Part shown: positions 1-64,000 of the stretch, one piece after another
How positions within the stretch are numbered: position 1 is the stretch's first letter
How the letters are laid out: each line of letters opens with the position of its first letter
Origin: Geothrix sp.
Lineage (GTDB): Bacteria > Acidobacteriota > Holophagae > Holophagales > Holophagaceae
DNA: 64,000 nt
Assembly (NCBI GenBank): GCA_030681515.1
Contig: JAUXSE010000045.1
Location: forward strand, 1 to 64,000
Direction of reading: 5' to 3'
Made by a program: the position numbers and the translations under genes
The notes under the pieces: model-generated
Told to the model about the DNA's origin: nothing
The model's input: the letters and a program-made list of their open reading frames with translations, nothing else
Database searches by the model: none

Positions 1-119
1 TGAAGCCTGAAGCCTGAAGCCTGAAGCCTGAAGCCTGAAGCCTGAAGCCTGAAGCCTGAAGCCTGAAGCCTGAAGCCTGAAGCCTGAAGCCTGAAGCCTG
101 AAGCCTGAAGCCTGAAGCC
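1..119. repeat. Heptamer tandem array (TGAAGCC)17
   Basis: Seventeen perfect head-to-tail copies of TGAAGCC run from the window edge, so the true array may be longer. It ends 18 bases before the first possible purC start codon. The same heptamer recurs at 6999-7026 and 7734-7831, always between genes. No spacers separate the units, so this is a simple tandem repeat and not CRISPR. Confidence 0.97.
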
Positions 120-161
120 CCGCCCTGGTCTGCGATAATGGCCGTTCTGCCTGGGAGTCCC

Positions 162-1040
162 ATGCCCGTCCTGCTCAGCACCGATCTGCCTTTCCCGGTC
201 TTCCGCCGGGGCAAGGTGCGGGACGTGTACGATCTGGGAAGCCAGCTCCTCATCGTGGCCACGGACCGCATCAGTGCCTTCGACTGCGTGATGCCCGAAG
301 GCATTCCGGACAAGGGGCGCATCCTCACGGCGGTGGCCGCCCACTGGTTCGCCGCCACGGAGGATCTGGTGCCCAACCACTTCCGGGGGAACCCCCGCTG
401 GCCCGCGGGCCTGGAGGCCTACCGCGAAGCCCTGGCGGGCCGGGCCGTCGTCGTGGAGAAGACCCGGCCCCTGCCCGTGGAATGCGTGGTGCGCGGCTTC
501 CTGGCGGGCAGCGGATGGAAGGAATACCTGGCGGGCGGCGCGGTCTGCGGGGTGCCGCTTCCGGCGGGCCTGAGGCTCGCGGACCGCCTGCCCGAGCCGA
601 TCTTCACGCCCGCCACCAAGGCCGAGGAAGGGCACGACGAGAACATCACCTTCGAGCGCATGGCCGAGATCGTCGGAATGCCATTGGCCATGCGGTTACG
701 GGACCTGAGCCTGGCCCTCTACCGCCGTGGTGCCGAACACGCGGCCAGCCGCGGCATCCTGCTGGCCGATACGAAATTCGAATTCGGGCTCAGCGTGGCG
801 GACGAGTTGCTCCTGATTGACGAAGCCCTCACGCCGGACAGCAGCCGCTACTGGCTGGCGGACCGCTGGGCGCCGGGGAAGCATCCCCCGAGCCTCGACA
901 AGCAGTTCCTGCGCGACTATCTGGAGACGGTTGAGGGTTGGGACAAGCAGCCGCCGGCGCCACACTTGCCGCCGGAGATCATCGAGGGCATCCGGGCCCG
1001 CTACCTGGATCTGGCGGGCCGTTTCGGAGTGACGATCTGA
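162..1040 (+). CDS. purC: Phosphoribosylaminoimidazole-succinocarboxamide (SAICAR) synthase
   Basis: Cytosolic purine biosynthesis enzyme that joins CAIR and aspartate using ATP. The 292-residue product has the long ADE1-type layout: an N-terminal RGKVRDVYDLG nucleotide-binding strand, ATDRISAFD, GFLAGSGWKEY, FTPATKAEEGHDENI in the centre and LADTKFEFG near residue 205. All of these are hallmark SAICAR synthase motifs. An in-frame ATG at 138 would add eight residues, but it has no Shine-Dalgarno sequence. The ATG at 162 is preceded by GGGAG and starts close to the conserved core, so it is preferred. The gene lies directly downstream of the heptamer array and converges on the M16-like pair. 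No other pur gene is in view. Confidence 0.96.
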   Translation: MPVLLSTDLPFPVFRRGKVRDVYDLGSQLLIVATDRISAFDCVMPEGIPDKGRILTAVAAHWFAATEDLVPNHFRGNPRWPAGLEAYREALAGRAVVVEKTRPLPVECVVRGFLAGSGWKEYLAGGAVCGVPLPAGLRLADRLPEPIFTPATKAEEGHDENITFERMAEIVGMPLAMRLRDLSLALYRRGAEHAASRGILLADTKFEFGLSVADELLLIDEALTPDSSRYWLADRWAPGKHPPSLDKQFLRDYLETVEGWDKQPPAPHLPPEIIEGIRARYLDLAGRFGVTI

Positions 1041-1064
1041 AGGTTCCTCCTAGGCCTGGCCGGC

Positions 1065-2342
1065 TCACGGTTTGGGCTGGAGATCCGTGGGAATCGCCTT
1101 CAGCGCTTCCGGATCGCCCGCCGCGCCGGTGCGGATCCGCGCTGGAGCGAGCCACTGGCGCAGGGCTGCGCTCAGGGCCGCCGGCGAAAGGGCCTTCATG
1201 CGGATGTCCTGAACGCCCCTGCCTTCGGCTTCGAGAAAGGCCGTTTCCAGCCTCGATCCCGGATGCAGGGTCGCCAAAGCCCGCCCCGCCTCCCAGGCCG
1301 TGCGGGCGCGATCCAGATCGGCCTGCGTGAAGCTTCGCTGGCGAAGCGTCTCCAACCGTTCCTGGAACAGGGACCCGGCGCCAGCCCCGGTCCCGACGTC
1401 CAGGGTGGCGATCAGGTGGCGGTCCTCCACGGTGAACCGCACGTGGGATGGGGCGGGATCGTCCGGGACCAGGAGGGTCAGCAGGGCGGCCGCCTCCGGC
1501 GCGAGATCGTCCGGCTGGATCGCCACGGCCTGGATCCTCAGGCCCGTGCCTGGCGCGGGAATCCGCAGCGGAGCACCCGAAGACTCCCCGGGCGGGCCCG
1601 GGGCATCGGCCGGGGGAGGGGGGGTGGCCGGGAGAGGAGTGGTGGCCGGGGGCGGGGGGATGGCTGGGCGCGGCTCCTGGGCCGTCCAGGATCCCAGGCT
1701 CAGGAGGACCAGCCGCTTGGCCTGTTCCAGTCCGAGATCGCCCTGGAGTACCAGCACCGCCCGGTCCGGGCGGAACACCCGGGCGCGGAAGGCGAGGAGA
1801 TCCTCCAGGGTGATGGCGCCCAGGCTGGCCGGCGTGGGCCGGGAACCGGGTTCCTGGAGCAGGGCCTCGCGAAGGCGCGGGTACGGGGGGGCCTCCTGCC
1901 GCGCTTCATCACGGCCACAGGCCAGCCGCTGGACCTGCAGGACCGAGGGGTCGAACACCGTCCGGAGCAGGCGGTCGGCCAGCAGCCCCAGGGCCCGGTC
2001 CTGGTCCCGGCTCCGGGCCAGCAGCCGCCATTCCAGCCCATCGGGCTCCAGACCCTGGATGAGCTGAATGCCGGAGCCCTCCAGCAGCCGGTCGAAGTCC
2101 CCGGCCTTCAGGCCAGCGGCGTCCGAGTGGTCGAGCATCCGGAGGACCAGCCGGGGGAGGCCCTGGCGGCCAGGGGGCAGGTCGGCGGGATCGAGCCTCA
2201 GGTGGAGCCGCGCCCGAACCAGGGGCCGTTCGTGCTCCTCCAGGTGCAGCACCCGCAGTCCATTGGGCAGCGTGAACCGCTGGACCTGGGGCTGGGCGTG
2301 CAGCGCGAGGGCGGCCAGGCTGGCCAGCAGGAGGGCCCTCAT
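1065..2342 (-). CDS. M16-fold zinc-peptidase-like protein lacking the catalytic motif (second of a pair)
   Basis: A 425-residue exported protein with a signal peptide at residues 1-17 (ending ALHAQ) and the M16 (pitrilysin/insulinase) opening [18 protein letters not shown]. The helix that normally carries HxxEH reads [15 protein letters not shown], so the zinc ligands are absent. The string HLEEH occurs earlier, on the first beta strand, where it cannot be the active site. A Pro-rich linker near residues 205-235 separates the two M16 halves. The start codon overlaps the stop of the upstream gene (ATGA), so the pair is translationally coupled. By analogy with two-subunit M16 systems this could be a non-catalytic partner, but the other member also lacks the motif. 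The family call comes from overall pattern and is reasonably secure. The function is not. Confidence 0.75.
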
Positions 2343-3994
2343 GGCTTCACCGGGGCGAGCTGGGCCTCCAGCAGCTTCAGGGTGCGCAGGCGTTCGTCGG
2401 CGCTCAACATGCGCAGCTGCCGGAGTCCCTCGGACACGAGCTGTTCGCGCTGGGCCAGGTCCTCGATGCGGGAGGCGGCCAGGGCCTTGAGCACCCGGGC
2501 CATGTCTGCTTCGAGGGGATCCGAGCTCTCGCCGGGAGTGGGCTCCAGCAGCACCGTGGTGCGGTGGCTTGGCTTCAACCAGACGCGCGCCGCGGCCTGG
2601 ACGTCTTCCTGTCCCAGGGTGCGCAGGCGTTGGGCCTCCCGATCCGCCAGGCGCCAGTCTCCCCCTTCCGCCCAGGCCCGGCCCAGGGATCGGGCCAGGG
2701 AAGCGGGCTCGTCGAGCACCCGCAGGTGATCCATTTCCAGCAGGGCGAGGGCCCGCTGCCACTCGTCCTGGGGGATCGGATCCTGCTGGAGATGGAGGAT
2801 CTCGCCGTGCAGCGCGCCCTCGAGCTCTGCCAGGCTGTGGCCGTGGGCGGGCCCCAGATCGGCCACCAGCAGGCCCGGGAACCGGCCCCCCGGCACATCC
2901 AGGTGGAGATCCACCTGCCGGGCCAGGGTTTTCTGCCGCACCAGGTGGGCCTGAAGCCGGCTGGTCCGGCCGCCGCCCAGCAACTGGGCGGCCATGCGCA
3001 ACGCCAGGTGATCCGGATGCTGGCGGGGCGGGATGCGCCAGCCCACCAGCAGGCGCGGGGCGCCACCCAGGGCGGCCTGCACGCGCCGGTCGCCGAGGCC
3101 GGCGGCAATCTCCGGCAGGACCGCATCCTCCCCGTCCGGGGGAACGGGCAGGGATCCGAGGTGGCGCTCCAGCAGGGGCAGGGCGCCTTCCAGGCCGAGG
3201 CCGCCGACGAGGATGATCGTGAGACGGTCCGGGCTCAACGCGCGGCGGGCGTAGGTCCGCAGATCGGACCAGCGGAGGGCCTCCAGCGCGGGCAGGTGAT
3301 CCGCGAGATCCCGGCCATAGGGATGTCCGGGCAGGGCCGCGCCGCGGAGCAGGGCCATCCCCGGGTCGCCCTGCTGCTTCAGGTCGGCCACCAGGGCGGT
3401 GCGGGCCTGGGAGAAGCGGCTCAACTGGAGCGTCCGGAGCCGCTGGGCCTCGGTGCGGCACCAGAACTCGAAGGCCTCCTGCGGCAGCTCGGTTTCAGCC
3501 ACCAGGGCGTCCGCGGTGGCTTCCGCGGACTGACGGCCGCCCCGGGCGGTGTAGAGGTCCGACAGGGGCGATGGGGAGAAGCGTGCCTTCAGGTGGGACT
3601 GCACGGCTTCAAGGCTGGCCTCCAGGGAGGGCAATGGCGAGGAGGCAGAGGGATCCCGGCGGAGACGGAGGCGTTGAAGGCGGAGGGACTCCAGCAGGCC
3701 TTCCTCCTGCTTGAGCAGGGCATCCAGGCTGGCGGTCGCGGGCTCCAGATCCTCGGGCCAGGTGGCTCCGAACAGGGTCCGGGCCAGCAGATCCGTGGCG
3801 CCGGCGGCGGCGGCGGGCTCCTCGGCCCGGCCTCCCCGGAAGACCAGGGCCGCGTGGAAGGCCGTGAGTCCGCGCCGCTCCACCAGCAGCAGACGGGCGC
3901 CGTTGGCCAGCCGCCGCTCCTGCACCTCCGTCATGGGGGGAACCTGGGCGTGCAGCCCGAGGGTGGCGATCAGGAAGGGAACCAGCAGGCGCAT
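2339..3994 (-). CDS. M16-fold zinc-peptidase-like protein lacking the catalytic motif (first of a pair)
   Basis: A 551-residue protein with a signal peptide ([17 protein letters not shown]) and the M16 N-terminal pattern [26 protein letters not shown]. Where a functional enzyme has HxxEH it reads [11 protein letters not shown], with no His or Glu ligands. The middle contains [18 protein letters not shown] and a Tyr-rich segment as in M16 C-domains ([13 protein letters not shown]). A charged helical insert near residues 85-135 is unusual. The gene is coupled to the next gene by a 4-bp overlap. Both proteins appear to be secreted or periplasmic pseudo-peptidases. They may form a heterodimer or act as chaperone-like scaffolds, but no substrate can be inferred. 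Confidence 0.75.
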
Positions 3995-4006
3995 GGACCC
4001 AGAGTA

Positions 4007-4909
4007 CTACTTCACCCGGATGCTGCCGTTGGTGGTTTCGAGGCGGATCGGCTGGGGCCGCCCCGGCACCTTCACGCGGGCGCTGTGTTTCGTGAGCTCG
4101 ATCACCTGGGCGCCGGGGATCTTGATCTCCAGGGAACCATTGCTGTTCTCGGCCACCAGATCGCCCGTGGCCTTGCCCAGTTCCACCTCGATGCCGCCGT
4201 TGGTGGATTCCAGATGGATGCCTTCGCCCCAGCCGTCGAGGCGGTGGGCCCGGATGCCGCCGTTGGTGGTCTCCAGATGGATGCCGCCTTCCACATCCTC
4301 GATGACGATGCGGCCATTGGTGGTGCTGCCCTTGATGCGCGCCGCCAGATGGCGGGCCTCGATGGGGCCGTTGGTGGTGTCCACATAGACCTCGCCCCGC
4401 ACATCGCTCACCAGGATGGGGCCGTTGGTGGCCTCGCAGCGGGCGTAGCCCTCCAGGTGTTCCACGGCCACGGCGCCATTGGTGGTGCGGAAATGGCCGA
4501 GAATCCTGCGGGGCACCTGCAGGGTCATCTCGCAGCGGGGGCTGATGTAGACGCCGAAGCTCCAGGAGGGCTGCTGGAAGACCGCCTCGATGTCGAGATC
4601 CGGGCCCTTCCGCTGGAGCACCAGCTCCACCCGGCGCTTTTCGCTGTCCCGGATCTGGGCCGTGAGGGCGACCTCATCCCGATCCCAGCCCGTCACCCGG
4701 ATGCCGCCGTTCCGGTTCCTCACCCACAGCTTGGATCCCTGGGCCAGCTTCTCGGTCCGCTGCTCGGTGCGGGATCCGGAAGGAACATCCACGCCGATCA
4801 TGGGGGCGGGCGGCGCGGGGGGAGCCGGGGGTGGGGGGGGCGGCGGGACCTGGGCCAGCAGCGCGCTCCCGGCCAGGAACAGGGGGATCCAGCGGCTGGA
4901 AACGGTCAT
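4007..4909 (-). CDS. Exported DUF4097 beta-helical repeat protein
   Basis: A 300-residue protein with a signal peptide (about residues 1-20), then a Pro/Ala-rich stretch and a DUF4097-type repeat region. Degenerate repeats of about 20 residues carry the motif T-T/S-N-G (TTNGAV, ATNGPI, TTNGPI, TTNGRI, TTNGGI, STNGGI, NSNGSL, TTNGSI), expected to stack as a right-handed beta solenoid. The preferred start is the ATG at 4909, four codons inside the longest reading frame, because GGGAG lies five bases upstream of it. It is 12 bp upstream of the M16 pair on the same strand, so it probably heads that operon. It is divergent from the thiolase gene. DUF4097 proteins are usually envelope-associated and of unknown function. 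Confidence 0.8.
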
Positions 4910-5038
4910 GGCTGCTCCCAAAGAGCGTGGTTCAAAGGCGGGGGAGAAAGAATCAGGGCGGGCCTGCGTGGGATGTTCACGGTCCCGGGACGGTGCCGTT
5001 TAGTCAGGTTACCCTGGAAGATCCCCCCGGAGCCTGCC

Positions 5039-6211
5039 ATGTCCGCCTACATCCTGTCCGCCACCCGCACCGCCGTCGGCTCCTTCGGGGGGGCACTGAA
5101 GCCCCTGAACGCCGTGCAGCTGGGCGCCCTGGCCATCACCGAGGCCCTGGTCCGCTCGGGGGTCGAGGGTGCCGCCGTGGGCGACGTGGTGATGGGCAAC
5201 GTGCTCCAGGCCGGCAGTGGCCAGAACGTGGCCCGTCTGGCGGCCCTGAAGGCGGGCCTGCCCCACGCCACCCCGGCCCACACCCCCAACCAGGTCTGCG
5301 GATCGGGCCTGAAGGCCATCGCCCTGGGCGCCCAGTCCATCCACATGGGGGATGCCGAGATCGTGATCGCCGGCGGCACCGAAAGCATGTCCAATGCGCC
5401 CTACCTGCTGCCCGCCGCCCGCTGGGGAGCCCGCATGGGCCACGCCCAGCTCCTGGACAGCATGATCCAGGACGGCCTCTGGTGCGGCCATGGCGACACC
5501 CACATGGGCATCACCGCCGAGAACGTCGCCGCCAGGCACGGGATCACCCGCGAGGCCCAGGACCTGTTCGCCCTCCAGAGCCAGCAGAAGGCCGCCGCGG
5601 CTCAGGGGCAGGGCGCCTTCGACCGGGAGATCTTCACCGTGATCCTGGCCGGCAAGAAGGGTGACCTGGCCTTCAACAGCGACGAGTACATCAAGACCGA
5701 CGCCTCCGCCGAAAGCCTGGCCAAGCTCAAGGCCGCCTTCATGAAGGACGGCACCGTGACCGCCGGCAATGCCAGCGGCATCAATGATGGCGCCGGGGCC
5801 CTGGTGCTGGCCTCCGAGGCCGCCGCCAAGGCCCACCGGCCCATCGCCCGCATCCTCGGCTTCGCCCAGGCCGGCGTGGATCCGGCCACCATGGGCCTGG
5901 GCCCCGTGCCCGCCATCCGGAAGCTGCTGGCCAGGACCGGTGTCAAGATGGCTGATATTGATCTCTTCGAACTGAACGAGGCCTTCGCCGCCCAGAGCCT
6001 CGGCGTGCTGGCGGAACTGCCGGAGATTGATCCCGCCCAGGTGAACCTGCGCGGCGGCGCCATCGCCCTCGGCCATCCCATCGGCGCCAGCGGCACCCGC
6101 ATCCTGGTGACCCTCCTGCACCTGCTCCAGGATAAGAACAAGAAACTGGGCCTCGCCGCCCTCTGCGTCGGCGGCGGCCAGGGCGTGGCGATGTTAGTGG
6201 AAAGACTTTGA
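5039..6211 (+). CDS. Acetyl-CoA C-acetyltransferase (thiolase)
   Basis: Catalyses reversible condensation of two acetyl-CoA to acetoacetyl-CoA, or the cleavage step of beta-oxidation. The 390-residue protein is typical of thiolase II. It has the acyl-accepting Cys in [10 protein letters not shown] (about residue 88), the [12 protein letters not shown] motif, the catalytic His in [14 protein letters not shown] and the second Cys in CVGGGQG at the C terminus. The start at ATG 5039 aligns with the conserved opening [18 protein letters not shown] weak AG-rich Shine-Dalgarno precedes it. It stands alone, divergent from the DUF4097 gene and followed by an inverted repeat. Biosynthetic and degradative roles cannot be separated from sequence alone. 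Confidence 0.95.
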
Positions 6212-6216
6212 TTTGA

Positions 6217-6285
6217 AACCGCAGATGTCGCAGATTACATAGATGAAATCTGTAACATCTGCGGCCATCTGCGACATCTGCGGTT
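6217..6285. repeat. Intergenic inverted repeat with perfect 17-bp arms
   Basis: Arms at 6217-6233 (AACCGCAGATGTCGCAG) and 6269-6285 are exact reverse complements. A second nested pair, CAGATT/AATCTG (6231-6236 and 6247-6252), gives a cruciform-like fold. It lies between the thiolase stop and ftsE and has no U-tract, so it is more likely a dispersed palindromic repeat than a simple terminator. Confidence 0.85.
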
Positions 6286-6299
6286 AAATACTGGTTGTC

Positions 6300-6986
<687 letters not shown>

Positions 6987-6998
6987 TGGGCGGTAGAC

Positions 6999-7026
6999 TG
7001 AAGCCTGAAGCCTGAAGCCTGAAGAC
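6999..7026. repeat. Short TGAAGCC heptamer array (3 perfect copies plus 1 degenerate)
   Basis: Three perfect heptamers and a fourth reading TGAAGAC fill most of the gap between the ftsE stop and the engB start. The unit is the same as in the arrays at 1-119 and 7734-7831. Confidence 0.95.
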
Positions 7027-7035
7027 TGGATCCCC

Positions 7036-7623
7036 ATGGCCCAACCCCTCAACGATGTCCGATTCGTCACTTCCGCGGCCGACGCGAAGAAGCTCGGCAT
7101 CTGCCACGCGGAGGTGGCCTTCGTGGGGCGCAGCAACGTGGGGAAATCCTCCCTGCTGAATGCACTCGCCAACCAGAAGCAGCTGGCGCGGGTGTCGAAG
7201 ACGCCGGGCCGCACGCGGCTCATCAATGTGTTCCTCACGGGGCCGGATCGCTGGATCGTGGATCTGCCTGGCTACGGCTTCGCCACGGGCCCCGCCGCCG
7301 AGCGGGCCACCTGGCAGGCCATGGTCGAGGGCTACCTCACGGGCCGCGCCACGCTGCGCATGGTCTTCCTGCTGGTGGACGCGGAAGTGGGTCCCACGAA
7401 GCTGGATCACGCCATGATCGAGTGGCTGCGGCTCGAAAACCTGCCCCACCGCATCGTGGCCACCAAGGCCGATCAGGTGAAGCCCAGCAGGGCCCTCAAG
7501 CAGCGCAAGGACGTGGCCGCGGACCTGGGCCTCCAGCCCAACGACATCGCCTGGGTGAGCGCCGGCAAGGGCACGGGCATTCCCGAACTGCGGCGCGAAG
7601 TGGCGGAGCTGCTGGGGCTGTAG
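7036..7623 (+). CDS. engB: Ribosome-biogenesis GTPase YsxC/EngB
   Basis: A small TRAFAC GTPase that acts in assembly of the large ribosomal subunit. The 195-residue protein carries G1 GRSNVGKSS (residues 31-39), G2 Thr in KTPGRTRLIN, G3 DLPGYGFA, G4 TKADQV and G5 VSAGKGTG, in the order and spacing of the EngB family. The start ATG 7036 fits the family N terminus. The upstream heptamer array leaves only about ten bases for a ribosome-binding site, which reads GGATCCCC. Confidence 0.95.
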   Translation: MAQPLNDVRFVTSAADAKKLGICHAEVAFVGRSNVGKSSLLNALANQKQLARVSKTPGRTRLINVFLTGPDRWIVDLPGYGFATGPAAERATWQAMVEGYLTGRATLRMVFLLVDAEVGPTKLDHAMIEWLRLENLPHRIVATKADQVKPSRALKQRKDVAADLGLQPNDIAWVSAGKGTGIPELRREVAELLGL

Positions 7624-7733
7624 GCTTCAGGCTCCAGGAAAGAAGGGGCCGTGGAGCAGTGAGCGGCCGTTCCCGTACTCATGGCCCAAAGGAATAAAGT
7701 AGGTGCGGCCCCCAGGCCGCCACCGATCCTGCC

Positions 7734-7831
7734 TGAAGCCTGAAGCCTGAAGCCTGAAGCCTGAAGCCTGAAGCCTGAAGCCTGAAGCCTGAAGCCTGAA
7801 GCCTGAAGCCTGAAGCCTGAAGCCTGAAGCC
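7734..7831. repeat. Heptamer tandem array (TGAAGCC)14
   Basis: Fourteen perfect copies end one base before the stop codon of the minus-strand VanZ/phosphoesterase gene, so the array forms that gene's immediate 3' flank. Read on the minus strand it is open and would encode repeats of GFRLQAS. That is an accident of the repeat and not a gene. Confidence 0.97.
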
Positions 7832-7832
7832 T

Positions 7833-8903
7833 CTAAAGCTCCTCCACCTGCCCGCTGCGCCACACCATGAACCGCCCTTCGTGCGCCCAGGGCAGGGCCA
7901 GGCCGTTGGCTTCGGCTTCGCGGGTGTGGAAGTGGCCGGTGAGGAAGGTGGTGCCGGGGTGCGCTTGGGCGGCGGCGCGGAAGGCATCGCGGGGGAAGGC
8001 GAGCTTGTAGGCGGCGTTCGTGGTGCGGAGCTTGCGCTCCATCCAGGCGGACACTTTCCGGGCCATGCCGCCGGGCATCAGGCGGAACAGCAGCCAGAGC
8101 GGGGCGGAGCGCGAGACCAGGTTCCACAGGCGGTACTGGCGGTCGGCGCCATTGATGAGATCGCCATGCTCCCAGGCCAGGGCTTCGCCTTCGAGGGTTC
8201 CGCCGAGGCCTTCGCCCATCAGGTCGAAGCGGGGGGCGTGGCGATCCAGGAAGTACTCGCGGTTGCCCAGCCATAGCCCCACCCAGCGGCCGGAGACGCG
8301 GCGGGCATCCACCCAGGAGAGGAAGGTCCGCTGGGCCTCCGTCTCCATGCCGGGCATCCCCACCCACACGTCGAACACATCGCCGAGGAAGAGCCAATCG
8401 GCTTGGGGGAATCGGGCGGTGGCCTCCCCGAGGCCCGTGAGATCCAGACCCCAGTGGGGATCCGCCACGAGGATCAGATCCCTTCCCGGATCGGTCCGCC
8501 GGGCGGTGCCCCGGGACCAGGACAGGGCGCCCAGCCGCCGGGTGACGAGGAGATGGGCGCTTCCCAGGAGAAGCGCCAGGCCACCACCCGCCACATCCGC
8601 CAGCCAGTCGCCGAATTCACAGGAACGGCCGGGTACGAAGCGCTGGTGCCACTCGTCCGTGGCGCCGTAGACCGCCACGGCCAGAAAGATCAGCAGGTGC
8701 CGCCGGTACATTGGCAGGTCCGGCCGGTTGTTCTGGATTGCCAGATCCAGCACCCAGGCCAGGAGGCCGAAGGCCGCGGCGTGGGCCGCCTTGTCCAGGG
8801 GCGGCGGCAACTGGATGCCCCCGAGGTAGTGCGACTGCGCACTCAGCCAGACGATGGTCAGGGCCACAGCCAGGGGAAGGATCCAGAGCCAACGCATGCG
8901 CAT
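7833..8903 (-). CDS. VanZ-like membrane domain fused to an LpxH-like metallophosphoesterase
   Basis: A 356-residue two-domain protein. Residues 1-130 form a VanZ-like membrane domain with about four hydrophobic segments and the family motifs DKAAHAAAFGLLAW and DEWHQRFVPGRSCEFGDWLADVAGG. Residues about 145-356 form a calcineurin-type phosphoesterase with VADPHWG, FLGDVFDVW, GNREYF, EHGDLI and TGHFHTRE. That order resembles UDP-2,3-diacylglucosamine diphosphatase (LpxH), although the first motif has DPH where D-x-H is usual. The start at 8903 has GGATGG upstream. A longer frame reaching 8957 runs through a C-rich tract without a ribosome-binding site. If the phosphoesterase is active, lipid A precursor hydrolysis at the inner membrane is plausible. 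The fusion itself is unusual. Confidence 0.8.
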   Translation of the reverse strand: MRMRWLWILPLAVALTIVWLSAQSHYLGGIQLPPPLDKAAHAAAFGLLAWVLDLAIQNNRPDLPMYRRHLLIFLAVAVYGATDEWHQRFVPGRSCEFGDWLADVAGGGLALLLGSAHLLVTRRLGALSWSRGTARRTDPGRDLILVADPHWGLDLTGLGEATARFPQADWLFLGDVFDVWVGMPGMETEAQRTFLSWVDARRVSGRWVGLWLGNREYFLDRHAPRFDLMGEGLGGTLEGEALAWEHGDLINGADRQYRLWNLVSRSAPLWLLFRLMPGGMARKVSAWMERKLRTTNAAYKLAFPRDAFRAAAQAHPGTTFLTGHFHTREAEANGLALPWAHEGRFMVWRSGQVEEL

Positions 8904-8957
8904 GACCCATCCAAACACAGGCCGGGCCCGGTTGCGACCCCCCCCCCCTTGGGACAT

Positions 8958-8983
8958 GAAGAAGGCCCGGCTTGCGCCGGGCC
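8958..8983 (-). terminator. Rho-independent terminator of the tRNA transcript
   Basis: On the minus strand, an 8-bp GGCCCGGC/GCCGGGCC stem with a GCAA tetraloop begins four bases after the tRNA-Glu CCA and is followed by TTCTTC. It ends the two-tRNA transcript. Confidence 0.8.
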
Positions 8984-8986
8984 GGT

Positions 8987-9061
8987 TGGTAGTCCCAAGG
9001 GGAATCGAACCCCTGTTCCCGCCGTGAGAGGGCGGTGTACTAACCGCTATACGATGGGACC
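8987..9061 (-). tRNA. tRNA-Glu(CTC)
   Basis: A full cloverleaf folds on the minus strand. The acceptor GGTCCCA pairs with TGGGACT (closing G-T). The D stem is GTAT/GTAC. The anticodon stem is CCGCC/GGCGG with loop CTCTCAC, giving anticodon CTC. The T stem is AGGGG/CCCCT around TTCGATT. The discriminator is A and the CCA tail is encoded. The anticodon decodes GAG. Confidence 0.95.
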
Positions 9062-9078
9062 GTCAAACGAACTGTGAA

Positions 9079-9153
9079 TGGTTGGGGAGGAAGGATTTGA
9101 ACCCTCACCTGACGGTACCAGAAACCGTTGTCCTACCATTAGACCACTCCCCA
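9079..9153 (-). tRNA. tRNA-Gln(CTG)
   Basis: The acceptor TGGGGAG/CTCCCCA shows the usual T1-A72 opening of tRNA-Gln. The anticodon stem ACGGT/ACCGT encloses TTCTGGT, giving anticodon CTG. The T stem GAGGG/CCTTC surrounds TTCAAAT, and CCA is encoded. It precedes tRNA-Glu by 17 bases, so the two are probably co-transcribed. Confidence 0.95.
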
Positions 9154-9168
9154 ATGAGTGGAAGATCC

Positions 9169-9196
9169 ACTGTACCAGGTGCGGGACAAAAGGCAA
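9169..9196 (-). promoter_or_regulatory. Candidate sigma70-type promoter for the tRNA pair
   Basis: On the minus strand TTGCCT (9191-9196) and TACAGT (9169-9174) are separated by 16 bases and lie about 15 bases upstream of the tRNA-Gln 5' end. Both hexamers are four-of-six matches at best, so this is only a candidate. Confidence 0.4.
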
Positions 9197-9245
9197 GGGG
9201 TGGTTCCGCCGATGGGGAGGTAGCCTTCATGGCAGAGGTGATTTC

Positions 9246-9794
9246 ATGGCGGATCCGATCAAGCTGGCCTACTTCATGGCGGTCAAGGAGGGCGCGAGCT
9301 ACCTCGGCGGGCTCCTGGTCACGGATACCTCGGGCATCCCGCTGGATTTCCGCTACACCGAGCCCATCACGCCCACGCGCCTGCAGAGCATCCTCTACGG
9401 CAAGTCCCTGGAGCCCCACCTCAAGGAGGAGGTGATCCAGAAGACCCTGCTCAAGGAACTGAAGACGCCGCCCGACCTGTTCATCCTCAGCGTCGCGGAA
9501 CTGGCCGGAGGCTGGTCCGGGGACGCGAGGTACCCGGTGCTGGCGGTGCAGAAGAGCCAGGAATCGCCCCTGGCGAAGGTGGGGGACGCCTTCCGGGCCG
9601 GGCCCAGGGATCTGCTCATCCAGCTGGCGGAGGGCGCGGCACCGCTGCGCGTGATGTTCGCGGCCTCGGTGGATGCGGTGGCCCAGGAACAGGCCGTGGT
9701 CAAGTTGCTGGAGGCGGGCTACCACATGGATCTCACCGAGCCCCTGGAGCGCGTGACGGCCGCGCTGCAGAGCCTGGTGGTGAAGGAACCCTAG
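9246..9794 (+). CDS. Conserved-looking hypothetical protein
   Basis: A 182-residue soluble protein without signal peptide or membrane segments. The ATG at 9246 follows GAGGTG five bases upstream, a strong ribosome-binding site. The sequence (MADPIKLAYFMAVKEG, then GGLLVTDTSGIPLDFRYTEPI and a C-terminal LLEAGYHMDLTEPLERVTAAL) has well-distributed hydrophobic strands and good coding character, but I do not recognise a family. The stop codon shares its last base with the 270-bp fold-back element. Before that element is counted, the gene would have been nearly contiguous with the following unknown gene and the FHA-GGDEF/kinase genes, so it may belong to that signalling operon. Confidence 0.75.
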   Translation: MADPIKLAYFMAVKEGASYLGGLLVTDTSGIPLDFRYTEPITPTRLQSILYGKSLEPHLKEEVIQKTLLKELKTPPDLFILSVAELAGGWSGDARYPVLAVQKSQESPLAKVGDAFRAGPRDLLIQLAEGAAPLRVMFAASVDAVAQEQAVVKLLEAGYHMDLTEPLERVTAALQSLVVKEP

Positions 9795-10063
9795 GGTCTT
9801 TTTTCAAACTGGGGTGCGGCCGCGCAAGGGGCGCCGCCCAAGTGAGACAAGGAGAACGACGATGACAATAGCGGCACTATTGGCAAGGAGTTCGACGCAG
9901 TATCGCGCCGGGCGCCGCCCCTTGCCCTCCGGGACGTGGCCAGCCACACCCCTGGCTGCGTTGGCGGCCTTGAACGATGTGCCGCATCGCCCTTCGGCCG
10001 CCGCCTTGCCATGGGCACGGCTGGCCGACGTCGCGGCTCACTCCCAGTTTGAAAAGAGACCCC
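9794..10063 (+). mobile_element. 270-bp MITE-like fold-back element with 20-bp terminal inverted repeats
   Basis: The terminal repeats at 9794-9813 and 10043-10062 match at 19 of 20 positions when one is reverse-complemented (left arm GGGTCTTTTTTCAAACTGGG). Nested inverted segments inside include 9824-9839 with 9910-9925 (15 of 16) and 9933-9945 with 10019-10032. No target-site duplication is evident. An AAGGAG at 9849-9854 precedes ATG 9862, opening a 72-codon frame that exits through the right repeat and stops at 10078-10080, inside the next gene. No transposase is present, so if mobile it is non-autonomous. Confidence 0.75.
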
Positions 10064-10064
10064 A

Positions 10065-10850
10065 ATGTTCGGCCGGGTGAAGGACGCGGTGGCGGACGCG
10101 GCGGAAACGCTGCGCCGCGCCTTCGCCGGGCTGACGGTGGTGGAGATGGCCCCGGAGCCCTTTCGTCCCCGGGGCCATGGCTCGGCGGCCCTCGGGGTCG
10201 AGCCCCGGACCGGCCTGGAGCCTCCCGTGGCGGCCTGGCGCGAGATGGGCCTGCTGAAAGAGGCTGTGGAAGGCCGGGCCCTCCAGCCCATCCGCGCCGA
10301 ACTCCATGCCGAAACCGGCTGGGCCCGGTGGGGCGTGGAGGCCGAAGTGGTGCGCATGACGCCGCTGGAGGCCGGCAAGGCCACCCAGATCGCCGTGCCG
10401 CCGCTGCCGCGCAGGGCCCAGGTCCTGGGACGGGTGGAGGCGCCCCTCCACCCCCCCGTGCGCCGGCTGTCGGATCCGCTGGTCTCGCCGGGTGCCCGGC
10501 GGATGGATCCCACCCTGGACGCCGGGAATGCCGCATCCGGACTGGAGATCATGCTGTCCCTGGCCGTGCCCATCCAGAGCGAGGACATCCAGCGGCTGCC
10601 GAAGGGCCTGTGGATGCGCTACAGCCTCCAGCTGGTGCGGGGAACGGGCGAGAACGTGCGGAACCTGGAGGTGATCGGGTTGTTCCGGATCCCCCGCAAG
10701 GGCGTGGCCGATCTGCGTCATGATCCTCGCCAAGGACGGATCCTGGTCCGCCTGGAACCCGCGGCGCTCAGGGCCGCCCGCGCGCCCTTCATCCTGGCCC
10801 GCCGCAAGGATGATGGCGTCCTGGTGAGCTGCTTCGTGGAGGATCCGTGA
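10065..10850 (+). CDS. Hypothetical protein next to the FHA-GGDEF genes
   Basis: A 261-residue protein of unrecognised family, without membrane segments. It has an amphipathic N terminus (MFGRVKDAVADAAETLRRAFAG) and a C-terminal half that looks like a beta-rich domain (LWMRYSLQLVRGTGENVRNLEVIGLFRIPRKG). ATG 10065 lies two bases after the fold-back element and has no Shine-Dalgarno sequence. An in-frame GTG at 10077 overlaps the stop of the element-borne small ORF as GTGA, so the real start could be the GTG with coupled translation. The gene ends in a GTGA overlap with the first FHA-GGDEF gene, which ties it to the signalling operon. Confidence 0.7.
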   Translation: MFGRVKDAVADAAETLRRAFAGLTVVEMAPEPFRPRGHGSAALGVEPRTGLEPPVAAWREMGLLKEAVEGRALQPIRAELHAETGWARWGVEAEVVRMTPLEAGKATQIAVPPLPRRAQVLGRVEAPLHPPVRRLSDPLVSPGARRMDPTLDAGNAASGLEIMLSLAVPIQSEDIQRLPKGLWMRYSLQLVRGTGENVRNLEVIGLFRIPRKGVADLRHDPRQGRILVRLEPAALRAARAPFILARRKDDGVLVSCFVEDP

Positions 10851-11785
10851 CGAAGAAAACCTCCCCCCACTCTCCCCTCCGTGCCGCTGGAGCCTTGCCG
10901 GACCTGCCCGAGATGCCGACGCTGGTGCGCACCAAGGCCGAAAGCGAGGCCCTCCGGACCCCGGCGGAGTGGGCCCTGGTGGCCTATGCGGGCGTGGCTC
11001 TGGGCCGCGTGTTCCCGCTTGCTCCGGGAGACGATCTCGTGGGCCGGGCGCCGGATGCGGGCGTGGCGCTGCTCGACGGTGAGGTGAGCCGCCATCACGC
11101 GCGGATCCGCGTGGCGGAGGGGCGGGTCCAGGTAGAGGATCTGGAATCCACCAATGGCACCCGCGTCAACGGAGAACTCATCCACGGTCCGGTGGTGTTG
11201 CAGGCCGGGGACCGGCTGGAGATCGGCGGCCACGTGCTCAAACTCGTGTTCCTCGATCCGCTGGAACGAGCCTTCCACGAGACGCTGCTGGATCTCAGCA
11301 CCAAGGATCCCCTCACGGGCCTGGCCAACCGGGGGAGGGCCCTGGCGGAATTCCAGAACCGCTTCGGCCTGAGCCTGCGCTATGGCCGCCCGCTTTCCGT
11401 CGTGATCTGCGATCTGGATCACTTCAAGCGGGTGAACGATGCCCATGGCCACGGGGCCGGGGACTTCGTGCTGCGCATCTTCGGGGAGCGTCTCCTGGCG
11501 ACCCTGCGCGAGGCGGATCTGGCGGGCCGCATCGGCGGGGAGGAGTTCATCATGGTGCTTCCGGAGACGGATCTGTCGGGGGCCCGCCCCTTCGCGGAAC
11601 GGCTGCGGGAGGCCATCGCCACGACGCCAGTGATGCTGCCCTCCGGGGGCGTCACCATCACGTGCAGCCTGGGCATCGCCGAACGGACCGCCGCGGATCT
11701 GGATGCCGGCCAGCTGATGGCGCGGGCCGATGCCGCCCTCTACCAGGCCAAGGCCGGGGGGCGGAATCGGGTCTGCGAGGGCTAG
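10847..11785 (+). CDS. FHA-GGDEF diguanylate cyclase (GGEEF)
   Basis: A 312-residue cytosolic protein predicted to make cyclic di-GMP. An FHA domain (about residues 55-135) shows the phosphothreonine-binding signature GRAP...SRHHARI...STNGTRVNG. A GGDEF domain follows (about residues 145-310) with DPLTGLANR, DLDHFKRVND, an active-site GGEEF and the inhibitory I-site RxxD (READ) exactly five residues before it. The start is a GTG in a GTGA overlap with the upstream gene. Placing a phosphothreonine reader on a cyclase, beside a Ser/Thr kinase gene, suggests control by phosphorylation. Both halves look intact, so enzymatic activity and product inhibition are expected. Confidence 0.93.
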   Translation: MTKKTSPHSPLRAAGALPDLPEMPTLVRTKAESEALRTPAEWALVAYAGVALGRVFPLAPGDDLVGRAPDAGVALLDGEVSRHHARIRVAEGRVQVEDLESTNGTRVNGELIHGPVVLQAGDRLEIGGHVLKLVFLDPLERAFHETLLDLSTKDPLTGLANRGRALAEFQNRFGLSLRYGRPLSVVICDLDHFKRVNDAHGHGAGDFVLRIFGERLLATLREADLAGRIGGEEFIMVLPETDLSGARPFAERLREAIATTPVMLPSGGVTITCSLGIAERTAADLDAGQLMARADAALYQAKAGGRNRVCEG

Positions 11786-11815
11786 GAGAACCGGAACTCA
11801 GCTAGACTTTCCCGG

Positions 11816-12748
11816 ATGCCCCTCGATCCCACGCCCCCCGAACTCCCCTCCTGGGACCCCGCCGCCGCGCCGGACGGGCTGGAACTCATCGAGGAGTTCG
11901 ACATGCCCGAATGGGTGCTGATCCGGTACGTGGGCCAGCCCATGGGAGAATTCATCCCGCTTCCCATGGAGGGGCTGGACCTGGGGCGGGCGCCGGAGAA
12001 CGCGCTCTGCCTGCCCGAGCCTGAGGTGAGCCGCCACCATGCCCGGCTGCGGATCTCCGAGGATCTTGAAGCCGTCGAGCTGAGGGATCTGGGATCCACC
12101 AACGGCGTGTTCGTGAATGGCCGCCGCGCGGAAGCGGATCCCGGCCCCGTGCGTCTCAAGGCGGGTGACGTGGTCCGGGTCGGGGCCCACGCCTTCAAGC
12201 TCAAGCACATGGACGCCCTGGAGCGCCGGTACCACCAGGATATGGCCGCGCGCACCACGCTGGATCCCCTCACCGGCGTGAGCAACCGGGCCACGGTGCT
12301 GCACCAGCTGGAAGCGCATTTCGAGCTGGCCCGCCGCCATCACCGGTCCCTGTCCGTGATCCTGGTGGACCTGGACTGGTTCAAGCAGGTCAACGATACG
12401 TACGGCCACCGGGCCGGTGACCGCGCCCTGGAAGCCTTCGGAACCCTGCTCCTGCGCCGCCTCCGGGGTTCCGATCCCGTGGGCCGCCTGGGCGGGGACG
12501 AATTCCTCGTCGTGCTTCCGGAAACCTCGGGAATGCTGGCCCTCACGGCCGCGGAGGATCTCCGCCAGGCGCTCGCGGACCAGCCACTGGAGCTGGAGGA
12601 TGGACAGAAGATCCTGATCACCTGCAGCCTCGGGGTGGCCGAGTTCAAGCCCGGGGATACCGATGGCGGGACCCTGCTCGCGCGGGCCGATGCGGCGCTC
12701 TACGGAGCCAAGGCCGGGGGGCGGAACCGCGCCGTCCCCGCCCCATGA
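11816..12748 (+). CDS. FHA-GGDEF diguanylate cyclase (GGDEF)
   Basis: A 310-residue paralogue of the preceding gene. The FHA domain has LGRAPENAL, SRHHARLRI and STNGVFVNG. The GGDEF domain has DPLTGVSNR, DLDWFKQVND, canonical GGDEF and an I-site RGSD five residues upstream. It ends with the same AKAGGRNR tail as its neighbour, consistent with tandem duplication. A 30-bp gap separates the two genes. The 3' end overlaps the kinase gene by ATGA, so cyclase and kinase are translationally coupled. The N-terminal 30 residues are acidic and differ from the first copy. Confidence 0.93.
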   Translation: MPLDPTPPELPSWDPAAAPDGLELIEEFDMPEWVLIRYVGQPMGEFIPLPMEGLDLGRAPENALCLPEPEVSRHHARLRISEDLEAVELRDLGSTNGVFVNGRRAEADPGPVRLKAGDVVRVGAHAFKLKHMDALERRYHQDMAARTTLDPLTGVSNRATVLHQLEAHFELARRHHRSLSVILVDLDWFKQVNDTYGHRAGDRALEAFGTLLLRRLRGSDPVGRLGGDEFLVVLPETSGMLALTAAEDLRQALADQPLELEDGQKILITCSLGVAEFKPGDTDGGTLLARADAALYGAKAGGRNRAVPAP

Positions 12749-14163
12749 ACGGACCGCGGCCTCCGGCGCAGATCGGTGGCGTGCGCCTGATGGAACCGCT
12801 GGGCGAGGGAGGCATGGCCCTGGTCTTCCGGGGCGAGGACCGGTTCCGCCCGGGGGTTTCCTGCGCCGTGAAGCTGCTGCGGCCAGAGGTCCACCGCGAC
12901 GCGGATCTGGTGCGCCGCTTCCTGCGCGAAGGCGAAGTGCTCACGTGCCTGGCGCACCCGAACCTGGTGGAGATCCTCGCCTTCGGGCACAGCGGCGCCT
13001 GGCCCTACCTGGTGATGGAACTGCTGCCCGGCGGCAGCCTGAAGGCCTGCCGGGGCGAGGCGCCCGCCCATCTGGCGCGCCGGCTGATCCCGGTCTGCGG
13101 CGCCCTCGGCGTGGCCCATGGCGCGGGCGTGGTCCACCGCGACCTCAAGCCGTCGAACCTGCTCTTCGCCGCCGACGGCCGCCTGAAGGTGACGGATTTC
13201 GGGGTGTGCTTCTGGGAAGGCGAGGAGGGGCGCACCCGCGCCACCCGCAGCCAGATGGTGGTCGGCACCCTCGGCTACATGGCGCCGGAGCAGCACGGGG
13301 ATCCGCGCCGGGTGGACGGCCGCTGCGATGTCTATGCCCTGGGCGCGATCCTGTACGAGTTCACCACGGGGCAGGCCTATGCGCAGGTGCAGTTGGCCCC
13401 CGCCGCCAGTCGGCCGGGCTTCCCGCCCAGGCTTGCGGGGCTGGTGATGCGGGCCCTGCAGCCGGATCCCTCGAAGCGCCTGCCCGATATGGAGGCATTT
13501 GGACAGGAGCTGTCCACCTGGCTCGAAAGCGCCGAGGCGGCGGGCTGGGGAGAGGAACCCCTGCCGGGTTTCGCCGTCCGGGACCGGGAGACGGCCACCA
13601 TCGCGGGTTCCCGGCGCGACGAGGGCCCCGGGATCCGGCTCGCGCCCTACCTGGACGCCCTGGCCACCGGCCCCGTGGGAATCCGCCGGTCCGCGGCGGA
13701 GGGGCTGGTGTCGGCGGTCCGGTCCGGGGATGGCGCTTGGCTGGCCGAGGCTCTCGCGCACGCCCCCGAGGGCGCCCGTTTCGCGCTGGCGCGGGCCATG
13801 GGGAAGGTGGGAGGCGCGGAATCCCTCCGGCCCCTTCTGGCGCTGCTGGCGGATCCCTTCGCCCAGCGCGAGGCCGCGGAAGCCGCCGCGGAGGTGGCCC
13901 TGCGCACCGGGCAGATCGAGGCCGCGCGCGAGGCCCTGCGTGAGCCGGGGCTGGGCGCGGCCTGGCGCTGGACCGCCCGCGCCGCGCTGGGCGACGAGGC
14001 CTGGGTCCGGGCCCTGGCGGTCGAGTGGCCGGGCCTCGCGCCGCCGTTCAGGCTCCAGGCCCTGGAGGCCGGACGGCGTCTTCCAGAGATCCTGAAGGCC
14101 ACCGCGAAGGCCGCCACCGCCGACGCGGCCGGTCAGGCCCGGCCCGTCTGGGACATGCTCTGA
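12745..14163 (+). CDS. Soluble Ser/Thr protein kinase with C-terminal HEAT-like repeats
   Basis: A 472-residue Hanks-type kinase. The glycine loop GEGGMALVF is at residues 20-28, the ATP-binding Lys is K43 in AVKLL, the catalytic loop is HRDLKPSN (about 132-139), followed by DFG and APEQ in the activation segment. The kinase domain ends near residue 260. The remainder (about 290-460) is a series of helical pairs rich in Ala/Leu (RRSAAEGLVSAV, ESLRPLLALLADPFAQREAAEAAAEVAL), which looks like HEAT/Armadillo repeats. No transmembrane helix is seen. This differs from the common membrane PknB type. Coupling to two FHA-cyclase genes implies that FHA domains bind this kinase or its phosphorylated targets. 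Confidence 0.92.
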   Translation: MNGPRPPAQIGGVRLMEPLGEGGMALVFRGEDRFRPGVSCAVKLLRPEVHRDADLVRRFLREGEVLTCLAHPNLVEILAFGHSGAWPYLVMELLPGGSLKACRGEAPAHLARRLIPVCGALGVAHGAGVVHRDLKPSNLLFAADGRLKVTDFGVCFWEGEEGRTRATRSQMVVGTLGYMAPEQHGDPRRVDGRCDVYALGAILYEFTTGQAYAQVQLAPAASRPGFPPRLAGLVMRALQPDPSKRLPDMEAFGQELSTWLESAEAAGWGEEPLPGFAVRDRETATIAGSRRDEGPGIRLAPYLDALATGPVGIRRSAAEGLVSAVRSGDGAWLAEALAHAPEGARFALARAMGKVGGAESLRPLLALLADPFAQREAAEAAAEVALRTGQIEAAREALREPGLGAAWRWTARAALGDEAWVRALAVEWPGLAPPFRLQALEAGRRLPEILKATAKAATADAAGQARPVWDML

Positions 14164-14240
14164 CCCGGGCTGGGGATGCCATCGGCGCTTCCCGGCGCGG
14201 CGTCCTGCGGGTGGGCTCCGGGGATGGCTGGAGGGGGCGA

Positions 14241-14756
14241 TCAGCCCCGGGCCGGAAGGAGCGGGTTCATCAGGAACGGCAGGGGCCGGATGGATCGGCG
14301 CTCCCAGGTGCGGTCCGGGGATGTCCGGCGGGGGGGCGGCGCATCGGCCACCATGCCCAGCTCCGGGAACTCCAGGGATTCCTGGAACCAGGGGGCCATC
14401 CAGGAGAGGGGGAATACCCAGAGACCATCTGATCGGGCGCCTTCGTTCCGGCGGTCCAGGAGGTGCCGCAGGTGGCCGTAGACCGCACCCGGCGTCTCGC
14501 CATGCAGGTTCACGATGGCGGTGCGGCGGAGGTCAGACAGCAGGCCCCTGTGGTCAAGGAGGGCCGGCACGAGGCCCCGGCCATCCAGGGACACCAGGTC
14601 GAATCCGGCGGCACGGTCCGGAAGGCGCCGCCGAGTGTGGAGATCCGCGTGCGCGCCGACCAACCCCAGCTGGAACCGGAAGAAGGCCTCCGCCCGGGGC
14701 CAGATGGAAATGTCCTCTTCCACGAACAGGATCTGGACGATATGGCCTCGGCCCAT
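14241..14756 (-). CDS. Hypothetical protein, possibly a degenerate receiver-like domain
   Basis: A 171-residue product. It opens with a Rossmann-like strand HIVQILFVEEDISIW and later has GFDLVSLDGRGLVPALL and RRTAIVNLHGETPGAVYGHL, a rhythm reminiscent of a response-regulator or ParA-like alpha/beta fold. The canonical acidic pair and phospho-Asp cannot be placed with confidence. The start at ATG 14756 has GGGGG five bases upstream. A longer frame to 14990 would overlap the neighbouring small gene and lacks support. It lies on the opposite strand to the kinase, with which it converges. The coding call is moderate. Confidence 0.5.
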   Translation of the reverse strand: MGRGHIVQILFVEEDISIWPRAEAFFRFQLGLVGAHADLHTRRRLPDRAAGFDLVSLDGRGLVPALLDHRGLLSDLRRTAIVNLHGETPGAVYGHLRHLLDRRNEGARSDGLWVFPLSWMAPWFQESLEFPELGMVADAPPPRRTSPDRTWERRSIRPLPFLMNPLLPARG

Positions 14757-14841
14757 TGCGCCCCCAGGACACGCCATCAGGATTGGCCCGTCAAGCCTAC
14801 CGTCCTTTGCTTGCGATGCCTTGTTTTTCCGATCCGGAGCG

Positions 14842-15102
14842 TCAGGCCTGGCGACTCCGCTCCGCCACCTTGTCCAGCATGTCCCAGATCTGATGGCAGT
14901 CTTCGCAGGAAGACCGCGGGTAGCCGCAGGGGAAGCCCTCCACGCCAATGCCCTGGCACTTGGGGGTGCGGAAGAAGAAGAGAAGCTCATTCAGGGAGGT
15001 CTGGACGCGGGCGCGCAGGGCCTCGTCCGGCAGCGCCCGCAGATCCTGGATGAGGTTCCACTCCGCGGCGCTGAGTTCGGGACGGTCGCTGGATGGGGAC
15101 AT
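14842..15102 (-). CDS. Small Cys-containing hypothetical protein
   Basis: An 86-residue soluble protein with a helical N terminus (LSAAEWNLIQDLRALPDEAL) and a Cys-rich second half: TPKCQGIGVEGFPCGYPRSSCEDCHQIWDML. Four cysteines and a histidine could bind zinc or an Fe-S cluster, and one segment reads CEDCH, a possible single heme-c motif. It has no signal peptide, so heme attachment is unlikely. It is divergent from nrfH across a 186-bp gap holding a hairpin. I do not recognise a family. Confidence 0.65.
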   Translation of the reverse strand: MSPSSDRPELSAAEWNLIQDLRALPDEALRARVQTSLNELLFFFRTPKCQGIGVEGFPCGYPRSSCEDCHQIWDMLDKVAERSRQA

Positions 15103-15180
15103 GGACGCTCCGGAGGGGCTGAGTATACCGGGCCGTGCCGGGTTCGCGGAACGGGCGGGAAGTTCCGGCGGCCATGGGGA

Positions 15181-15209
15181 CGGAAGGACCGGTGCCGCCG
15201 GTCCTTCCG
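15181..15209 (+). other. Perfect 12-bp hairpin between divergent genes
   Basis: CGGAAGGACCGG (15181-15192) and its exact complement (15198-15209) enclose a 5-nt loop and are followed by TTTGTCT. It lies 79 bases upstream of nrfH. It could be an attenuator in the nrf leader or a weak terminator. The U-tract is poor. Confidence 0.55.
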
Positions 15210-15288
15210 TTTGTCTATGGGTGAGTCGTGTAAATTAAGGATTGACGAGTCCGAATTTTGTTTTCATGCTCTCCTTCGTGCCAGGCCG

Positions 15289-15813
15289 ATGCCGGGCACC
15301 TCGATGGGATGCCCCGTGAGTGGAAAGCGCCGACTCCTCTTCTTCAGCCTGGCCGCCAGCGTCTTCCTGGGGGTGTTCCTGGGCTCCGGGGCCTACACGT
15401 TCGTATCGGCCCATGGCACCTCGTACCTGTCCAATGACCCGCAGGTCTGCACGAACTGCCACATCATGCGGGAGGAGTACGATGGCTGGCGGCACGGATC
15501 CCACCATGCGGTGGCCACCTGCAACGATTGCCATCTGCCCCATGACAACGTGGTGCACAAGCTCTTCGTGAAGGCCAGCAACGGCTACTACCACTCCAAG
15601 GCCTTCACGCTCCAGAATTTCCCGGAACCCATCCGGATCAAGCCCTCCAACGCCAAGGTGCTGGAGGACAACTGCCTCCGCTGCCACGGCGAGCTGACCG
15701 ATGAGATCACCGCCCACGGCACCCTGGGCGTCCCCAGCGACCCCAGCCTGAAAGCCGACCTCTACGGCTGCGTCCGATGCCACCAGAGCGTGGGCCACGG
15801 CCCCACCCGATGA
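15289..15813 (+). CDS. nrfH: NrfH, tetraheme quinol dehydrogenase of the nitrite reductase complex
   Basis: A 174-residue NapC/NirT-family membrane cytochrome c. An N-terminal anchor (RLLFFSLAASVFLGVFLGSGAYTF) precedes four CxxCH heme sites: CTNCH, CNDCH, CLRCH and CVRCH. It oxidises menaquinol at the periplasmic face and passes electrons to NrfA, encoded 64 bases downstream. Possible starts are ATG 15289, ATG 15304 and GTG 15316. The last has GGGA upstream, but the first is listed to avoid losing sequence. The family and operon are clear. Only the exact N terminus is uncertain. Confidence 0.93.
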   Translation: MPGTSMGCPVSGKRRLLFFSLAASVFLGVFLGSGAYTFVSAHGTSYLSNDPQVCTNCHIMREEYDGWRHGSHHAVATCNDCHLPHDNVVHKLFVKASNGYYHSKAFTLQNFPEPIRIKPSNAKVLEDNCLRCHGELTDEITAHGTLGVPSDPSLKADLYGCVRCHQSVGHGPTR

Positions 15814-15877
15814 CCTTCCTTCATTCCCCGACCCCCAACCTGACGATGCGTGCCACCCACGCGGGAGGATCCCTCCG

Positions 15878-17368
15878 ATGACCGACAACCCCACTCCCAT
15901 GCTCTCCCGTCCCTACGTCCGGATGGGGCTCCTGGCCGCCGCCGCCGCCCTGGCCACGGTGCTGGTGATGTCCTTGTACACGAGCATCTCCAGCCGCAAG
16001 GCTGAGGCCCGCCAGACCAGCTTCAAGGTGGTGGACCTCGACGAGAAGACCGTGGATCCCGCCCAGTGGGGGAAGAACTTCCCCCGCCAGTACGACGCCT
16101 ACCTGCGCACCGCCGAGAAGTACGGCACCAAGTACGGCGGCGCCGGAAGCGAGGCCATGCCCATCAGCCGGCTCAAGGAGGACCCCCGGCTGGTGACCAT
16201 GTTCGACGGCTATCCCTTCTCCATTGACTTCAACCAGCGCCGGGGCCACGCCTACATGCTGGAGGACCAGCTCAAGACCAGGCGCGTCACCGAGCGCAAG
16301 CAGACCGGCTCCTGCCTCCACTGCCACGCCTCCAACACCGTGGCCTACCGCGAAGAGGGGCTGAAGGGCGGCGCTCCCGGCACCCTGGACGAGGCCTTCA
16401 CCAGCCCCAACGCCCAGGCCCAGCTCATGGCCGGTTTCGAGGCCGTCTGCAAGCTGCCCTACGGCGAGGCCGTCAAGGCCTTGAAGCACCCCGTGGCCTG
16501 CATTGACTGCCACGACCCCAAGAGCATGGCCCTGCGCGTCACCAAGCCCGGCTTCATCCGGGGCATCGAGGCCCTGTCCAAGAGTGCCGATCCCCTGCCG
16601 CACCTTCCCTCCATCGAGAAGTGGCGCAAGGGCGACCGCTCCCTGCCCTACGATGCCAACCGGGATGCCTCCCGCCAGGAGATGCGCTCCATGGTCTGCG
16701 GCCAGTGCCACGTGGAGTACTACTGCGGCCCCAAGACCACGCTGTTCTTCCCCTGGAACAACGGCCTGAAGGTCGAGCAGATCGAGGCCACCTACGACGC
16801 CTACAAGTTCCCCGATGGCGGCCGGTTCTTCGACTGGAAGCACGCCAGGACCGGGGCCGAGGCGCTCAAGGCCCAGCACCCCGAATTCGAGATGTGGAGC
16901 CAGGGCATCCACGCCCGCTCCGGCGTGTCCTGCGCCGACTGCCACATGCCCTACAAGCGCGAGGGCGCCATCAAGATCACCGATCACCAGGTCCGCAGCC
17001 CCCTCCTCGATGTGACCCGCTCCTGCCAGACCTGCCACCGCTTCCCCGAGGTGGAGCTGAAGGCCCGGGTCACGGCCATCCAGGACCGCACCAAGGCCCT
17101 CATGGACCGCGCCGAGGATGCCATCGTCGCCCTCATCGCCGATATCGAAGCCGCCAAGAAGGCCGGCGTGGACGAGGCCAAGCTCAAGCCCGTCCTCGAA
17201 CTCCAGCGCAAGGCCCAGTGGCGCGTGGACTTCGTCAACGCCGAGAACTCCATGGGCTTCCACGCCCCCCAGGAAGCCGCCCGCATCCTCGGCGAAGCCG
17301 TGGACTACGGCCGCCAGGGCCAGATCGCCCTGCGGGATCTGGGGGCCGCCAAGGTGGCGAAGAAGTAG
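15878..17368 (+). CDS. nrfA: NrfA, pentaheme ammonia-forming nitrite reductase (all-CxxCH variant)
   Basis: A 496-residue periplasmic cytochrome c that reduces nitrite to ammonium with six electrons. The signal anchor is about residues 12-35. Five heme motifs appear in order: CLHCH, CIDCH, CGQCH, CADCH and CQTCH. In classical NrfA the first, catalytic heme is bound by CxxCK. Here it is CxxCH, a known but less common variant. Around heme 3 the sequence [20 protein letters not shown] and around heme 4 [20 protein letters not shown] are diagnostic of NrfA and include the conserved active-site Tyr and His. It follows nrfH and is closed by a strong terminator. Confidence 0.96.
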
Positions 17369-17383
17369 GCGGTCCTTGTCCGC

Positions 17384-17418
17384 CCAGGGGGCCGGCTCCG
17401 CCGGCCCCCTGGCTTTTT
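17384..17418 (+). terminator. Rho-independent terminator after nrfHA
   Basis: A 12-bp GC-rich stem (CCAGGGGGCCGG at 17384-17395 with 17401-17412), a 5-nt loop and a CTTTTT tract follow 15 bases after the nrfA stop codon. Confidence 0.9.
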
Positions 17419-17490
17419 CCCGGAACCCTTGACGGCGACAGCCGATGTCCCGAGGCTGGAAGTCTCATCTCCAGTCCTCCGGGAGGCTTC

Positions 17491-18081
17491 ATGCCGACGC
17501 TCATCATCGCCCCGACCCTGCTCCGCCTGATCTCGGAGGGCCGCCTCTTCAAGCTGATCTTCAGCTGGCTGCTGCGGTTCGGGTCCATCGCCGCGATGGT
17601 GATGGGCCTCTGGATCTCCATCGAGATGTGGCGGGCCGGGAATCCCAGCAGCCAGGCGGTGTTCGGCCAGATCGTCTTCCAGGCGGCCCTGATCCTGGCC
17701 ACCTACCTGGTGGCCCACCTGAGCTGGCTGCGGGCCCAGGATGTAGCCGCCATGCCGCAGACCGCGGGCGAGGTCATCATCCCCCTGGCCCGGCTGCTCC
17801 TGCGCCTGGGCGGCGAGATCTACGCCAGCCTGCTGGCCGTGCTGGGCACCGGGGGCGCCCTCATGATCTGGATCAGCGCCGGCGAGGCCCGCATGGACGC
17901 GCCCGAACTGCGCCAGCTGCTCCCCGGATTCGGCGGCGATCCCTTCCACACGGGGCTCATCCTGCTGCTCTGCGGCCTGGGCTGCGCCGCCCTGGGCCTG
18001 CTGGCCGGCTACCTGGCCTCCGAACTCCTCGGCCTGCTCTGCGCCATCGAAAGCAACACCCGGAAGGGGTCGGGGGCCTAG
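17491..18081 (+). CDS. Four-helix hypothetical inner-membrane protein
   Basis: A 196-residue protein with about four hydrophobic segments (near residues 22-45, 55-78, 105-128 and 150-182). Short Arg/Lys-bearing loops suggest inner-membrane topology with cytosolic ends. The start ATG 17491 has GGGAGG five bases upstream. It sits behind the nrf terminator and is probably transcribed separately. I do not recognise a family. No heme, quinone or transport motifs are visible. Confidence 0.8.
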   Translation: MPTLIIAPTLLRLISEGRLFKLIFSWLLRFGSIAAMVMGLWISIEMWRAGNPSSQAVFGQIVFQAALILATYLVAHLSWLRAQDVAAMPQTAGEVIIPLARLLLRLGGEIYASLLAVLGTGGALMIWISAGEARMDAPELRQLLPGFGGDPFHTGLILLLCGLGCAALGLLAGYLASELLGLLCAIESNTRKGSGA

Positions 18082-18093
18082 GGACCTGTCCCA

Positions 18094-18131
18094 CTGGAAT
18101 GCACCGCGCACGTGGCGGTGCTCAATTCCAG
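18094..18131. other. Bulged 14-bp hairpin in the gap before the WYL gene
   Basis: CTGGAAT-GCACCGC (18094-18107) pairs with GCGGTGC (18115-18121) and ATTCCAG (18125-18131). The loop is 7 nt and there is a 3-nt bulge. It lies between the convergent membrane-protein and WYL genes, so it may stop transcription from either side. No U-tract is present. The rest of the 18082-18274 gap shows no gene. Confidence 0.45.
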
Positions 18132-18274
18132 GGGCTGGAATGGATCAAAAGCAGCTCCCCGTGAGGAACGGTGAGAGCCGGTGAGACTGCATCTATCCTG
18201 GTCTCAGCCCGGGTTCGCCGAACGGCGTTCGAGGATCACGAAGAACGCGATCACCTTGAACAGCAATGTTAGTG

Positions 18275-19351
18275 CTACCGGTACTTCGCTGCCATGGCCT
18301 TCAAGGTCTTGGCCAGGTGGGCCCGGAGGGACTTCGGTTCGATCACATCGGCGTCGGCCCCGAACTGCAGGATGAACCGGGTGGGCCCGGACAATTCGGT
18401 GGCCTGGAAGGTGAGGAGCACGGTGCCGCCCTTTTCCTTGCGGACGGTGACGCCGGGCAGGGCGGGGGGGGCGTCCAGCAGGGCCTGGGGCCAGTTGGTA
18501 CCGCCTACGCGGACCTGAATCTTGAAGGGGACGGTGGCGCTGTACCAGCCACCAATCTGTAGCTCCCGGGCCTGCTCCAGGGGGCGCTTGTCGGGGATGA
18601 GGCCGCGCTTGGGCAGAGCCTTCGCAGCTTCGATGCGGGCCAGGCGGAAGTGGCGGGGCTCCTGCCGGGTGGGATCCCAGGCCAGCAGGAAGGCGCCGCC
18701 GGAGAACACATCGTGGGTGAGGGTGAAGGGCACGACAACGCTCGACCAGCTGCTGCCGCGGGCGCTGGTGCGGCCCGTGGAGGCGGCCTTGTAGGTCAGC
18801 TCCAGTTCACGGGGGCCTTCGGGGTGCCCCAGGGCCAGCAGCACCTGAGTGAGCATCTTCGTATCGAGGGCCTGCTGATCGTCGGCGCCGCCGCGCACGC
18901 AGACATGCGCCTGCAGGGCCCGGAACAGGTCCCGGTCCCGGGTGCTGAGGTGGCTGTCCGCCAGGGTGCGCAGGCCCTCCAGCTGGTCGTACCACAGCTC
19001 CGTGGCCGTGCCCTCCAGGGCCATGAGAGCCACTTCGAGCGCCATGCGGGCATGGGGGGTGATCTTGCTGTCCCAGTCTGGCCCTTTTTCCAGGGTGAAG
19101 TGGATGACCGCGGGCCGGCCGGCGCGGGCCTTGCCGAAGCGGGCCCCCTGGTCCTCAAGGATCCGCACGGCGCGATCCACGGTGCGCAGGGCCAGCCCGC
19201 CCAGCTTGCGAACGAGGCGCTCCTTGGTGATGCCGCGCTCCCCGGCATCGCGGATGGCCTCCAGCACCACCTGCAGCCGCTCAGGCTTCACCAGGTGGCC
19301 GCCGTCGGGGCGGGGGGATTCAAGCACCTTGCGGGACGCGGCACGGGCCAT
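18275..19351 (-). CDS. WYL-domain transcriptional regulator
   Basis: A 358-residue regulator with an N-terminal winged helix-turn-helix (RLQVVLEAIRDAGERGITKERLVRKLGGLALRTVDRAVRILE). A central WYL domain follows, recognisable by GGAFLLAWDPTRQEPRHFRLARIEAAK. A C-terminal beta domain (WCX-like) ends in FILQFGADADVIEPKSLRAHLAKTLKAMAAKY. WYL proteins sense nucleic acid or nucleotide ligands and often control DNA repair and phage-defence genes. This gene is divergent from recCBD across a 140-bp gap that holds a nine-unit heptamer array, so control of recCBD is an attractive but untested idea. Confidence 0.85.
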   Translation of the reverse strand: MARAASRKVLESPRPDGGHLVKPERLQVVLEAIRDAGERGITKERLVRKLGGLALRTVDRAVRILEDQGARFGKARAGRPAVIHFTLEKGPDWDSKITPHARMALEVALMALEGTATELWYDQLEGLRTLADSHLSTRDRDLFRALQAHVCVRGGADDQQALDTKMLTQVLLALGHPEGPRELELTYKAASTGRTSARGSSWSSVVVPFTLTHDVFSGGAFLLAWDPTRQEPRHFRLARIEAAKALPKRGLIPDKRPLEQARELQIGGWYSATVPFKIQVRVGGTNWPQALLDAPPALPGVTVRKEKGGTVLLTFQATELSGPTRFILQFGADADVIEPKSLRAHLAKTLKAMAAKYR

Positions 19352-19410
19352 GGCGACCTCCGTGCCCAGGATTGGTCAGTGGATGTCCAATGGCAAGGGG
19401 AAGAATGTGG

Positions 19411-19473
19411 CTATCGGCTATCAGCTATCAGCTATCAGCCGACAGCCGACAGCCGACAGCTGACAGCCGACAG
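19411..19473. repeat. Nine-unit heptamer array (CTATCAG/CCGACAG) in the recC-WYL intergenic region
   Basis: Units read CTATCGG, three CTATCAG, three CCGACAG, CTGACAG and CCGACAG. The period of seven matches the TGAAGCC arrays but the sequence is different. It ends 18 bases before the recC start and so lies in the recC leader or promoter. Confidence 0.95.
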
Positions 19474-19491
19474 CAGCTACTCTGGAGAGCC

Positions 19492-22400
19492 ATGACCACG
19501 CTCCACTACTCCAACCGCACGGAGGCGCTGCTTGAGCGGCTGGCGGCGGATGTGGGCGCGCACCGGGCGGAACGGGGGCCCTGGGAGCCCCTGACTCTCG
19601 TGGTGCCGAACCGGAATGTGCAGATCTGGCTTCAGCAGGGGCTTTCGGACGCGCTGGGAATCGCCGCCAACCTGCGTTTCTGCTTCCTGGACCGGCTCTG
19701 GCGGGAGTCCCTGCCGGCCTCCGGCCCGCCCCTGCGCCTGCTGGACCGGCCTGCCCTCCAGGGCCAACTCCTCGCCCTGTTCGAGGATCCCGCCCTGCTG
19801 GCGGAGACGGGCTTCGACGGCTACCTCGCCGGCGACGCTGGGGGCCGCAAGGCGGCGCAGCTCAGCGGGCGCCTGGCGCGGCTGTTCGAGGAGTACCTGC
19901 TCTCGCGGCCGGACTGGATGGCGCGCTGGGAAGCCGGGCGGCCCGCGTCGGAGGATCCCCGGGAGGGCCCCCAGCGGCGGCTTTGGCAGGCCCTGCGCAT
20001 CCGATTGAAGGGGGGCCCCCACCAGTGGATCAGCCTGCCGGAGTACTTCGAATCCGGCCTCCTGGCGCAGGGACGCTTCCCCGATCGGGTCTTCGCCTTC
20101 GGCCTGTCCCAGATGGCGCGGACCTACCACGAGGGCTTCCGCCGCCTGGGCGCGATCCGGCCGGTGGATCTCTACGTGCTGAATCCCTGCGGGGAATTCT
20201 GGGAGGATGTGCGCGGTCCCCGGGAGACCGCGCCGGAGGAGGATCCCTACGGCCTGCTTCTGGAGGAGCACCTCGGACTCCAGCGCTGGGGGCGGCCCGG
20301 CCGCGAGAACATCCACCTGCTGAACGATCTGGTGGACTGCGATTTCGAGGATCACTTCCGGGAGCCGGGCGAGGCGACCCTGCTGGCCCGCCTCCAGTCG
20401 GATCTGCTGCACCGGGCGCCCACCCTTCCGGCCGACCCGCCGCAGCCGGTGGATGGCAGCCTGCGGGTGGTGGCCTGTGCCAGTCCCCGGCGCGAGGCGG
20501 AGGCCGTCGCCTCGGCCATCTGGGAGATCGTGCAGGCCGCCAGCCTGCGCTTCTCCGACATCGCCGTCATCGTGCCGCCCTCCCAGAAGGACGCCTACCT
20601 GGATCACCTGCGGGCGGCCTTCGAGGCCTGCCATCGCATCCCCTGGATCGCGGGGGACGAGGGCAGCCGCCGCATGGCGGAGCTGCTGGACGGGGCGGAG
20701 CGGCTGCTGCGGTGGCCCCTGTCCGCCTTCAGCCGGGCCGAGCTGCTGGCCCTCGTGGATCACCCCGCGGTGACGGCCCGGTTCCCCGGGCTGGAAGGCG
20801 ACTGGGCGGCGCTGTGCGAGGATCTGGGGGTGGTGCGGGGCCTGGCGCAGGATCGGGCGCAGGACCCGGCGCGGGATGCGGACGGGGCCAGCCCCGATGC
20901 CGCCGGGGATCTCTGGACCTGGGACATGGGCGCCCGGCGCCTGGCCCTGGGCGCGGTGATGCCCCCCGGCGAACTGGATCTGGAAGGCATCTCGGATCCC
21001 GTCAGGCCGCCCGACCAGGGCGCGGGCTTCCTGGCCCTGGCGCGGGGCCTGCTCACGGATGCTCGGCGCCTGCGGGACCAGCGGCGGACGCCAACGGACT
21101 GGGCCCTGGACCTGGCGCGGTTCCTGGGCGGCTACCTGGGCGATGGCGATGCCGACGCGGGGCCCCTGGCGCGCATCCAGCGGGCCATCGAGGGGCTCGG
21201 GGGGCTCGATGCCGAGGGCCTCGTGGCGCCCCGGCTGCCCTATGCGGGCGTGCTGGACATGGTCCTGGAACTGCTGTCGGGCCTGCGGACCGAGGCCGCC
21301 ATGCTGGGCCAGGGCGTCATGGTGGCCAGCTACGCCCCCATGCGGGCCCTGCCGTTCCAGGCGGTCTTCCTCCTGGGCCTGGGCGAAGGCGTGTTCCCGG
21401 GCCAGGATGTGCGCAACCCGCTGGACCTGCGCAGCGCCCGCCGTCGGTCCGGGGATGTGTCGCGGGCGGAACAGGACAGGTACCTGTTCCTGGAGAGCCT
21501 GCTGTGCGCCCGGCGGCATCTGCACCTCTCCTATGTCCGCCGCGACCCGGGCGATGGCACGGCGCTGGAGCCCTCGCCGCTGTTGGAGGATTTCCGCGAA
21601 TGCGTGACGGCCCTCGCGGGGCGGGAAGGTTGGCGGGCCCTGGTTCACGAGCCCCCCATCAACCGCTTCGACGAAACGGCCTTTCGCGCGGGATCGCCCC
21701 CGGAGTTCAGCCCGGCCGCCCTGCGCGAGGCCCGGGCCGCCGAACTGGGGCCGGGCCTGCGCCGGGCGGCGGGACCGCGGCCGCTGGGATGGCACCTGGC
21801 TGGCCTGGATATCGCCGAGCCCGTGCGGCGGGCCCTGGAGGTCCGGCTGCACCAGGTTCCGCCCCTGGCCGCAGAACCTTCCGTGCCGCGGGGGCACCTC
21901 CGGATCAGTTTCGCCCAGCTGCGCAAGTGGCTGTCCTGCCCGCTTCAGGGCGCCGCCGCGACGCGGCTGGGGCTGCGGGACGAGGATGACGGCGACGAGG
22001 CGGAACGGGACGAAGAGGCCTTCGAAACGCCCTTCCTGGATCGCCGCGCCTGGATGCAGCGGGCCTTCTTCGTCAGCCTTTCGGGCCCCTCCGCGGAGGC
22101 CGCGCTGCGCCGGGGTTGGCGGGCCCTCCTGGCCCAGGCCAAAGCGCCCGTGGGAATCTTCGCCGAGGCCGAGCTCGCCCGGGCCACGGCCGTGGTGGAA
22201 GGGTGGCGGTCCCAGTGGGATGGCGGGGCCCCGGGGACGGTGCGCTTCGGCGCCGCCGATTCCAGGGATGGGAACCTTCCCGCGGTGGACCAGCCGGCCT
22301 TCCGCTGGGTTCTGGACGGCGAGGGGACCGTGCGGGTGGATCTGGAAGGCTGCACGCCGCCCCTGGCGCCGGAGGGCTTCATCCTCCTGTCCGAACGCAA

Positions 22401-22851
22401 GGCCCCGGCCCCGGGCAGGGCGCCGGAGGCGGGGGATGTCCGCGATCTGCTGAAGGCCTGGGTGGCCCACGCGGCCCTGCGGGCCCGGGATTTGCCGAGC
22501 CCCGGCCGGGCGGTGGTGCTGAGTGTCCGCCAGGGCGAAGCCGTCCGGTGGGAGATTCGTCTTCCCGAATGGACCCAGGCCGAGGCCGAAGCCCGCCTGC
22601 GAGGCTGGTGCGAAGATCTCCTCGCGGGAGATCCGGGTCCCCTTCCCATCGAGGCCCTGGTGGCGGGCACGGAGGATCTGGAGGACTGGATCGAGAAGGC
22701 CCAGGACCAGGTGAAACCGGCCTTCTCCAGCCTCTGGGGGCCGATCCCCGACGGGGCGGAACAGCCCGTGGCACCGGATTGGGCCCAGCGCGGCGAGCGG
22801 CGCCTGGGGGATTTCCTTCGCGCCTGCCGAGGGGAAGGGGCCGGGCGATGA
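19492..22851 (+). CDS. recC: Exodeoxyribonuclease V subunit gamma (RecC)
   Basis: Subunit of the RecBCD helicase-nuclease that processes double-strand breaks and recognises Chi. The 1119 residues match RecC length. The N-terminal helicase-like fold begins TLHYSNRTEALLERLAADV and contains TLVVPNRNVQIWLQQGLSDALGIAANLRF. Further on are the typical AVFLLGLGEGVFPGQDVRNPLDL and EQDRYLFLESLLCARRHLHLSYVRRD. As expected for RecC, intact Walker motifs are absent. The start ATG 19492 has GGAG five bases upstream. An earlier ATG would read through the heptamer array. The 3' end overlaps recB by ATGA. Confidence 0.93.
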   Translation: MTTLHYSNRTEALLERLAADVGAHRAERGPWEPLTLVVPNRNVQIWLQQGLSDALGIAANLRFCFLDRLWRESLPASGPPLRLLDRPALQGQLLALFEDPALLAETGFDGYLAGDAGGRKAAQLSGRLARLFEEYLLSRPDWMARWEAGRPASEDPREGPQRRLWQALRIRLKGGPHQWISLPEYFESGLLAQGRFPDRVFAFGLSQMARTYHEGFRRLGAIRPVDLYVLNPCGEFWEDVRGPRETAPEEDPYGLLLEEHLGLQRWGRPGRENIHLLNDLVDCDFEDHFREPGEATLLARLQSDLLHRAPTLPADPPQPVDGSLRVVACASPRREAEAVASAIWEIVQAASLRFSDIAVIVPPSQKDAYLDHLRAAFEACHRIPWIAGDEGSRRMAELLDGAERLLRWPLSAFSRAELLALVDHPAVTARFPGLEGDWAALCEDLGVVRGLAQDRAQDPARDADGASPDAAGDLWTWDMGARRLALGAVMPPGELDLEGISDPVRPPDQGAGFLALARGLLTDARRLRDQRRTPTDWALDLARFLGGYLGDGDADAGPLARIQRAIEGLGGLDAEGLVAPRLPYAGVLDMVLELLSGLRTEAAMLGQGVMVASYAPMRALPFQAVFLLGLGEGVFPGQDVRNPLDLRSARRRSGDVSRAEQDRYLFLESLLCARRHLHLSYVRRDPGDGTALEPSPLLEDFRECVTALAGREGWRALVHEPPINRFDETAFRAGSPPEFSPAALREARAAELGPGLRRAAGPRPLGWHLAGLDIAEPVRRALEVRLHQVPPLAAEPSVPRGHLRISFAQLRKWLSCPLQGAAATRLGLRDEDDGDEAERDEEAFETPFLDRRAWMQRAFFVSLSGPSAEAALRRGWRALLAQAKAPVGIFAEAELARATAVVEGWRSQWDGGAPGTVRFGAADSRDGNLPAVDQPAFRWVLDGEGTVRVDLEGCTPPLAPEGFILLSERKAPAPGRAPEAGDVRDLLKAWVAHAALRARDLPSPGRAVVLSVRQGEAVRWEIRLPEWTQAEAEARLRGWCEDLLAGDPGPLPIEALVAGTEDLEDWIEKAQDQVKPAFSSLWGPIPDGAEQPVAPDWAQRGERRLGDFLRACRGEGAGR

Positions 22852-25800
22852 CGGGAGACATCCGCGTCCCCCGCCCGGCCGTGCTGGATCGCATCCCCCG
22901 GCCCTTCGCCGTGCTGGAGGCCAGTGCGGGCACGGGCAAGACCTACACGCTGGAGCACCTGGTCCTGGATCGCGTGCTGGAGGGGATTCCGCTGGAGCAG
23001 ATCCTCGTCGTGACCTTCACGGAGAAGGCCGCCCTCGAACTGCGCGCCCGCGTCCGCGCGCGGCTGGCGTGGATGCTGGAACCGGCGGCCTTGGATTCCG
23101 GGGATGGCCCCTGGTGGATCCTCGACGAGGGGGCCCGGGCGCGGCTGAGGCAGGCCCGTGGCGCCCTGGAGCGGGCCCCGATCTCCACCATCCACAGTTT
23201 CTGCCAGCGGGTGCTCCAGGAGAGCGCCCTGGAACGCCGGAGCCTCTTCGACGAGGCCCAGGCCGATGCCCGCCAACTGTTCGACCGCGCCTGGCGGGAG
23301 CAGCTGCGGAGGGCCTCTGGCGGCGATCCGGCGCTGCGCGAGCTGCTCGGCGAGGCTCTGGCCGATGGCCAGACCGTGGAAGGCCTCGAGGACCTTTTAT
23401 GGCAGGCGCACCGCGAACGCGCCCGGCTGCTTCCGGACCTGGAAGCCGCTGAGGCCCATCGCCAGGCGTTCCCCCCAGGACTCGACCCGCAGGCCATCGG
23501 GGCGGGATGGGCCGCGGCCAAAGTGCATGCGGGCACCCTCAAGGCCGCCACGGGACGGCTGGCGCCATTCCTCGATCTGCTTCCCCGGAGCGCCTACGCC
23601 TTCGCCTCGGGTCTGAAGGCCCTGGGCTTCGATTCGCTGAGGAAGGCGTCCAGCAAGGCGGGGCTGCAGGGGGATGCCCAGGTGTTCGCCGAGTGGTGCC
23701 TGGCCTTCGAGCCGCCCACCCCTGAAGGTGTCCTCGTCCAGGCCCTCCTGCCCGCCGTCCAGCAGCGCCTGGCGGTGATCAAGGATTCCGAGGGCCTCTA
23801 CGATTTCGATGACATGATCCTCCGCGTGCGGGAGGCCCTGGAGGGGCCCGGCGGCCCGGCCCTGGCGGCCCGGCTGCGCGAGCGGTTCCGCGTGGCCTTC
23901 ATTGACGAATGCCAGGATACGGACGCGGCCCAGTGGGACATCTTCCGGACCCTCTTCCACCAGGACGGCCACGAACTGGTGCTGGTGGGCGATCCCAAGC
24001 AGGCAATCTACGGGTTCCGCGGCGGCGACCTGCCCACCTACCTGGCGGCACGGGACCTCCTGGCGGGGCCGCGGAAGGTGGACCTCGCGGAGAATTTCCG
24101 ATCCACGGAGCCCCTGCTCCAGGCCTGCGCGGCGCTGTTCTCCGGCCCGCATTTCTTCACGGGCGAAGTGGCCTTCGTCCCCGTCACCTGTGGCCGGCCG
24201 GAGCTGGGTCTGGAGGATGCCGAGGGGAGGCCGCTGCCACCGCTGCGGGTGCTCCGTGTGGAGGAACTGGAGGGCGGAGCCCGCCTGTGGCGCCGGGTGG
24301 CGCTGGGCCTGGCCCGGGATCTGAAGGAGCTGTTGGATTCCGGCGCGCGCTTCGGGAAGGAAGGGCGCCGGGAGGGCCTGTCCCCGAAGGATGCCTTCGT
24401 GCTGGTGGGGAAGGCCTCCGAGGGGCGCCTCATGGCGGAGGCGCTGGGGGCCGTGGGCCTGCCCTTCGCCTTCTTCAAGCAGAAGGGCCTGTTCCGCGGC
24501 CCCGAGGCAAGGGCGTGGCTGCACCTGCTCCAGGCCATCGAGGATCCCCGCGACCGCGGGCGGCTGGCCCGGGCGCTCCTCTCGCCCTTCTTCGGGCTGG
24601 CCCTGCCGGAGCTGGAAGGGATCCGCGATCCCCGAGAGGATCACCCGGCCCTGCAGCGCCTGCGGGCCTGGGGCGAGCTGGCCCGGCGGCGGCGCTTCGC
24701 GGAGCTGGTGGAGCAGATCCTCCGCGATAGCGCGGTGATCGAGCGCCTGCTGCTGCTCGAAGAGGGCGAGCGGGCCATCACCAACCTGCGGCACATCGGG
24801 GAGCTGCTCGCCCGCGCCGCGGCGGAACGGCACGGCGACCTCGCCCAGCTCATCCGCCAACTGCGACGGTGGCGGAAGGGCCTGGATCTGCCGCCCGGGG
24901 AGAACGGCGACGAGCAGCGGGTGGAGGGACGCGAAAACGCCATTCAGATCCTCACCCTGCACGCGGCCAAGGGGCTGGAGGCCCCGGTGGTGGCGGTCTT
25001 CGCGCCGGGAGCGGCAAAGATCACCAGGCTCCGCCGCTTCCACGATGACGCGGGCCGGCGCTGTCTTTGTCTCGGCGCCGCGCCCGAGGGATCGGACCTG
25101 GAGGCGCGCATCGAGGCCGAGGAGGCCCACGAGCAGGAGCGGCTCATGTACGTGGCCCTTACCCGGGCCCAGGCCCGGCTGGTGGTGCCCTGCTTCATCG
25201 TGGATTCCACCACGAAGGCCTCACCGGGCGAGTCGAAGCATCCCAGGGGTCCTTTGAAGGTGCTCAATCGCGTGTTGCGCCCCCTCCTTGAACAGGATGC
25301 GCTCCCGGGGGCGTCGGTGATCCCGCTGGAGGAGGTGGAGGCCGCGGCGCCCGAAGAGCCTCGGCCCGCGCTGAAAGACTGGGTGCTCCCGCCCTCCCGG
25401 ATTTCCGCGCCCCCGCTGGTGGCCGAGGCCCTCCGCGCCGCGGCCCGCCCCCGCCGCACCACCAGCTTCACGGCCCTTCAGCGGCGGATCACCGAGGCCC
25501 ACATCAGCGAGGCGGAGGATCCCGAACCCGATTCCCCAGGCGCCGCGCCGGACGGCCTGCCCCGGGGCCGCCAGGTGGGGACGCTGCTGCACGAGCTCTT
25601 GGAGGCCGTGGATCCCGCCCTGCTCCGGGGCCGGTCCTTCGAGGCCTGGTGGAAGGAGGCGGCCATCCGCGAACCCATCCTGCGCCGCGCGGCCCTGGCG
25701 GGGCTGGGGACGGAGGCCGCCCAGGAGGGCGCCCGGCGGGTCTTCCTCGGGTTCACCACGCCGCTGCCGCTGCGGGGTGGGGAAAGTCCCCTGCTGGAGG

Positions 25801-26195
25801 CAGACCGGCTGCTGCGGGAGATGGATTTCCTCACGGGTCTGCCCGGGGGCCGCGACTTCCTGGGGGGCAGCATGGACGCGCTGTTCGAGAAGGAGGGCCG
25901 CGTCTACCTCCTGGACTGGAAGAGCAACAGCCTGCCGGACTACGGCCCCGAGTCGCTGTCGGCCTGCATTTCCGGCCACTACGAGCTGCAGGTGCGCATC
26001 TACACCCTGGCCGTCCTGCGCTTCCTCGGCGTGACCGGCGAGGCAGCCTACGAGGCGCGGTTCGGCGGCGCGCTCTATGTGTTCCTGCGGGGGCTCCCGG
26101 AAGGGGGCGTGTGGTTCTTCCGGCCCACCTGGTCCGAGGTGCGGGCCTGGGAACAGGCCCTGGCCAACCTGGGCGGGGAGGTGCCGGGTGGCTGA
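22848..26195 (+). CDS. recB: Exodeoxyribonuclease V subunit beta (RecB)
   Basis: UvrD-type 3'-5' helicase plus nuclease of RecBCD, 1115 residues. Motifs include Walker A ASAGTGKTYT (about 25-34), TIHSFCQRVL, FIDECQDTDAAQWDIF (Walker B), VGDPKQAIYGFRGGD, LTLHAAKGLEAPVV and YVALTRAQARLVV. The C-terminal PD-(D/E)XK nuclease is intact: GSMDALFEKEGRVYLLDWKSNSLPDYG, followed by a YELQVRIYTLAV helix. It overlaps recC by four bases and recD by eight, indicating stoichiometric coupling. Full nuclease and helicase motifs suggest an active enzyme. Confidence 0.96.
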   Translation: MTGDIRVPRPAVLDRIPRPFAVLEASAGTGKTYTLEHLVLDRVLEGIPLEQILVVTFTEKAALELRARVRARLAWMLEPAALDSGDGPWWILDEGARARLRQARGALERAPISTIHSFCQRVLQESALERRSLFDEAQADARQLFDRAWREQLRRASGGDPALRELLGEALADGQTVEGLEDLLWQAHRERARLLPDLEAAEAHRQAFPPGLDPQAIGAGWAAAKVHAGTLKAATGRLAPFLDLLPRSAYAFASGLKALGFDSLRKASSKAGLQGDAQVFAEWCLAFEPPTPEGVLVQALLPAVQQRLAVIKDSEGLYDFDDMILRVREALEGPGGPALAARLRERFRVAFIDECQDTDAAQWDIFRTLFHQDGHELVLVGDPKQAIYGFRGGDLPTYLAARDLLAGPRKVDLAENFRSTEPLLQACAALFSGPHFFTGEVAFVPVTCGRPELGLEDAEGRPLPPLRVLRVEELEGGARLWRRVALGLARDLKELLDSGARFGKEGRREGLSPKDAFVLVGKASEGRLMAEALGAVGLPFAFFKQKGLFRGPEARAWLHLLQAIEDPRDRGRLARALLSPFFGLALPELEGIRDPREDHPALQRLRAWGELARRRRFAELVEQILRDSAVIERLLLLEEGERAITNLRHIGELLARAAAERHGDLAQLIRQLRRWRKGLDLPPGENGDEQRVEGRENAIQILTLHAAKGLEAPVVAVFAPGAAKITRLRRFHDDAGRRCLCLGAAPEGSDLEARIEAEEAHEQERLMYVALTRAQARLVVPCFIVDSTTKASPGESKHPRGPLKVLNRVLRPLLEQDALPGASVIPLEEVEAAAPEEPRPALKDWVLPPSRISAPPLVAEALRAAARPRRTTSFTALQRRITEAHISEAEDPEPDSPGAAPDGLPRGRQVGTLLHELLEAVDPALLRGRSFEAWWKEAAIREPILRRAALAGLGTEAAQEGARRVFLGFTTPLPLRGGESPLLEADRLLREMDFLTGLPGGRDFLGGSMDALFEKEGRVYLLDWKSNSLPDYGPESLSACISGHYELQVRIYTLAVLRFLGVTGEAAYEARFGGALYVFLRGLPEGGVWFFRPTWSEVRAWEQALANLGGEVPGG

Positions 26196-27969
26196 GCGTC
26201 TGCCCAATCCCCGCGGCGTCCTGGACGGACGCCCCTTCGCCCCGGAGGCCTGGATCCGCGCCGCGGGCGAGGCCTCACCCATCCTCTTCGCCTGGGAACT
26301 GGCGCGCATCCCGAAGGAACTGGATCCACCCGCGCGGCGGCGGCTCCACCTGCTGATCAGTCTGCTGCTGGCGGCCCAGGCCCAGGGCAGCACGCGGCTG
26401 GCCCTGGGTGGACCCACCCTCGCAGCCCTCCACCAAGCCTTTGGCGAGATCGCGGTGGACTGGGGCGCCTTCCTGGAGGATCCGCGCCTCGCCGGGATGG
26501 TGGGGACCCCGGATTCGGATCGTCCCCTCGTCCTGGGGGCCGGCTTCCTGACGACCCGGCGGATGTTCGCCGCGGAGCAGGGCGTGGCCGCCCGGATCCG
26601 GGATCTGGCCGCGGCGCCCCCGGCGGAGGATGCCATTCCGGAGGCCCTGCTCGACGCGCCCCTGACTCTCACGGAGGAGCAGCGGCGGGCGGTCCGCGGC
26701 GCGGTCGCGGGCCGCATCGCCCTCATCACCGGAGGCCCCGGCACGGGGAAGACGGCCATCCTGGCGGCGCTGATCCGGGCGCTGGTGGCGTCGGGGCTCG
26801 ATCCTGAATCCATCGCCCTCGCCTCGCCCACGGGGAAGGCGGCCCAGCGGATGGGACAATCGCTGTCAAGAACGCCCGTGGAGGGCCTGCCGGAGCCGCG
26901 CACCCTCCACCGCCTGCTGGGCTGGGACCCGCGCCTCCGGCGCTTCCGCCACGGTCCGGGCCATCCCCTGCGGGTCGCGGCCCTGGTGGTGGACGAATCC
27001 AGCATGGTGGGGCTCGAACTGATGGACGCCCTGCTCGCCGCCCTGCCGCCCGGGGCGAAGCTGGTGCTGCTGGGGGACGCCGGCCAGCTGCCCTCCGTCG
27101 AGGCGGGCACGGTGTTCCGGGATCTCGTCACCGGCCTGCCGGAGCGCACCTTCCGCCTCACCCGCAGCCACCGCATGGATGCCGCCGATCCCGCCGGACG
27201 GGCCATCCTGGAGGCCGCGCGGGCCGTGGGGGCCGGGGAGGCGCCGGTGCTCCGGGAGGCGGAACCCTCCGAGGATCCGGGGGCCCCCGGCATCGCCCTC
27301 TGGCCCTCGGACGACCCCGCGCTCCGGGCCTACCTCCGCCGCTGGCTGGCCCAGTACGCACGACCGGATGACGCCCCGTTCCGGCTGGAGGACGGGCGCC
27401 TGGATCCGGCGGACGCGGCCCGCCTGGCGGATCTCCTGGCCCGCTGGGACGCGGGGCGCCTGCTCTGCCTGCTGCGGGAAGGGGAGGGGCTGCGGTCCAG
27501 CGAGGGCCTGAACGCCTTCCTCCACGGGGAGGCCCTGAGGGAGGCCCGGCCCGGCCAGCCGCAAGGTCACTTCCTGCCTGGCGAACCGGTGATGGTGCGC
27601 CACAACGATGCCCTCCGGGGCCTCTTCAACGGGGATCAGGGCCTGGTGGCGCGGGTGGCCCGGGACGGGCATCCATCGCGCCTGGAAGCGGCCTTCCCGC
27701 GGCCCGATGGCTTCGTCTTCTTCCCCTTGGACAGCCTCCAGGCGGGCCTGGATCATGCCTATGCCCTCACGGTCCACAAGGCCCAGGGCTCCGAGTACGA
27801 CCGCGTGGCCCTGGTGCTGCCCACCCAGGACCACCCCCTGCTCACCCGCGAAATCCTCTACACCGCCCTCACCCGCGCCAAGCGCAGCGTGGCCGTCCTG
27901 GGCGATCCGGCCCTCCTGGCTGCCGGTGCGGCGCGAACCCTCCGGCGGGAGGGAGGACTGGTGTTCTAG
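26188..27969 (+). CDS. recD: Exodeoxyribonuclease V subunit alpha (RecD)
   Basis: SF1B 5'-3' helicase of RecBCD, 593 residues. Walker A is GGPGTGKTAIL. Other helicase motifs are ASPTGKAAQRMGQSL, VVDESSMVGLELMDALL, LLGDAGQLPSVEAGTVFRDL, VHKAQGSEYDRVALVLP and YTALTRAKRSVAVLG. The start is GTG 26188 inside the end of recB, with GGGGAGG seven bases upstream. It converges with the AMP-ligase-like gene: the two stop codons share the sequence CTAG, with a four-base overlap. Confidence 0.95.
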   Translation: MAERLPNPRGVLDGRPFAPEAWIRAAGEASPILFAWELARIPKELDPPARRRLHLLISLLLAAQAQGSTRLALGGPTLAALHQAFGEIAVDWGAFLEDPRLAGMVGTPDSDRPLVLGAGFLTTRRMFAAEQGVAARIRDLAAAPPAEDAIPEALLDAPLTLTEEQRRAVRGAVAGRIALITGGPGTGKTAILAALIRALVASGLDPESIALASPTGKAAQRMGQSLSRTPVEGLPEPRTLHRLLGWDPRLRRFRHGPGHPLRVAALVVDESSMVGLELMDALLAALPPGAKLVLLGDAGQLPSVEAGTVFRDLVTGLPERTFRLTRSHRMDAADPAGRAILEAARAVGAGEAPVLREAEPSEDPGAPGIALWPSDDPALRAYLRRWLAQYARPDDAPFRLEDGRLDPADAARLADLLARWDAGRLLCLLREGEGLRSSEGLNAFLHGEALREARPGQPQGHFLPGEPVMVRHNDALRGLFNGDQGLVARVARDGHPSRLEAAFPRPDGFVFFPLDSLQAGLDHAYALTVHKAQGSEYDRVALVLPTQDHPLLTREILYTALTRAKRSVAVLGDPALLAAGAARTLRREGGLVF

Positions 27970-28583
27970 GAGCGCCAGAAGTCCAGAAACGGTTCGGCAT
28001 TCCAGGGAGACGGGCCTCTCCGGAATCGCCCCAGAGGTCCGGAGGGCAGGGTGGGTTCGACCTCCAGAATGACATGGGCCCCGGCGTACAGGGCGCTCCA
28101 CAGGGCGGCGCGGAGGGTGGGTTCGGCCAGCCGCGCCAGGGGCAGCGCCACGCCGGTGGCGTGATCCCATCCGAGCCGGGTATTGAGGCGCCGGAGCCTC
28201 GCCATCAGCTCCCCCTGCTCCAGGCCCCCGGCGAACGGGGTGGAGGCCTGCACCACCTGCTCCCGGTCGTGGTAGGGACCGCGACCGGCCTCATCGTTGA
28301 AGCGGGGGCCGCCCAGCACTTCCGGTGGCACGGCCGGTCCGGATGGATCCCAGGCCAGCCCCGAGGCCGCCGCGGCCAGCTCCGCGGCCCAGTCCCAGGC
28401 GGTGCCCGTGGCGCTGAACACCGCATTGGGCGGCGCGTCGGCCCACAGGCCCAGGGCGACGCCTTCGGCCCGGTTGCGGAGCTGGGCATGGGACAGGGTG
28501 CCCCATCCGGGGGCCGTCAGGGCGGGCCGGTCCTGGAGCCGCGCCGCGCGCTGGATGAGGAGATCCCGAAGGGTGGAGGGCAT
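27966..28583 (-). CDS. Truncated AMP-binding (acyl-CoA synthetase-like) protein
   Basis: A 205-residue product whose first 75 residues resemble the N terminus of adenylate-forming ligases (LRDLLIQRAARLQDRPALTAPGWGTLSHAQLRNRAEGVALGL). The part near residues 145-180 resembles the following subdomain (LPLARLAEPTLRAALWSALYAGAHVILEVEP). The ATP-binding loop (TSGTTGxPKG) and the entire large domain that normally takes such enzymes to 500 residues or more are missing. It ends overlapping recD. It is either a remnant or a stand-alone domain with another role. The reading frame is intact, which argues for retention, but the family call is tentative. Confidence 0.6.
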   Translation of the reverse strand: MPSTLRDLLIQRAARLQDRPALTAPGWGTLSHAQLRNRAEGVALGLWADAPPNAVFSATGTAWDWAAELAAAASGLAWDPSGPAVPPEVLGGPRFNDEAGRGPYHDREQVVQASTPFAGGLEQGELMARLRRLNTRLGWDHATGVALPLARLAEPTLRAALWSALYAGAHVILEVEPTLPSGPLGRFRRGPSPWNAEPFLDFWRS

Positions 28584-28585
28584 GG

Positions 28586-28828
28586 ATGAAGTGTCGCAAG
28601 AGCGACCCGGAGGGCATCGAAAAACCTTCGGACCTTGCGCGTCTGATGCTCCAGGGAACCGTGAATGGGAAGTGGTATCGGCTGGTGGTGGAAAGGGTGG
28701 ACCGGAAGACATGGGTATTCGAGCCGGTGACGGGCCACACCAAGCCGAGTCGAGGGCTAACCCATTCCATTCCTGTGCATTTCCCATCCGGACTTCAGCC
28801 GGGGGGGTCCTCGTGGGGGGGATCATGA
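28586..28828 (+). CDS. Possible small protein (80 aa)
   Basis: An ATG at 28586 has GGAGGG five bases upstream and opens an 80-codon frame with a reasonable central segment (SDLARLMLQGTVNGKWYRLVVERVDRKTWVFEPVTGH). The C terminus is low-complexity Gly/Ser. It is divergent from, and directly abuts, the AMP-ligase-like gene. The rest of the gap to 28928 is G/C-run-rich DNA without a gene. No family is recognised and the call is weak. Confidence 0.35.
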   Translation: MKCRKSDPEGIEKPSDLARLMLQGTVNGKWYRLVVERVDRKTWVFEPVTGHTKPSRGLTHSIPVHFPSGLQPGGSSWGGS

Positions 28829-28928
28829 AACCCGGGTTCAACCGGGCCCTCTGGGGTCGGGTCAGTGGGAGTGACCCATTCCCACTCACCCCCCTCCGGA
28901 GTCCCGCTCCGGCATCTTGGAGATTCCC

Positions 28929-30593
28929 ATGCGTCCTTCGCTCCGCACGCTCTCTCTGCTGGCGATCCCCGCCCTCACCACCCTGGCCCTGACCGTGGCC
29001 TGCGGGGGCAGCACGTCCAGCACCCCGGTGGCCACGACCCCGACGCCCACGGGCGCGGCCTCGATCATCCTGACCGATGCGCCTTCGGATCAGTGGTCCG
29101 CCATCCAGGTGGTGGTCACCAAGGTGACCCTGCTCAACAAGACCGACCACACCAAGGAAGTGGTGGCCTTCGAGGGCGCCACGGCCAAGATCAACCTCGT
29201 GGATCTGGATAGCGTGGGCGAGCTGCTCGCCACGGCCCAGCTTCCCGTGGGCACCTATGATGCGCTGCGCATCACCATTGATCCCACCAGCGTGACCCTG
29301 GTGGATCTGGCCGGGAACACCCTTCCCAGCAGCCAGGTCCGCGTGACGGGAGCCAGTGTCCTGGTGAATCTCAGCGCGGACCTGGTGGTGACGGCCACCG
29401 GCAGCAACGCCGTGCAGATTGACTTCGACCTGAACCACCCCCTGTTCCTCGTCCAGCTGCCCGATGGGAGCTGGGTGATGAACCTGCAGGTGCGGCACCG
29501 CCTCAACGAGAATGGCATGACGGCCATGACCAAGCTCATGTTCCGGCACCGCCGGGGCACCATCGCCTCCGTGGGGACCTCCAGCTTCGTGCTGCGCACG
29601 GACAGCGGCAACGACCTCACCGTGAATGTGGGCGCCGGCGCCTGGTTCTTCGACGCGGACGCCAGGGCCCTGGGCAGCTTCGCCGGCCTGGCCGCGGGCA
29701 AGAACGCCCTGGTGTCCCTGCGCATGCAGGCGGACGGCACCCTCTGGGCCGTGCGCGTGTGGTACGGCGCGAACGCCCTGCCGGGCTGGACGCCCGAGGG
29801 CCATGTTTTCCGGGTGGACCAGGTCCAGAACCAGCTGATCGTCAGCGCCAGCAACGGCGCGCCCCGGATCATCGCCATTGACCCTGACACGGCCTTCACC
29901 TTCCGCTCGGCCCTGTCCCTCGGCACCGGCCCCGCCTTCCTCGCGAATGTCTGGACCGGCTTCAAGGTCCAGGTGGAAGTGAAGGATCCACTCGCGGTGC
30001 CCATGCACGCCAGATCCGTGGACATCCAGCGGGCCGTGGATGGCGGCGCGATCCAGAACGCCACCACCGCCTCCTTCACCTACCAGCACCTGCTGGCCGG
30101 GGACCGCACCCACGCCTATGCCAGCCCCTTCACCTGGTGGTATCTGGGCTTCCCGGCCATGACCTCCACCAGCCCCGGCGATTTCGCCATGGCCTGCGCC
30201 GGATCGGGCGATGTGCGGGTGCGGGGCGTGAGCGATCTGGTGTGGAACAGCGGTACCAGCGCCTGGGATGCCAGCAACGCCATCTTCCTGCCCGTGGCCC
30301 TGCCCCAGGGCACCATCAGCACCTCCTACAACGGCGGCCAGCTGGGCTTCACCTTCGTCAATTCCCTGGCCGTCAGCCAGACGATCACCGTGGGCCTGAA
30401 CACCACCGTGGGCATGCAGCCCATGGTGCTGGAAGTGGCCTACCAGGCCGGGGTGGGGGTGACGGTCACGCCCATTGATGCCAGCGCTTGGAGCGCCAAG
30501 CTCGTCAGCCCCACCCAGGCCCGCGTGGCCGTGGTGCCCAAGACCGACGGCACCTACGCGGCCTATGCGGTGGTGATTTTCACCGGGTTCTGA
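28929..30593 (+). CDS. DUF4382-containing lipoprotein
   Basis: A 554-residue exported protein. A signal peptide ends in an approximate lipobox (LALTVACGGS, Cys near residue 21), followed by a Thr/Pro spacer. The first domain (about 40-180), with GAASIILTDAPSDQWSAIQVVVTKVTLLNK and LPVGTYDALRITID, has the DUF4382 pattern found in secreted lipoproteins of several phyla. The remaining ~370 residues are beta-rich with several OB-like stretches (GTIASVGTSSFVLRTDSGNDLTV) and no recognised catalytic motif. The start ATG 28929 has TTGGAG seven bases upstream. It is probably anchored in the outer membrane, with unknown function. A strong hairpin terminator follows. Confidence 0.82.
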   Translation: MRPSLRTLSLLAIPALTTLALTVACGGSTSSTPVATTPTPTGAASIILTDAPSDQWSAIQVVVTKVTLLNKTDHTKEVVAFEGATAKINLVDLDSVGELLATAQLPVGTYDALRITIDPTSVTLVDLAGNTLPSSQVRVTGASVLVNLSADLVVTATGSNAVQIDFDLNHPLFLVQLPDGSWVMNLQVRHRLNENGMTAMTKLMFRHRRGTIASVGTSSFVLRTDSGNDLTVNVGAGAWFFDADARALGSFAGLAAGKNALVSLRMQADGTLWAVRVWYGANALPGWTPEGHVFRVDQVQNQLIVSASNGAPRIIAIDPDTAFTFRSALSLGTGPAFLANVWTGFKVQVEVKDPLAVPMHARSVDIQRAVDGGAIQNATTASFTYQHLLAGDRTHAYASPFTWWYLGFPAMTSTSPGDFAMACAGSGDVRVRGVSDLVWNSGTSAWDASNAIFLPVALPQGTISTSYNGGQLGFTFVNSLAVSQTITVGLNTTVGMQPMVLEVAYQAGVGVTVTPIDASAWSAKLVSPTQARVAVVPKTDGTYAAYAVVIFTGF

Positions 30594-30604
30594 TGCTGTT
30601 CACG

Positions 30605-30648
30605 GCTCCAAAAAGAAGCGGCGCTTTGGCGCCGCTTCTTTTTGGAGC
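30605..30648. terminator. 20-bp perfect hairpin terminator
   Basis: Arms 30605-30624 and 30629-30648 are exact complements with a TTTG loop. The outer part of the stem is A-rich on one side and T-rich on the other, so it could terminate in both directions. It lies 12 bases after the lipoprotein stop. Confidence 0.85.
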
Positions 30649-30659
30649 TCGGAAAAGAT

Positions 30660-30682
30660 AAAACCGATAGCTGGTCGGTTTT
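30660..30682 (+). promoter_or_regulatory. Candidate BlaI-type operator
   Basis: An 8-bp inverted repeat AAAACCGA-N7-TCGGTTTT lies 23 bases upstream of the BlaI-family start, followed by AT-rich TTTAAACTACA that could hold a -10 element. Its position and dyad symmetry suit self-repression by the BlaI-like protein. It does not match the classical BlaI/MecI box. Confidence 0.5.
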
Positions 30683-30704
30683 TAAACTACACTCCATTGG
30701 ACAG

Positions 30705-31139
30705 ATGGGTTTCCCCGTGACACGCCCCTTGCCTCCCCTCACCCTTGGCGATCTCGAAATGGAGGTCCTGGAACAGCTCTGGCGGCTGGGCTCGGGGGAT
30801 GTGCGGGCGGTCCATGCCGCCCAGGACAGAGGCCGGGACAATCAACCGAACACGGTCCAGTCGGCCCTTGAGCGGCTGTTCCGGAAGGGCCTGCTCGACC
30901 GCGAGAAACAGGGCCACGCCTACATCTACAGGCCCCGCCTGAACCGCGAGGAACTGGCGGCGCGGCTCATTGACGAAACCCTGGGCCGCATGAATCCCGC
31001 CAGGCCCCTGCCCCTGCTGGCGGCCTTCGTGGATCTCTCCCTTCAGAACGAGGACCTGGGTGCCCTGGAGGCGCTGGAGCGCCTGGTGGCCGAACGCCGA
31101 GCCCAACTGCAAAGCGGGCTGCGGCGAGAGTCCAGGTGA
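30705..31139 (+). CDS. BlaI/MecI/CopY-family transcriptional repressor
   Basis: A 144-residue winged-helix repressor. The N-terminal DNA-binding domain is LTLGDLEMEVLEQLWRLGSGDVRAVHAA...NTVQSALERLFRKGLLDREKQGHAYIYRPRL, the family's diagnostic pattern including the recognition helix TVQSALERL. The C-terminal helix (LVAERRAQLQSGLRR) serves dimerisation. ATG 30705 is used here. A GTG at 30717 is an alternative. The stop overlaps the following BlaR1-like gene (TGATG), the classical sensor-repressor pairing. The genes downstream are metal-efflux genes rather than a beta-lactamase, so it may have been recruited to control efflux. Confidence 0.9.
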   Translation: MGFPVTRPLPPLTLGDLEMEVLEQLWRLGSGDVRAVHAAQDRGRDNQPNTVQSALERLFRKGLLDREKQGHAYIYRPRLNREELAARLIDETLGRMNPARPLPLLAAFVDLSLQNEDLGALEALERLVAERRAQLQSGLRRESR

Positions 31140-32224
31140 TGCGTGTCCTGGGCGTCCTTGCCGTGGCAGCCCTCCTTGCCCTCGGCGTGGCAGTGCTCGT
31201 GGGTTGCGCCCTGGCCTGGGTCTATCCCCAGATGCGTGCCCGGGTGCTCCGCCTCGAACCCGGAAGAGCCAGCGCCTTCCTGCTCGGCATCAGTGTCATC
31301 CCCTGGATCAGCGGGGGGCTGAGCGTCCTGGTCTGCCTCCTTCCCTCGGCGTTCTCTGGGCTGAACTTTTCCGGGGATCACTGCCTGGAGCACGGCGGGC
31401 ATCCCCACCTCTGCCTCACCCACGGCCAATGGCAACCCACACTGCTGGGACTGCTCCTCGTCACGGGGTTGATGCTAGGCGTGGCGGTACCCCTGGCTCG
31501 TTTCCTCTGGACCTACTGGAAAGGGCGGCAAAGCCTCTCCTCCATGCTTGCTCTCGGAGAGCCCGACGAGATGTGGTGTTCGGGCTCTGTCCGAGCGCCA
31601 CAGGGGGGGGTCCGGGGGGGACATCGTGAGCCCAGCGAGCAGGCGGTCCCCCCCGGATCGTGTCAAGGCTTCTTCCGCCTCAAGGTGGCTCCGCCGCTGG
31701 CCTTCACCACGGGGATTTTCCGGCCCCGAGTCTGTCTTTCGGACGGCCTCCTGAAGGCTCTTTCGCCGGAGCATGTCGAGGTGGTGCTGGCCCACGAAAA
31801 GGCCCACCAGCAGCGGCGGGACGGACTCCGTCTGCTCCTGGCCGAGGCCCTCACCCTGATCCTGCCGCCCCAGCTCCGCAGCCAGCTGCTGGGGGACCTG
31901 GTCCACACCACGGAACGGGCCTGCGACGAAAGGGCCGCGCTGCATGCGGGAGACGCCCTTCAGGTGGCTGAAGCTCTGCTGGCGGCGAGCCGTCTGCACC
32001 TGGGCGTCTGGCCTGGGCTGTGGCGCTCCATGCCCTCCTTCGGAGGCGGCCATCTCCGCCCCCGGGTGGAAGCGCTGGTGAACCCCCCTCCCGCGGCCTT
32101 CAGCGCATGGTGGGCCGGGGCCAGGGCCTGGCCTGCGGGCCTGCTCCTGCTGGGGCTGCTGGTGGCCCTTTCCGGAGAGGTCCACCACGCCCTTGAATCC
32201 CTTCTCGGCCTGTTGAGCTCCTAG
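31139..32224 (+). CDS. M56 (BlaR1-like) membrane metallopeptidase with in-frame repeat insert
   Basis: A 361-residue inner-membrane protein. Hydrophobic helices lie at about 3-28, 50-70, 100-125 and 325-350. A gluzincin motif LAHEKAHQQRRDG (HExxH, about residue 218) is followed by ERACDERAALHAGDA, where the third zinc ligand is expected. BlaR1-type proteases cleave their partner repressor after a signal. There is no penicillin-binding domain after the last helix, so the signal is not a beta-lactam by this architecture. Between the second membrane pair and the protease (about residues 150-180) the sequence RAPQGGVRGGHREPSEQAVPP is encoded by a G-run/C-run inverted repeat and looks inserted. 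Confidence 0.82.
   Translation: MRVLGVLAVAALLALGVAVLVGCALAWVYPQMRARVLRLEPGRASAFLLGISVIPWISGGLSVLVCLLPSAFSGLNFSGDHCLEHGGHPHLCLTHGQWQPTLLGLLLVTGLMLGVAVPLARFLWTYWKGRQSLSSMLALGEPDEMWCSGSVRAPQGGVRGGHREPSEQAVPPGSCQGFFRLKVAPPLAFTTGIFRPRVCLSDGLLKALSPEHVEVVLAHEKAHQQRRDGLRLLLAEALTLILPPQLRSQLLGDLVHTTERACDERAALHAGDALQVAEALLAASRLHLGVWPGLWRSMPSFGGGHLRPRVEALVNPPPAAFSAWWAGARAWPAGLLLLGLLVALSGEVHHALESLLGLLSS
31611..31657. repeat. In-frame 12-bp inverted repeat of G7/C7 tracts inside the BlaR1-like gene
   Basis: TCCGGGGGGGAC (31611-31622) is exactly complementary to 31646-31657, with a 23-nt loop. Another eight-G run lies just upstream. It codes for a Gly/Pro-rich linker between membrane and protease parts and does not break the frame. 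Confidence 0.85.
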
Positions 32225-32231
32225 GAAACCC

Positions 32232-33602
32232 ATGCCACAACCCCACCTTTTTTTGACGAAAACACCGAGCAGCCATCGGTTTTCCTGGATCAGCCTTGTG
32301 CTTGGTGGCGTCCTGCCGCTGAGTGGCCAGAGCACTCAGGGCACTCAGAGCGTTCCGGGCGCCCACACCGAAGCTGCTGCCGTCCAGCGGGTGCTGGCCC
32401 GGCCGGATCTGAAACAGCTCTGGATCCTGCCCGAAGCCCAGGCCCAGGCGCAGCGGACGGAAGCGGGGCTCTGGGCGAATCCCAGTCTGGGGGCCAGCCG
32501 CGATCACCCCAATGGGCCGACAGGACCCCGACGGGAGGACACCTTCCAGATCATCCAGCCGGTGGACTTTTCGGGTCGCCGGGGCCTTCGAAAGGACGCG
32601 GCGGATCTTCGACTGAAAGCCGCCGAAGGTGACCGGGACGCCATCCGGGCGGAGCTGGTCCAGCGGGTGCGGCAAACCTTTCACCAGAACCTGCTTCACC
32701 AGGAGCGCTTGAAGCGCCTGGCGGCCGCCGTGGATCGCGTGAGCCGCCTGGCCGGGGCTCTGGAGCGCCAGGAGATGGCGGGTGAAGCCTCGGGAGCCGA
32801 GCGCCGCCGGGCCCAGCGGGAGTTGGACGGACTGCGGGTGCGCCTGGCCCAGGAGCGCGCGGCTTCCCTTCGGGCCAGGGAACAGCTGAACCTCCTAGCG
32901 CAGTGGGAGGCCGCAGCAGGAGCGGAGGGCCACCGGCCGCAGGTCGGCCCGCAGGGTGCGCCCCAGGACGGGGCGCATGAGGCCGCAGCAGGAGCGGAGG
33001 CCCCATCCCCGGTCCTGATCGGCAGCCTGGTGCCGGAAGCGCCCCCCCCGCTCGACGAGATCCTGAAGCTCCTGCCTGAAGCACCCACCCAGCGCAGGGT
33101 TCAGCAGGAGGCCCAGGCCCTGGACCTGGAAGCCCGCGCCTCCCGCAGATGGACGCCGGATTTGAACCTGGGGGCTGGCGTGAAACGGTGGGAAGAAGGG
33201 GGCCTGAAAGGAAGCGGCGCCATCTTCTCCCTGGGCGTGACGCTCCCGGCCTGGAATCGGGGCCAGGCCCAGCGTCAGCGGACCGAAGCGGAAGCGAGGG
33301 CGGGCCAGACCCGCGCATCCCTGGCCAGGGACGAGGCCCGGGCCGAAGCCAGGGCTCTTTGGCGAGAGGCCTCGGATCTCGGAGCTGCCGCGCGGGAGAT
33401 CCTCGGCCGTGCCGTGGAGGACACACCCAGACTCCTGAAGGGCGCGGAAGCCGCCTTCGAGGCCGGAGAAACGGGCCTCTTCGAATTGCTGGACGTGCAT
33501 CGCAGCGCCCTCGACACCGATCTCCAGGCCCTGGATCTGGCCTTCGCCGCCCGCAAGGCCCGCATTGACCTCGACCGTCTGCTCGGAAGGATTGAACCAT
33601 GA
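32232..33602 (+). CDS. TolC-family outer-membrane efflux channel (operon 1)
   Basis: A 456-residue exported protein with a signal peptide (about 15-33) and the long alpha-helical heptads of outer-membrane efflux proteins: LIQPVDFSGRRGLRKDAADLRLKAAEGDRDAIRAELVQRVRQTFHQNL, then a second half with SLGVTLPAWNRGQAQRQRTEAEARAGQT. It forms the exit duct of the RND pump encoded downstream. A Gly/Ala/Pro segment at about residues 226-257 is encoded by the structured repeat at 32907-33000 and interrupts the helical hairpin at the middle of the protein. The gene ends in an ATGA overlap with the adaptor gene. Confidence 0.85.
   Translation: MPQPHLFLTKTPSSHRFSWISLVLGGVLPLSGQSTQGTQSVPGAHTEAAAVQRVLARPDLKQLWILPEAQAQAQRTEAGLWANPSLGASRDHPNGPTGPRREDTFQIIQPVDFSGRRGLRKDAADLRLKAAEGDRDAIRAELVQRVRQTFHQNLLHQERLKRLAAAVDRVSRLAGALERQEMAGEASGAERRRAQRELDGLRVRLAQERAASLRAREQLNLLAQWEAAAGAEGHRPQVGPQGAPQDGAHEAAAGAEAPSPVLIGSLVPEAPPPLDEILKLLPEAPTQRRVQQEAQALDLEARASRRWTPDLNLGAGVKRWEEGGLKGSGAIFSLGVTLPAWNRGQAQRQRTEAEARAGQTRASLARDEARAEARALWREASDLGAAAREILGRAVEDTPRLLKGAEAAFEAGETGLFELLDVHRSALDTDLQALDLAFAARKARIDLDRLLGRIEP
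32907..33000. repeat. Structured in-frame repeat, copy A, with flanking 22-bp direct repeat
   Basis: A 26-nt lead (beginning GAGGCCGCAGCAGG) is followed by hairpin 1 (CCGGCC-GCA-GGTCGG, 32933-32947), the constant CCCGCAGGG and hairpin 2 (TGCGCCCC-AGGAC-GGGGCGCA, 32957-32977). The first 22 nt of the lead recur exactly at 32979-33000. Copy B at 42804-42878 has the same plan with different paired bases. Confidence 0.9.
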
Positions 33603-35206
33603 TCTCAGCGCGGCCGTTGGCCCCAACCAAACCCTTCTTCCTCGCAGCCCGCGCTGAGAATGGGAAAAGCAAGCAATTGAGAGTTCTGGCCCCTTTGGCC
33701 CTCGCCCTCGTCCTCTGCATTCCAGGATGCGATCGTTCCAAGTCCCACTCCGAAACCGGCCTCCCCGAGCGGCCCGGCCTGGCCCTGACCCTCTACACGG
33801 GAGGCATGGAGCTCTTCGCCGAGTTTCCCGTGATGGCCGTGGGAGAACCCTCGGCCTTCGCGGCCCACCTGAGCCGCCTGTCTGACTTCAAGCCCGTGAA
33901 GGACGGCAAGGTGATCGTGGTCCTCAGCGGAAAGGGGCCGGAGGAGCGATTTGAAGCGGCTCCTTCCCGCAATCCCGGCATCTTCCGCCCCGAGCCCAGA
34001 CCCAGACAGGCCGGGAAACGACAAATGACGCTCATCTGGGAAGGCCCGCAGGGCCAGGAGATCTTCGACATGGGCACGGTCGAGGTGTATCCCAGCCTAT
34101 CCGACGCGATAAAGGCGCCCGAACCTGAGCATCCTGCGGGCGGCGTCTCCTTCCTGAAGGAACAGCAATGGAGCGTGGACTTCGCCACCGCCGTGGCGGA
34201 TGAGCGGACGATGCGCGCCAGCCTGGAGGCCTACGGCAAGGTGATGCCGCCTCCCGATGGCGAGGCGCGGCTCCAGGCCCCCGTCGCTGGGCGCATCGAG
34301 ACCAGGGGCACCTATCCCTATGTCGGGATGAACGTGAAGCGGGGCCAGGTGCTGGCCTACGTGGTGCCACGGCTGGGCAGCGAGGCCCAACCCGCGTTGC
34401 TATCGCTGGATGCCGGAAGGGCGAAGGTGCGATTGGAAAGGGCCAGGCAGCAGCACCAGCGCATGAAGGGCCTTTTCGCCACGGAGTCCGTGCCACGAAG
34501 GCGCCTGGACGAGGCCGCCCAGGACGAAACCCTGGCCCAGGCCGAATGGCAGGCCATGGAGGGCCGCCTGGAGCAGTTCCAGGAAGGCAAGGGGGGCACC
34601 GGATCACCCCTCGTGGCCCCGGTCTCGGGAACCCTGGCCGCCGTGTCGGGCGGAATGGGTTCATCGGTGGCCGAGGGGCAGGAGCTCTTCCATATCGTGT
34701 CCCTGGATCGCCTCTGGCTGGAGGTCCAGGTGCCCGAAGCGGAAGCCGCCCACCTCAAACAGCCCACCGGCATCTGGTTTGAACCCCAGGGAACGGGCCA
34801 GACATTTGAACTGAGCCCCCGCATGGGAGCCAGGTTCATGGGTGTGGGAAGCGCCATCACGCCTGACCGCCGCACGCTGCCCTTCCTGGTGTCCTTCCCC
34901 AACCAGAAGCTCGGTCTTCGCGCGGGCGTGGCAGGCAAGGTGCGCGTCTTCCTGGGCGAGACCACGAACGCCCTGGCCATCCCCGTCTCCGCGCTCCAGG
35001 AGGAAGATGGCCTCAGCACGGTCTATGTCCAGTCCGGCGGCGAGATCTTCGAGCGCCGCATCCTGAAGCTGGGCATCCGGGATGGGGAACACATCCAGGT
35101 TTTGTCAGGCCTCCAGAAGGGCGAGCGGGTCGCGACCCGGGGGGCCCACCTCGTGCGTCTGGCCGCCAGTGCGGGCAAGGTCCCCCAACACGGTCACGCC
35201 CATTGA
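33599..35206 (+). CDS. RND periplasmic adaptor (membrane fusion protein), CusB/CzcB type (operon 1)
   Basis: A 535-residue adaptor. The N terminus holds a hydrophobic segment with a lipobox-like end (LALALVLCIPGC), so it is probably a lipoprotein. A long periplasmic pre-domain (about 55-190) carries beta strands and Pro-rich segments. The barrel-sandwich/hairpin core follows (LQAPVAGRIETRGTYPYVGMNVKRGQVLAYVV and LVAPVSGTLAAVSGGMGSSVAEGQELFHIVSLDRLWLEVQVPEAEA). The C-terminal tail QHGHAH could bind metal. It links the inner-membrane pump to the TolC-like channel. It overlaps the channel gene by ATGA, and the pump gene follows 15 bases later. Confidence 0.88.
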   Translation: MISARPLAPTKPFFLAARAENGKSKQLRVLAPLALALVLCIPGCDRSKSHSETGLPERPGLALTLYTGGMELFAEFPVMAVGEPSAFAAHLSRLSDFKPVKDGKVIVVLSGKGPEERFEAAPSRNPGIFRPEPRPRQAGKRQMTLIWEGPQGQEIFDMGTVEVYPSLSDAIKAPEPEHPAGGVSFLKEQQWSVDFATAVADERTMRASLEAYGKVMPPPDGEARLQAPVAGRIETRGTYPYVGMNVKRGQVLAYVVPRLGSEAQPALLSLDAGRAKVRLERARQQHQRMKGLFATESVPRRRLDEAAQDETLAQAEWQAMEGRLEQFQEGKGGTGSPLVAPVSGTLAAVSGGMGSSVAEGQELFHIVSLDRLWLEVQVPEAEAAHLKQPTGIWFEPQGTGQTFELSPRMGARFMGVGSAITPDRRTLPFLVSFPNQKLGLRAGVAGKVRVFLGETTNALAIPVSALQEEDGLSTVYVQSGGEIFERRILKLGIRDGEHIQVLSGLQKGERVATRGAHLVRLAASAGKVPQHGHAH

Positions 35207-35221
35207 GGCTCCGAGGTCTTC

Positions 35222-38200
35222 ATGTTTGATCGCATCATCAAAGCCTCGCTCCAGCACCGCTTCGTGGTCCTCCTGATCGCCGCCCTCATGATGGGCTGGG
35301 GTCTCTGGTCCGCCCTTCGGATGCCCGTGGATGTGTTCCCTGACCTTACGGCGCCCTCCGTCACCGTGGCCACCGAAGCCCACGGCATGGCCCCCCAGGA
35401 AGTGGAGCAGCTCATCACCCGGCCCATCGAATCCGCGCTGCTGGGCGCCGCGGGGGTTCGCCGCGTGCGCTCCGTGTCCCAGACAGGCATCTCTCTGGTC
35501 TTTGCCGAATTCGAATGGGAGGTTCCCATCCAGCAGGCGCGGCAGGTGGTCACCGAGCGCCTTTCGATCGCCCGGAGTTCCCTGCCAGCGGGCAGCACCC
35601 CGACCCTCACCCCCATCTCCAGCATCATGGGCGAGATCCTTTTTGTCGCCGTGGTATCGGACCAGCACAGTCCCATGGAGCTGCGCACGGAGGCGGACTG
35701 GAACATCCGGCGCCGCCTTCTGTCCGTGCCCGGCGTCTCCCAGGTGGTACCCATTGGCGGCGAAGTCAAACAGTTCCAGGTGATCCTCCGCCTCGATCGC
35801 CTGGCCGCCTACCAGATCGGCGCCCAGGACGTGGCCAAGGCCGTGGAGGAGGCCGGCGAGAACAGCTCGGCCGGATTCCTGGTCCACCAGGGCCAGGAGT
35901 ACTTGATCCACGGTCTGGGCCGCCTCCGCAATGCCGGGGATCTGGAACAAGCCTGGGTCGCCACCCGAGGCGGCCAGCCCGTGCGCCTGCGGGATGTGGC
36001 GGAAGTCAAGATCGGTCCAGCCCTGAAGCGGGGCGAGGGTTCCCATGACGGCAAGCCCGCCGTGATCCTGGGCATCCAGAAGCAGCCCGGTGCCAATACG
36101 CTGGATCTGACGAAGCGCCTGGACCAGGTGATGGCGGAGGTCCAGAAGGATCTTCCCAAGGGCATGCAGCTCAAGAGCCACATCTTCCGGCAGTCCGACT
36201 TCATCCAGGTGGCCATCGCCAACGTCCGGGATGCCCTGCGGGACGGGACGCTCCTGGTGCTGCTCATCGTGGGTCTCTTCCTGGCCCACAAGCGGGCCAC
36301 CCTCATCACCGCCGTGGCGGTCCCCCTGAGCCTGGTGGCCGCGGTGCTCGCGCTCAAGGCCTTCGGCACCACGCTCAACACCATGACCCTGGGCGGCATG
36401 GCCCTGGCGGTGGGGGATCTGGTGGATGACGCCATCGTGGACGTGGAGAACGTGCTCCGGCGTCTCCGGGAAAACATGCAGCAACCGGCCAGCTCGCAGA
36501 GAGCGGCCTTCGACGTGGTCTTCAGCGCCAGCTCCGAAATCCGCAGTTCCATCGTCTATGCCACCGCCATCATCATCGTGGTCTTCCTTCCGATCTTCTT
36601 CCTGGCGGGCGTGGAGGGGCGGCTGCTCCAGCCCCTGGGCATCGCCTTCACCGTGGCTTTGGCCGCTTCGCTTCTGGTGGCCCTCACCGTCACCCCGGCC
36701 ATGTGCCTTTGGCTTCTCCCCAAGGGGATGAGCGAACGCGCCCACGAGGAAGGGAGGGTGGTCCGGTGGGTCAAGGCGAAGTACGAACCCCTGCTCACCT
36801 GGGCCATGCCCCGCTGGAAAACCATGATCTGGGGCGGAGTCGCGGGCCTCGCACTCGCGGCAGGCTCGCTCTTCTTCGCGGGCCGCGCCTTCCTCCCCGA
36901 ATTCAACGAAGGCACGCTCACGCTCAGCATGACCTGCCTGCCGGGCACCCCGCTTGGTGTATCGGATCAACTGGGGCGGCAGGTGGAACAGACCCTGCTG
37001 AAACATCCGGAAGTCGTGGCCACGGCCCGTCGCACGGGCCGCGCCGAACTGGACGAGCACGCCATGGAAGTCTTCGCTTCCGAGATTGACGCGGGTCTCA
37101 AGATGAAGGACCGCGGGAAAGAAGAGCTTTTGACCGCTTTGCGCAAGGATCTGTCCCAGATCCCCGGGGTCCACATCGCCATCGGCCAGCCCCTTTCCCA
37201 CCGCATTGACCACCTGCTTTCGGGCAGCCGGGCGGCCATTGCCGTGAAGCTCTTTGGGACAGACCGGGCGGAGCTGAAGCGCCTGGCTGAGGCCACCAAG
37301 GCGCAGATGGCGCAGGTTCCCGGTGTGGTGGACCTCATGGTGGAGGCTTCCACCGAGTTGCCGATCCTGTCGGTCCGTCCTGATCGGGCGGCTCTGGCCC
37401 AGGCAGGCCTCAGCTCGAAGGCCTTCGCCCATATCCTGGAACTGGCCTTCAAGGGAGAAGTCGCCGGGCGCGTGCGAGAGGTGGACGCGGTCTTCGACGT
37501 GCTGGTGCGCATGGAGCGCAGGGTTCTCCAGGACGCGGAAACCCTTGGCGACACCCTCATCAGCACGCCTTCGGGCGGGACTCTGCCCTTGAAAAGCCTG
37601 GCCGTCATTTCCATGGATCGCGGGCCCAGCGCGATTTCCCGCGAAAACGGCCAGCGGAAGATGGTCGTCACCTGCAACCTCGGCGGCCGCGATCTCTTCA
37701 GTGTGGTGCAGGACATCCGCGCCCGCCTGGAGGCCCAGGTGCCCATGCCCCAGGGCTACCACGTTGAATTCGGAGGCCAGTTCGAAAGCGGGGAATCCGC
37801 CGCCCGGAACCTGGTGCTCATGGGGATCGGCGCCATCGTTGCGGTGTTCGGGCTGCTGTTCATGGCCTTCAAGTCCACCAGGGACGCGACGCTCATCATG
37901 CTGAACCTGCCCCTGGCCTGGATGGGCGGCGTCGCCGGCGTCTATTTCAGCGGCGGCATCCTCAGCGTGGCCACCCTCATCGGCTTCATCACCCTCTTCG
38001 GCATCGCCACCCGCAACGGCATCATGCTGGTCTCTCACATCCACCACCTCATGGATGAAGAAGGTGTGACGGACCTTGAGGAAGCCGTGCGGCGAGCCGC
38101 CAGGGAGCGCCTCGCCCCCATCCTCATGACCGCGCTGACGGCGGGCCTGGCCCTGGTGCCCATCATCCTCCGCCGCCACGCCCCCGGCAGCGAGATCCAG

Positions 38201-38350
38201 GCCCCCATGGCCTCGGTGATCCTCTTCGGCCTCCTGTCCTCGACGGCCCTCAACATGCTCGTGGTGCCCAGCCTCTACCTGCGCTTCGGCTCCAAAGCCG
38301 GGCAGCGCGGGGAAGAGGGCCTTCAGGTGTCCAGTCGTGACGAGCCCTGA
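35222..38350 (+). CDS. Heavy-metal-type RND efflux permease (operon 1)
   Basis: A 1042-residue inner-membrane pump with twelve predicted helices and two periplasmic loops. The N terminus MFDRIIKASLQHRFVVLLIAALMMGWGLWSALRMPVDVFPDL is typical of the CzcA/CusA heavy-metal branch. Helix 4 carries GGMALAVGDLVDDAIVDVENV with acidic proton-relay residues. Conserved SGSRAAIAVKLFGTD in the second loop and FITLFGIATRNGIMLVSH near helix 10 also fit. The substrate is probably a divalent or monovalent transition metal, but the specificity cannot be read here. It is the last gene of operon 1. Confidence 0.92.
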   Translation: MFDRIIKASLQHRFVVLLIAALMMGWGLWSALRMPVDVFPDLTAPSVTVATEAHGMAPQEVEQLITRPIESALLGAAGVRRVRSVSQTGISLVFAEFEWEVPIQQARQVVTERLSIARSSLPAGSTPTLTPISSIMGEILFVAVVSDQHSPMELRTEADWNIRRRLLSVPGVSQVVPIGGEVKQFQVILRLDRLAAYQIGAQDVAKAVEEAGENSSAGFLVHQGQEYLIHGLGRLRNAGDLEQAWVATRGGQPVRLRDVAEVKIGPALKRGEGSHDGKPAVILGIQKQPGANTLDLTKRLDQVMAEVQKDLPKGMQLKSHIFRQSDFIQVAIANVRDALRDGTLLVLLIVGLFLAHKRATLITAVAVPLSLVAAVLALKAFGTTLNTMTLGGMALAVGDLVDDAIVDVENVLRRLRENMQQPASSQRAAFDVVFSASSEIRSSIVYATAIIIVVFLPIFFLAGVEGRLLQPLGIAFTVALAASLLVALTVTPAMCLWLLPKGMSERAHEEGRVVRWVKAKYEPLLTWAMPRWKTMIWGGVAGLALAAGSLFFAGRAFLPEFNEGTLTLSMTCLPGTPLGVSDQLGRQVEQTLLKHPEVVATARRTGRAELDEHAMEVFASEIDAGLKMKDRGKEELLTALRKDLSQIPGVHIAIGQPLSHRIDHLLSGSRAAIAVKLFGTDRAELKRLAEATKAQMAQVPGVVDLMVEASTELPILSVRPDRAALAQAGLSSKAFAHILELAFKGEVAGRVREVDAVFDVLVRMERRVLQDAETLGDTLISTPSGGTLPLKSLAVISMDRGPSAISRENGQRKMVVTCNLGGRDLFSVVQDIRARLEAQVPMPQGYHVEFGGQFESGESAARNLVLMGIGAIVAVFGLLFMAFKSTRDATLIMLNLPLAWMGGVAGVYFSGGILSVATLIGFITLFGIATRNGIMLVSHIHHLMDEEGVTDLEEAVRRAARERLAPILMTALTAGLALVPIILRRHAPGSEIQAPMASVILFGLLSSTALNMLVVPSLYLRFGSKAGQRGEEGLQVSSRDEP

Positions 38351-38394
38351 TATCGCCCCCCTTTTCTGGAAGAGGATCCTGCCGCTGACACCAT

Positions 38395-38410
38395 TACACG
38401 AATTCGTGTA
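38395..38410 (+). promoter_or_regulatory. Perfect 16-bp palindromic ArsR-type operator
   Basis: TACACGAATTCGTGTA is fully palindromic and ends two bases before the ATG at 38413. CTGACA at 38385-38390 may be the -35 element, so a bound repressor would cover the promoter. The first ATG would then be almost leaderless. Confidence 0.8.
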
Positions 38411-38412
38411 GT

Positions 38413-38802
38413 ATGGACCCGATGGCGAAACCCACCCTCCAGCTCCCCACCTGCCCCCCCAAGGCGCCCCTCACGGAGCGCCCGCTGCTGGGCGTGGGAT
38501 TGGCCTCGGAACTGGCTGGCCTTTTCGAGGTGTTGGCTTCGGATACCAGGCTGCGCCTGCTGCACGCCCTGGTGCTCCTGGGCGATCCCTGCATGAGCGA
38601 TCTGGCCGAGGCGGTGGGCATGAAGCCCCAGGCCGTGTCCAACCAGCTCCGGCGCCTGGTGGATCTGGGCATCCTCGCCACGCGGCGCCACGGGACCCAC
38701 ATCCACTACCGCATCGTGGACCCCTGCGTCGTCCGGCTCATGCACCACGGGCTTTGCCTGAACGAAGAGACCAGGGGCCATGCCCAGGCGAACGCCTCAT
38801 GA
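38413..38802 (+). CDS. ArsR/SmtB-family metalloregulator
   Basis: A 129-residue winged-helix repressor: LFEVLASDTRLRLLHALVLLGDPCMSDLAEAVGMKPQAVSNQLRRLVDLGILATRRHGTHIHYRIVDPCVVRLMHHGLCL. The family helix-turn-helix is clear. Cysteines before the DNA-binding helix and in the C-terminal helix, plus several His residues (HIHYR, MHHG), are potential metal ligands. Metal binding would release the operator that overlaps its promoter. ATG 38413 and ATG 38422 are both possible. The latter has GGA upstream. It heads the second efflux operon and overlaps the next gene by ATGA. Confidence 0.92.
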   Translation: MDPMAKPTLQLPTCPPKAPLTERPLLGVGLASELAGLFEVLASDTRLRLLHALVLLGDPCMSDLAEAVGMKPQAVSNQLRRLVDLGILATRRHGTHIHYRIVDPCVVRLMHHGLCLNEETRGHAQANAS

Positions 38803-39068
38803 GGCGCTGGATCGCGATCCTCCTTCTTTGCCTGGCCTCGCTCTACCTGGGCGCCACCAGCCTGGATCGCTGTGCCGAGGGGTTGGCGGACGACTGCGCC
38901 CCCGTCTGCCACATCTTCTGCGCGGATGGCTGCGCCACCGTGCCGGTGCCGGAAGCGCCGGTGCCACCCTCACCGGACCCCCTGCCGCGGCCCCGCTTCG
39001 AGGCCGAGCGGGCCGAGCATCTCGTCAGCCTGGACCTCGAACCGGAGAAGGATCCCCCCCGGGCTTGA
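38799..39068 (+). CDS. Small exported cysteine-rich protein in the metal-efflux operon
   Basis: An 89-residue protein with a signal peptide (MRRWIAILLLCLASLYLGATS). A compact cluster of five cysteines follows with spacing C-x7-C-x3-C-x3-C-x3-C and a His between the third and fourth. The C-terminal half is Pro/Glu-rich and probably unstructured. The start ATG 38799 overlaps the ArsR stop (ATGA), so it is co-translated with the regulator. Position and Cys cluster suggest a periplasmic metal-binding or metallochaperone role. I do not know a family with this exact spacing. Confidence 0.75.
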   Translation: MRRWIAILLLCLASLYLGATSLDRCAEGLADDCAPVCHIFCADGCATVPVPEAPVPPSPDPLPRPRFEAERAEHLVSLDLEPEKDPPRA

Positions 39069-39140
39069 AGGATGGAGCGCCTGAACCCGCGGCCGGGCTT
39101 CGCCCTGCCGTGATGCCCTTCCTGCTTGATCGAGGTCCCG

Positions 39141-40316
39141 ATGCGAACTTTCCTCCTGGGGGCGCTGCCCTGCCTGCTCATGGCCCAGGCACCGCCCCTT
39201 TCCTATGACGACATTCTCCAGCGGGCGCGGACCAGCCCCGGGCAGTACCGGACCGAGGCCCTGCTGGCGGGCCGGGAACGCCAGCTCCGGGGCAGCAGTG
39301 GCCTGCTCCGGGAGGGTCCATCCCTGGGGCTTTCCGCGGGGCCGCGCCGCTCACCGCTGACACCCAGCACCACCGACCGGTCGGTGCAGGTGGATCTGCC
39401 CCTGTTCCTGTCGCCAGGCACCCAGCGGCGCCTGGAGGAAGCGCTCGGCAAAGCGGATCCCGTCCTGCGGGAATCCGCCCGCATCGAGGCCCGCTTCCGC
39501 CTGCGGCAGGCGTACCTGGACGCCTGGCTCGCGGAGCGCCTCCTGGGGCTGCGCGAGGCGGATCTCGGTACCGTGCAGGCCTGGTTCCAGGCGGCCCGCG
39601 CCCGTCAGGAGGCCGGGGCCGATCCCGCCTTCCAGGCCAGCCTCGTGGAAGGCGAGGTTCTCAGGGCCCAACTGGACCTGGACGAGGCGCGGCGGACCCG
39701 CTTTCTGGCCTGGGCCAGCCTGCGCACGCTCGCCGCCGTGCCTGATGGGCCCGTGCCCCTGGCAGAGCCTGGCGATCCCGTCCTCCTGTCTCCATCGGAC
39801 CTGTCGGCGGGATTCGAGGGCGGGTCGCTCCGGCGCGCCATCCAGGCCCGCCTGGAGTTGGAGGAGCAGACCCTTCGCCAGCAGGAGGCTTTGGCCACCA
39901 GCCGCTGGAGCCTGCGCGGAAGCACCAGCAAGGAAGGGGTGGAACGCGTCACCACCCTGGGCGTCGCCTACCGCTTCCCGCGGCCCGCAGAGACGCGCGC
40001 GATCCACCGGGAGACCGCGGCCACGCTGTCCGCCACCCGGCAGGAGCTGGACATCGCGCGGGTGGAGCTGGAAGCCCGCTTCCAGTCGGCGCTGGCCCGG
40101 CTTCAAAGCGCGTCCGCGCCCACGCCCTTCACCGCCTTCGACACCGCGCTCCGGGCCGTGGGGCTGCGCCTCAGCGAGGGCAAGGAGCGGCCTTCCGAAG
40201 CGCTCCCCATCCGCCGCCAGCTGCTGGAAGCCCAGGTCGCCTCCCTGCGCCGCCTGCAAGCGGCCCACCTTCTCACCGCCGAACTCCAGGCCCTCACCCA
40301 CGGGAACAACCCATGA
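39141..40316 (+). CDS. TolC-family outer-membrane efflux channel (operon 2)
   Basis: A 391-residue protein with a short signal peptide (MRTFLLGALPCLLMAQ) and coiled-coil-rich halves such as FRLRQAYLDAWLAERLLGLREADLGTVQAWFQAARARQEAG and TLRQQEALATSRWSLRGSTSKEGVERVTTLGVAYRFPRP. It is shorter than the operon 1 channel and lacks the structured repeat. The start is ATG 39141 with GAGGT five bases upstream. A frame beginning at 39126 adds five residues without support. It is coupled to the adaptor gene by ATGA. Confidence 0.85.
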   Translation: MRTFLLGALPCLLMAQAPPLSYDDILQRARTSPGQYRTEALLAGRERQLRGSSGLLREGPSLGLSAGPRRSPLTPSTTDRSVQVDLPLFLSPGTQRRLEEALGKADPVLRESARIEARFRLRQAYLDAWLAERLLGLREADLGTVQAWFQAARARQEAGADPAFQASLVEGEVLRAQLDLDEARRTRFLAWASLRTLAAVPDGPVPLAEPGDPVLLSPSDLSAGFEGGSLRRAIQARLELEEQTLRQQEALATSRWSLRGSTSKEGVERVTTLGVAYRFPRPAETRAIHRETAATLSATRQELDIARVELEARFQSALARLQSASAPTPFTAFDTALRAVGLRLSEGKERPSEALPIRRQLLEAQVASLRRLQAAHLLTAELQALTHGNNP

Positions 40317-41443
40317 ACCATCTGCTTCGATTTTCTGCCCTGAGCCTTGCCCTCATCGCCTTCACCGCCTGCGACCGCAAGAAGGAAGCAGCCCCGCCGG
40401 CCACCGATCAACATGCCGGGGAGGCCTCGACCGGAGACCTGGATCGCCTGCCCCTGAAAGATGTGCGCGGCCTGCGTTTCATGCCGGTGCCCGGGATCAA
40501 GGCCGAGGGCGCCTGGTATCCCGCGGAAGCCATCGGGGATGAAACCGCCCAGGCCTTGCTCACTTCCCCCGTGAAGGGCATCATCTCGGCGATCGCGGTC
40601 CCACCGGGCAAACAGGTGGGTTCCGGCACGGCCCTGTTGACGCTCCAAAGCCCGGAACTGGCGCGGCTGAAGGGGGACTGGCTCGCCTCGAAGGCCAGGC
40701 AGCAAAGGGCCGAGGCCGAACTGGCACGGGAACAGCGCCTTTCCGAGGCCCAGGCCGGATCCCGGCGCGAGCTGGAGGCCGCCCGCAGCGAGGCCGCCAC
40801 GGCCCAGGCCGACGAGGAGGCCTCCCGTCTGGCCCTGGAGGCCCGGGGCCTGCGCCCCGAGTCCGCCGGTGCCACCTTCACCTTGAAGGCACCCACGGCT
40901 GGAACGGTGGTCGCGTATAAAGTCCAGCTCGGGCAGGGCGTCGAAGCGGGGCAGGAGTTGGGCGGCTTCCAATCCGGCGCCGCGGCCCTGGCGCGGCTGG
41001 AACTGCCCCTCCCGGCGCCCCAGGACTGGTCCCCGGGAACCCTCACGGAAGTCCGCCGGTCCGATGGCCAGCGTTGGAAGGCCCGCCTGGAAGGAGCGCC
41101 CGCGACCCTCACCGGTGACACCCGGCGGCTGAGCTACCGCCTGCGATTGTCCGGCGGGCCCTTGCCGATTCCCGGCACGCCCCTCGAAGTGCATGTGCCC
41201 CTCACCAAGGCCATCGTGCTGCCTCAAAGCGCGTTGCAGCAGGTGGAAGGCATCTGGGGCGTCTTCGTGAAGGAGGGCGAGGCGGCCGTGTTCCGGCCCG
41301 TGCGGCGCGGTGCCGAACTGGGGGGCGATGTGATGGTGCTGGAGGGCGTGAAGCCCGGCGAGACCGTGGTCGGCGAGGGCGCCTACCTCCTGAAGTCGCT
41401 CCAGATCAAGCGCAAGAGCGGGGGAGAAGACCATGACCACTGA
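40313..41443 (+). CDS. RND periplasmic adaptor (lipoprotein), CzcB/CusB type (operon 2)
   Basis: A 376-residue adaptor with a lipoprotein signal (LALIAFTAC, Cys about residue 19). The hairpin is flanked by barrel-sandwich halves TSPVKGIISAIAVPPGKQVGSGTALLTLQSPEL and FTLKAPTAGTVVAYKVQLGQGVEAGQELGGF. A membrane-proximal domain follows, ending IVLPQSALQQVEGIWGVFVKEGEAAVFRPVRRG. The C terminus is GGEDHDH, potentially metal-binding like the HGHAH tail of operon 1. It overlaps the channel gene by four bases and the pump gene by eleven. Confidence 0.9.
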   Translation: MNHLLRFSALSLALIAFTACDRKKEAAPPATDQHAGEASTGDLDRLPLKDVRGLRFMPVPGIKAEGAWYPAEAIGDETAQALLTSPVKGIISAIAVPPGKQVGSGTALLTLQSPELARLKGDWLASKARQQRAEAELAREQRLSEAQAGSRRELEAARSEAATAQADEEASRLALEARGLRPESAGATFTLKAPTAGTVVAYKVQLGQGVEAGQELGGFQSGAAALARLELPLPAPQDWSPGTLTEVRRSDGQRWKARLEGAPATLTGDTRRLSYRLRLSGGPLPIPGTPLEVHVPLTKAIVLPQSALQQVEGIWGVFVKEGEAAVFRPVRRGAELGGDVMVLEGVKPGETVVGEGAYLLKSLQIKRKSGGEDHDH

Positions 41444-44400
41444 GCCGAACAATCCCGATACTCCGAATGATCCGGACATTCCCCTCGATCCCCGCATGGC
41501 GCATGATCCATACGCCGTCTATACACCCCAGCACCGGACCCTCATCCGCCGCTGGTTCGACTGGCTGCTGCCCCGCAAGGGCTGGGTCTTCGCCCTGGCC
41601 CTGGTGTGGCTGGTGGCGGGCATCGCCACCTTCATGAACCTCAAGCGGGATCTGTTCCCGGATCTCACCCTGCCGTCCCTGAGCCTGCTCATCCAGAGCC
41701 CTGGCCGGGCGGCCTCGGAGCTGGATCTCACCGTGGCCCAGCCCGTGGAGCAGTCCGTGGGCGGCCTTCCCGGCGTCAAGCGCGTGATCACCACCGTACA
41801 GGCGGAGGTCGTGCAGGTGGTGGTGGCCTTCGAGGGCGACACCGATCCCTGGCGGGCCCGCCAGCTCGTGGCCGAGCGCCTGTCGAGCGTCATCGGCAAC
41901 TTCCCGGCCGGCACGCGGCCCCCCCTGATGTCCAGCGCCGCCGGGCGCCTTCAGGAGATCCAGGAGATCGTGCTGGAGGGCCCCTCCATTGATCCCATGC
42001 GGCTGCGGGATCTCACCGAGAAAGTCCTGGTTCCGCGCCTCCAGGCCGTTCGCGGCGTGGCCCGGGTGGAGCGCCTCGGCGGCGAGGAACGCCAGCTCCA
42101 GGTGACCCTGGATCCCGAGCGCATGCGCCTGCAGGGCGTGAGCCTGGACCAGGTGGCGGATGCGATGAACGGCAGCGCCCAGGACACGGCCGCGGGCGTC
42201 ATGGAGATCCAGGACAAAGGCTGGTTCATGACCGTAGGCAGCCTGGCGGCCACCCCGGAGCAGGTTCGCCAGCTTCCCCTCAAGACCCACCGTGGGACGG
42301 TGCAATTGGGCGATGTGGCGGATGTCCGCGAAGGGCCCGCCTTCCGGCGCGGCCTGGCTCGCCACCAGGGGCATGAGGATGTGAGCCTGCGGGTGGTCAA
42401 GCAGCCCACGGCGGATGTGCTGGGCACGGCCGTCGAGGTCCGCAAGGCCCTGGATGAGCTTCGCAAAGGCCTGCCCGAAGGCATGACCCTCACCCTCATG
42501 TACGACCAGGGCGATCTCGTCACCCACGCCCTCAACGGCGTCACCCTCGCGCTGCTTCTGGGCGGGTTCTTCGTGGCGCTGGTGCTCATCCTGCTGCTGG
42601 GCAACTTCCGTGCTGCCCTGCTGGTCATCGTCACCCTGCCCCTCGCCACCTTCGGCGCGGCCATTCCCCTCCAGGCCATGGGCATGGGTCTCAATGCCAT
42701 GACGCTGGGCGGACTGGCCATCTCCGTGGGCCTGCTGGTGGATGCCTCCGTCATCATGGTGGAGAACCTGGCCCACCGGCTGCACCAGCACAAGGAACAT
42801 CTGGAGGCCGGAGCAGGAGCGGAGGGCCACGAGCCGAAGGCTCGCCCGCAGGGTAGGGCCCAGGAGGGGCCCTATGAGCCAAGACGCGTGGCCCTGACCC
42901 GGGCCGCCGCGGAGGTGGGCATGCCCATCCTCACCGCGGTGCTGGTGATCCTGGCGGTCTTCATCCCGCTGCTGGCCATCGGCGGCCTGGCGGGGCGCCT
43001 TTACGCCCCCCTGGCCGTGGCCGTGGCCTCCGCCATGACCCTCAGCCTGATCCTCAGCTTCACCCTCGTCCCGGCCCTGGTGGAGCGTTTCCTGCCGCCG
43101 GGATCATCCCTGGAAGAACCGCCCTTCGTCCTGGCCATCAAGCGGTTCTACACGCCGCGCCTGGAATGGGCCATGCGCCACGGGGCCATCGTCCGCGTCC
43201 TGGCCCTGGGACTCACCATTCCCAGCATCTGGCTCGCGGTGAACCTCGGGAGCAACTTCCTGCCCAAGCTGGACGAGGGGGCCTTGATGCTCAATTCCCG
43301 GCTTCCCGCCGAAACCAGCCTGGCCGCGGTGGACGAGGCGAACATCCAGCTGGAACAGAAGCTGGCGAAGGTTTCCGGGGTGGCTTCGGTCTACCGCCGG
43401 ACGGGTCGCGGAGAAATGACCGAGGATCCCATGCCCCACACCATCAGCGATGTGCTGGTGGTGCTGGACGGCCAGCGCGCCGCGAAGGCCGTGGAGGAGG
43501 AGGTGGCCGAAGCCATCGAGGACCTCCCCTTTCCCATCGAGTTGACCACGCCCATGCAGATGCGGATCTCCGAAGGCATCGGTGGCACGCCTGCGGATCT
43601 CCAGGTGAAGCTGTTCAACCCAGATTTGGACGCCCTCCAGACCCAGCTCCCGGAGATCCAGGAGATGCTCAGCAAGGTCGAGGGCGTGGCCTCCGTGAGC
43701 CCCGACGGAGGCGGCCCGCTGCCCAAGTGGCGGATCGTGCCGGATGAGGACGCCTTGAGGCGCCTCAACGTGCCGCGGACCCTGGTGGCCCAGACCCTGA
43801 AGGCCAGCCTTCAGGGCCTGGAAACCGAAACCCGCTTCGATGGGCCCCAGCGCATCGAGCGCATCCTGCGCTTTCCCAACGATGGCCGGGTGAGCCCCGA
43901 GAAGCTCAAGCGGCTGCCCATCGTCCTGGAGGATGGCCGCATCGTGGAACTGGGCCAGGTCACGCGCTTCGACGAGACCGCCACGCCCAGCCTCATCCGC
44001 CGGGAAGCCGCCCAGCGGCGCCTCGCCGTGAACATCCGGACCAAGGGCGATCTGGGGGGCACCGCCACCCGCGTCGAACAAGCCATGGCGGCCATGGAAC
44101 TGCCCAAGGGCACCGTCGTCAAGATCGGCGGCCAGATCGAGGAAGCCCGCGAAACCCAGAAGCGCCTGGGTGTCGCCATCGTGGTGGCCCTGGCCCTGGT
44201 GGTCGGTCTGCTCTACCTGGCCCTGGGCCGCTGGCGGGAAGTGCTGGTGGTCATCGCCACCCTGCCGGACGCCTTCGCGGGCGGGCTTTTCGCGCTATGG
44301 CTCGCGGGCGAGACCTGGAACATCAGCTCCATCGTCGGCATGATCGGACTCTTCGGCGTGGCCGTGCAGAACAGCCTGGTGCTCATCATCCAGGCCAAGC

Positions 44401-44654
44401 ACCTGATGGCCGAGGGTAAACCCTTCGCCGAGGCCATCCGGGAAGCCTCCATCGGCCGCGTGCGCCCCAAGCTCATGACCGCAGGCGCCGCCATCCTCGG
44501 CCTGATGCCCATGCTCTTCGGCATCGGCGGTAGCGAGCTAGAGCGGCCCCTCGCCATCGTCATGGTGGGCGGCCTGATCACCAGCACGCTCTTCACCCTG
44601 CTGGCCCTGCCCAGCTTCTATGCGTGGGTGGGCAGGCCGAAGGAGGCTTCGTGA
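41433..44654 (+). CDS. Heavy-metal-type RND efflux permease with in-frame repeat insert (operon 2)
   Basis: A 1073-residue RND pump. A polar ~35-residue leader (many Asp/Pro) precedes helix 1 (KGWVFALALVWLVAGIATFMNLKRDLFPDLTLPSL). Helix 4 contains GGLAISVGLLVDASVIMVENLAHRL. Directly after it, a ~25-residue stretch GAGAEGHEPKARPQGRAQEGP is encoded by the structured repeat and lengthens the cytosolic loop before helix 5 (VGMPILTAVLVILAVFIPLLAIGGL). The second half has SVGLPGV-like periplasmic modules and ends near helix 12 with LIVMVGGLITSTLFTLLALPSFYAWVG. It overlaps both neighbours, so the operon is fully coupled. Substrate specificity cannot be read from the sequence. Confidence 0.92.
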   Translation: MTTEPNNPDTPNDPDIPLDPRMAHDPYAVYTPQHRTLIRRWFDWLLPRKGWVFALALVWLVAGIATFMNLKRDLFPDLTLPSLSLLIQSPGRAASELDLTVAQPVEQSVGGLPGVKRVITTVQAEVVQVVVAFEGDTDPWRARQLVAERLSSVIGNFPAGTRPPLMSSAAGRLQEIQEIVLEGPSIDPMRLRDLTEKVLVPRLQAVRGVARVERLGGEERQLQVTLDPERMRLQGVSLDQVADAMNGSAQDTAAGVMEIQDKGWFMTVGSLAATPEQVRQLPLKTHRGTVQLGDVADVREGPAFRRGLARHQGHEDVSLRVVKQPTADVLGTAVEVRKALDELRKGLPEGMTLTLMYDQGDLVTHALNGVTLALLLGGFFVALVLILLLGNFRAALLVIVTLPLATFGAAIPLQAMGMGLNAMTLGGLAISVGLLVDASVIMVENLAHRLHQHKEHLEAGAGAEGHEPKARPQGRAQEGPYEPRRVALTRAAAEVGMPILTAVLVILAVFIPLLAIGGLAGRLYAPLAVAVASAMTLSLILSFTLVPALVERFLPPGSSLEEPPFVLAIKRFYTPRLEWAMRHGAIVRVLALGLTIPSIWLAVNLGSNFLPKLDEGALMLNSRLPAETSLAAVDEANIQLEQKLAKVSGVASVYRRTGRGEMTEDPMPHTISDVLVVLDGQRAAKAVEEEVAEAIEDLPFPIELTTPMQMRISEGIGGTPADLQVKLFNPDLDALQTQLPEIQEMLSKVEGVASVSPDGGGPLPKWRIVPDEDALRRLNVPRTLVAQTLKASLQGLETETRFDGPQRIERILRFPNDGRVSPEKLKRLPIVLEDGRIVELGQVTRFDETATPSLIRREAAQRRLAVNIRTKGDLGGTATRVEQAMAAMELPKGTVVKIGGQIEEARETQKRLGVAIVVALALVVGLLYLALGRWREVLVVIATLPDAFAGGLFALWLAGETWNISSIVGMIGLFGVAVQNSLVLIIQAKHLMAEGKPFAEAIREASIGRVRPKLMTAGAAILGLMPMLFGIGGSELERPLAIVMVGGLITSTLFTLLALPSFYAWVGRPKEAS
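42804..42878. repeat. Structured in-frame repeat, copy B
   Basis: The 26-nt lead differs from copy A at one base. Hairpin 1 is CGAGCC-GAA-GGCTCG (42830-42844), then the identical spacer CCCGCAGGG, and hairpin 2 is TAGGGCCC-AGGAG-GGGCCCTA (42854-42874). Stem and loop lengths equal those of copy A while most stem bases have changed in compensated pairs. Confidence 0.9.
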
Positions 44655-46819
44655 CACCCGTTCTCTCCAAGCGTGCCTTCAAGATCCACGGCATGGACTG
44701 CGCCGAGGAAATCGCCGTCCTCAAGCGCGAAGTCGGGCCGCTGGTGGGAGGCGAGACCAACCTCGCCTTCGACCTCCTGAACGCGAAGATGATCGTCTCG
44801 GAGGGGGCTTCGGCCTCCTCCGAGGCCATCCTCAAGGCCGTGGCCGGTACGGGCATGAAGGCCGAGCCATGGCGGGAGAACACGGAATCCCGGCCTAAGA
44901 AATCCGGGCGCCAGAAACTTCAGTTGGCCCTCACGATCCTCAGCGGTGGACTCACTGCGCTGGCCTTCGGCCTGCATGTCTGGATATCCGGTGGATGGCA
45001 CGCGGCCCTGGGTGCCGAAGGCGTGGGCCAGGTCCATGCGGTCCCCTGGTTTTCCAGGGGCGCCTACCTGGGCGCCATGATCGCCGCCTGCTGGTTCATC
45101 GCGCCAAAGGCCTGGCTTTCGGCCCGGCGTCTGCGCCCGGACATGAACCTGCTCATGGTGGTGGCCATCGTTGGCGCCATCGGCATCGGGGAATGGTTCG
45201 AGGCTGCCACGGTGGCCTTCCTTTTCGCGGTCTCGAATGCGCTGGAGGGCTGGAGCCTCAGCCGCGCCCGCCGGGCGGTGGAGGCCCTCATGGATCTCAC
45301 GCCGACCCTCGTCCAGCTTGTGAAGGATGGGGGAACCGTGCCCGTCCGCCCCGAGGAGGTGCCCGTGGGCGCCCGCTTCCAGCTGAAACCCGGGGAACGG
45401 GTGCCGCTCGATGGGAAGGTCCTTCAAGGCTCCAGCTCCCTCAACCAGGCTCCCATCACCGGGGAAAGCATGCCGGTCTCCAAAAGCCCCGGAGAGGAAG
45501 TCTTCGCCGGAAGCATCAACGGCGATGGCGCCCTCGTGGTCGAGTGTTCCAAGCCCGCCAGCGATACGGTGCTGGCCCGGATCATCCGCATGGTTGGTGA
45601 AGCGTCGAGCAAGCGCGCGGCCTCGGAACAATGGGTGGACCGCTTCGCGCGGATCTACACGCCCGTGGTGATGGTCCTGGCCATTCTGGTGGCCCTGATC
45701 CCTCCGCTGCTGCTGGGCGGCGCCTGGGCCGATTGGTTCTACAGGGCCCTGGTGCTGCTGGTGATCGCGTGTCCCTGCGCCCTCGTGATCTCCACGCCCG
45801 TGAGCATCGTGGCGGGGCTGGCCTCCGCCGCCCGGCATGGCGTGCTCGTGAAAGGCGGCATGTACCTGGAGGCGCCCGCCCGCCTGAAGGCCATCGCCTT
45901 CGACAAGACCGGCACGCTCACCGAAGGCCATCCCAGCGTCGTGCAGGTGGTCCCCTTGAATGGACACACTGAACAAGAGCTTTTGCGCGTGGCGGGGGCC
46001 ATGGAATCCCAAAGCGACCACCCCCTGGCCCGGGCGATCGTGGCTTACGTGAAAGCTCAAGGCGTGGCCTTCACCCCCGCCCAGGACTTCCAGTCCCTTC
46101 AAGGCAAGGGCGCCACGGCTTCCCTGGATGGCCGCGCCCATTGGCTTGGTTCCCATCGCTTCCTGGAGGAGCAAGACGCGGAGACGCCGGAGATCCATGC
46201 CCAATTGGAATCACTGGAGAGTGATGGCCGCACGGTGGTGGCTTTCGGAATGGAGCGAACATTGATTGGATTCCTCGCTCTGGCGGACGCCGTCCGTCCC
46301 ACCAGCGCCTCCACGCTTCAAAGCCTGCGGGAAGCTGGCGTGGAACACCTGGTTCTCCTTACGGGGGATAACGCGGGCACGGCCCAGGCCGTTGGCCGGC
46401 AGGTGGGCCTGACCGAGATCCAAGCGGAACTCCTGCCCGAGGACAAAGTGAAAGCCGTGGAAGCGCTGGTCGAACGCTACGGCCAGGTGGCCATGATCGG
46501 GGACGGCGTAAATGACGCCCCCGCCATGGCCCGGGCTTCCCTGGGCATCGCCATGGGCGCCATGGGCAGCGACGCCGCCATCGAGACCGCCGACATCGCC
46601 CTGATGAACGACGACCTCACCCGGCTGCCCTGGCTGATCCATCACTCCCGGCGGACCCTCCAGGTGATCCGCCAGAACATCACCTTTGCCCTGGCCGTGA
46701 AGGCCGCCTTCGTGATCCTCACCCTGGTGGGCCATGCTTCGCTGTGGTCCGCCATCGCCGCGGACATGGGGGCATCCCTGCTGGTGATCTTCAACGGATT
46801 GCGGCTGCTCCGGCGATGA
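44651..46819 (+). CDS. P1B-type Zn/Cd/Pb-exporting ATPase (ZntA/CadA-like)
   Basis: A 722-residue metal-transporting ATPase. The N-terminal HMA-like domain carries IHGMDCAEEIAVLKREV, with a single Cys plus Glu-Glu instead of CxxC. Helix 6 has the CPC triad (VIACPCALVISTPVSIV), characteristic of the Zn/Cd/Pb group together with the GMDCAEE motif. Further motifs are TGES in the actuator domain, DKTGTLTEGHP (phosphorylation), SDHPLARAI, LTGDN and GDGVNDAPAMARAS. GTG 44651 is chosen because AGGAGG lies four bases upstream and it overlaps the pump stop as GTGA. It exports metal from cytosol to periplasm, where the RND system can take over. Confidence 0.94.
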   Translation: MTPVLSKRAFKIHGMDCAEEIAVLKREVGPLVGGETNLAFDLLNAKMIVSEGASASSEAILKAVAGTGMKAEPWRENTESRPKKSGRQKLQLALTILSGGLTALAFGLHVWISGGWHAALGAEGVGQVHAVPWFSRGAYLGAMIAACWFIAPKAWLSARRLRPDMNLLMVVAIVGAIGIGEWFEAATVAFLFAVSNALEGWSLSRARRAVEALMDLTPTLVQLVKDGGTVPVRPEEVPVGARFQLKPGERVPLDGKVLQGSSSLNQAPITGESMPVSKSPGEEVFAGSINGDGALVVECSKPASDTVLARIIRMVGEASSKRAASEQWVDRFARIYTPVVMVLAILVALIPPLLLGGAWADWFYRALVLLVIACPCALVISTPVSIVAGLASAARHGVLVKGGMYLEAPARLKAIAFDKTGTLTEGHPSVVQVVPLNGHTEQELLRVAGAMESQSDHPLARAIVAYVKAQGVAFTPAQDFQSLQGKGATASLDGRAHWLGSHRFLEEQDAETPEIHAQLESLESDGRTVVAFGMERTLIGFLALADAVRPTSASTLQSLREAGVEHLVLLTGDNAGTAQAVGRQVGLTEIQAELLPEDKVKAVEALVERYGQVAMIGDGVNDAPAMARASLGIAMGAMGSDAAIETADIALMNDDLTRLPWLIHHSRRTLQVIRQNITFALAVKAAFVILTLVGHASLWSAIAADMGASLLVIFNGLRLLRR

Positions 46820-46863
46820 ACCCCCGCCCGGGATCCCGTGTCAGGCTGACCGGTTCCTGGAGA

Positions 46864-48024
46864 TCAGTACAAAGCGGAGATGGCGCCCACGCTGAAGGTG
46901 GGGTGCAGGTCCATCAGCGGTCTCGGAGGCGGGGTGTGCTGGATGTCGCTGAAGCCCGCGTGACGCAGGGCCGCGTCCCAGGCCTCGGGGGTGAGGAAGC
47001 CGTGGCGGGGGCGCCAGCGGGGATCGAGGGTCACTCCGGTGAAGCTCTTGATGAAGCCGAAGAAGAATTCCAGGTAGAGGGGCGTATCCAGATCGGGTTT
47101 CAGGCATTCCCCGATCACGAGGCGGCCGCCGGGTTTCAATCGGCTGCGGAGGTCCCGCAGCGTGGCTTCGAGGTCCTGGGCCACGTGCAGCACGTTGATG
47201 CCCACGATGGCGTCCAGGCTGGCGGCAGCGACGCCCTGGTCTCCGAGGGGGCGGTTCAGGTCCAGCAGCTGGAAGCTGAGGGGCAGCCCCGGCGCGGCGG
47301 CCTTCAGATCGCGCTGGGCGCGGCGCAGGAAGGCCGGCGCCACATCGGTGAACCGGTACTCCGCGATGCGGGAGATCCAGCCCTCCTCCGCGCCCTGGCG
47401 GGCCAGCAGCTGGGCGAAGGAACCCGCGCCGGCGCCCAGCTCCAGCACGCGGGCTCCTTCCGGCAGACCCTCCCGCAGGGCCAGCAGGGTGAGCAGGTTG
47501 TTGGGGAAGTAGCCCAGGTTCTCGTTGCGGAAGTAGGCCAGCCACAGGGGGAACAGGGCCAGGTCGAAAAGCAGGCCTTCGCCCGCCTTGCCCTCGGTGA
47601 AGAAGGGCAGGATGTGGGACCGCACGCCGTCCAGCAGATCGAAATTGGCGCCGTGGCCCGGAGCCTCGGTCTCCATGGCGTCGCGGATGCCCGCAAGGTC
47701 CAGATCCGGTTCGCCGTTCAGGGTGAAGACATCGCCAGCCTGCGTGAGCAGGCCTTCGATCGCCAGGAATGGCAGCATCCAGGCCAGGGGCTTGCGCACC
47801 TGGCCGGGCAGGCCCTCGCAAAGACCGTCGAGGGTGGTCCCGGCCCGCAACCGGGCCTCCCAGCCCAGGTCGTACAGCAGCAGCAGGCAGATGCGGGCGG
47901 TGTAGAGTCCCGAAGCCCGGTGCAGCACCAGGAAGGGCCGGGTGAAGAGCCGCGCGATCTCGGGGCCCCGCGGCCCGAGCAGATCGAGGCGGGGCGCCTG
48001 GATGGGACCGAGGCTCAGGGCCAT
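46864..48024 (-). CDS. Class I SAM-dependent methyltransferase
   Basis: A 386-residue protein. An N-terminal helical domain (about 1-190; ARLFTRPFLVLHRASGLYTARICLLLL) may be a dimerisation or winged-helix unit. It is followed by a Rossmann methyltransferase with motif I VLELGAGAGSFAQLLAR, an acidic residue after strand 2, VGINVLHVAQDLEATLRDLRSRLKPGGRLVIGE (motifs IV-VI) and a C-terminal FSDIQHTPP strand. The layout recalls O-methyltransferases and polyketide-type methyltransferases. The acceptor is unknown. Its start overlaps the prs stop by one base (TGATG), so the two genes are coupled. Confidence 0.85.
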   Translation of the reverse strand: MALSLGPIQAPRLDLLGPRGPEIARLFTRPFLVLHRASGLYTARICLLLLYDLGWEARLRAGTTLDGLCEGLPGQVRKPLAWMLPFLAIEGLLTQAGDVFTLNGEPDLDLAGIRDAMETEAPGHGANFDLLDGVRSHILPFFTEGKAGEGLLFDLALFPLWLAYFRNENLGYFPNNLLTLLALREGLPEGARVLELGAGAGSFAQLLARQGAEEGWISRIAEYRFTDVAPAFLRRAQRDLKAAAPGLPLSFQLLDLNRPLGDQGVAAASLDAIVGINVLHVAQDLEATLRDLRSRLKPGGRLVIGECLKPDLDTPLYLEFFFGFIKSFTGVTLDPRWRPRHGFLTPEAWDAALRHAGFSDIQHTPPPRPLMDLHPTFSVGAISALY

Positions 48025-48971
48025 CAGTCCATCATCTCGCTGATGCTGCGTCCCCCGTGGATGCGCAGGATCGCGTCGCCGAAGAGGGCCGCGGTGGAGA
48101 GCACCTTGAGGTAGGGCAGGGCCTTGGCCCGCTCCGGCGATACCGGAATGCTGTCGGTGACCACCAGTTCGTCGAGGTTCGCGGAATTGAGCGTCTCCAG
48201 GGCGTTGCCCGAAAGCACCGGGTGGGTGACGCCCACGCGCACGGTGCGGGCGCCGAATTCCCGCAGGATCCGGGCCGCCTCCTTGATGGAGCCGCCGGTG
48301 GCGATCTCATCGTCGTAGATGATCGCGTCCTTTCCATCCACGTCGCCGATGAGGGCCACGCTCTGGGCCTTTTCGGAATCGTCGAAGCGGCGCTTGTCAA
48401 TGATGGCCATGGGCACGGACAGGCGCTTGGCGAAGTGCCCCGCGAACTTGGCGGCCCCGGCATCCGTGGCGACCACCACGGCGTTGGAGAGATCCTTGGA
48501 CTTGAAGTAGTTCGTGAGGATGGGCGTGGCCAGCAGCTGATCCGCGGGCTTGCGGAAGAAGCCGAGTATTTGCGGGGCATGCAGGGTCATGGTCAGCACC
48601 CGGTCGGCGCCGGCGGTCTCCAGCAGATCCGCCACCAGGCGGGCGGTGATGGAAATGCGCGCCTCGTCCTTCTTGTCGCTGCGGGCGTAGGGGAAGTAGG
48701 GGAGCACCGCCGTGATGCGGGCCGCTGACGCGAACTTCAGCGCGTCAATGAGGATCAGCAGTTCCAGGAGGTTGTCGCTGACGGGCGGACACGACGACTG
48801 GATGACGAAGACATCCGCTTCGCGGACGTTCTCCTCGATCTTCACCTTGATGTTTTCGTTCGAGAACCGGGTCACCTTCAGCCGGCCCAGCGGCATGCCC
48901 ATGTGGGTGGTGATGCCCCTCGCCAGCTCCGGGTGGCTGCTCCCGGAAAAGACCTTCATCTCGCCGAACAT
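48024..48971 (-). CDS. prs: Ribose-phosphate pyrophosphokinase (PRPP synthetase)
   Basis: A 315-residue cytosolic enzyme that makes PRPP from ribose 5-phosphate and ATP for nucleotide, His and Trp synthesis. It shows KVFSGSSHPELARGI, the flexible loop region PYFPYARSDKK, the metal-binding LHAPQILGFF, and the PRPP loop IIYDDEIATGGSI. The last varies from the usual DDxIDTAGT of class I enzymes but keeps the acidic pair. The start ATG 48971 has GGGGGA upstream. A frame extending to 49025 lacks a ribosome-binding site. Confidence 0.93.
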   Translation of the reverse strand: MFGEMKVFSGSSHPELARGITTHMGMPLGRLKVTRFSNENIKVKIEENVREADVFVIQSSCPPVSDNLLELLILIDALKFASAARITAVLPYFPYARSDKKDEARISITARLVADLLETAGADRVLTMTLHAPQILGFFRKPADQLLATPILTNYFKSKDLSNAVVVATDAGAAKFAGHFAKRLSVPMAIIDKRRFDDSEKAQSVALIGDVDGKDAIIYDDEIATGGSIKEAARILREFGARTVRVGVTHPVLSGNALETLNSANLDELVVTDSIPVSPERAKALPYLKVLSTAALFGDAILRIHGGRSISEMMD

Positions 48972-49046
48972 GGATCCCCCGATCGTCCGCCCAGTGTAGC
49001 CGACCGGCCGGGTGGAGGCCGTCACATGGAAAAAACGGAAAAACTG

Positions 49047-49701
49047 GGGACAGGATTAACAGGATGAAAGGATGGATGAACAGGATTAAAGATGGGCGGA
49101 GTCTGCCTCGGCTGGGCTGACCAGGGATCCGCCGCCAAACAGGGCGACATATAGAGACGGGATGGAATCGAGGACTGAGAAACGGGCCCGGGGCAGTACC
49201 CGGAGGTTGGGGCGTTCGAGCTTCACGCCTTCGGCATTTCCTTTTGTGTGCTTGGCCACCGGCAAGCCACTGAGGGAAGGCATCGGTTCGCCCGGGCCGC
49301 CCCCAAAGAAGAGAAACGGGCCCAGTTCCAGCGTGGATGGATCAAAGTGGGTCCAGACGACACAGGCTGAAGGCTTAACAGAGAGGCCCATGTGGATGTT
49401 TTGCCGTGAAGTCTTGGCGGTACGGGCTGAGGATTTGAACTGGACATGGCGGGTGATTCCATTTGATTCAAGAACGACGTCATATCCGGCCCGATCCACC
49501 GATGGATGCGAGATTTCGAGGGAGGCGTTGTCGTGGATCCAGGAATGTTTCAACAGCTCCCCGAGCACCAGATGCTCCAGCAGATGCTCTCTGTACACGG
49601 ATTGGTGGGTGTCGAGCATCATGGTCGGTACCGGGGTTGGTGTTTCGCTTCTAAGGCTTGAATCCTGTGAATCCAGCCATCAATCCTGTTAATCCTGTCC
49701 C
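49047..49701. mobile_element. Inverted-repeat-bounded cassette carrying one nuclease-like gene
   Basis: Imperfect inverted repeats of about 45-50 bp (left 49047-49092, right 49658-49701) share an identical 19-bp core GGGACAGGATTAACAGGAT and further ACAGGATT blocks. The enclosed DNA is visibly less GC-rich than its surroundings. The same repeat pair bounds a 204-bp empty element at 59571-59774. The cassette lies between prs and murA. Confidence 0.65.
49086..49622 (-). CDS. PD-(D/E)XK nuclease-like (DUF4365-type) protein
   Basis: A 178-residue soluble protein. The segment DRAGYDVVLESNGITRHVQFKSSA gives D-x14-QxK, the core of a PD-(D/E)XK nuclease fold. A helical N terminus (YREHLLEHLVLGELLKHSWI) carries the Glu residues that often precede it, as in DUF4365-type proteins linked to mobile elements. 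Codon use is more AT-rich than neighbouring genes. The stop codon lies inside the left inverted repeat, and the start is 36 bases from the right one, so the gene occupies the entire cassette. Adjacent ATGs at 49622 and 49619 are both possible. The fold assignment is by motif only. Confidence 0.7.
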   Translation of the reverse strand: MMLDTHQSVYREHLLEHLVLGELLKHSWIHDNASLEISHPSVDRAGYDVVLESNGITRHVQFKSSARTAKTSRQNIHMGLSVKPSACVVWTHFDPSTLELGPFLFFGGGPGEPMPSLSGLPVAKHTKGNAEGVKLERPNLRVLPRARFSVLDSIPSLYVALFGGGSLVSPAEADSAHL

Positions 49702-49708
49702 GGCTTTT

Positions 49709-51010
<1,302 letters not shown>

Positions 51011-51121
51011 CGCAACTCCAGCCTTCTAGACTAGCCTAGGTGCTCGGCTCCGGGGCCGCGCGCGAATTCCGGGTCGAAGGTCAACAGAACGCGGGTTCGA
51101 GGATCACGACGGAGTATCGCG

Positions 51122-53749
51122 TTACTTGGCCCTTCCCTCGTCCAGCGCCTCGCGCACCTTGCGTGCAAGGGCCTCGTGCATGTATGGCTTTGAAAGAAAA
51201 TGGATCCCGGCTTCCAGCACCCCGTGACAGGCGATCGCGTCATTCGGGTACCCAGATGCATAGAGCACCCTCACCTCTGGGAGCATTCTCACAAGCTGAT
51301 CGGCCAAGGCACGCCCGTTCATCCCGGGGAGGACGACGTCGGTGAACAGAAGCTGGATCCGACCGGCATGGAGCCGGGCAAGTTCGAGGGCCGCGAAGGG
51401 GCTCGGGGCCGCAAGCACGGTATAGCCGTTCCGTTCGAGGTGCTCTCGCGCAAGCTCTCGCAGCGAAGCGTCGTCTTCGACAAGAAGGATCGTCTCGGTG
51501 CCACCCGGCACCGCAGCCCCTGCGTTCTGCACTTCGACGGCCTCAGCGGGCTCGTCCACCCGGGGCAGATAGACCTTGAAGGTCGTTCCCTGGCCCAATT
51601 CGCTGTAGACCCAGATGTTCCCGCCGCTCTGCTTGACCACGCCAAAGACGGTCGCCAACCCGAGACCTGTCCCTTTCCCCTTCTCCTTCGTCGTGAAAAA
51701 GGGCTCGAAGATCCGTGCCTGGGTCTCCACGTCCATGCCCAGCCCCGTATCACTCACCGCGAGCATCACATAACGGCCCGGCATGACGCCGGCATGCGTT
51801 CCTGCGTAGGCCTCGTCCAGATCGGCGTTCGCGGTCTCGAACGACAGGCTGCCACCATTCACCATGGCATCGCGCGCGTTGACAGCCAGGTTCATGATCA
51901 CCTGTTCCATCTGCCCCAGGTCAGCACTCACGCTGCCGAGATCCGATGCGAGCCTGATCCTCAAGGCGATATCCTCGCCAATGAGGCGCTCGATCAGCTT
52001 CACGGTGTCCGTGACAATGGCGTTGAGGTCCAGGACCCTCGGCTCGAGTACCTGTTTGCGGCCGAAGGCAAGAAGCTGCCGGGTCAAAGCGGCCGCTCGC
52101 ATTCCCGCATCCTTGATCTGGCTCAGCCTCTGGGGGGCGGACCGCGGGGAGGGATTGTCCTCCATCAGCTCGCAGAAGCCGATGATGACCCCCAAAAGGT
52201 TGTTGAAATCGTGAGCGATGCCTGACGCGAGCAGACCTACCGCTTCCATCTTCTGGGCCTGCGCCAGTTGAGACTGGAGCCGCTTGCGCTCGCTCACATC
52301 ACGGGCTATCCCCTGCACGGCGATGGGCCGCCCGTCGGCATAGATGAGCCGCGAGCTGACCTCGATCGGTACCCGGCGGCCTTCACGGGTCACGATCTCA
52401 AGCTCATATGTCGCCGCCGCATCTTCTCCTGCGAGCATTCTCTCGATCGTCTGCCCGGCGAGACTCCGGTGTTCCGGGGCCACGAGCTGCACGATGTCCC
52501 GGCCCAACACCTCGTCCCGCGAGTAGCCGATGATCGCCTCCCCGGCCTTGTTCAACGAGGTCACGCGCCTGGCCAGGTCGTGGGTGTAGATGATGTCATA
52601 GGCGTTCTCGAAGAGGCCCCGGTAGCGTTCCTCGCTCTCGCGAAGAGTCGCTTCCGCGCGTCCGCGCTCGGCCTCACGCCGTTCGAGCGAGGCCGCCATC
52701 TCGTCGAAGGCACGGGCGAGCTCACCGATCTCGCCCTGCCCGTGGGGGATTCGGCTGCGGGCTGAGAACTCGCCCCCCGCCAGGAGACTGGTCGCACCCA
52801 CGAGCCGTCTCACAGGCCCCACGACGAGACGCTCGGAGATAACCCAGGTCAGGGCCATGGCAAGCCCAGCCACTAGCACCAGTGCGAGGAGATCGCGGAG
52901 CAGGGCACGCTGGATCACGGAAAATGCCACCGCCTCTGGCACCGCGAGAACGACGCGGATATTTGTGCCGGTCATCATCGTGGAAATCTGGCTAAAGGCG
53001 TATAGATGCTTCTCTCCGCCTGGAGGGCTGCCCAGAAACGAGCCGCTCGGCGCCGCGAGTACTCGCCGCAGGATGGGAGCGCTGAAAGCGGCATGACCAA
53101 CGGTCCCGCCTGGGTCCGGCTGCCGAACCAGGACGGTGCCGTCGGCATCCATCTTGGTGAGCGTCGCCCCCGCAGGCAGCTTGGATGCAACCACCTTCTC
53201 GAACTCCTGAAGGCGCTCTAGATCCAAGGCGGCGAAAACCACACCGTGGACGCCCCCTTGGTCGTCCAGCACGGGGTAACCGAAGTTGATGCTCGGCCTG
53301 CTGCTGGTGCGGCCCACCTGGTAGTCTCCAATCGAGAAATCCCGGGCCTGGAGGGCAAGGCGGAAATAGCTGCGGTCGGCCACGTTCACTTGACGAGGCA
53401 TGGGCAGGGCGCTGCAAATGACATCGCCCTTGAGGTCGGCTATCCCCAGGTTCGCATAGCGCCCGAAATGCCCGAGAATATGCTGGAGCTGCGAACGGCA
53501 CGTGGACGGATCCTTCAATGGAAGCACGACCTGGTGTGACAGCGCGACGAGCAACTGGCGGGTTCCGTCCAGCAGCTGCCCTTCCTGGAGGGCGATGAGC
53601 CCCGCAAGATCACGCGCCGCCTCGTGCGCTTCGGCCGTCGCCCGGCGCCGGCCCTCCACGGCCGTATAGTAAGCCAGCCCAAGCCCCGGTCCGATCGCCA
53701 AGAGGGCAATGGCGAAGAGACGGACGCGTAGGCTTGCCAGCTTGCTCAT
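51122..53749 (-). CDS. Hybrid sensor histidine kinase (Cache-HAMP-PAS-HisKA-HATPase-REC)
   Basis: An 875-residue membrane sensor. Helix 1 is at about 8-27. A periplasmic dCache-like domain (about 30-280) contains ADRSYFRLALQARDFSIGDYQVGRTSSRPSINFGYPV. Helix 2 (about 285-305) is followed by HAMP and then a PAS domain (ERYRGLFENAYDIIYTHDL). The HisKA H-box is GIAHDFNNLLGVI. The ATPase has NLAVNARDAM, DTGLGM and GTGLGLATVFG. A C-terminal receiver has ILLVEDDASLRE and phospho-Asp in LLFTDVVLPG. No separate response regulator gene is adjacent. Codon use seems less dominated by GCC/CTG than in neighbouring genes, which may mean acquisition by transfer. Confidence 0.93.
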   Translation of the reverse strand: MSKLASLRVRLFAIALLAIGPGLGLAYYTAVEGRRRATAEAHEAARDLAGLIALQEGQLLDGTRQLLVALSHQVVLPLKDPSTCRSQLQHILGHFGRYANLGIADLKGDVICSALPMPRQVNVADRSYFRLALQARDFSIGDYQVGRTSSRPSINFGYPVLDDQGGVHGVVFAALDLERLQEFEKVVASKLPAGATLTKMDADGTVLVRQPDPGGTVGHAAFSAPILRRVLAAPSGSFLGSPPGGEKHLYAFSQISTMMTGTNIRVVLAVPEAVAFSVIQRALLRDLLALVLVAGLAMALTWVISERLVVGPVRRLVGATSLLAGGEFSARSRIPHGQGEIGELARAFDEMAASLERREAERGRAEATLRESEERYRGLFENAYDIIYTHDLARRVTSLNKAGEAIIGYSRDEVLGRDIVQLVAPEHRSLAGQTIERMLAGEDAAATYELEIVTREGRRVPIEVSSRLIYADGRPIAVQGIARDVSERKRLQSQLAQAQKMEAVGLLASGIAHDFNNLLGVIIGFCELMEDNPSPRSAPQRLSQIKDAGMRAAALTRQLLAFGRKQVLEPRVLDLNAIVTDTVKLIERLIGEDIALRIRLASDLGSVSADLGQMEQVIMNLAVNARDAMVNGGSLSFETANADLDEAYAGTHAGVMPGRYVMLAVSDTGLGMDVETQARIFEPFFTTKEKGKGTGLGLATVFGVVKQSGGNIWVYSELGQGTTFKVYLPRVDEPAEAVEVQNAGAAVPGGTETILLVEDDASLRELAREHLERNGYTVLAAPSPFAALELARLHAGRIQLLFTDVVLPGMNGRALADQLVRMLPEVRVLYASGYPNDAIACHGVLEAGIHFLSKPYMHEALARKVREALDEGRAK

Positions 53750-53752
53750 CGT

Positions 53753-54193
53753 TCAGTACCCCTGGAGGATGCGCCCCAGCATGGTCTTCGTTGGAACCGC
53801 TCCCCAACTCCGCCCATCCTGGCTGCCGGGGCGGTTGTCGCCGAGGACCAGGTAACCCTTTTCACAGGCTTTCCGACCCTCACCCGCGCGTTCGGGACGA
53901 ATCACCCAGGGTTCGTCGAGGCGCTGGCCGTTGATCCAGAGGTCGGGCCCCCGCCAGGTCACGGTATCGCCCGGCAGGCCGATCACCCGCTTCACGGAGG
54001 AACCGTTCGGGCCTTCCACCACCCACACGTCACCCCGCCGGGGCGCGGGGCTGGCCCATGCCCGCAGGGCCCAGCGCAGGTCGCCATCCGCCAGGGCCGG
54101 TTCCATGCTGTGGCCCGAGATGCGGACGGGATGCACCACGGCCAGGGGCGACAGGGCGAGGGCCAGGGCGGCCAGGGGGATCCAGGGTTTCAC
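53753..54193 (-). CDS. lepB: Signal peptidase I (S26 family)
   Basis: A 146-residue short-form leader peptidase. One N-terminal membrane anchor (IPLAALALALSPLAVV) precedes the catalytic Ser in SGHSMEPAL (about residue 29) and the general-base Lys in SVKRVIGLPGD (about residue 68). Box E is YLVLGDNRPGSQDGRSWG. This is much smaller than E. coli LepB and similar to Gram-positive or TraF-like forms. A larger housekeeping copy may exist elsewhere. It overlaps the upstream QueD-like gene by ATGA. Confidence 0.9.
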   Translation of the reverse strand: MKPWIPLAALALALSPLAVVHPVRISGHSMEPALADGDLRWALRAWASPAPRRGDVWVVEGPNGSSVKRVIGLPGDTVTWRGPDLWINGQRLDEPWVIRPERAGEGRKACEKGYLVLGDNRPGSQDGRSWGAVPTKTMLGRILQGY

Positions 54194-54543
54194 CCGAACA
54201 CCGCCAGCCGTCGCCCTGTCCCATCCGTCAGCGCCACTTCCCTGAGGCGGGCGGGGGCGGGGACATGGGGGGCGAGTTCGGCCAGGAGGCGCTGGGCCAG
54301 GGCCAGGGGGCCGTCCAGGCCCAGGTCCGAGAGCAGCTTCCCTTGCAGGGGCGCGAGACTGCGATCCAGGGCGGCCTCCAGATCGCGGAAGTCCACCACC
54401 ACGTCGTAGCGGTCCAGGCCCCGGCGGGTGGCCACCACTTCCACCGTGTAGTCGTGGCCTTCCCAGGTGTCGCCGGTCCGGAACACCACGGACAGGGGGC
54501 GGGTCACGGCGGCTTCAAAATGGAGGGGCGAGGGGCTGGCCAA
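54190..54543 (-). CDS. QueD/6-PTPS-like protein missing zinc ligands
   Basis: A 117-residue product with the 6-pyruvoyltetrahydropterin synthase/QueD architecture: FEAAVTRPL (where FxAAH is usual), WEGHDYTVEVVATR (normally HGHNYxVEV), DVVVDFRDLEAAL (the typical MVVDFxxLK segment) and SLAPLQGKLLSDL. Two of the three zinc-binding His residues are replaced (Val and Glu) and only the His in GHDY remains. It is coupled to lepB. It is probably not an active tetrahydropterin synthase. It could be a divergent paralogue with another role. The family call rests on motif order. Confidence 0.65.
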   Translation of the reverse strand: MASPSPLHFEAAVTRPLSVVFRTGDTWEGHDYTVEVVATRRGLDRYDVVVDFRDLEAALDRSLAPLQGKLLSDLGLDGPLALAQRLLAELAPHVPAPARLREVALTDGTGRRLAVFG

Positions 54544-54702
54544 GGTTGACTCCGGGGACTGACTCCAGGTCGGGCCTTCAGTTTGTCATGGCCACGGCTA
54601 CACTGGGCCCTCGATACCTGACAATGGGGTGAAGGAACCAGGACGGCCGCGACGCCCTGGGTTGGGCGCCCTGGATTGCATCTGACCGCAAGGAGAGATC
54701 CC

Positions 54703-56742
54703 ATGACGACCCTGGAAATCGCCCTGTTCTGGCTGCTCACCCTGGCTTCGGCTGGGTTCTTCGCCTGGACCATCAACCAGCGGCTCGCGACGCTGCGCAT
54801 GGGCCTGCCGGACAACCGCTTCGACCAGCCCTGGGAACGGGTGAAGGGCGTCTTCGTGCTGGCCCTGGCCCAGAAGCGCATGCACCGCGACCGCTACGCG
54901 GGCATCTACCACTTCCTGATCTTCTGGGGCTTCTGCGTGCTGGCCCTGCGGAGCGCCGGACTGGTGCTGGAGGGCCTCTTCCCCGCCTTCCACATGACCG
55001 AGGCCCTGGGCGCCTTCGGCTACGGCTACCAGACCACGAAGGATGTCTTCGAGGTGCTGGTGCTGGTGGGCATTGCCATGGCCATGATCCGCCGCACCGT
55101 GGCCAGGCCCTGGCGCCTGGAGAATTCCTTGGATGCCTGGGGCACGCTCAGCTTCATCGCGGGCCTGATGATCACGGATCTGCTGGCGGATGGCGCCTAC
55201 ATCCTGCTCTACAACCCCGCGTGGAGCGCCTGGGCCCCGGCCAGCCTCTGGATGGCGGGCCTGCTGAAGGGCCTGGAGGGCACGGGCCTGCTGGTGTTCT
55301 ACAAGGCCATGTGGTGGCTGCACCTGGCGGCGCTCTACGGCTTCGCCAACTTCCTGCCGTACTCCAAGCACTTCCACGTGTTCACGTCGCTCTTCAACAT
55401 CTACTTCCGCGAACTGGAGCCCCACAGGAACCTGAAGCCCATGGACTTGGAGGCCGAACACTTCGGCGCCAACCGCATCCAGGACTTCACCTGGAAGCAG
55501 ATGCTCGACTTCTACACCTGCGTGGAATGCGGCCGCTGCCTGGAGAACTGCCCCACCACGCTCACGGGCAAGCCGCTCCGGCCGATGCACTTCGGCAACG
55601 ATATGCGCGACTACCTCAAGGCCACGCCCCTGGACCAGCTGGGCCAGGACAAGCCCGTGCCCGAGGATCGGCCCCTCATCGGCGGGCCCGTGCCCGAGGG
55701 ATCGCACTGGAAGCGCGACGAGGATCATGCCCCCTGGAGCAAGGCGCAGCTCGAAGGCTGGATCAGCCAGGACACCATCTGGGCCTGCACCACCTGCGGC
55801 TACTGCGAATGGGCCTGCCCCCTCCAGATCTCCTTCGTGGACAAGCTGGTGCAGATGCGCCGCTTCCTCACGCTGGAAGAGAGCAACTTCCCCGCCGAGG
55901 CCCAGACGGCCTTCAAGGGCATGGAGCGCCAGGGCAACCCCTGGAACCTCGCCAAGGCCGATCGCGCCAAGTGGGCCGAGGGCCTCAAGGTGCCCACCGT
56001 GGCCGAGAACCCCGATGCCGAATACCTGTTCTGGGTGGGCTGCGCCGGTTCCTACGATCCCGCCGGACAGCGGGTCTCCCAGGCCCTGGTGAAGCTGCTG
56101 CAGGCCGCGGACATCTCCTTCGCCATTCTGGGGACGGAAGAGAGCTGCACCTGTGAATCCGCCCGGCGCCTGGGGAACGAGTACCTCTTCCAGACCGCCA
56201 CGGAAGCGAACATCGAAACCCTCAAGGGCCATGGCGTGAAGAAGGTCATCACCAACTGCCCCCACTGCCTGAACACGCTGAAGAATGAATACCCGTCCTT
56301 CGGCGGCGACTTCGAGGTGGTGCACGGCACCGAGCTGGTGGCCAGGCTCATCAGCGAAGGCAGGCTCAAGATGGAGCAGACCGTGGACGTGGATCTCACC
56401 TACCACGACCCCTGCTACCTCAGCCGCGTCAACGGCCAGGTAGAGGCTCCCCGCGCCATCCTGGACGCCATCCCCGGCGTGAAGCTCACCGAGATGGAGA
56501 AGCACGGCGAGGCCACCATGTGCTGTGGCGCCGGCGGCGGCCGCTTCTGGCTGGAAGAGAAACTCGGCAAGCGCGTCAACCACGAGCGCTTCGAGCAGGC
56601 CCTCGAAACGAAGGCCACCACCATCGCCGTGGGCTGCCCCTTCTGCAACGTCATGCTGAACAACGCGGCGGGCGAAACGGGACATGAGGGCGTGGCCACC
56701 ACGGACATCCTGGAACTGGCGGCGAAGGCCCTGAAGGCGTAG
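54703..56742 (+). CDS. Membrane-bound Fe-S oxidoreductase (EtfD/HdrD-like, ETF:menaquinone oxidoreductase type)
   Basis: A 679-residue protein combining three parts. The N-terminal NarI/DsrM-like membrane region (about residues 1-235) has five hydrophobic helices and potential heme His residues. A bipartite 4Fe-4S ferredoxin domain follows (CVECGRCLENCP about 273, CTTCGYCEWACP about 362). Two C-terminal CCG domains complete it (CTCESARRLG...NCPHCLNTL and DPCYLSR...CCGAGGGR...GCPFCNVML). This layout is that of proteins that pass electrons from electron-transfer flavoprotein to menaquinone. No etfAB genes are adjacent. The start ATG 54703 has AGGAGAG upstream. The thiolase and methylmalonyl-CoA epimerase in the window fit fatty-acid or propionate oxidation. 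Confidence 0.85.
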   Translation: MTTLEIALFWLLTLASAGFFAWTINQRLATLRMGLPDNRFDQPWERVKGVFVLALAQKRMHRDRYAGIYHFLIFWGFCVLALRSAGLVLEGLFPAFHMTEALGAFGYGYQTTKDVFEVLVLVGIAMAMIRRTVARPWRLENSLDAWGTLSFIAGLMITDLLADGAYILLYNPAWSAWAPASLWMAGLLKGLEGTGLLVFYKAMWWLHLAALYGFANFLPYSKHFHVFTSLFNIYFRELEPHRNLKPMDLEAEHFGANRIQDFTWKQMLDFYTCVECGRCLENCPTTLTGKPLRPMHFGNDMRDYLKATPLDQLGQDKPVPEDRPLIGGPVPEGSHWKRDEDHAPWSKAQLEGWISQDTIWACTTCGYCEWACPLQISFVDKLVQMRRFLTLEESNFPAEAQTAFKGMERQGNPWNLAKADRAKWAEGLKVPTVAENPDAEYLFWVGCAGSYDPAGQRVSQALVKLLQAADISFAILGTEESCTCESARRLGNEYLFQTATEANIETLKGHGVKKVITNCPHCLNTLKNEYPSFGGDFEVVHGTELVARLISEGRLKMEQTVDVDLTYHDPCYLSRVNGQVEAPRAILDAIPGVKLTEMEKHGEATMCCGAGGGRFWLEEKLGKRVNHERFEQALETKATTIAVGCPFCNVMLNNAAGETGHEGVATTDILELAAKALKA

Positions 56743-58352
56743 TGAAACGCAGCGCGGGCTTGACTCCCCTGCTGTGCGTGGCCTCCCTCGCCGGCCAGGT
56801 TCCCACGTGGGAGGATCTGGAGTCCCGGGGCGCCAGGATCGCCAGGGTGGAGATCCTGGTCCAGGATGTGTTCGATCTGGAGGATCCCGGTGAGAACACC
56901 TGGATCGGCCGCGTGGCCAACGCGCTGCATCCCACCACCCGGGATGCGGTGGTGCGGCGGGCACTCACCTTTGCCGTCGGCGGCGCCGTGGAGGCCAGGC
57001 GGATCCACGAGGCCGAACGGGAGCTTCGCTCCTACCGGTTCATCAAGGACGCCAGGATTGATCCGGTCTACGATGCGGACGGATCCCTGGTGGCCCGGGT
57101 GGTGGTGCGGGATGCCTGGACCCTGAAGGCCAGCGTGGGCTTCAGCCAGGTGGGGGGGCAGCGCCTGTGGGGACTCGGCCTGCGGGACCAGAACCTGGCG
57201 GGTTTCGGCAAGGATCTCGTCTTCAGCTACGCCTCGGATGCGGACCGCACGACGCAGGCCTTTCAATACGGGGACCGGCAGTTCCTGGGAAGCCGGTGGA
57301 CCCTGAGGGCTTCGTACCAGTTCCTGTCAGACGGCCGCTCCAGGAGCCTGGAACTGGTCCGGCCCTTCAAGACGCTGGAAGCCCCGTGGTCCGCGGAACT
57401 GGGCCACTCCTCCCAGTCGTCCACCCTGATCGTGCGGGACCGGCTCATCCAGGTGTACGCCGCCTCCTCGAAGCTGGTGACGGCCACCGTGGGGGGGAGC
57501 CGCCTCGTCAGCCTCGAAGCGGATCGCGCCCTTCGCCTGGGCCTCCTCGTGGAGCTTCAGGAGGCCCGGTACGGCCCCCTCCTGATCAGTGGTGATCCGG
57601 CCCTCCTGCCCCCTCCCGACCTGAGTCCCCGGCGGATGCAGGGGCCTGCCCTCAGCTTCGAGTGGCTCCAGGACCGCTTCCAGGGTTATCGCAACCTCGT
57701 GGGCATGGACTTCGTGGAGGATCAGAACCTGGGGTGGAGCGGCCGGGTGATCCTCGGACACTACGGACGGAACTGGGGCAGCCTGCAGCCGGGCCCCTTC
57801 GCGCGGGGCAGCCTGGCCAAGGGTTGGGCGCCCGATCCGCAAAGCCTGGTGCTGCTGCGAGCCACCGCCTCGGGCCGGGAGCTGTCCGGCACCGTCCAGG
57901 ATGCCCGGGGCAGCCTTTCCCTCGTCGCCTACAACTGGAGCCTGCCCAGCCAGGTGTGGGGGGCCCGGCTGGGTCTGGACGCGGCCAGCCGGCCGGCGCC
58001 GGAGCACCAGATCCATCTAGGCGGCGAGGATGGATTGCGGGGCTATCCGAACTTCATGCACCTGGGGGACCGGCGGTGGGTGGTTTCGATCGAGGACCGC
58101 ATCCTCACCCAACAGCGCTGGCTGGGCATCCTGCGCCTGGGATTCGTGGTCTACGCGGATGTGGGCGCGATCCACCGCAGGGATGGGGGCGGATGGAGCC
58201 GCACCTACGCCAACCTGGGTGGGGGGTTCCGGTTCGGGGATCTGAAGAGCAGCCTTGGGAAGGTGGTGCTCGTGACGGTGGCCTTCCCCCTGGTGCGGGA
58301 GCCGGGGCAGGACCGCTACCAGATCGTGGTCGGAAACGTCGTGCAGTTCTGA
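56742..58352 (+). CDS. BamA/TamA-family outer-membrane protein with one POTRA domain
   Basis: A 536-residue Omp85-type protein with a signal peptide (KRSAGLTPLLCVASLAGQ). One POTRA-like domain follows (about 35-120: ARIARVEILVQDVFD...AVVRRALTFAVGGAVEARRIHEAERELRSYRFIKDARI), then a 16-strand barrel with the lid motif GEDGLRGYPNF and a C-terminal Phe. BamA has five POTRA domains, so this is a short relative, possibly for secretion of a specific substrate. The GTG start overlaps the upstream stop by one base (TAGTG). No partner passenger gene is visible. Confidence 0.85.
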   Translation: MKRSAGLTPLLCVASLAGQVPTWEDLESRGARIARVEILVQDVFDLEDPGENTWIGRVANALHPTTRDAVVRRALTFAVGGAVEARRIHEAERELRSYRFIKDARIDPVYDADGSLVARVVVRDAWTLKASVGFSQVGGQRLWGLGLRDQNLAGFGKDLVFSYASDADRTTQAFQYGDRQFLGSRWTLRASYQFLSDGRSRSLELVRPFKTLEAPWSAELGHSSQSSTLIVRDRLIQVYAASSKLVTATVGGSRLVSLEADRALRLGLLVELQEARYGPLLISGDPALLPPPDLSPRRMQGPALSFEWLQDRFQGYRNLVGMDFVEDQNLGWSGRVILGHYGRNWGSLQPGPFARGSLAKGWAPDPQSLVLLRATASGRELSGTVQDARGSLSLVAYNWSLPSQVWGARLGLDAASRPAPEHQIHLGGEDGLRGYPNFMHLGDRRWVVSIEDRILTQQRWLGILRLGFVVYADVGAIHRRDGGGWSRTYANLGGGFRFGDLKSSLGKVVLVTVAFPLVREPGQDRYQIVVGNVVQF

Positions 58353-58384
58353 CGCCCGGCACCGGTTCCGATAAGCTGATTCCC

Positions 58385-58552
58385 ATGTCCCTCGACCCCC
58401 GCCTCCTCGAAATCCTCTGCTGCCCGGCCTGCCACGGCGACGTGGTGGAGCAGGCGGAAGGCCTGCACTGCCAGGGCTGCGGGCTGCTCTATCCCATCGA
58501 GGACGGCATCCCGGTGATGCTGGTGGATCAGGCCAAGATGGTGGACAAGTGA
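58385..58552 (+). CDS. Trm112-like zinc-ribbon protein
   Basis: A 55-residue protein with MSLDPRLLEILCCPACHGDVV...LHCQGCGLLYPIEDGIPVMLVDQA, the complete Trm112/YcaR pattern. Four cysteines (CPAC and CQGC) form a zinc knuckle, and IEDGIPVML is diagnostic. In bacteria these small proteins are often near lipopolysaccharide-core or lpxK genes and may support methyltransferases. Here the gene precedes, and overlaps by GTGA, the heptose kinase gene hldA. Confidence 0.93.
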   Translation: MSLDPRLLEILCCPACHGDVVEQAEGLHCQGCGLLYPIEDGIPVMLVDQAKMVDK

Positions 58553-59553
58553 GGCTCGACCGCACCCAGGCTGGATCGCTGCTCCGGCGCATGGAAGGCC
58601 GCAAGGTGGCCGTGCTGGGCGACGTGATGCTGGACGAATACCTCTTCGGCGAGGTGAACCGCATTTCCCCCGAGGCGCCGGTCCCCATCGTGCGGGTGCT
58701 GCGGGAGCGGGCGGTGCTGGGCGGCGCGGCCAACGTGGCGGCGAACCTCAAGGCCCTGGGCACGGAACCGATGCTCATCGGCACCCTCCAGAAGGACGCG
58801 GCGGGCGACCGGGTGCTGGGCCTGCTGGGCGGGCTGGGCATCTCCATCTCAGGCCTGGTACTGGATGCCTCCCGCCCCACCATCATCAAGACCCGCGTCA
58901 TCGGACAGCAGCAGCAGATGCTCCGCATTGACCGCGAAGAGGTGGGGCCGCCCAACGCCGCCGTGCTGCTGGGCCTGAAGGACCGCCTGGAGCGGGCCCT
59001 GGGCGAGGCCTCGGCCTTGATCGTCTCCGACTACGCCAAGGGCGCGGTGAATGAGCCCGTGATGGAGGTGGTGCGCGCCCTCTGCGCGGCGCGGAACCTG
59101 CCCTGGATCGTGGATCCCAAGCCCGCCCACAAGGCCCTGTACCGTGGCGCCACGCTGATGACGCCGAACACCCGGGAGACCTCGGAACTGACCGCGCGGC
59201 CCGCGAGGTCGGACATGGAGGTGACGGTGGCGGGCCGGAGCCTCATGGCCGAGCTGGGCCTGAAGGGCCTGCTGGTGACCCGCAGCGAGCGGGGCATGGC
59301 CCTCTTCGCGCCGGATGGGGATCACGCCGCGCCCTGGATGATCCCGACCGAGGCGCGGGAGATCTTCGACGTGAGCGGCGCGGGCGATACCGTCATCGCC
59401 GCCTTCAGTGCCGCCATCGCCGCCGGCGCCGATTGGCGCGAAGCCGCCATGCTCGCCAATGCCGCCGCCGGGGTGGTCGTGGCCAAGGTCGGCACCGCCA
59501 CCGTCACCCCCGCCGAACTCCTGGCGCACTACCATGAGCAGGAAGCAAATTAG
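58549..59553 (+). CDS. hldA: D-glycero-beta-D-manno-heptose-7-phosphate kinase (HldA/RfaE1)
   Basis: A 334-residue PfkB-family kinase that phosphorylates heptose-7-phosphate at C1 for lipopolysaccharide core synthesis. Hallmarks are LGDVMLDEYLFGEVNRISPEAPVPIV, LGGAANVAANLKALG and the C-terminal anion-hole motif DVSGAGDTVIAAFSAA. The length matches the kinase domain alone, without the RfaE2 nucleotidyltransferase domain of fused HldE. The GTG start is in a GTGA overlap with the Trm112-like gene. The gene is followed by the empty inverted-repeat element. Confidence 0.93.
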   Translation: MRLDRTQAGSLLRRMEGRKVAVLGDVMLDEYLFGEVNRISPEAPVPIVRVLRERAVLGGAANVAANLKALGTEPMLIGTLQKDAAGDRVLGLLGGLGISISGLVLDASRPTIIKTRVIGQQQQMLRIDREEVGPPNAAVLLGLKDRLERALGEASALIVSDYAKGAVNEPVMEVVRALCAARNLPWIVDPKPAHKALYRGATLMTPNTRETSELTARPARSDMEVTVAGRSLMAELGLKGLLVTRSERGMALFAPDGDHAAPWMIPTEAREIFDVSGAGDTVIAAFSAAIAAGADWREAAMLANAAAGVVVAKVGTATVTPAELLAHYHEQEAN

Positions 59554-59570
59554 GAAACCGCAAGAAAGCT

Positions 59571-59774
59571 GGACAGGATGAACAGGATTAAAAGATTGGA
59601 TTAACAGGATAAAGTTTCCTAGTTATTGGCCCAGGCGGATCGTAACTGCTGTATTCGGGCCTTTTCACGTTCTTTCGCGGTTCAATAGGCCTTTGAATTT
59701 CAGGCTGAGACAAGCCGATAATCACGTAAAGATTTAATCCTGTTAATCCGGCAATTCATCCTGTAAATCCTGTC
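59571..59774. mobile_element. Empty inverted-repeat element of the same family as the nuclease cassette
   Basis: Arms 59571-59610 and 59736-59774 are imperfect reverse complements built from ACAGGAT/GGATTAACAGGAT blocks in the same order as the arms of the 49047-49701 cassette. The ~125-bp interior has no gene. A further pair, AACCGC(AA)GAAAG at 59556-59568 with CTTTCGCGGTT at 59672-59682, is interleaved with it. Confidence 0.65.
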
Positions 59775-59804
59775 AGCGCCTTTCAGCCATCGACCCGGTG
59801 GCGC

Positions 59805-60395
59805 TCAGTTCCGCAGCTCGATGGCCAGCAGGAACCGGTCGCCGGAGGAGAGGCGCTCTTTCACCTGGGTGAAGTTCAGATCAAAGGTCTCGGTTTCGCC
59901 GGGCTTGATGGTGCCGACCTTGGTGCCGCCGGAGGCCACGCCCAGCAGGCGTCCATCCTTGTCGAGCACCGCCACGGCGAAGCCCGGAACCTTGGGGTAC
60001 TTCCCGGTGTTGGTGACCTCGACCTGGGCCCGGGTGCCGAACTCGGCGCCCTTGAACAGGTTGAAGAACCCCGCCTGCACGATGCGCTTGTTGAAGAAGA
60101 TGCTGCTCACCTTCAGGCCATCCAGGCTGATGGACAGGGGGAGGGTGCGGTCCCAGGCGAAGGCGTGGCTTTCGGAGTAGAAGGAAAGCGGAGCCCCGGG
60201 GAGGGAGGCGGGGGCCTGGGTGGCCGTTGGCGTCGGTGTCGGTGCCGGTGCCGGTTTGGGGGGTGCGGGAGCGGCGGCCGGAGCCGGGGCCTGGACCGGG
60301 ACCGGGGCTTCCGCGGTCGGGAGCGGAATCTGGAGGGGGGGTTCCTGGGCCAGGCCAAGGGTGGCGAGGAGGAGGAGGGTCGGGGTCCGCATCAT
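59805..60395 (-). CDS. Exported hypothetical protein with Pro/Ala-rich linker
   Basis: A 196-residue protein with a signal peptide ([17 protein letters not shown]). A Pro/Ala/Thr low-complexity linker spans about residues 18-66. A beta-rich C-terminal domain follows (VSSIFFNKRIVQAGFFNLFKGAEFGTRAQVEVTNTGKYPKVPGFAVAVLDKDGRLLG), resembling a FxLYD-like or Ig-like domain. Function is unknown. It overlaps the upstream zinc-ribbon gene by ATGA and is presumably co-expressed. Confidence 0.78.
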   Translation of the reverse strand: MMRTPTLLLLATLGLAQEPPLQIPLPTAEAPVPVQAPAPAAAPAPPKPAPAPTPTPTATQAPASLPGAPLSFYSESHAFAWDRTLPLSISLDGLKVSSIFFNKRIVQAGFFNLFKGAEFGTRAQVEVTNTGKYPKVPGFAVAVLDKDGRLLGVASGGTKVGTIKPGETETFDLNFTQVKERLSSGDRFLLAIELRN

Positions 60396-61618
60396 CCGTT
60401 CTTCCCGAACAGGCCGCCGAAGAGGCTCTTCTTGGAGGCGAACTCGCCGCTGCCGGAATCCAGGCTGGGCGCGCCACCGCTGCGTTCCCGGCGGAGGCGC
60501 TCGAAGACCGGGCGCAGGCCCGGCACCTTGTGGGCCTCCAGCCAGTTCTCACTCTGCTGCCGGGCCACCAGATGATTCTCAAGGATGCGTCCCTCTTCCA
60601 CCCAGGCGATCAGCTGGGGCATGGTGAGACTCCCGTAGATCTCCTCGCCGATCTTCAGGCGCAGCAGTTCAGATCCGGCATCCGGGGCGTTGACGATGGG
60701 CGCGAAGGCCCGGGGCGCGGAGGGCGGTGCCATGCCGGCGCGCCCGTCCGGGGGCGGCACCAGGTCGGAGGCCTCCAGCGCCACGGTGGGTTCTGCGGCA
60801 GCGGCCTTCGGCATCACCCGGGCCACCAGGGCGGCCAGCATTTCCTCATGGGACAGGTGGACGGTGGAACTGGAGGGGCCGGCCAGGTCCTCGTCGGCCA
60901 GGCCCGAGTCCGTGGGACTGTCGCCCGAGGCTCCCGGGGCTCCCGGGGCCACGGGGGCGGGCGTGAGCAGGACGCCGCCCAGCGTGGATTCCAGGGCGGA
61001 CAGGGTGGCCTCCATGTCCATGGCGCTGGATTCCTGTTGGTTCTTCAGCCCGGCGGAAGCCGCGGGGGCGTTGCGGAACAGCTTGTCTATGGCGTCCCGG
61101 GCGGAGGTGTAGCCCGAGAGGGTGGTTTCGGTGATCTCGGGGGGGAAGGCGGGCATCGCGCCCATGGGTTCAGGTGGGGCCATGGGTTCAGGTGGGGCCA
61201 CGGGTTCAGGCGGGGCCACGGGTTCAATCTCGGCCACGGGTTCAATCTCGGCCACCGGTTCAATCTCGGCCACCGGTTCAGGCGGGGCCTCGGCCTTGGT
61301 CTCCGGCAGGAAGGAAGGGATTTCCACCAGCGTCTTTTCGAGGATTTCCATCTCCACTCCCTCCAGATCCCCTGGGGTCAGGGAGGGGGTGGTGACAGGG
61401 GGGTCCAGGGGAGCGTGCTGCAGTGCATCCACGTCCTCGATCATGAATCCGGCGGTGGCGCCCTGGGCCGGCAGGGCCAGCAGGCGCTGCACGATATCGC
61501 CCACTGGGAACACGCCGCCACAGGAGAAGCACCTGGCGCGGCGGAAGACCGGCTTCAACCGCTCGGGGCGAAGGCGGTAGCGGGTGGAGCAGCTCGGGCA
61601 ATGGATCGCTTCGGCCAC
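60392..61618 (-). CDS. Zinc-ribbon protein with C-terminal GYF_2-like domain
   Basis: A 408-residue protein. An MJ0042-type zinc ribbon at the N terminus ([35 protein letters not shown]) is followed by a long acidic Pro-rich region. That region contains a tandem [12 protein letters not shown] repeat (61163-61288). Near residues 320-385 is a GYF_2-like module ([53 protein letters not shown]). No signal peptide or membrane helix is clear. The GTG start at 61618 is supported by AGGAG seven bases upstream and by the family pattern starting at the zinc ribbon. It is probably a regulatory or scaffolding protein, divergent from tmk. Confidence 0.8.
61163..61288. repeat. Seven 18-bp tandem repeats inside the zinc-ribbon gene
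   Basis: Seven units of 18 bp (first unit CATGGGTTCAGGTGGGGC) encode six-residue repeats of PVAEIE and PVAPPE or PMAPPE on the minus strand. Frame is preserved, so unit number can vary without loss of the protein. Confidence 0.9.
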
Positions 61619-61721
61619 CTGGAACTCCTGGAGTTTCACGCAGGATAGCACTGTGTCCGGTACATGTCGCCCGGCCCCTGCCGCCCGGCCGGCCCGGGTA
61701 TCCTCGAACCACGGAGGTCCC

Positions 61722-62387
61722 GTGCAGGGCGTGTTCATCACCATCGAGGGCGTGGAGGGGTCCGGCAAGTCCACCCAGCTGCTGCGCCTGTCCGAGCGGC
61801 TGCGGCGCCTCGGCCTGCCCCTGGCGGTGTCGAAGGAACCCGGTGGCACGGCCCTGGGGCGCGAGCTGCGCCGCCTGCTTCTGGAGCGCCACCCCAGCGG
61901 TGAGACCTGGTGTCCGGACGCCGAGCTGCTGCTGTTCTACGCGGACCGGGCCCAGCATCTGGAGACGGTGATCCGGCCTGCGCTGGCGGAGAAGAAAATC
62001 ATGCTGGTGGACCGGTTCGAGGATTCCACCCGCGCCTACCAGGGCGCCAGCGGGGTCGGCGAATCCGCCCTGGACCGGCTCAGCGACCTGGTGCTGCGGG
62101 GGCTCCGGCCCCACCTGACCGTGATGCTCGACATGGATCCCGAGGTCTCCCTCCAGCGCGTGGAGGTGCGCAACCTGTCCCTGGGCGCCGAGTTCTCGGA
62201 GACGCGGTTCGACCAGGCCGAGCTGGACTTCCACCGGCGCGTGCGGAACCGGTTCCTGGCCATCGCGCAGAACCAACCCAACCGCGTGGTCCTGATCCCG
62301 GCCCGGGATCCGGTGGGCCAGGTGGAGGCGGCCATCTGGGCCCGGGTGGCGCCCCTGCTGCGCAGCAGCGGGTTCGGAGTGGATTGA
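61722..62387 (+). CDS. tmk: Thymidylate kinase
   Basis: A 221-residue cytosolic enzyme that phosphorylates dTMP to dTDP. The P-loop GVEGSGKST (about residues 10-18) follows the family opening FITIEG. SKEPGGTALGRELRRLLL and DRFEDSTRAYQGA are the DR(Y/F) and lid-adjacent signatures. The start is GTG 61722 with GGAGG four bases upstream. A GTG at 61731 is possible but lacks that spacing. The stop overlaps holB (TGATG), a common tmk-holB pairing. Confidence 0.95.
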   Translation: MQGVFITIEGVEGSGKSTQLLRLSERLRRLGLPLAVSKEPGGTALGRELRRLLLERHPSGETWCPDAELLLFYADRAQHLETVIRPALAEKKIMLVDRFEDSTRAYQGASGVGESALDRLSDLVLRGLRPHLTVMLDMDPEVSLQRVEVRNLSLGAEFSETRFDQAELDFHRRVRNRFLAIAQNQPNRVVLIPARDPVGQVEAAIWARVAPLLRSSGFGVD

Positions 62388-63397
62388 TGTTCAGCCCCGA
62401 TATCGCCGGCCATCAGGCCATCCGTCAGCGCCTGCTGGACCGGCTTCAGGGGGGCCGCATCCGCGGGTCACTGCTCTTCACCGGGCCCGAGGGCATCGGC
62501 AAGCGCCGGGTGGCCCTGGAACTGGCCCAGCGCGAGATCTGCTTCCGGCGCAACGCCTGCGGCCAATGCGAAGGCTGCCGGATGTTCGCGGGCGACGACC
62601 TCCCCTTCGAACTGCCGAACCTGCTGCGCATCACGCCCGAGGGCAAGGCCGGCGTGATCCGCATTGACCAGATCCGCGAGGGCCTGGACTCGACCAACCA
62701 GCCGCGCTTCAGCCGCGGCGTCATCGAGTGGGCCTCCCTGTCGCCGCCCGTGGGCTGCCATCGCTGGATCCTGGTGGAGGAGGCCCATCGCCTCAACGAA
62801 TCCAGCGGCAACATCCTGCTCAAGACGCTGGAGGAGCCGCCCCCGGACACCCACTTCATCCTCGTCACCCATCGCCCCGAGGCCCTGCTCCAGACCATCC
62901 GCAGCCGCTGCGAGCGCATCCCCTTCGCGCCCCTCCCCCCCCGGGAAGCCTGGGCCGTGGCGCAACGGAACGGATGGCAGGAGGCCGACCACGACCGCTG
63001 GTCCGCCCTGGGGGAAGGCAGCCTGCGCCTCCTGGATGAAACGGCCTTCCGCCGCGCCGAAGCCCAGGTGGAGGCCTGGATCGCCCTGATGGGGGGGCGT
63101 CCCTTCGGCGAGGCCGCCGGGCCCCTGCTGCCCGAGAAGGAATCCACCCTGGCCCAGGGGGAGCAGCTGCGGCAGCCCCTGGAACTGCTGCTGCGATTGC
63201 TGGCGGATCTGGCCCGGATGCGCGCCGGCGAGGCGCCGGCCCTGACGCCCTGGCGGGAGGCACTGGCGGCCCCGGCCGCGGCCCCCTGGGATCTGAAGGC
63301 GCCCCAGGAGGCGGCCCTGGAGGCCCTGCGGCACCTGCCCCGGAACCTCAGCCCCGAACCCCTGCTCCGGGAAGTGGCCCTGGCGTTAGGGTCGTGA
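62387..63397 (+). CDS. holB: DNA polymerase III subunit delta'
   Basis: A 336-residue clamp-loader subunit. Its AAA+ core begins GHQAIRQRLLDRLQGGRIRGSLLFTGPEGIGKRRVALELAQREIC. The zinc-binding CGQCEGCRMF follows, then the SRC motif (TIRSRCERI) that supplies an arginine finger, and the sensor region LLKTLEEPPPDTHFILVTHRPE. The Walker A-like GPEGIGKRR is modified, as is usual for delta'. The start overlaps tmk by one base. Together with tmk it is a standard replication gene pair. Confidence 0.93.
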   Translation: MFSPDIAGHQAIRQRLLDRLQGGRIRGSLLFTGPEGIGKRRVALELAQREICFRRNACGQCEGCRMFAGDDLPFELPNLLRITPEGKAGVIRIDQIREGLDSTNQPRFSRGVIEWASLSPPVGCHRWILVEEAHRLNESSGNILLKTLEEPPPDTHFILVTHRPEALLQTIRSRCERIPFAPLPPREAWAVAQRNGWQEADHDRWSALGEGSLRLLDETAFRRAEAQVEAWIALMGGRPFGEAAGPLLPEKESTLAQGEQLRQPLELLLRLLADLARMRAGEAPALTPWREALAAPAAAPWDLKAPQEAALEALRHLPRNLSPEPLLREVALALGS

Positions 63398-63431
63398 CCG
63401 CCATCACCCGTCACAGAGGTAGAATGAGTTA

Positions 63432-63447
63432 AGGAGTCACGACTCCT
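63432..63447 (+). promoter_or_regulatory. Small palindrome upstream of the YecH-like gene
   Basis: AGGAGT-CACG-ACTCCT (63432-63447) lies 15 bases upstream of the chosen start. It could be an operator or an RNA hairpin. Its role is unknown. Confidence 0.4.
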
Positions 63448-63462
63448 GAACCGGAGATGACC

Positions 63463-63705
63463 ATGTCCGAGCCCCTCGTAGGTCACCACCTCCTGAGCCT
63501 GCTGGTGGAGCAGGGCGGGGCCTGCCGCCTGGAGGACCTGCGCGCCGCCTCCGTCGCGGCCCACGGGACCGGGGCCACCTATTGCAACTGCCATGGAGAC
63601 CGCTTCGACTTCGACGGCGTGGTGGGCTTCCTGACCCGCGCCGGCAAGATCCTGGTGGAAGAAGGCCGCATCACCCTCCGCAGCCTGGAGGCTTGTCAGC
63701 ACTGA
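63463..63705 (+). CDS. YecH-family (DUF2492-like) putative metal-binding protein
   Basis: An 80-residue protein with a conserved-looking helical N terminus (GHHLLSLLVEQGGACRLEDLRAASVAAHG), then GATYCNCHGDRFDFDGVVGFLTRAGKILVEEGRITL. In YecH-type proteins this region also carries Cys and His, followed by a GxxGFLxxxGKI helix-strand. Several His and Cys residues could bind metal. ATG 63463 is chosen because GGAG precedes it by six bases. ATG 63457 would add two residues. It follows holB but a palindrome separates them. Confidence 0.65.
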   Translation: MSEPLVGHHLLSLLVEQGGACRLEDLRAASVAAHGTGATYCNCHGDRFDFDGVVGFLTRAGKILVEEGRITLRSLEACQH

Positions 63706-63713
63706 GGGCGGTC

Positions 63714-63740
63714 CTCAGTCTTCGGTCTTCAGGCTTCAGG
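63714..63740. repeat. Degenerate heptamer remnant (CTTCAGG type)
   Basis: Four degenerate seven-base units, the last two reading TTCAGGC and TTCAGGT, correspond to the reverse complement of the TGAAGCC arrays. The remnant lies between the YecH-like gene and the epimerase gene. Confidence 0.7.
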
Positions 63741-63789
63741 TGGTTCCAGGCGGGTTGAAGTAGTGGACAATGGCCACTCTGGAGTCGCC

Positions 63790-64000
63790 GTGAAACTGCT
63801 CCGCATCAACCACCTGGGCCTCGCGGCCACCGGCCTGGACGAGGCCATGGCCCGCATGGCGCGGCTCTTCGACATGGTGGCGGGCCACACCGAGGAAGTG
63901 GCCGATCAGAAGGTGAAGACGGCCTTCTTCCCCGTGGGCGAAAGCACCCTGGAATTCCTGGAGAGCACCGATCCCGAAGGCCCCATTGGCAAGTTCCTGG
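63790..64000 (+). CDS. mce: Methylmalonyl-CoA epimerase (5' part, cut by window edge)
   Basis: The first 70 codons of a vicinal-oxygen-chelate protein: LLRINHLGLAATGLDEAMARMARLFD...VADQKVKTAFFPVGESTLEFLESTDPEGPIGKFL. The N-terminal His in INHLGLA and the Glu in LEFLE match the metal-binding positions of methylmalonyl-CoA epimerase, which interconverts (2S) and (2R) forms in propionate metabolism. The GTG start has GGAG five bases upstream. The gene runs off the window. Confidence 0.88.
   Translation, partial: MKLLRINHLGLAATGLDEAMARMARLFDMVAGHTEEVADQKVKTAFFPVGESTLEFLESTDPEGPIGKFL

Follow-up and report, generated by a model that had tools for sequence, protein, structure and literature searches.

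The region between prs and murA in a 64,000-nt stretch of a 3.2-Mb Geothrix genome (the window) carries an insertion delimited by arms in inverted orientation, each a series of short tandem units, and the same arms bound a second, gene-less insertion elsewhere in the window. Our favored reading, which we hold with somewhat better than even confidence, is that both are members of a pan-prokaryotic family of minute mobile elements in which a GxxExxY nuclease (TIGR04256, PF13366) would act on the arms of its own element and also serve gene-less copies in trans, with a different nuclease substituted for it in the window. An earlier note on this DNA had proposed a non-autonomous element family of which one member had acquired or encodes a nuclease; the paired arms are indeed dispersed, but this description proved too narrow in that the gene regularly found between such arms is GxxExxY.

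Insertions with shared arms in Geothrix

Both elements and their neighbors are placed as follows:

48024–49025, minus strand: prs (ribose-phosphate diphosphokinase), neighbor gene
49029–49708, no strand: whole inserted element, with outer limits inferred from an alignment of the prs–murA junction in 20 Geothrix genomes
49047–49091, plus strand: left arm of the prs–murA element, with a ACAGGATTAACAGGAT box and a GGATGAACAGGATTAA box ca. 21 bp inward
49086–49622, minus strand: predicted PD-(D/E)XK nuclease gene (178 aa), the sole open reading frame between the arms, with E16, D48, Q61, and K63 invariant among relatives
49657–49701, minus strand: right arm of the prs–murA element, an inverted copy with both boxes
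49709–51010, minus strand: murA, neighbor gene
59554–59806, no strand: second element (253 bp), gene-less, inserted precisely between the stop codons of two convergent genes
59571–59613, plus strand: left arm of the second element
59733–59776, minus strand: right arm of the second element

The arms of both elements are built of tandem ACAGGATTA units in inverted orientation (chance expectation, 0). At the prs–murA element, the core GGGACAGGATTAACAGGAT forms an exact inverted pair (49047–49065, plus strand; 49683–49701, minus strand; 0 expected in 100 shuffles), which bears out the inverted arms with an identical 19-bp core that the earlier note had described. The complementarity of these arms reaches 64 nt at 78%, and an A-rich stretch outside the boxes, AAAAAGC, is mirrored as GCTTTTT. 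Across the Geothrix genome, ACAGGATTAACAGGAT has 42 matches (at most two mismatches) compared to one for the reversed control, and these yield ca. ten inverted pairs that are complete, with sizes from 76 to 655 bp, besides single arms and contig ends, as had been anticipated for the core. The consensus of sixteen arms from eight elements reads AAAAAGCnnGGACAGGATTAACAGGATTnAAnGnTGGATTAACAGGATT, and the same elements are found in named Geothrix records.

The loci are shared by 46 genus relatives, and we compared the prs–murA junction across 47 genomes of the genus. The element is absent from G045, G037, G038, G014, and G036, providing the empty sites in close relatives that an insertion predicts. 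An intact ortholog of the enclosed gene is present in G031 (89% protein identity), where the left arm is degraded, and in G024, at a contig end. Genome G020 retains part of the nuclease gene with both arms, and only short arm pairs are left in G027 and G026; elements of this kind decay through internal deletion with their arms staying behind. We rejected G025 and G022 as virgin sites, as arm scraps remain there that mark decayed copies. In G032 (L094), the junction holds a different inverted repeat with CGCGAAAG units of the CCGCGAAAGGCGCGAAAAAACGCGAAAG type, and in further Geothrix relatives (L096, L097, L098, and L099) the gap is occupied by what looks by eye like a phosphoribosyltransferase-like gene, with no element.

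The second element has degenerate copies of the core with 2–3 mismatches to GGGACAGGATTAACAGGAT (59570–59588 and 59758–59776). Its insert is present in G000, G025, G026, and G027, with AG on either side, and ten relatives have the empty site AATTAG/TTCCGC, at which the stop codons of the convergent genes overlap; in the filled site, the insert junction gives the right-hand gene a new stop codon. These empty sites set the limits at 59554–59806, so that the insert runs 17 nt and ca. 30 nt past the visible arms. The earlier note had thus rightly seen a gene-less element with the same arms, but its extent of 204 bp (59571–59774) has to be revised to 253 bp. The only target repeat is the 2-bp AG (59553/59807), and the RNA fold of the element is unusually stable (z = -4.7).

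At a third locus, C60 of G000, eight species have an ACAGGAT element that carries GxxExxY and at least ten lack it, the flanking genes being 9–12 bp apart at the empty sites. No clear target duplication was seen at C60, and no consistent one across the insertion sites that we compared. Judged against their empty sites, the elements at all three loci (prs–murA, C60, and the second element) are insertions.

Some ACAGGAT elements contain nested arms, e.g., CGCAGAT and CACGAAG arrays (L035:2750-3237, L031:9168-9609, and L033:1039-1364). At several contig ends, ACAGGAT arms adjoin the ends of an insertion sequence (TTGCACTTGGAACTTGAAACCGCC, TTGCACTTGGGGATTGAGCGCGCC; L031:1105, L033:109, L034:108, L036:109, L040:117, and L042:108) with a transposase tail that appears IS30-like by eye, as if it targeted ACAGGAT palindromes.

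The nuclease gene of the prs–murA element

The enclosed gene differs from its surroundings in composition (58% GC compared to 69% for the window), and its stop codon (TTA, 49086–49088) falls within the left arm, in the second ACAGGAT unit, both in agreement with the earlier note. The D...QxK motif reported there is also present, albeit with the spacing D48-x12-Q61-x-K63 instead of x14. A structure model of the product (pLDDT 82.9, pTM 0.78) retrieved SPARDA (Z 8.5, rmsd 3.3, 119 aligned) and Hjc (Z 8.3, rmsd 2.9, 106 aligned) as top matches, followed by RecU, HincII, and I-Ssp6803I. All best matches are PD-(D/E)XK nucleases, as a nuclease fold had been surmised, and by its motif and modeled fold core the product belongs to this superfamily.

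While GxxExxY is the regular gene in such arms, including the ACAGGAT arms of C60, the window gene has no match in NCBIfam or to PF13366 and falls outside the GxxExxY family. Its product instead scores 17.9 bits (E 0.003) against Pfam PDDEXK_5 (PF11645), short of the gathering score of 26.1, and is weakly similar to a homing-endonuclease model and to I-Ssp6803I (PDB 2OST; Pfam PDDEXK_5) in sequence as well as in fold. Unlike I-Ssp6803I, the gene comes without an intron and is bounded by inverted arms, and we treat this resemblance as a lead.

The gene is under purifying selection (dN/dS 0.11 compared to the G031 ortholog), and genomes that carry it have at most one copy. Relatives are found in viral contigs, on plasmids (34 records), on chromosomes, and in two distant acidobacterial genomes; eleven of them, including the G031 copy, were searched for arms, and none had arms beyond chance. 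Since the family occurs elsewhere without arms, "acquired" fits better than "encodes" among the options of the earlier note, and the gene is probably captured cargo, a borrowed nuclease that replaces GxxExxY between the arms. The economical reading of its route of entry would be that, in an ancestor of Geothrix, a roaming nuclease gene landed within a pair of ACAGGAT arms and was kept for its own sake. One relative (L076:1477-2343) has an extra N-terminal domain that by eye resembles the core-binding domain of tyrosine recombinases.

GxxExxY nucleases and their arms across phyla

The C60 gene is a clear member of the GxxExxY family (PF13366, E 2e-40), in which D66, E76, and K78 (L142 numbering) are invariant in four proteins. 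A GxxExxY model of middling quality (pLDDT 73) has the Cas4-like SSO0001 as best Foldseek match (E 3e-4, probability 1.00) and resembles Cas4 and lambda-exonuclease-like nucleases, placing the family in the PD-(D/E)XK superfamily by its D...ExK motif and modeled fold core.

For an assessment independent of the arms, GxxExxY loci were gathered by protein from Acidobacteriota (54 of 149 genomes) and genomes of other phyla, with shuffles and off-centre windows as null model; swapped flanks proved unsuitable, since arm types are shared among loci and such a null is thereby contaminated. Inverted arms exceed all 100 shuffles at 47 of the 57 usable loci, and an arm score of at least 16 is reached by 74% of GxxExxY loci compared to a single one of 107 windows shifted by 800 bp. 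These arms comprise about three tandem units (CACAGAG, CGCAGAT, CACGAAG, GCCAAG, CGCAAAT, ACAGGAT, and others), and the five GxxExxY genes of G000 have five different arm types. Geothrix genomes with the C60-type nuclease contain a median of 15.5 ACAGGAT arms compared to 0 in those without (Mann-Whitney p 4e-5, kinship ignored), yet G013, G026, and G027 have many arms and no C60c-type copy was found at the C60 site. The presence of GxxExxY in 26 of 30 ACAGGAT-bearing genomes is not evidence of enrichment, as these genomes have no matched control set. At the C60 site, the gene is under purifying selection across Geothrix species (dN/dS 0.05–0.18, dS 0.6–2.5). Family members occur in eight plasmid and two phage records; none were found in the viral contigs that we searched. 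In a related genus (G137), a GxxExxY cassette bounded by GCGGAG arms lies within an IS5-like element, and the two have multiplied together (L255:1134-2511 and ca. 40 more places), many copies having gene-internal deletions with the arms kept.

A scan for the arm pattern over 84,980 species genomes found at least 115 stretches in at least 14 phyla, including one (methanosarcinal) archaeon. The matches listed comprise Pseudomonadota, Acidobacteriota, Verrucomicrobiota, Bacillota, Chloroflexota, Kiritimatiellota, Thermodesulfobacteriota, Spirochaetota, Actinomycetota, Planctomycetota, Nitrospirota, Bacteroidota, and Hydrogenedentota; among them, adjacent arms are mostly convergent (97, with 8 divergent and 11 same-way), and most are gene-less hairpins, with a median size of 99 bp. 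Seven hairpin loci matched no family in Rfam. Where ACAGGAT-type arms do enclose a gene, GxxExxY is the commonest, being intact in Geothrix, a spirochaete (L142), Muproteobacteria (L208), Thioalkalivibrio (L209), and Pelotomaculum and present as a remnant in Thiosymbion (L167). Another cargo is seen in Thiosymbion at L176:6514-7174, where ACAGGAT arms surround what by eye appear to be a HicB-like open reading frame and a PIN-like fragment.

We mapped arm types onto a tree of 89 GxxExxY proteins (ca. 124 columns, many forks weak). Arm type changes 17 times on this tree compared to 46.2 times when shuffled (0 of 200 shuffles as low), and 14 compared to 40.0 times with automatic labels alone, nine of the labels having been set by eye. 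Core columns, with N- and C-terminal ends cut off, give the same 17 compared to 46.2, so residues encoded within the arms cannot drive the match. Rows below 65% identity give 18 compared to 32.3 changes, and the division of units ending in T from the rest gives 2 compared to 18.4. The nearest row from another phylum shares the arm type in 31 of 56 cases, where 11.1 are expected (0 of 2,000 shuffles). From these sequence comparisons, arms and GxxExxY look cognate, with arm type following the nuclease lineage across phyla; we read this as cognate recognition because the motif is kept over distances at which unselected flanking DNA would not keep one. Since arms and gene are linked, part of this covariation is plain co-inheritance that is not fully separable.

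Possible mechanism, alternatives, and known systems

The arms of the family consist of inverted tandem 6–7 bp units at a spacing of 9–10 bp, which together with the spacing of ca. 21 bp would put the units on one face of the helix. We propose that a GxxExxY nuclease of the ACAGGAT type binds tandem arm units of its own type as a multimer and cuts, after which host repair would insert or copy the element. Gene-less arm pairs may use GxxExxY in trans, much as a transposase serves miniature elements, and the second element of the window (59554–59806) would be a copy that moved in this way. At 49029–49708, a plasmid- and virus-associated PD-(D/E)XK gene would have taken the place of GxxExxY and been kept by selection, either for a function of its own or for having assumed the part of GxxExxY in mobility.

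A rival reading, in which the 49086–49622 gene is itself the mobility nuclease as a swapped, I-Ssp6803I-like enzyme acting on ACAGGAT arms, seems quite unlikely to us. Its superfamily, its position between the arms with the stop codon inside one of them, its low dN/dS, and its weak I-Ssp6803I similarity would agree with this role, as would the G020, G027, and G026 copies at this site, which have internal deletions but retain the two arms; however, eleven relatives have no arms beyond chance, the G031 gene is intact next to degraded arms, and no genome has more than one copy. It is unlikely, too, that the arms are structural or regulatory features (in RNA processing, termination, or protein binding) spread by unrelated machinery, with the genes as passengers and the match of arm and nuclease as co-inheritance, in the manner of rRNA intervening sequences. 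The strong RNA hairpin and the presence of arms around other genes (the HicB-like and PIN fragments of L176) point in this direction, but the motif is kept across phyla at 50–60% protein identity, where unselected flanks would be saturated, and no terminator-like site was scored in a terminator scan of the window element.

Support for such passengers also comes from genes for four-helix-bundle proteins (TIGR02436) in Acidobacteriota, which have inverted tandem arms of 7–8 bp units at all 26 usable loci (L395–L424, 1501 onwards) with motifs of their own (TAGGCATTAGGCATT, GGCAGATGGGCAGAT, and GGGACCTGGGACCT); three or more GxxExxY-type units occur in only 2 of these 26. Related to this family are the S23 proteins, which are encoded in rRNA intervening sequences. 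Such intervening sequences have been portrayed as selfish elements whose ends form a stem of 28 bp (PMC4990558). The four-helix-bundle family, which is not a known nuclease, thus shares the architecture and counts against the explanation by GxxExxY mobility. That two protein families without relationship have this architecture, and that their arm repertoires differ, supports protein-specific arms and weakens the case for nuclease cleavage as an essential step. We find it very unlikely that GxxExxY and the window nuclease are host-beneficial genes (e.g., in defense) in intergenic hot spots with arms that regulate or protect them. Low dN/dS values, the relatives on plasmids and viral contigs, and the patchy distribution would fit, but no curated defense model was matched above chance level and gene-less arm pairs outnumber gene-bearing ones. 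Against our own proposal, GxxExxY at C60, which has stayed fixed at one site through dS 0.6–2.5, resembles a retained host gene no less than a selfish one.

Returning to the proposal of a mobile family centered on GxxExxY, several known systems are comparable. REPtrons combine REP/REPIN sequences, i.e., paired short palindromic intergenic repeats with many copies per genome, with TnpA-REP (RAYT), and share with our elements a matched enzyme gene between like repeats and copies that are proposed to move in trans (PMC8266576). They differ in that REPs have GTAG and an HUH tyrosine enzyme, in place of tandem 6–7 bp units and a PD-(D/E)XK nuclease: GTAG is absent from 16 aligned arms, which read AAAAAGCnnGGACAGGATTAACAGGATT...GGATTAACAGGATT, and the genes between the arms matched nuclease families only in Pfam and NCBIfam, with no HUH tyrosine transposase. 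MITEs and their parent insertion sequences likewise combine gene-bearing with many gene-less copies through common inverted ends, but our elements have tandem-unit ends and no DDE or other transposase, and we saw no regular target duplication. The 23S rRNA intervening sequences share a single gene of ca. 120 aa, terminal inverted repeats, a long stem, and a patchy distribution (PMC4990558), but here the protein family and arm motifs are different and the sites lie outside rRNA genes, at prs–murA and between convergent genes, with a nuclease gene or none.

The text of the openly accessible journal papers that we searched on GxxExxY and PF13366 contains nothing on arms and describes no mobility of the family. 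Our results suggest an undescribed kind of tiny mobile element, for which the chance that a separate class is warranted is substantial. With slightly less than even confidence, we propose that GxxExxY and its arms form such an undescribed class in bacteria and archaea (ca. 0.5 kb, a lone PD-(D/E)XK nuclease, coevolving tandem-unit ends, and hairpins moving in trans), with a parallel four-helix-bundle class that includes the rRNA intervening sequences.

This wider system of GxxExxY and arms is a larger finding than the element of the window itself. A great many genomes have GxxExxY annotations with no function assigned, and in many phyla arm repeats of the CACAGAG, CGCAGAT, CACGAAG, and ACAGGAT types are scattered between genes; should arms and nuclease be cognate, a single explanation would account for both. 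The arm motif of each lineage would then be a ready DNA target with which binding and cleavage are testable at once, and natural switches of arm type would allow the mapping of specificity. If true, our proposal would mean that miniature elements can also spread by a route that uses only a nuclease, besides those already known.
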